This document shows, piece after piece, positions 1-10,466 of a stretch of 10,466 nucleotides of DNA (the first letter of the stretch is position 1; the number at the start of each line of letters is the position of its first letter). Source of the DNA: Sphingomonas bacterium (GTDB lineage: Bacteria > Pseudomonadota > Alphaproteobacteria > Sphingomonadales > Sphingomonadaceae); assembly GCF_903643065.1 (NCBI RefSeq), contig NZ_CAHJWX010000028.1, positions 1 to 10,466 on the forward strand, given 5' to 3'. The notes beneath the pieces are model-generated. The model saw only the letters and a program-made list of their open reading frames with translations. It was not told the origin of the DNA and did no database searches. The position numbers were made by a program, and so were the translations under genes.

Positions 1-1214
1 GCCAGTTCGCCCGCCGCCGCCACGTCGGGCAGCGGCAGGTCCCGCGCGTCGCCGCCATCGAGCGCATAGCTGGTCACCCGGCTGGGCCCGCCGGCGATGC
101 GGTTCACCACCAGCCGGTCACCCGCCACGACCAGCGGCTCGCCGGTCTCGCCACCGTCGACGATCGCGGCATCGCGGCGTTCGGCGACGATCACCCGCGC
201 GCTCGCGAATGCGCCCGCATAGGGCGCGCCGAGGCGGACCACCTTGCCCATCGGCGCGTCGCGGCGCGACAGGCCGAACAGCGTGCCCTCGCGCGCCAGC
301 GTGGCGGCGACGATCCGGTCTTCATAGGCCGCCACCTTGAGCGGGGGGCGGCCGTCGCGCAGCACGAACTGTTGCCACTCGCCGCCATCGCCCAGCGACA
401 CGGACGCCAGCGCCAGCGGCCCGCCCGCCGAGGTCAGATAGATCTCGCCCGTGCGCGGCACCCCGTTGGCGGCCGACAGCACGGGCGCGTCGCTGGTCGC
501 CGGCGTCCCGATCCGGTGCCGGTAGACCGCCTGGTTGGAGTGCCGCTCCGCCGCCGGCGCGTCGTCGCCGGGATAGCGGGTATACCAGAAGCCGCCGCCG
601 TCCGCCGTCCAGGCGAGCGAGCCGCCGGCGGTCGGGTATTGGACACGCGCGATGGGCGCATCGATCTCGCGCCCGCTGGCGACCTCATAGACGTGGAGCG
701 TGCCGTCCTCGCTGCCGTTGCGCGACAGCGACACCGCGACCCGGGTGCCGTCCGGCGACGGCCGGAACCAGTCGATCTCGGTATGCCCGCTCGGATCGAG
801 GGTATTGGGATCGAGCACCGCGCGGCGCGACGCGGGGTCGGCGGCCCCGTCGATCGTCACCAGCGCAGGCTGCTGGCGCGCGGGATCGGCATAGAGCGCG
901 AACACACGCCCACCCGCCGCGCGCAGCCTGGCGAAGGCCGGCGAGCCACCTTTCGCCAATTGCCCGAGCCGCGCCGCCACGCCCGCCCGCCCGGCCACCG
1001 CGTCCAGATAGGCGCGAGTGCGCGCGTTCTCGGCGTCGCTCCAGCCGCGCACGGCCGGATCGGCGGCATCCTCCAGCCCGCGATACGGATCGGCGACCCT
1101 CACGCCCTGCACCTGGTCTCCCGCGCCGCCCGTCGGCCAGCGTGGAGGGGCCGTGACGGGACCGGCCAACGCCGCGGACGTGGCGAGCACCAGCAGGAGC
1201 ACGGACAGCTTCAT
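1..1214 (-). CDS. Secreted S9 family peptidase (prolyl oligopeptidase type), N-terminal part
   Basis: Serine peptidase of the S9 clan, expected to cleave short peptides after proline or related residues outside the cytoplasm. Only 404 complete codons are in the window; the catalytic alpha/beta-hydrolase domain lies beyond the left edge, so the Ser-Asp-His triad cannot be checked. The start is ATG at 1214, with GGAG 8 bases upstream (1223-1226). The protein begins with a lysine and a hydrophobic core typical of a Sec signal peptide, with a likely cleavage after an ALA around residue 17. At about residues 40-50 it has the family hallmark VADPYRGLED (consensus RVxDPYRWLED), here with Gly instead of the usual Trp. 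The rest is beta-propeller-like: short repeated strands, SPDGTRVAVSLSRNGSED and LAWTADGGGFWYTRYP, as in the Peptidase_S9_N domain. It stands apart from the upstream DUF1003 gene behind a probable terminator. The family assignment is firm; substrate specificity is unknown. Confidence 0.9.
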   Translation of the reverse strand, partial: MKLSVLLLVLATSAALAGPVTAPPRWPTGGAGDQVQGVRVADPYRGLEDAADPAVRGWSDAENARTRAYLDAVAGRAGVAARLGQLAKGGSPAFARLRAAGGRVFALYADPARQQPALVTIDGAADPASRRAVLDPNTLDPSGHTEIDWFRPSPDGTRVAVSLSRNGSEDGTLHVYEVASGREIDAPIARVQYPTAGGSLAWTADGGGFWYTRYPGDDAPAAERHSNQAVYRHRIGTPATSDAPVLSAANGVPRTGEIYLTSAGGPLALASVSLGDGGEWQQFVLRDGRPPLKVAAYEDRIVAATLAREGTLFGLSRRDAPMGKVVRLGAPYAGAFASARVIVAERRDAAIVDGGETGEPLVVAGDRLVVNRIAGGPSRVTSYALDGGDARDLPLPDVAAAGEL

Positions 1215-1287
1215 GACGCGATCTCCGACCAGCGACGGGCGACCGCTCGATCGTCGCCGAGGCCGCGTCGCCGTATGGATTATGACG

Positions 1288-1316
1288 AAAAACGTGCGGC
1301 AGGATGGGCCGCGCGT
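1288..1316 (-). terminator. Probable rho-independent terminator after the DUF1003 gene
   Basis: On the minus strand, ACGCGCGGC (1316-1308) and GCCGCACGT (1300-1292) form a 9-bp stem with one C-A mismatch around the 7-base loop CCATCCT. A run of five T (1292-1288) follows, the first of which takes part in the stem. It begins 32 bases after the DUF1003 stop codon and about 75 bases before the S9 peptidase start, the expected place for a terminator separating the two genes. Confidence 0.55.
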
Positions 1317-1348
1317 CAACATGGCGATGGGTGAGCCGCTGCGACGCC

Positions 1349-1864
1349 TTAGGCGGCGGGCTCGCCCAGGTCGTCGCTCGGATCGACCGACACCGCCATC
1401 GACGCCGCGACCGCGTCCGCCCGGGTCGGCAGCATCGGGTTATCGCGGCGCTGTTCCTCCAGCAGCTCGATGATCTTGGCGATCTTCTTCTCGCTCAGCG
1501 CCGCGATCTGCAGCGTCAGCCGCGCGCGCCGCTCCGCCAGATCGTCCTGATGGCGCTGCGTGGTGAGGATTAGCAACGCGATCAGCAGCGCCGTCACCGT
1601 CGCCACGAACTCCAGGTCGGGAAAGGGGAAACGTTCCAGCGCCGCCGACCCGAACGCTCGCGCCACCTCGTTGCCGACCGTCCAGGCGATCATCGCGCCG
1701 AAGATCACGACCAGCGACGACGGCCGGCTGAGCGATGCGGTCAGTCGATTCGCAACGCGCTGGACCGGCGTCGTGCGCTCGTCATGTTCCTGGTACAGCC
1801 GCCCGAGCTGCTCCACCGTCTCGTCGACATGGGCGCGCTGCCCCTGCGCTTCATCCGTCGCCAT
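1349..1864 (-). CDS. DUF1003-type two-helix membrane protein
   Basis: Protein of 171 residues resembling the uncharacterised DUF1003 (COG4420) membrane proteins; no function is known. A hydrophilic N-terminal stretch of about 45 residues is followed by two hydrophobic helices, about 48-66 (VVIFGAMIAWTVGN) and 84-101 (FVATVTALLIALLILTTQ). A proline-rich FPFPDLEF turn lies between them, matching the family's FDPYPF-type loop. After the second helix comes a charged helical segment (about 104-141: QRHQDDLAERRARLTLQI, then KKIAKIIELLEEQRRD) that looks like a cytoplasmic coiled coil. The start is ATG at 1864 with no clear Shine-Dalgarno sequence. It lies 68 bases downstream of the SWIB gene, with a GC-rich hairpin in the gap, and may be partly co-transcribed with it. 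The membrane topology is clear from the sequence; the family name is recalled by pattern, not searched. Confidence 0.75.
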   Translation of the reverse strand: MATDEAQGQRAHVDETVEQLGRLYQEHDERTTPVQRVANRLTASLSRPSSLVVIFGAMIAWTVGNEVARAFGSAALERFPFPDLEFVATVTALLIALLILTTQRHQDDLAERRARLTLQIAALSEKKIAKIIELLEEQRRDNPMLPTRADAVAASMAVSVDPSDDLGEPAA

Positions 1865-1896
1865 CGCGCGTCAACGCACGGGGCGGCGATGCGGGC

Positions 1897-1925
1897 GCCG
1901 CCGGCCGCGTGAAGCGGCCGGCGGC
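1897..1925 (-). terminator. Perfect 12-bp GC hairpin between SWIB and DUF1003 genes
   Basis: GCCGCCGGCCGC (1897-1908) and its exact reverse complement (1914-1925) flank a 5-base loop, read TTCAC on the minus strand. It sits 7 bases after the SWIB stop codon. No T tract follows on either side, so it is not a classic intrinsic terminator; it could be a weak or Rho-assisted terminator or an mRNA 3'-end stabiliser. The structure is certain, the role is inferred. Confidence 0.45.
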
Positions 1926-1932
1926 ATCGGGC

Positions 1933-2274
1933 TCAGGCGGCGGGCGCCTTTAGATGCGCGCTCAGATGCTTGTTCATCTCGAACATGCTGACGGACTTCT
2001 TGCCGAAGATCTTCTGCAGCTTGTCGTCGCCGTTGATCTGGCGGCGATCCTTCGCGTCCTGCAGATCGTGCTTTTTGATATATTCCCACACCTTGCTGAC
2101 GACCTCGCTGCGCGGCAGGTCCTGCTTGCCGACGATCTCGGCGAGTTCGGGAGACGGCGTCACCGGAGCGGTGATGCCGCCGCGCGCGCCGCCGGCGGGC
2201 TTGCCGGTCGCCTTGACCTTCTTCTCCGCCGCCTTGGTCTCGTCCTTGCCGCGCTTCTCCGCCGTCCGTGCCAT
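1933..2274 (-). CDS. SWIB/MDM2 domain protein
   Basis: Small basic protein of 113 residues. Residues 1-30 are a lysine/alanine-rich tail of the kind seen in histone-H1-like or DNA-binding proteins (TAEKRGKDETKAAEKKVK). Residues about 35-110 form a SWIB fold: a start like TPSPELAEIVG, then LPRSEVVSKVWEYIKKHDLQ, the RRQINGDDKLQKIFGK core, and a final helix VSMFEMNKHLSAHL. These match stand-alone bacterial SWIB proteins. In eukaryotes SWIB occurs in SWI/SNF complexes and MDM2; in Chlamydia it is fused to topoisomerase I. The bacterial stand-alone role is not established, and a chromosome- or DNA-associated role is only inferred. The start was chosen at ATG 2274, not the in-frame ATG at 2343, because AGAGGAG lies 6 bases upstream of it and the extra 23 residues lack family-like character. 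Confidence 0.88.
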   Translation of the reverse strand: MARTAEKRGKDETKAAEKKVKATGKPAGGARGGITAPVTPSPELAEIVGKQDLPRSEVVSKVWEYIKKHDLQDAKDRRQINGDDKLQKIFGKKSVSMFEMNKHLSAHLKAPAA

Positions 2275-2280
2275 ATTCAG

Positions 2281-2287
2281 CTCCTCT
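2281..2287 (-). promoter_or_regulatory. Strong ribosome binding site for the SWIB gene
   Basis: AGAGGAG on the minus strand, 6 bases before ATG 2274. It is the best Shine-Dalgarno match in the window and decides the start of the SWIB gene against the upstream in-frame ATG at 2343. Confidence 0.8.
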
Positions 2288-2318
2288 GCATCGACCGGAT
2301 GGCGCGACGCGGCTTCCC

Positions 2319-2358
2319 ACCCGCGCTCCGACTCCACGGGCATAGGACAAGCGCGGGT
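2319..2358. repeat. 9-bp inverted repeat ahead of the SWIB gene
   Basis: ACCCGCGCT (2319-2327) and AGCGCGGGT (2350-2358) are exact reverse complements separated by 22 bases. The repeat lies between the stop of the GT87-like gene (2365) and the start of the SWIB gene (2274). It has no T tract. It may be a terminator-like stem for the six-gene operon or an operator around the SWIB promoter. The repeat is seen directly; the function is open. Confidence 0.4.
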
Positions 2359-2368
2359 CGGGGATCAA
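2339..2368 (-). promoter_or_regulatory. Possible sigma70-type promoter for the SWIB gene
   Basis: On the minus strand TTGATC (2368-2363) and TATGCC (2344-2339) are separated by 18 bases, a weak fit to -35/-10 boxes. It starts within the end of the GT87-like gene, and its -10 lies inside the loop of the inverted repeat at 2319-2358. A separate promoter is plausible because the SWIB gene is unrelated to the operon before it and has its own strong RBS. Matches this weak occur by chance. Confidence 0.25.
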
Positions 2369-3684
2369 TCCGGCTTCGTGACCGCCTGAACGCCACGGTT
2401 CTTTGCCCGACGACCGGGCGAGGCGGCTCGATCCGCGCGCCAGACGTCGTGGATCGTCGCGCAGGACAGCGCGCTCGCCAGCACGAGCACGCCGGCCGGG
2501 CGCAGCAACTGGCCCAGCGTCAGCCAATAGTCCGCCACGATCGGCCCCGCGTGGACGCCGTCGCCAGCCGCCCGCGTGACGATGTGGACCAGGCCGAGAT
2601 CGACCGGCACCGACAGGAGGTAACCGACGATCAGCGCCACCCGCACGCCGATCCCGCGCGGGCGCTCGGAAAACGTCAGGAAGATGGTCAGCACCTGCGC
2701 ATAGCCGCCGCCGTCGGACGTCACGAGTGCGATCAGCGTCGCCAGGTTGAGCAACCGCTGCGGCGACACGGTCGCGGGCTGCCGCGCGGCGACCACCGCC
2801 GCGACCAGGATCAGGACCTGCACCCCGTGCACCACCGGCGGGATGACGGCGGCGAGGCCCCGCGTCCATCCCGGGCCGAGCGGGACGAGCGACCCGTTCA
2901 GCGCCGCGACCACCGGGCCATAGGCGGTGCTGTACCAGATGTCCCACAGGCTGGTGACCTCCCGCAGGTGGACGCTCCAGCCGATCAAATTGCCCGCGAG
3001 CGCCACCGGATCGCCGGCGCCCCAGCAGGCCCAGGACAGCAGGTACACGCCGCCCGTCGCCAGCAACGCTCCTCCGAACACGCGCCAGCGCCCATGCGGC
3101 AGCACGGCGAACGCCGTGGCGATCAGATAGACCTTGAGGTTGATCGTCAGCCCGAGCGCAAGCGAGCGCGACCGGACGCCGCGCAGCAACGGCCCGTGCG
3201 CGAGCACGAAGCAGGCGAGGCACACCAGGATGAGGTTGCCACGATCCAGCGCGTTCAGCATCGGCAACCCGAGCGTGAGCGCGACGGCGCGCGGCACGGC
3301 GGTGCGCCGGTCCTGCACCGTGAAGGTGGCCGCGATCAGCAGCACATCGAGCACGTACCAGCCGTGCAGCGCGATCGTGCCCACCCAGTCGCAGCCCCGC
3401 ACCGCCGCGTCGTTGCCGTCGAGGTAACAGCGCGGCAGCGACAGCGCCCTGAGCAGCATGAACGATACCGGCGGATAGAGCGTCCGCCAGCGATCATAGG
3501 CGCCGTCATGGCGGGACCACCAAGCGGTGTGGAACCAGTCCATCCAGTAATCGGCTGGATCGGGGTAGAAGGGTTGCGGCAGCCAGCCGCGCACGAGCAG
3601 ATGACCGACCGACCAGGCGGCACCCGCGACCACCGCGAGCGCCAGCGCCTGCTCGATCGTCCGGAACGACCGCGCCCGAATCAT
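2365..3684 (-). CDS. GT87-like polytopic membrane glycosyltransferase (GT-C fold)
   Basis: Protein of 439 residues with about ten hydrophobic segments, consistent with GT-C glycosyltransferases of the GT87/DUF2029 type, which use polyprenyl-phosphate sugars on the periplasmic side. A first helix (about 13-31) is followed by an acidic periplasmic-type loop, FYPDPADYWMDW, with Asp42, Asp45 and Asp49 as candidate catalytic residues, then the family-typical YPPVSF (70-75). NALDRGNLILVCL (from residue 144) and INLKVYLIATAF followed by a GRWR turn match the usual 'RGN' and 'K-P' helices of the family. The ATG at 3684 overlaps the TGA of the GtrA gene (ATGA) and lacks a Shine-Dalgarno sequence, so translation is probably coupled. 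As last gene of the operon it is the natural candidate for the final transfer of the lipid-linked sugar to a surface glycan. The acceptor and sugar are not known. Confidence 0.78.
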   Translation of the reverse strand: MIRARSFRTIEQALALAVVAGAAWSVGHLLVRGWLPQPFYPDPADYWMDWFHTAWWSRHDGAYDRWRTLYPPVSFMLLRALSLPRCYLDGNDAAVRGCDWVGTIALHGWYVLDVLLIAATFTVQDRRTAVPRAVALTLGLPMLNALDRGNLILVCLACFVLAHGPLLRGVRSRSLALGLTINLKVYLIATAFAVLPHGRWRVFGGALLATGGVYLLSWACWGAGDPVALAGNLIGWSVHLREVTSLWDIWYSTAYGPVVAALNGSLVPLGPGWTRGLAAVIPPVVHGVQVLILVAAVVAARQPATVSPQRLLNLATLIALVTSDGGGYAQVLTIFLTFSERPRGIGVRVALIVGYLLSVPVDLGLVHIVTRAAGDGVHAGPIVADYWLTLGQLLRPAGVLVLASALSCATIHDVWRADRAASPGRRAKNRGVQAVTKPD

Positions 3685-4079
3685 GCGGGCAGCGACCGGG
3701 GCCGACGGAACACCAGCGACCGCAGCGCCAGATAGTTGATCGCCGACGCGCCCAGCGTCGCCGCCAGCCCCGCCGCATAGGGCGACGCCGTCACCCGCTC
3801 GAACGCCGCCAGCAGCAGCAGGTTGACGAGGTAGTTGGACAGGTAGGCGAGCGCGAAGGACCGCTTCGAGCCGCGCTGGTCGCGGAACACGTGGCGGCTG
3901 TACGTCAGGTAGTTGAACGCGACGCCGCCGATTTGCGCCAAGCCTTGCGCGACATAGAGATTGGTCCCGCAGCGGATCAGCAGCGCGAACAGGCCGAAGC
4001 CGACGGCCGTGTTGATCGCGGCGGCTTGGTAGAAGCGGATCAGCTCGCCGAGCCGGCGCCGCGCCAACTCAGTCGGCAT
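3681..4079 (-). CDS. GtrA family membrane protein (putative lipid-linked sugar flippase)
   Basis: Protein of 132 residues, the usual GtrA length, with four predicted transmembrane helices at about 15-35, 41-59, 76-93 and 99-120. The helix-2 end FNYLTYSRHVF and the C-terminal NYLALRSLVFRR are the two related GtrA signatures (consensus NF-x-x-x-R-x-x-VF), reflecting the internal duplication of the family. GtrA proteins are thought to move undecaprenyl-phosphate-linked sugars across the inner membrane. The start at ATG 4079 overlaps the end of the GT2 gene by 11 bases, and the stop overlaps the GT87-like start. The gene order GT2-GtrA-GT-C matches the classical gtrB/gtrA/gtr-type O-antigen modification cassettes, although here the order of the first two is reversed compared with gtrABC. 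The assignment is firm; the cargo is inferred. Confidence 0.92.
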   Translation of the reverse strand: MPTELARRRLGELIRFYQAAAINTAVGFGLFALLIRCGTNLYVAQGLAQIGGVAFNYLTYSRHVFRDQRGSKRSFALAYLSNYLVNLLLLAAFERVTASPYAAGLAATLGASAINYLALRSLVFRRPRSLPA

Positions 4080-5004
4080 CGGGAAAGTTCACCCGCTCGC
4101 GCTCGATCACCAGCGGTGTCTCGCGACCACGCTCGGCGATCAGCCGGATCTGATCGCCCATCAGCCCCAGAAAGCCGAACAGCAGCGCGAGTTGCAGTTC
4201 GACCGCGATCGCCGCCGCCCACCCCCAGCCGCCATGGCCCAGCGCGGCGGCGACCAGCGCCAGCGGGATCAGCGCGAGGCCGATCGCGAGGCCGATCGCG
4301 CCCAGATAGAGCGGCGCGCGCAGCAGCCGCTTCGACGCGCTCGCCAAGCCGGAGAGCGCGAAGTCGAGCAGCGTGAAGAAGTCGTTGTTGGAGCGCCCGC
4401 CCACCCGCGCGGGGCGCGAATAGCCGACCAGCTCGATCGGCCAGCCCGTCTCCACCAGCATGCCGCGAAAGAACGGCTCCGGCTCACGCAGCCGCGCGAT
4501 CTGGGACACGACGCGGCGGGAATAGAGGCCAAAGCCGGTGGCGTTGGGGACGACCGGATAGTCGCCGAGTCGTCGCGCCAGCCCGTAGGACAGCCGCCGC
4601 GTCATCGCCAACCCGGCGGACGAGCGCTCCGACTCGCGCACCCCCAGCACGATGTCGGCGCCCGCGCGCCAGCGCCGGACGAACTCCGGCAACAAGGCCG
4701 GCGAGTCCTGAAAATCGGCGCACATGTTGATCACCGCGCGCCCGCGAGCCTGGAAAATCCCGTGGGTCGGCGAGCGCATCTGGCCGAAGTCGCGGGTGTT
4801 GACGATCAGCCGCACCCTCCGGTCGCGCGCGCACAGGTCCCGCAGGATCGGAACGGTGCGGTCCCGCGACGCATTGTCGATGAAGATCAGGTCGAAGCTG
4901 ACGCCCGTCGACTCGAGCTCGCCGATCACCGCTTGCGCGATGGCCAGCGCGTTGGCTTCCTCGTTGCGCGTCGGGATGACGACGGAGATGTCGGGGTCGG
5001 TCAT
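4069..5004 (-). CDS. GT2 family glycosyltransferase, GtrB/DPM-like
   Basis: Protein of 311 residues predicted to transfer a sugar from a nucleotide donor to undecaprenyl phosphate at the cytoplasmic face. It opens with DISVVIPTRNEEAN, followed by LIFIDNASRDRTVPIL (about 39-54) and the acidic metal-binding region CADFQDSP (95-102), where many relatives have (D/S)AD-x-QDPP. The conserved subfamily end ETPLVIERERVNFPD is present. Two C-terminal transmembrane helices (about 231-256 and 260-284) fit GtrB/PglF-like polyprenyl-phosphate glycosyltransferases. The start at ATG 5004 overlaps the SDR stop (ATGA) and begins directly before the domain; an in-frame start at 5118 would add 38 residues of no family character. 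The donor is inferred from the neighbours to be the CDP-linked sugar made by the three upstream genes. A different nucleotide sugar cannot be excluded. Confidence 0.9.
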   Translation of the reverse strand: MTDPDISVVIPTRNEEANALAIAQAVIGELESTGVSFDLIFIDNASRDRTVPILRDLCARDRRVRLIVNTRDFGQMRSPTHGIFQARGRAVINMCADFQDSPALLPEFVRRWRAGADIVLGVRESERSSAGLAMTRRLSYGLARRLGDYPVVPNATGFGLYSRRVVSQIARLREPEPFFRGMLVETGWPIELVGYSRPARVGGRSNNDFFTLLDFALSGLASASKRLLRAPLYLGAIGLAIGLALIPLALVAAALGHGGWGWAAAIAVELQLALLFGFLGLMGDQIRLIAERGRETPLVIERERVNFPDAD

Positions 5005-5990
5005 GCCACTTGGTCCAGCAGCGCCGGCCAACGGGTCAGCCATGCGACGGTGGCGTCGAGCGCCGCGTCGAGCGACGGCGCGACCAACCCCAGCTCGCGC
5101 GCGATCCGCGCCGTGCACGGCACGTAGCGATCGACGGGCCCGCCGGCGCGCGACGGCACGATGGCCGGCACGCCGAACCGCCGCGCGATCCGCCCGGCGA
5201 GATCGGCCATCTCCACCGCCTCGTCCGAACCGATATTATAGACCGGGCAGGCCGGCGTCGCCGAGTCGGCGATGGTCAGCAGCCAGCGGACCAGCTCATC
5301 GGCATGCAGGTAGCTGCGGTATACCGGCGTCCCCGCGCGCACCGCGATCGGCCGCCCCGCCAGGCCATCCGCCAGGAACTGGCCGATCGCGAAATGCTGG
5401 TCGCGCGGCAGGTATGGCCCGACGAACGCGAAGGCGCGCGCGATCGACACGGCCAGCCCCTGCTCGGCGCCGCCACGCGCGATCGCCGCCTCCGCCAGGC
5501 GCTTCGCCACCGCGTAATCGCGCTTGTAGGCGGGCAGCCCGACCGCGTCGCCGAACGGCGCGTCCTCGGCGAGCGCGGCGACCCCGGCGGGTTGCGTGCC
5601 GTATACCGCGCCGCTGCTGGCATAGACGATCCGCGCGGCGGGGCAGCATCGCGCGGCGAGCACCGCGAACCGCTCCGCCTGTTCCACGATCGCGGCGCGC
5701 TCCCCCAGCGGATCGGCGGCATGACGGCGCGCGTCGCTGGTGGTGGCGGCATGGACGATCACGTCCACGCGCGGCAGCGCGTCCGCCGTCAGCGCGTCGA
5801 GCGCGACCAGCTCGACGCCAGCGCTCAGCAGCTCGGGCGCGGTCGCCCGCAAGGTCTCCGGCCGACGCGCCGCCGCGATCACCCGGCCGATCCCGAACGG
5901 AGCCAGCAGCCCGCGCCCGAACGCGTCGAGGATCGACTTGCCGAAGAAACCGCTGCCGCCGATCACCAGCAGCGTGCGCGTCGGGTCCAT
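5001..5990 (-). CDS. NAD(P)-dependent nucleotide-sugar epimerase/dehydratase/reductase (extended SDR)
   Basis: Protein of 329 residues with an N-terminal Rossmann motif GGSGFFG (11-17), a VIVHAAT strand (78-83), YASSGAVYGT (123-132, with Ser125/Ser126) and the catalytic pair Tyr159/Lys163 in DYAVAK. Substrate-side elements follow: ARAFAFVGPYLPRDQHFAIG (184-203) and TPVYRSYLHADELVRWL (221-237), then VYNIGSDEAVEM. This is the O-antigen-cluster branch of the extended SDRs. It begins 3 bases after the stop of the HAD-ThDP gene and ends overlapping the GT2 start. From position in the operon it may act last on the nucleotide sugar, either reducing the new acetyl ketone (the job of YerF in yersiniose synthesis) or reducing/epimerising at C-4. 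It does not look like a CDP-glucose 4,6-dehydratase. The fold is certain, the reaction inferred. Confidence 0.88.
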   Translation of the reverse strand: MDPTRTLLVIGGSGFFGKSILDAFGRGLLAPFGIGRVIAAARRPETLRATAPELLSAGVELVALDALTADALPRVDVIVHAATTSDARRHAADPLGERAAIVEQAERFAVLAARCCPAARIVYASSGAVYGTQPAGVAALAEDAPFGDAVGLPAYKRDYAVAKRLAEAAIARGGAEQGLAVSIARAFAFVGPYLPRDQHFAIGQFLADGLAGRPIAVRAGTPVYRSYLHADELVRWLLTIADSATPACPVYNIGSDEAVEMADLAGRIARRFGVPAIVPSRAGGPVDRYVPCTARIARELGLVAPSLDAALDATVAWLTRWPALLDQVA

Positions 5991-5993
5991 CGG

Positions 5994-8474
5994 TCAACAG
6001 CCCGCCAGATAGTCGATCTCCGGCGTCATCCGGTCGATCGGGTTCGACTCCATCGATCCGGTCGCGGTGATGCGGCTGGTGATCTTGGGAAAATAGGTCT
6101 GTTCCGGATCGACCGGCACGATGAACGCCGCCGGGCCGGACGCGTCCAGCCGCGCCAGCACCGCCGGATCGCGGTTCCAGTCCGGCCCCAGCGTCAGTAC
6201 CGGCACGTCCCAGGCGGCGAACACGCGCCTCCAGTCGGGCAGGCCGAGCCCCGATCGCCGGTCGCAGCCGAGATACTTGCCACCGAAATAGCTTCGTTGC
6301 GTCATGCGGATCGACGCGTGGCCGCCATCGTCGAAGATGAAGATCTTCAGGTCCAGATCGTTGACCGCGACCGTGCCAAGCTCCTGCAGATTCTGCGCGA
6401 AGCCGCCATCGCCCTCGATCAGGATCGTGCGTCGTCCGCCGCCGCCGATCGCCGCGCCGATCGCGCCCGACAGGCCATAGCCCATCGACGCGAGCGACTT
6501 GTTGGTCAGCAGCCGCTGGCCGAAGCGCTGCCGATACAGCTGCATCGACAGCGTGAAGGCGCTGCCGCTGCTGCACGGGATGATCAGGTCGTCGTCCCTG
6601 GTCAGCGGCTCCAGCGCGACGATGAAGTCGTAGGGCGAGAGGAAGCCCTCGCCCGTGGTGTTGACCGGCTCCACGCGCGGCACCACGTCGCGGATGCGCC
6701 GGGCTTGCGCGAGCCAGTCGTCGTGCCGCGCGAGCGGCCGCGCGAACAGCCGCCGCGCGACATCGTCCGCGTCGACCGCCAATCCGAGATCGACGCGCGG
6801 ATGGCCCTTGGCGAGTTCGCCCGGGTCGATCTCGACCTGCACGATCGTCGCATCGCGACCGAAGGCCCGCCAGTTGAACCCGGTCTGCTGCAAGCCCAGC
6901 CGCGTCCCGATCGCGATGATCAGGTCGGCGCGCTGAATGACGATGTTGCTGGCGCGCTGGCCCCAGGTGTTGGGGCGCCCGAGATAGACCGGATCGTCGC
7001 CGTCCAGCCGATCGGCGCCGTTATAGGTGGTCATCGTCGGCACGCCGAGCGCGAGGAGTCGCTCGCGCAATGCGGCGGCGCCGGCATGCGAGACACCGCC
7101 ACCGATCAGCACCACCGGCCGCTCGGCGCGGTCATACAGCCCCGCGACCCGGTCGAGCACCGCCTCGCTGATCAGCGGCAGCACCGGCGGCGCGATCGGC
7201 GGCAGCGGCTCCTCGTCCACCGTCGCCGCCTGGACGTCGAGCGGGATTTCGAGGAACACCGGGCCCTTGCGCGGCGTCCAGCCGACCTGGAGCTTGTCCA
7301 GGAAGTCCGCCGCCCCGATCGGCGTCTCGAAGCGCCAGGCGAGCTTGGTCGTCGACCGGACCAGCGCGACGCCGTCGATCTCCTGGATGCCGCGCGAGCG
7401 CAGCTGGCCACGCGCGAGGTCGGCCGTCTTGACCTGCCCGCCGAGCACCAGCAGCTCGCGGCTTTCCAGATAGGCGCCGGCGAGCGCGGTGACGATGTTG
7501 GTCAGCCCCGGCCCCGCCGTCACCAGCGCCAGCGCCTTGGCCGGGGCGGCGATCTCGTTGAAATACTCCGCCGCGATCCCGGCGGCGACCTCGTGCACCA
7601 CCGGCACGCCGGTCAGATGGCGGTCGAGGCTTTCGGTCAGGTGCATGATGTTGCCCCCGCCGACATAGAAATAATGCGTGTAGCCGGCGGCGGCGAGCCA
7701 TCGCGCGATCTGGTCGGCATATTTGACGCGGACCGGCGCCGGCGGGGTCAGCAGGGCGCGCAGCAAGGCCAGCGCCGTCGTTGGATCGAGGCTGTCCGGG
7801 TCGGCTTGGTCATAGCCCCAGCCGGCGTGGAGCGTTCGATGCACGCGGCCGGCGAACGGCTGGAGGTGCGCGCGCATGTCGTCGAGGTAGACGACCGGCC
7901 GCGCGTCGTCGTCCAGCCAGCCCTGCGCCTCGGCGACCGCGAGCTTGGAGCCGTGCCGCCGAACGTCCTCCTGCCCGAAAACCGGAACGACATCCGCCTC
8001 GTGAAAGGCGAGCGTGCGGTGGATCGAGGCGACGTCGCGCGTCGACAGGATCGCGAAGCGATCGGGGTGCTGGACGAGCAGCGGCCGCAGCTCGTGGAAG
8101 AAGTCGTACGGCGCCATCAGCCGGGGCCAGTCCGCGTCCTCCATCATCGCCGCGCGCGCGGCGAAGAAACGCGTCGCGAAGTCGCGGTCGGGCTGATCCG
8201 GCGTGAGCGTCGCCAGCTCGGCCGGCGACGCGCGGCGCTGCTCGTCGTGCAGTCGGTTATACTGCCACGCGTCGGTGACGACGGCGCGGAACGCCATGAA
8301 CTCGTCGAACGACACATCCTGCCGATAACCGGCGCGCCCGGCGACCGAGCGGTTGCACACCGACCAGGCCTCGGACGCGCTGTTGAAGAGCACGCCGTCG
8401 AAGTCGAGCACGATCAATGGCTCGACGGTCCGTTCGGCGACGAACCGGCGGGTCAGGTCGGATAGGGCGACCAT
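5994..8474 (-). CDS. Fusion of a HAD phosphatase-like domain and a ThDP-dependent acetolactate-synthase-like enzyme
   Basis: One uninterrupted reading frame of 826 residues. Residues about 18-240 are a HAD domain with all four motifs: IVLDFDGVLF (Asp24, Asp26), ILSTRD (Ser144/Thr145), Lys177 in GSKLA, and VVYLDDM (Asp198/Asp199). After a short TPPAP linker comes a complete ThDP enzyme. Its Pyr domain (about 253-415) has the activating Glu295 in VVHEVAAGIAAEYF and TAGPGLTN; the central domain spans about 435-590; and the PP domain (about 620-790) has GDGGF (Asp689) and, 27 residues on, Asp716 where most relatives have Asn. The C-terminal TGSMESNPIDRMTPE resembles sugar-pathway ThDP enzymes, not IlvB. 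By neighbourhood it may, like YerE, add a two-carbon unit from pyruvate to C-4 of a CDP-4-keto-3,6-dideoxyhexose. The start at 8474 lies 4 bases after the RfbH-type gene; ATG 8516 would overlap it by 38 bases. The HAD domain's role is unknown. Confidence 0.88.
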   Translation of the reverse strand: MVALSDLTRRFVAERTVEPLIVLDFDGVLFNSASEAWSVCNRSVAGRAGYRQDVSFDEFMAFRAVVTDAWQYNRLHDEQRRASPAELATLTPDQPDRDFATRFFAARAAMMEDADWPRLMAPYDFFHELRPLLVQHPDRFAILSTRDVASIHRTLAFHEADVVPVFGQEDVRRHGSKLAVAEAQGWLDDDARPVVYLDDMRAHLQPFAGRVHRTLHAGWGYDQADPDSLDPTTALALLRALLTPPAPVRVKYADQIARWLAAAGYTHYFYVGGGNIMHLTESLDRHLTGVPVVHEVAAGIAAEYFNEIAAPAKALALVTAGPGLTNIVTALAGAYLESRELLVLGGQVKTADLARGQLRSRGIQEIDGVALVRSTTKLAWRFETPIGAADFLDKLQVGWTPRKGPVFLEIPLDVQAATVDEEPLPPIAPPVLPLISEAVLDRVAGLYDRAERPVVLIGGGVSHAGAAALRERLLALGVPTMTTYNGADRLDGDDPVYLGRPNTWGQRASNIVIQRADLIIAIGTRLGLQQTGFNWRAFGRDATIVQVEIDPGELAKGHPRVDLGLAVDADDVARRLFARPLARHDDWLAQARRIRDVVPRVEPVNTTGEGFLSPYDFIVALEPLTRDDDLIIPCSSGSAFTLSMQLYRQRFGQRLLTNKSLASMGYGLSGAIGAAIGGGGRRTILIEGDGGFAQNLQELGTVAVNDLDLKIFIFDDGGHASIRMTQRSYFGGKYLGCDRRSGLGLPDWRRVFAAWDVPVLTLGPDWNRDPAVLARLDASGPAAFIVPVDPEQTYFPKITSRITATGSMESNPIDRMTPEIDYLAGC

Positions 8475-8478
8475 CGTC

Positions 8479-9882
8479 TCAGCGCCCCAGGAACGCCGCG
8501 ACCGTGTCGGCGACATAGCCGATGTGATCGCCGCCGATGCCGGGGAACAGCCCGATCCAGAAGGTCTGTTCGGTGACGAGGTCCGCGTTCGTCAACGGGC
8601 CCGCCACGCGGACGTCGCGCCCGCGCATATAGGGCTGGCGCAGCAGGTTGCCGCCGAACAGCAGCCGGGTGCCGATCCTGCGGGCCTCCAGATGTTTGAC
8701 CAGCGCGTCGCGGCTCACCCCCGACTCGGGCCGGATCGTCAGCGGGAAGCCGAACCAGGACGGCTCGCTGTTCGGCGTCGCCTCCGGCAGGAGGAAGACG
8801 TCCGTGTGACGCCGGAACACCTCCAGCAGTGCCGCGAAATTGCGTCTCCGCGCCGCGATGAAGCCGTCCAGCCGATCGAGCTGCGCCAGGCCGACGGCGG
8901 CCTGCATGTCCGTGATCTTCAGATTATAGCCGGCATGGCTGTAGGTGTATTTGTGGTCGTAGTTCTGCGGCAGGTCGCCCAGCTTGCGCGCGAACCGCTT
9001 GAAGCAGGTGTTGTCGGCGCCCGGCGCGCACCAGCAGTCGCGGCCCCAGTCGCGCATCGACTCAATCAGCCGCTTGAGGCGCGGCTGGTTGGTGAACACC
9101 GCCCCGCCCTCGCCCATCGTGATATGGTGCGCCGGGTAGAAGGACAGCGTGCCGACGTCGCCGAACGTGCCGACCTCGCGCCCGTCATAGGTCGCGCCGA
9201 GCGCGTCGCAGCAATCCTCGATCACGTACAGGTCGTGCTTGCGGGCGACCCGCATCACCTCGCCCAGGTCGAACGGATTGCCCAGCGTGTGCGCGATCAT
9301 GATCGCGCGCGTGCGCGGCCCCACCGCCGCCTCGATCGCGTCGGCGCGGATGTTGTAGGTCGGCACGTCGATGTCGACGAACACGGGGGTGAGGCCGTAT
9401 TGGAGTGCCGGGTTGACGGTGGTCGGGAAACCGGCGGCGCAGGTGATCACCTCGTCGCCGGCCTGCAGCGCGTCGTTCCGCAGCGCGGGCGAGGTGAGCG
9501 CCGCCAGCGCGAGCAGGTTGGCGGACGAGCCGGAATTGGTGGTGAGCACGTGGCGAACGCCGATCCGCTCGCCCAGCCGGCGCTCGAACGCCTCGTTGAA
9601 CCGGCCGGCGGTCAGCCAGAAATCAAGCGCGGAGTCGACCAGCATCCGCATGTCCGCCGCGCCATAGACCTTGCCGGCCACGGGCACCGGGCTGACCCCC
9701 GGCTGGAACGGCTTGGGCGCATGCGCGGTGTCGGCATAGCGGCTCACCAGCGTCCCGATCGCCTCGCGCAGCCCCTCCGGGCCGTCCGTCGCGACGATGT
9801 CGTCGGCGATCGCGTCCAGCAACGCGGCGCTGCCGACGCCGCCGAGCGCACCCGCCGCCTCCAGGCGCTCGCTGTAGAGCAT
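8479..9882 (-). CDS. rfbH: RfbH/E1-type CDP-4-keto-6-deoxy-D-glucose 3-dehydrase
   Basis: PMP-dependent iron-sulfur enzyme of the DegT/AspC fold that removes the C-3 hydroxyl of CDP-4-keto-6-deoxyglucose, the entry step to 3,6-dideoxyhexoses (ascarylose, abequose, paratose, tyvelose, yersiniose). The 467-residue protein has His252 in [14 protein letters not shown], where aminotransferases carry the PLP lysine. Its cysteines Cys225, Cys283, Cys285 and Cys293 give exactly the C-X57-C-X-C-X7-C [2Fe-2S] pattern known for E1. The family pattern [10 protein letters not shown] and [10 protein letters not shown] lies before the catalytic core. It is about 30 residues longer at the N-terminus than the known enzymes. 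The start at ATG 9882 has a G-rich GGGGAGACGGGG tract just upstream and is the first gene of the operon. The partner E3 reductase is not in the window. Equivalent names in other systems are DdhC, AscC and YerC. Confidence 0.95.
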
Positions 9883-9928
9883 GAACCCCGTCTCCCCACT
9901 CGTCGGGATCAGGGATGCCGTCGCGAAC

Positions 9929-9943
9929 CTAAGATCGGGTTAA
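9929..9943 (-). promoter_or_regulatory. CtrA-box-like element ahead of the sugar operon
   Basis: Reading the minus strand, TTAA (9943-9940), seven bases, then TTAG (9932-9929) matches the alphaproteobacterial CtrA consensus TTAA-N7-TTAA at 7 of 8 positions. The first half-site is part of a GGTTAACC palindrome. It lies about 45-60 bases before the ATG of the first operon gene, in the only sizeable gap upstream. A weak promoter pair, TTGCCG (9956-9951) and TTAGGT (9932-9927) with 18 bases between, overlaps it. The match is seen directly; binding by CtrA is inferred and could be coincidence. Confidence 0.3.
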
Positions 9944-9968
9944 CCTCATTCGGCAAGCCGCCCGAAAC

Positions 9969-9983
9969 AGCGGAACACCCGCT
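9969..9983 (-). terminator. Weak hairpin at the end of the ApbE gene
   Basis: AGCGG and CCGCT form a 5-bp stem around GTGTT on the minus strand, beginning at the last base of the ApbE stop codon and followed by GTTTCGGG. It is short and has only three T in a row, so it is at best a weak terminator between the ApbE gene and the sugar operon. Confidence 0.25.
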
Positions 9984-10466
9984 CACCCCAGCATCGCCGC
10001 CAGTGCCGGGCTGATCCGCTCGTTCCTCGAACGGTCCAGCCATCGCGCCGCCAGTCCCTCGCGCGTCGCCAGCGCCGTCGCCGCGTCGGGCGCCAGCACG
10101 AGGAGCGCGCTCGCCCACGCATCCGCCAGCATCGCCGTCGCCGCGACCACGGTCACCGCCATCGCGCCCGTCGCGGGCCGGCCGGTGCGCGGATCGATCG
10201 TGTGCACTCCCCGGAGATGATCGCCCGACGTCGCCACCGCGAGCTCGTGCGCCGCGATCCGCAGCGGCGGCACCGGCGCGGGCGTTTCCACGTCCACCCA
10301 CCACGGCTCGCCGTCCGGGCGCAGCCCCCGCCCCCGGCACTCGCCGCCGATCTCGACCAGATGATGCCGACGCCCCGCCTGCCGCAGCAGGTCGCTCACC
10401 ACGTCGACGGCATGGCCCTTCGCGATCCCCGACAGGTCGAGCCCGCAGCCGCCCGGCTGGCGCAGC
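9983..10466 (-). CDS. apbE: ApbE family FAD:protein FMN transferase, C-terminal part
   Basis: Attaches FMN covalently to Thr/Ser of target flavoproteins in the periplasm, using FAD and a divalent metal. Only the last 160 complete codons are present; the start and signal peptide lie beyond the right edge. The visible motifs, in order, are LDLSGIAKGHAVD (family LGGIAKGYAVD), LVEIGGE (family N-x-GG-[DE]), VATSGDH followed by VHTIDPRTGRPA (the family's SG-x-Y and H-x-x-DP-x-TG-x-P), and MLADAWASALLVL (family ADALATAL, metal and FAD binding). It ends 100 bases before the first gene of the sugar operon and has no functional link to it that the sequence shows. The target flavoprotein (such as an Nqr/Rnf subunit or an FMN-binding-domain protein) is not in the window. 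The assignment is firm. Confidence 0.93.
   Translation of the reverse strand, partial: LRQPGGCGLDLSGIAKGHAVDVVSDLLRQAGRRHHLVEIGGECRGRGLRPDGEPWWVDVETPAPVPPLRIAAHELAVATSGDHLRGVHTIDPRTGRPATGAMAVTVVAATAMLADAWASALLVLAPDAATALATREGLAARWLDRSRNERISPALAAMLG

Follow-up and report, generated by a model that had tools for sequence, protein, structure and literature searches.

A putative three-component glycosylation cassette coupled to the last steps of branched dideoxysugar synthesis in a Sphingomonas bacterium

The locus described here raises the question of whether six adjacent genes make a branched 3,6-dideoxysugar, load it onto a lipid, flip it and attach it, as a single unit. These genes occupy positions 2365–9882, on the minus strand, of the window, by which we mean the whole 10,466-nucleotide stretch analysed (contig NZ_CAHJWX010000028.1). 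All six ORFs, and their tight or overlapping junctions, were found as described in the initial annotation, in the order E1 (RfbH), HAD-ThDP, SDR, GtrB-like GT2, GtrA and a GT-C protein with a PimE-like predicted fold. The stop codon of E1 lies 4 bp from an inner ATG (8474) of HAD-ThDP, as read from the sequence, and the alternative start of this gene (ATG at 8516) would overlap E1. HAD-ThDP and SDR are separated by 3 bp, SDR and GT2 share an ATGA overlap when GT2 starts at 5004 (311 aa; translation could also begin further upstream, at 5118), GT2 and GtrA overlap by 11 bp, and GtrA and GT-C share another ATGA. All six frames are open and tightly coupled for translation, and the catalytic motifs of E1, HAD and SDR are intact.

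E1 (8479–9882), a predicted CDP-4-keto-6-deoxyglucose 3-dehydrase (PMP, [2Fe-2S]), was assigned from NCBIfam, solved structures and motif residues. It matched NCBIfam RfbH over its full length (701.5 bits, curated cut-off 423) and the solved E1 structures 3bcx and 3bb8 (639 and 635 bits), and it follows the four-Cys plus His rule, with Cys225-x57-Cys283-x1-Cys285-x7-Cys293 and His 252. We take these cysteines to be those of the cluster and the histidine to be the replacement of the PLP lysine. E1 is present as a single copy in its own genome. The next protein (840 aa) is a HAD-phosphatase/carboligase fusion. Residues 15–263 form a HAD phosphatase domain (7728–8474), which was overlooked in the initial annotation; its DxD, S/T, K and DD motifs were invariant in all 15 aligned rows, and a search of PDB sequences gave only chance matches to it. 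The C-terminal part (5994–7727) is a YerE/JanthE-like ThDP carboligase domain; TPP_enzyme N, M and C were each above their cut-offs, as were Epimerase, Glycos_transf_2 and GtrA_DPMS_TM among the window proteins. The nearest solved chains were 8rph (302.8 bits), 5ahk (214.7 bits), which is presumably PpYerE, and an acetolactate synthase (176.5 bits); by sequence score, the domain is nearer to YerE-like than to acetolactate synthase structures. It would add an acyl group derived from a 2-keto acid to a ketone. The chain 8rph is JanthE from Janthinobacterium (PMC12188165), the nearest solved structure to both ThDP families discussed below (one member of the second was tested); JanthE has a CDG motif, according to excerpts of PMC12247030 and PMC12188165, whereas the window domain has GDG. 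The SDR (5001–5990), of the extended Epimerase family (72.9 bits), has the motifs GGSGFFG and YAVAK in its translation. A reductase step is proposed for C-4 branched sugars in an excerpt of PMC4753412, and by this analogy the SDR may reduce the ketone that remains on the branch.

The remaining genes correspond to the three parts of a three-component (gtr) system, a GT2, a GtrA-type protein and a GT-C enzyme, as judged from sequence and a predicted model. GT2 (4069–5004), a GtrB/ArnC-like protein of the Glycos_transf_2 family, scored 128 bits against sll0501 (5ekp) and 60 bits against ArnC (9hwj), and is a predicted polyprenyl-phosphate sugar synthase. GtrA (3681–4079; 54 bits against GtrA_DPMS_TM, cut-off 26.1) is a putative flippase for the lipid-linked sugar. 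The GT-C protein (2365–3684) matched no family in Pfam or NCBIfam and gave only chance matches to PDB sequences, and its likeness to PimE (GT87) is one of fold only: the predicted model has a GT-C fold matching PimE, ALG3, ALG6, PMT and ArnT, whereas identity to the PimE mannosyltransferase is 11%, with no match to a family model. Together, the three proteins would make and flip a lipid-linked sugar and transfer it to a glycan.

We favour, with a probability of about 0.58, a three-component system for periplasmic glycosylation, joined to the final steps in the synthesis of its own donor, with a branch that is likelier to be polyhydroxyalkyl. We infer its reactions, donor, acceptor and direction of transport from the observed gene content, product families and folds, conserved linkage and alternating genes. 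RfbF and RfbG, encoded elsewhere in the genome, would provide CDP-4-keto-6-deoxyglucose. E1, aided by an electron-transfer reductase provided in trans, would take off its hydroxyl at C3; the ThDP domain would then decarboxylate a 2-keto acid and add the acyl group to the C4 ketone, and the SDR would reduce the new ketone. GT2 would transfer this branched 3,6-dideoxyhexose from its nucleotide onto undecaprenyl phosphate; once flipped by GtrA, the lipid-linked sugar would be joined by the GT-C enzyme to a surface glycan. The role of the fused HAD domain would be to dephosphorylate the 2-keto acid (or the branch), making a polyhydroxyalkyl chain likelier than the two carbons of yersiniose. The cassette had been considered self-contained, which does not hold: RfbF and RfbG (glucose-1-phosphate cytidylyltransferase and CDP-glucose 4,6-dehydratase) were found above their cut-offs in the same genome on another contig (C1:5983–6750 and C1:6771–7802), outside the window, and no E3 reductase or donor-forming gene was found among the ten window proteins scanned. 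Neither an aldolase nor a NeuB-like gene was found in the window, and the 72%-complete genome to which it belongs yielded only a weak partial aldolase match.

The nature of the branch donor is suggested by the genes that alternate in related loci. Our counts over 83 loci leave out L088 and L091 as near-copies of L011 and L018, and L003–L007 are shorter pieces of the same genomes; the near-copy sets L032/L033/L039 and L028/L029/L030 were kept, and the counts therefore lean on them. Matches were counted anywhere in the fetched stretch, with thresholds set after the score lists were seen, and, as the stretches are of unequal length, little weight can be given to absences near contig ends. In this set, the genome-contig part of which consists of the best 80 of 138 confirmed loci, an HpcH/HpaI-type aldolase was present in 56 loci and a NeuB-like gene in 11, never both; a DHQS-like gene was present in 39, the window-type HAD in 22 and another HAD in 9, never two together; and a small SDR was found in 37 of the 39 DHQS loci versus 1 of the 44 others. 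Among the loci of at least 19 kb (n = 48, with the same best 80 of 138 for genome contigs), 8 had no phosphate-removing gene and 6 had neither aldolase nor NeuB. The window-type HAD has a single origin on the ThDP tree, so its exclusion of DHQS counts as one event. Of the 15 further loci that hold the same GT-C, most with a second ThDP type beside it, 14 had exactly one of a HAD (4), an inositol-monophosphatase family protein (9) or a DHQS (1), although these HADs scored only 77–105 bits on the second HAD model and Pfam confirmed two of the four. Since aldolase and NeuB-like genes never co-occur and no locus has two kinds of phosphate-removing gene, this alternation points, at the level of sequence, to a dephosphorylated 4-hydroxy-2-keto acid as the ThDP donor. 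The aldolase is missing from the window and from some of its relatives, for which this donor is therefore more tentative. The ThDP enzyme was initially described as a C2-transfer enzyme, but the neighbouring genes of its relatives point to this longer donor, and the branch is probably other than the two carbons of yersiniose. In an excerpt of PMC12247030, ErwE is described as refusing pyruvate and favouring 4-hydroxy-2-oxo acids, with MMAR_2332 behaving in a similar way.

A bolder reading, which we put forward only tentatively, is that of an undescribed modular class of undecaprenyl-phosphate-linked higher-carbon branched sugars, in which the branch is a dephosphorylated 2-keto-3-deoxy acid. 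An interchangeable joining enzyme (aldolase or NeuB-like) and phosphate remover (HAD, inositol-phosphatase or DHQS type) would feed one of two ThDP families, and one GT-C family would attach the products. In forms without the aldolase, the window included, a phosphorylated keto acid such as KDPG of the Entner-Doudoroff pathway would be taken directly from central metabolism by the fused HAD-ThDP. The edd gene was above the cut-off in all three aldolase-less isolate genomes tried, and the window's incomplete genome gave only partial matches below it. If true, this would tie sugar catabolism to the surface coat.

The fused domain could instead carry out a YerE-type two-carbon transfer from pyruvate, yielding a yersiniose-like 4-C-(1-hydroxyethyl) sugar, with the HAD domain doing something else. 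YerE does prefer pyruvate and JanthE accepts it (excerpts of PMC12247030 and PMC12188165), and aldolase and NeuB-like genes are missing from the window and from a few relatives, including at the level of whole draft genomes: the aldolase was found in none of five such genomes (the L017 genome was positive) and a NeuB-like gene in none of three, without a positive control. However, a phosphatase would be needless with a pyruvate donor, and the HAD domain, in its fusion with the ThDP domain, has kept every motif residue; furthermore, the aldolase is still present in the close unfused relatives L008 and L089. We regard this alternative as unlikely.

It is also conceivable, but improbable, that the trio is an ordinary common-sugar cassette adjoining branched-sugar genes only through a shared polysaccharide region. 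Many known three-component systems use UDP-glucose, as stated in an excerpt of PMC11127046, and the export genes OPX and Wzz lie between the trio and the sugar genes in relatives; however, in the window, which has no export genes, the trio directly adjoins the sugar genes, to which it is coupled by an ATGA overlap.

In the 83-locus set (best 80 of 138 for the genome-contig part), GT2-GtrA-GT-C lay beside the sugar genes in 14 of the 22 HAD-type loci, and the GT2-GtrA pair was found in 17 and absent from 5 of these loci; among the 61 loci of other types it was far less frequent (12 loci). In the 14 loci, E1, HAD, ThDP, GT2, GtrA and GT-C recur at 34–83% identity, a divergence that makes retention of the run more than chance. 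A close relative of the SDR (49–63%) was found in only four of them (L008, L009, L025 and L089), the best match in the other ten being 26–35% and mostly partial, or absent. This GT-C was found in 19 of 397 family genomes: the window-type ThDP is present in 4, and 14 of the remaining 15 carry the second ThDP type beside the GT-C (nearest JanthE, 410 bits, one member tested). In 18 of the 19 genomes, a search with the GT-C alone thus led to a ThDP sugar locus (the remaining locus is cut by a contig end), which also argues against the common-sugar alternative. E1 was present in only 4 of the 15 second-type loci, which were picked for holding this GT-C, indicating that this GT-C has no particular tie to 3-deoxysugars. 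From the trio linkage in HAD-type loci and the presence of ThDP beside GT-C, sugar making and lipid-linked transfer belong together on sequence grounds. The initial annotation staked its reading on a gene order conserved beyond the sugar genes; this order is indeed conserved, E1, the ThDP carboligase and the SDR form one conserved unit with GT2, GtrA and GT-C, and to read this unit as making, loading, flipping and attaching a branched 3,6-dideoxysugar is therefore well founded.

A decaying remnant of a larger RfbF-RfbG-E1-aldolase-HAD-ThDP-SDR-OPX-Wzz-GT2-GtrA-GT-C cluster, making nothing, would fit the absence of RfbF, RfbG, aldolase, OPX and Wzz from the window, the weak OPX matches in its own genome and the seemingly intermediate locus of S. 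immobilis (L009; RfbG upstream and a short Wzz-like ORF), but is very improbable given the intact motifs, open frames and tight coupling of the six genes and the presence of RfbF and RfbG elsewhere in the genome.

The favoured system, a three-component cassette with its own branched donor, resembles several known systems. In the pathway to yersiniose A of Yersinia pseudotuberculosis, CDP-3,6-dideoxy-4-keto-glucose, the E1 product, is extended at C4 by the decarboxylase-type ThDP enzyme YerE (excerpt of PMC12247030), whereas the window has the fused HAD domain and the lipid-loading trio, and in its relatives an aldolase or a NeuB-like enzyme is present as well. The YerE-like enzymes ErwE (erwiniose) and MMAR_2332 (caryophyllose) are reported to prefer hydroxylated 2-keto acids (same excerpt), a likeness at the level of the enzymes; the branch of caryophyllose is a 1,3,4,5-tetrahydroxyhexyl chain (excerpt of PMC5706390), whereas the terminal part of the window's branch is a prediction only. 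The gtrABC serotype-conversion cassettes share the GtrB-like GT2, GtrA and GT-C enzyme, but use a housekeeping donor such as glucose, whereas the window has sugar-making genes within the same operon. The pentofuranose system of Citrobacter youngae O1/O2 combines lipid charging, a flippase and a GT-C with dedicated sugar-making genes; in that system PRPP serves to charge the lipid, on which the sugar is then completed (excerpt of PMC11127046), whereas the window would use a CDP-sugar formed via E1 and the ThDP carboligase. The locus was initially proposed to be a new kind of system, but three-component systems with their own rare-sugar enzymes are thus already in print, and we consider it to be a variant, probably carrying a higher-carbon branched dideoxysugar. 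We found no description of this combination of known parts, with its likely side-branch source, in the literature consulted on YerE, caryophyllose, GtrA and three-component systems.

If the favoured reading is true, an aldolase or NeuB-like gene, a HAD, inositol-phosphatase-like or DHQS-like gene, a YerE/JanthE-like ThDP gene and the GT-C trio would constitute a gene signature by which branched higher-carbon sugars could be sought among environmental bacteria with uncharacterised surface glycans, and the range of known donors for three-component glycosylation would be widened. The origin of the branch donor of long-branch sugars (caryophyllose, erwiniose) would also become testable. A DHQS-like enzyme that took off the phosphate but did not close the ring, acting ahead of the small SDR, would yield precisely the 7-deoxy 4,5,6-trihydroxy-2-keto acid required for the caryophyllose branch.

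A mobile carrier received no support, as the ThDP domain matched 34 phage and 1024 plasmid records, all at less than 60% identity (23–28% among the matches listed, the annotated ones being mostly acetolactate synthases). In 11 loci from the same genus that share the ApbE gene on the upstream side, the downstream window genes SWIB, DUF1003 and S9 peptidase were not found within about 1.5 kb, so no empty insertion site was evident. On the tree, the ThDP domain of the window is sister to the unfused L008, P0006 and P0013. A single origin of the HAD-ThDP fusion was rejected by the ThDP domains (p-AU 2.5e-165) and is compatible with the HAD domains, for which the fused rows grouped together (support 77/76), suggesting that fusion took place twice, or once in combination with exchange.

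The six minus-strand genes of the cassette occupy positions 9882-2365, spaced by no more than 4 bp or overlapping, and the 10,466-base window is one entire contig of a 2.6 Mb assembly (72% complete, 486 contigs). The upstream ApbE gene and the downstream SWIB, DUF1003 and prolyl-oligopeptidase genes are outside the finding. Relatives of the ThDP enzyme are numerous: of 7998 scored, 4305 passed an E-value threshold of 1e-10, and the best 120 were listed. The window-type enzyme was found in 6 of 397 family genomes, including the window's own, and was absent from all 10 listed genomes of the same genus; its distribution within the family is sporadic. The GDG motif usually has NN at its Mg-binding end; in the window's ThDP domain (5994-7727) this end reads FDDGG, and FHDQG in most close relatives.

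Gene order was compared in 83 loci, the best 80 of 138 from the named-genome scan and three from further family genomes. Sphingomonad and Caulobacter loci usually had the order RfbF-RfbG-E1-aldolase-HAD-ThDP-SDR-OPX-Wzz-GT2-GtrA-GT-C. GT2 and GtrA were adjacent in 17 of the 22 loci with a window-type HAD, and the full GT2-GtrA-GT-C trio was present in 14; the corresponding values for the 61 loci lacking this HAD were 12 and 2. The proteins of the 14 trio loci were 34-83% identical to those of the window (SDR excluded), GT-C being the most variable (34-47%), and only four of these loci had a close relative of the window's SDR. In two Caulobacteraceae loci (L023:18575-19990 and L076:15432-15830), a second GT-C relative lies immediately 3' of the first, that of L076 being interrupted by the contig end.

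HpcH/HpaI-type aldolases and NeuB-like enzymes are of kinds that produce 4-hydroxy-2-keto acids. They were present in 56 and 11 of the 83 loci, respectively, and never together. Similarly, DHQS-like (39 loci), window-type HAD (22) and second HAD (9) genes never co-occurred, and phosphate removal is the role common to all these alternating enzymes. The ThDP tree showed a single event for the window-type HAD and at least seven changes among the three phosphate types, with undecided rows set aside. According to a review (PMC12247030), ErwE refuses pyruvate and favours 4-hydroxy-2-oxo acids, and MMAR_2332, from caryophyllose synthesis, has a similar donor preference; another paper (PMC12188165) reports that JanthE accepts 4-hydroxy-2-oxovalerate with benzaldehyde. 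Given these preferences and the alternating carbon-joining and phosphate-removing genes, the simplest reading is that the predicted donor of the ThDP enzyme is a dephosphorylated 4-hydroxy-2-keto acid. However, among the 48 loci of at least 19 kb, eight had no recognised phosphate gene and six had neither an aldolase nor a NeuB-like gene. A small SDR accompanied the DHQS-like gene in 37 of 39 loci, and in L027-L030, L032, L035, L036 and other loci with cluster c6 the DHQS-like protein has a small SDR and an aldolase of the HpcH type as neighbours. This combination is a candidate for producing a 7-deoxy 2-keto acid, in which phosphate would be eliminated and no ring would close.

The ThDP half of the window's fusion grouped with three unfused proteins (L008, P0006 and P0013), and four further fused proteins formed a separate clade. 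A single group of all fused rows was rejected for the ThDP half (p-AU 2.5e-165) and not rejected for the HAD half. That fusion happened more than once, or was followed by exchange, suggests that the predicted HAD and ThDP activities act one after the other.

No aldolase was found in the window, and the best match in its genome was 33% over 87 residues. The whole genomes of L009 (S. immobilis), L021 (Novosphingobium profundi) and L014 (Sphingosinithalassobacter portus) likewise yielded none, nor did the L012 MAG or the small, incomplete genome of L024, so the absence from the window is more than missing data; the L017 genome, a positive control, was matched. The donor in these forms must be either pyruvate or a keto acid supplied by another route, and KDPG is a candidate. 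The edd gene exceeded the cut-off in all three isolate genomes tried and gave partial matches below it in the window's genome. RfbF and RfbG lie on another contig of this genome, C1, followed by two genes that look by eye RmlC-like and C-methyltransferase-like (L104:5977-9608). This cluster would appear to encode a further CDP-6-deoxysugar pathway.

Over 200 YerE-like clusters have reportedly been surveyed in silico, and overlap with that survey is possible; our search of the open literature identified no paper combining a three-component system with YerE-like branching. Three-component systems that pair a GT-C with a lipid-linked donor have been described for glucose, galactose and pentofuranoses (PMC11127046), and YerE-like branching for yersiniose, erwiniose and caryophyllose (PMC12247030).

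A search with the GT-C alignment identified 19 of the 397 family genomes, four of which (the window's own, G084, G258 and G329) also carry the window-type ThDP. Of the six genomes with that ThDP, G028 and G177 had no GT-C at 1e-20. The loci from the remaining 15 genomes (L118-L132), chosen for holding GT-C, all contained OPX, Wzz and GT2. Their GT-C trio stands alongside a second ThDP family in 14 of 15, the exception stopping at a contig edge, and JanthE was closest (410 bits) to the one member tested. E1 was present in only four. Fourteen had a carbon-joining gene (aldolase 12, NeuB-like 2) and 14 exactly one phosphate-removing gene (inositol-monophosphatase family 9, HAD 4, DHQS-like 1; Pfam run on examples). 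In several of L121-L128, genes resembling by eye those for a sigma factor, an anti-sigma factor and a TonB-type receptor flank the cassette in divergent orientation, upstream of the aldolase.
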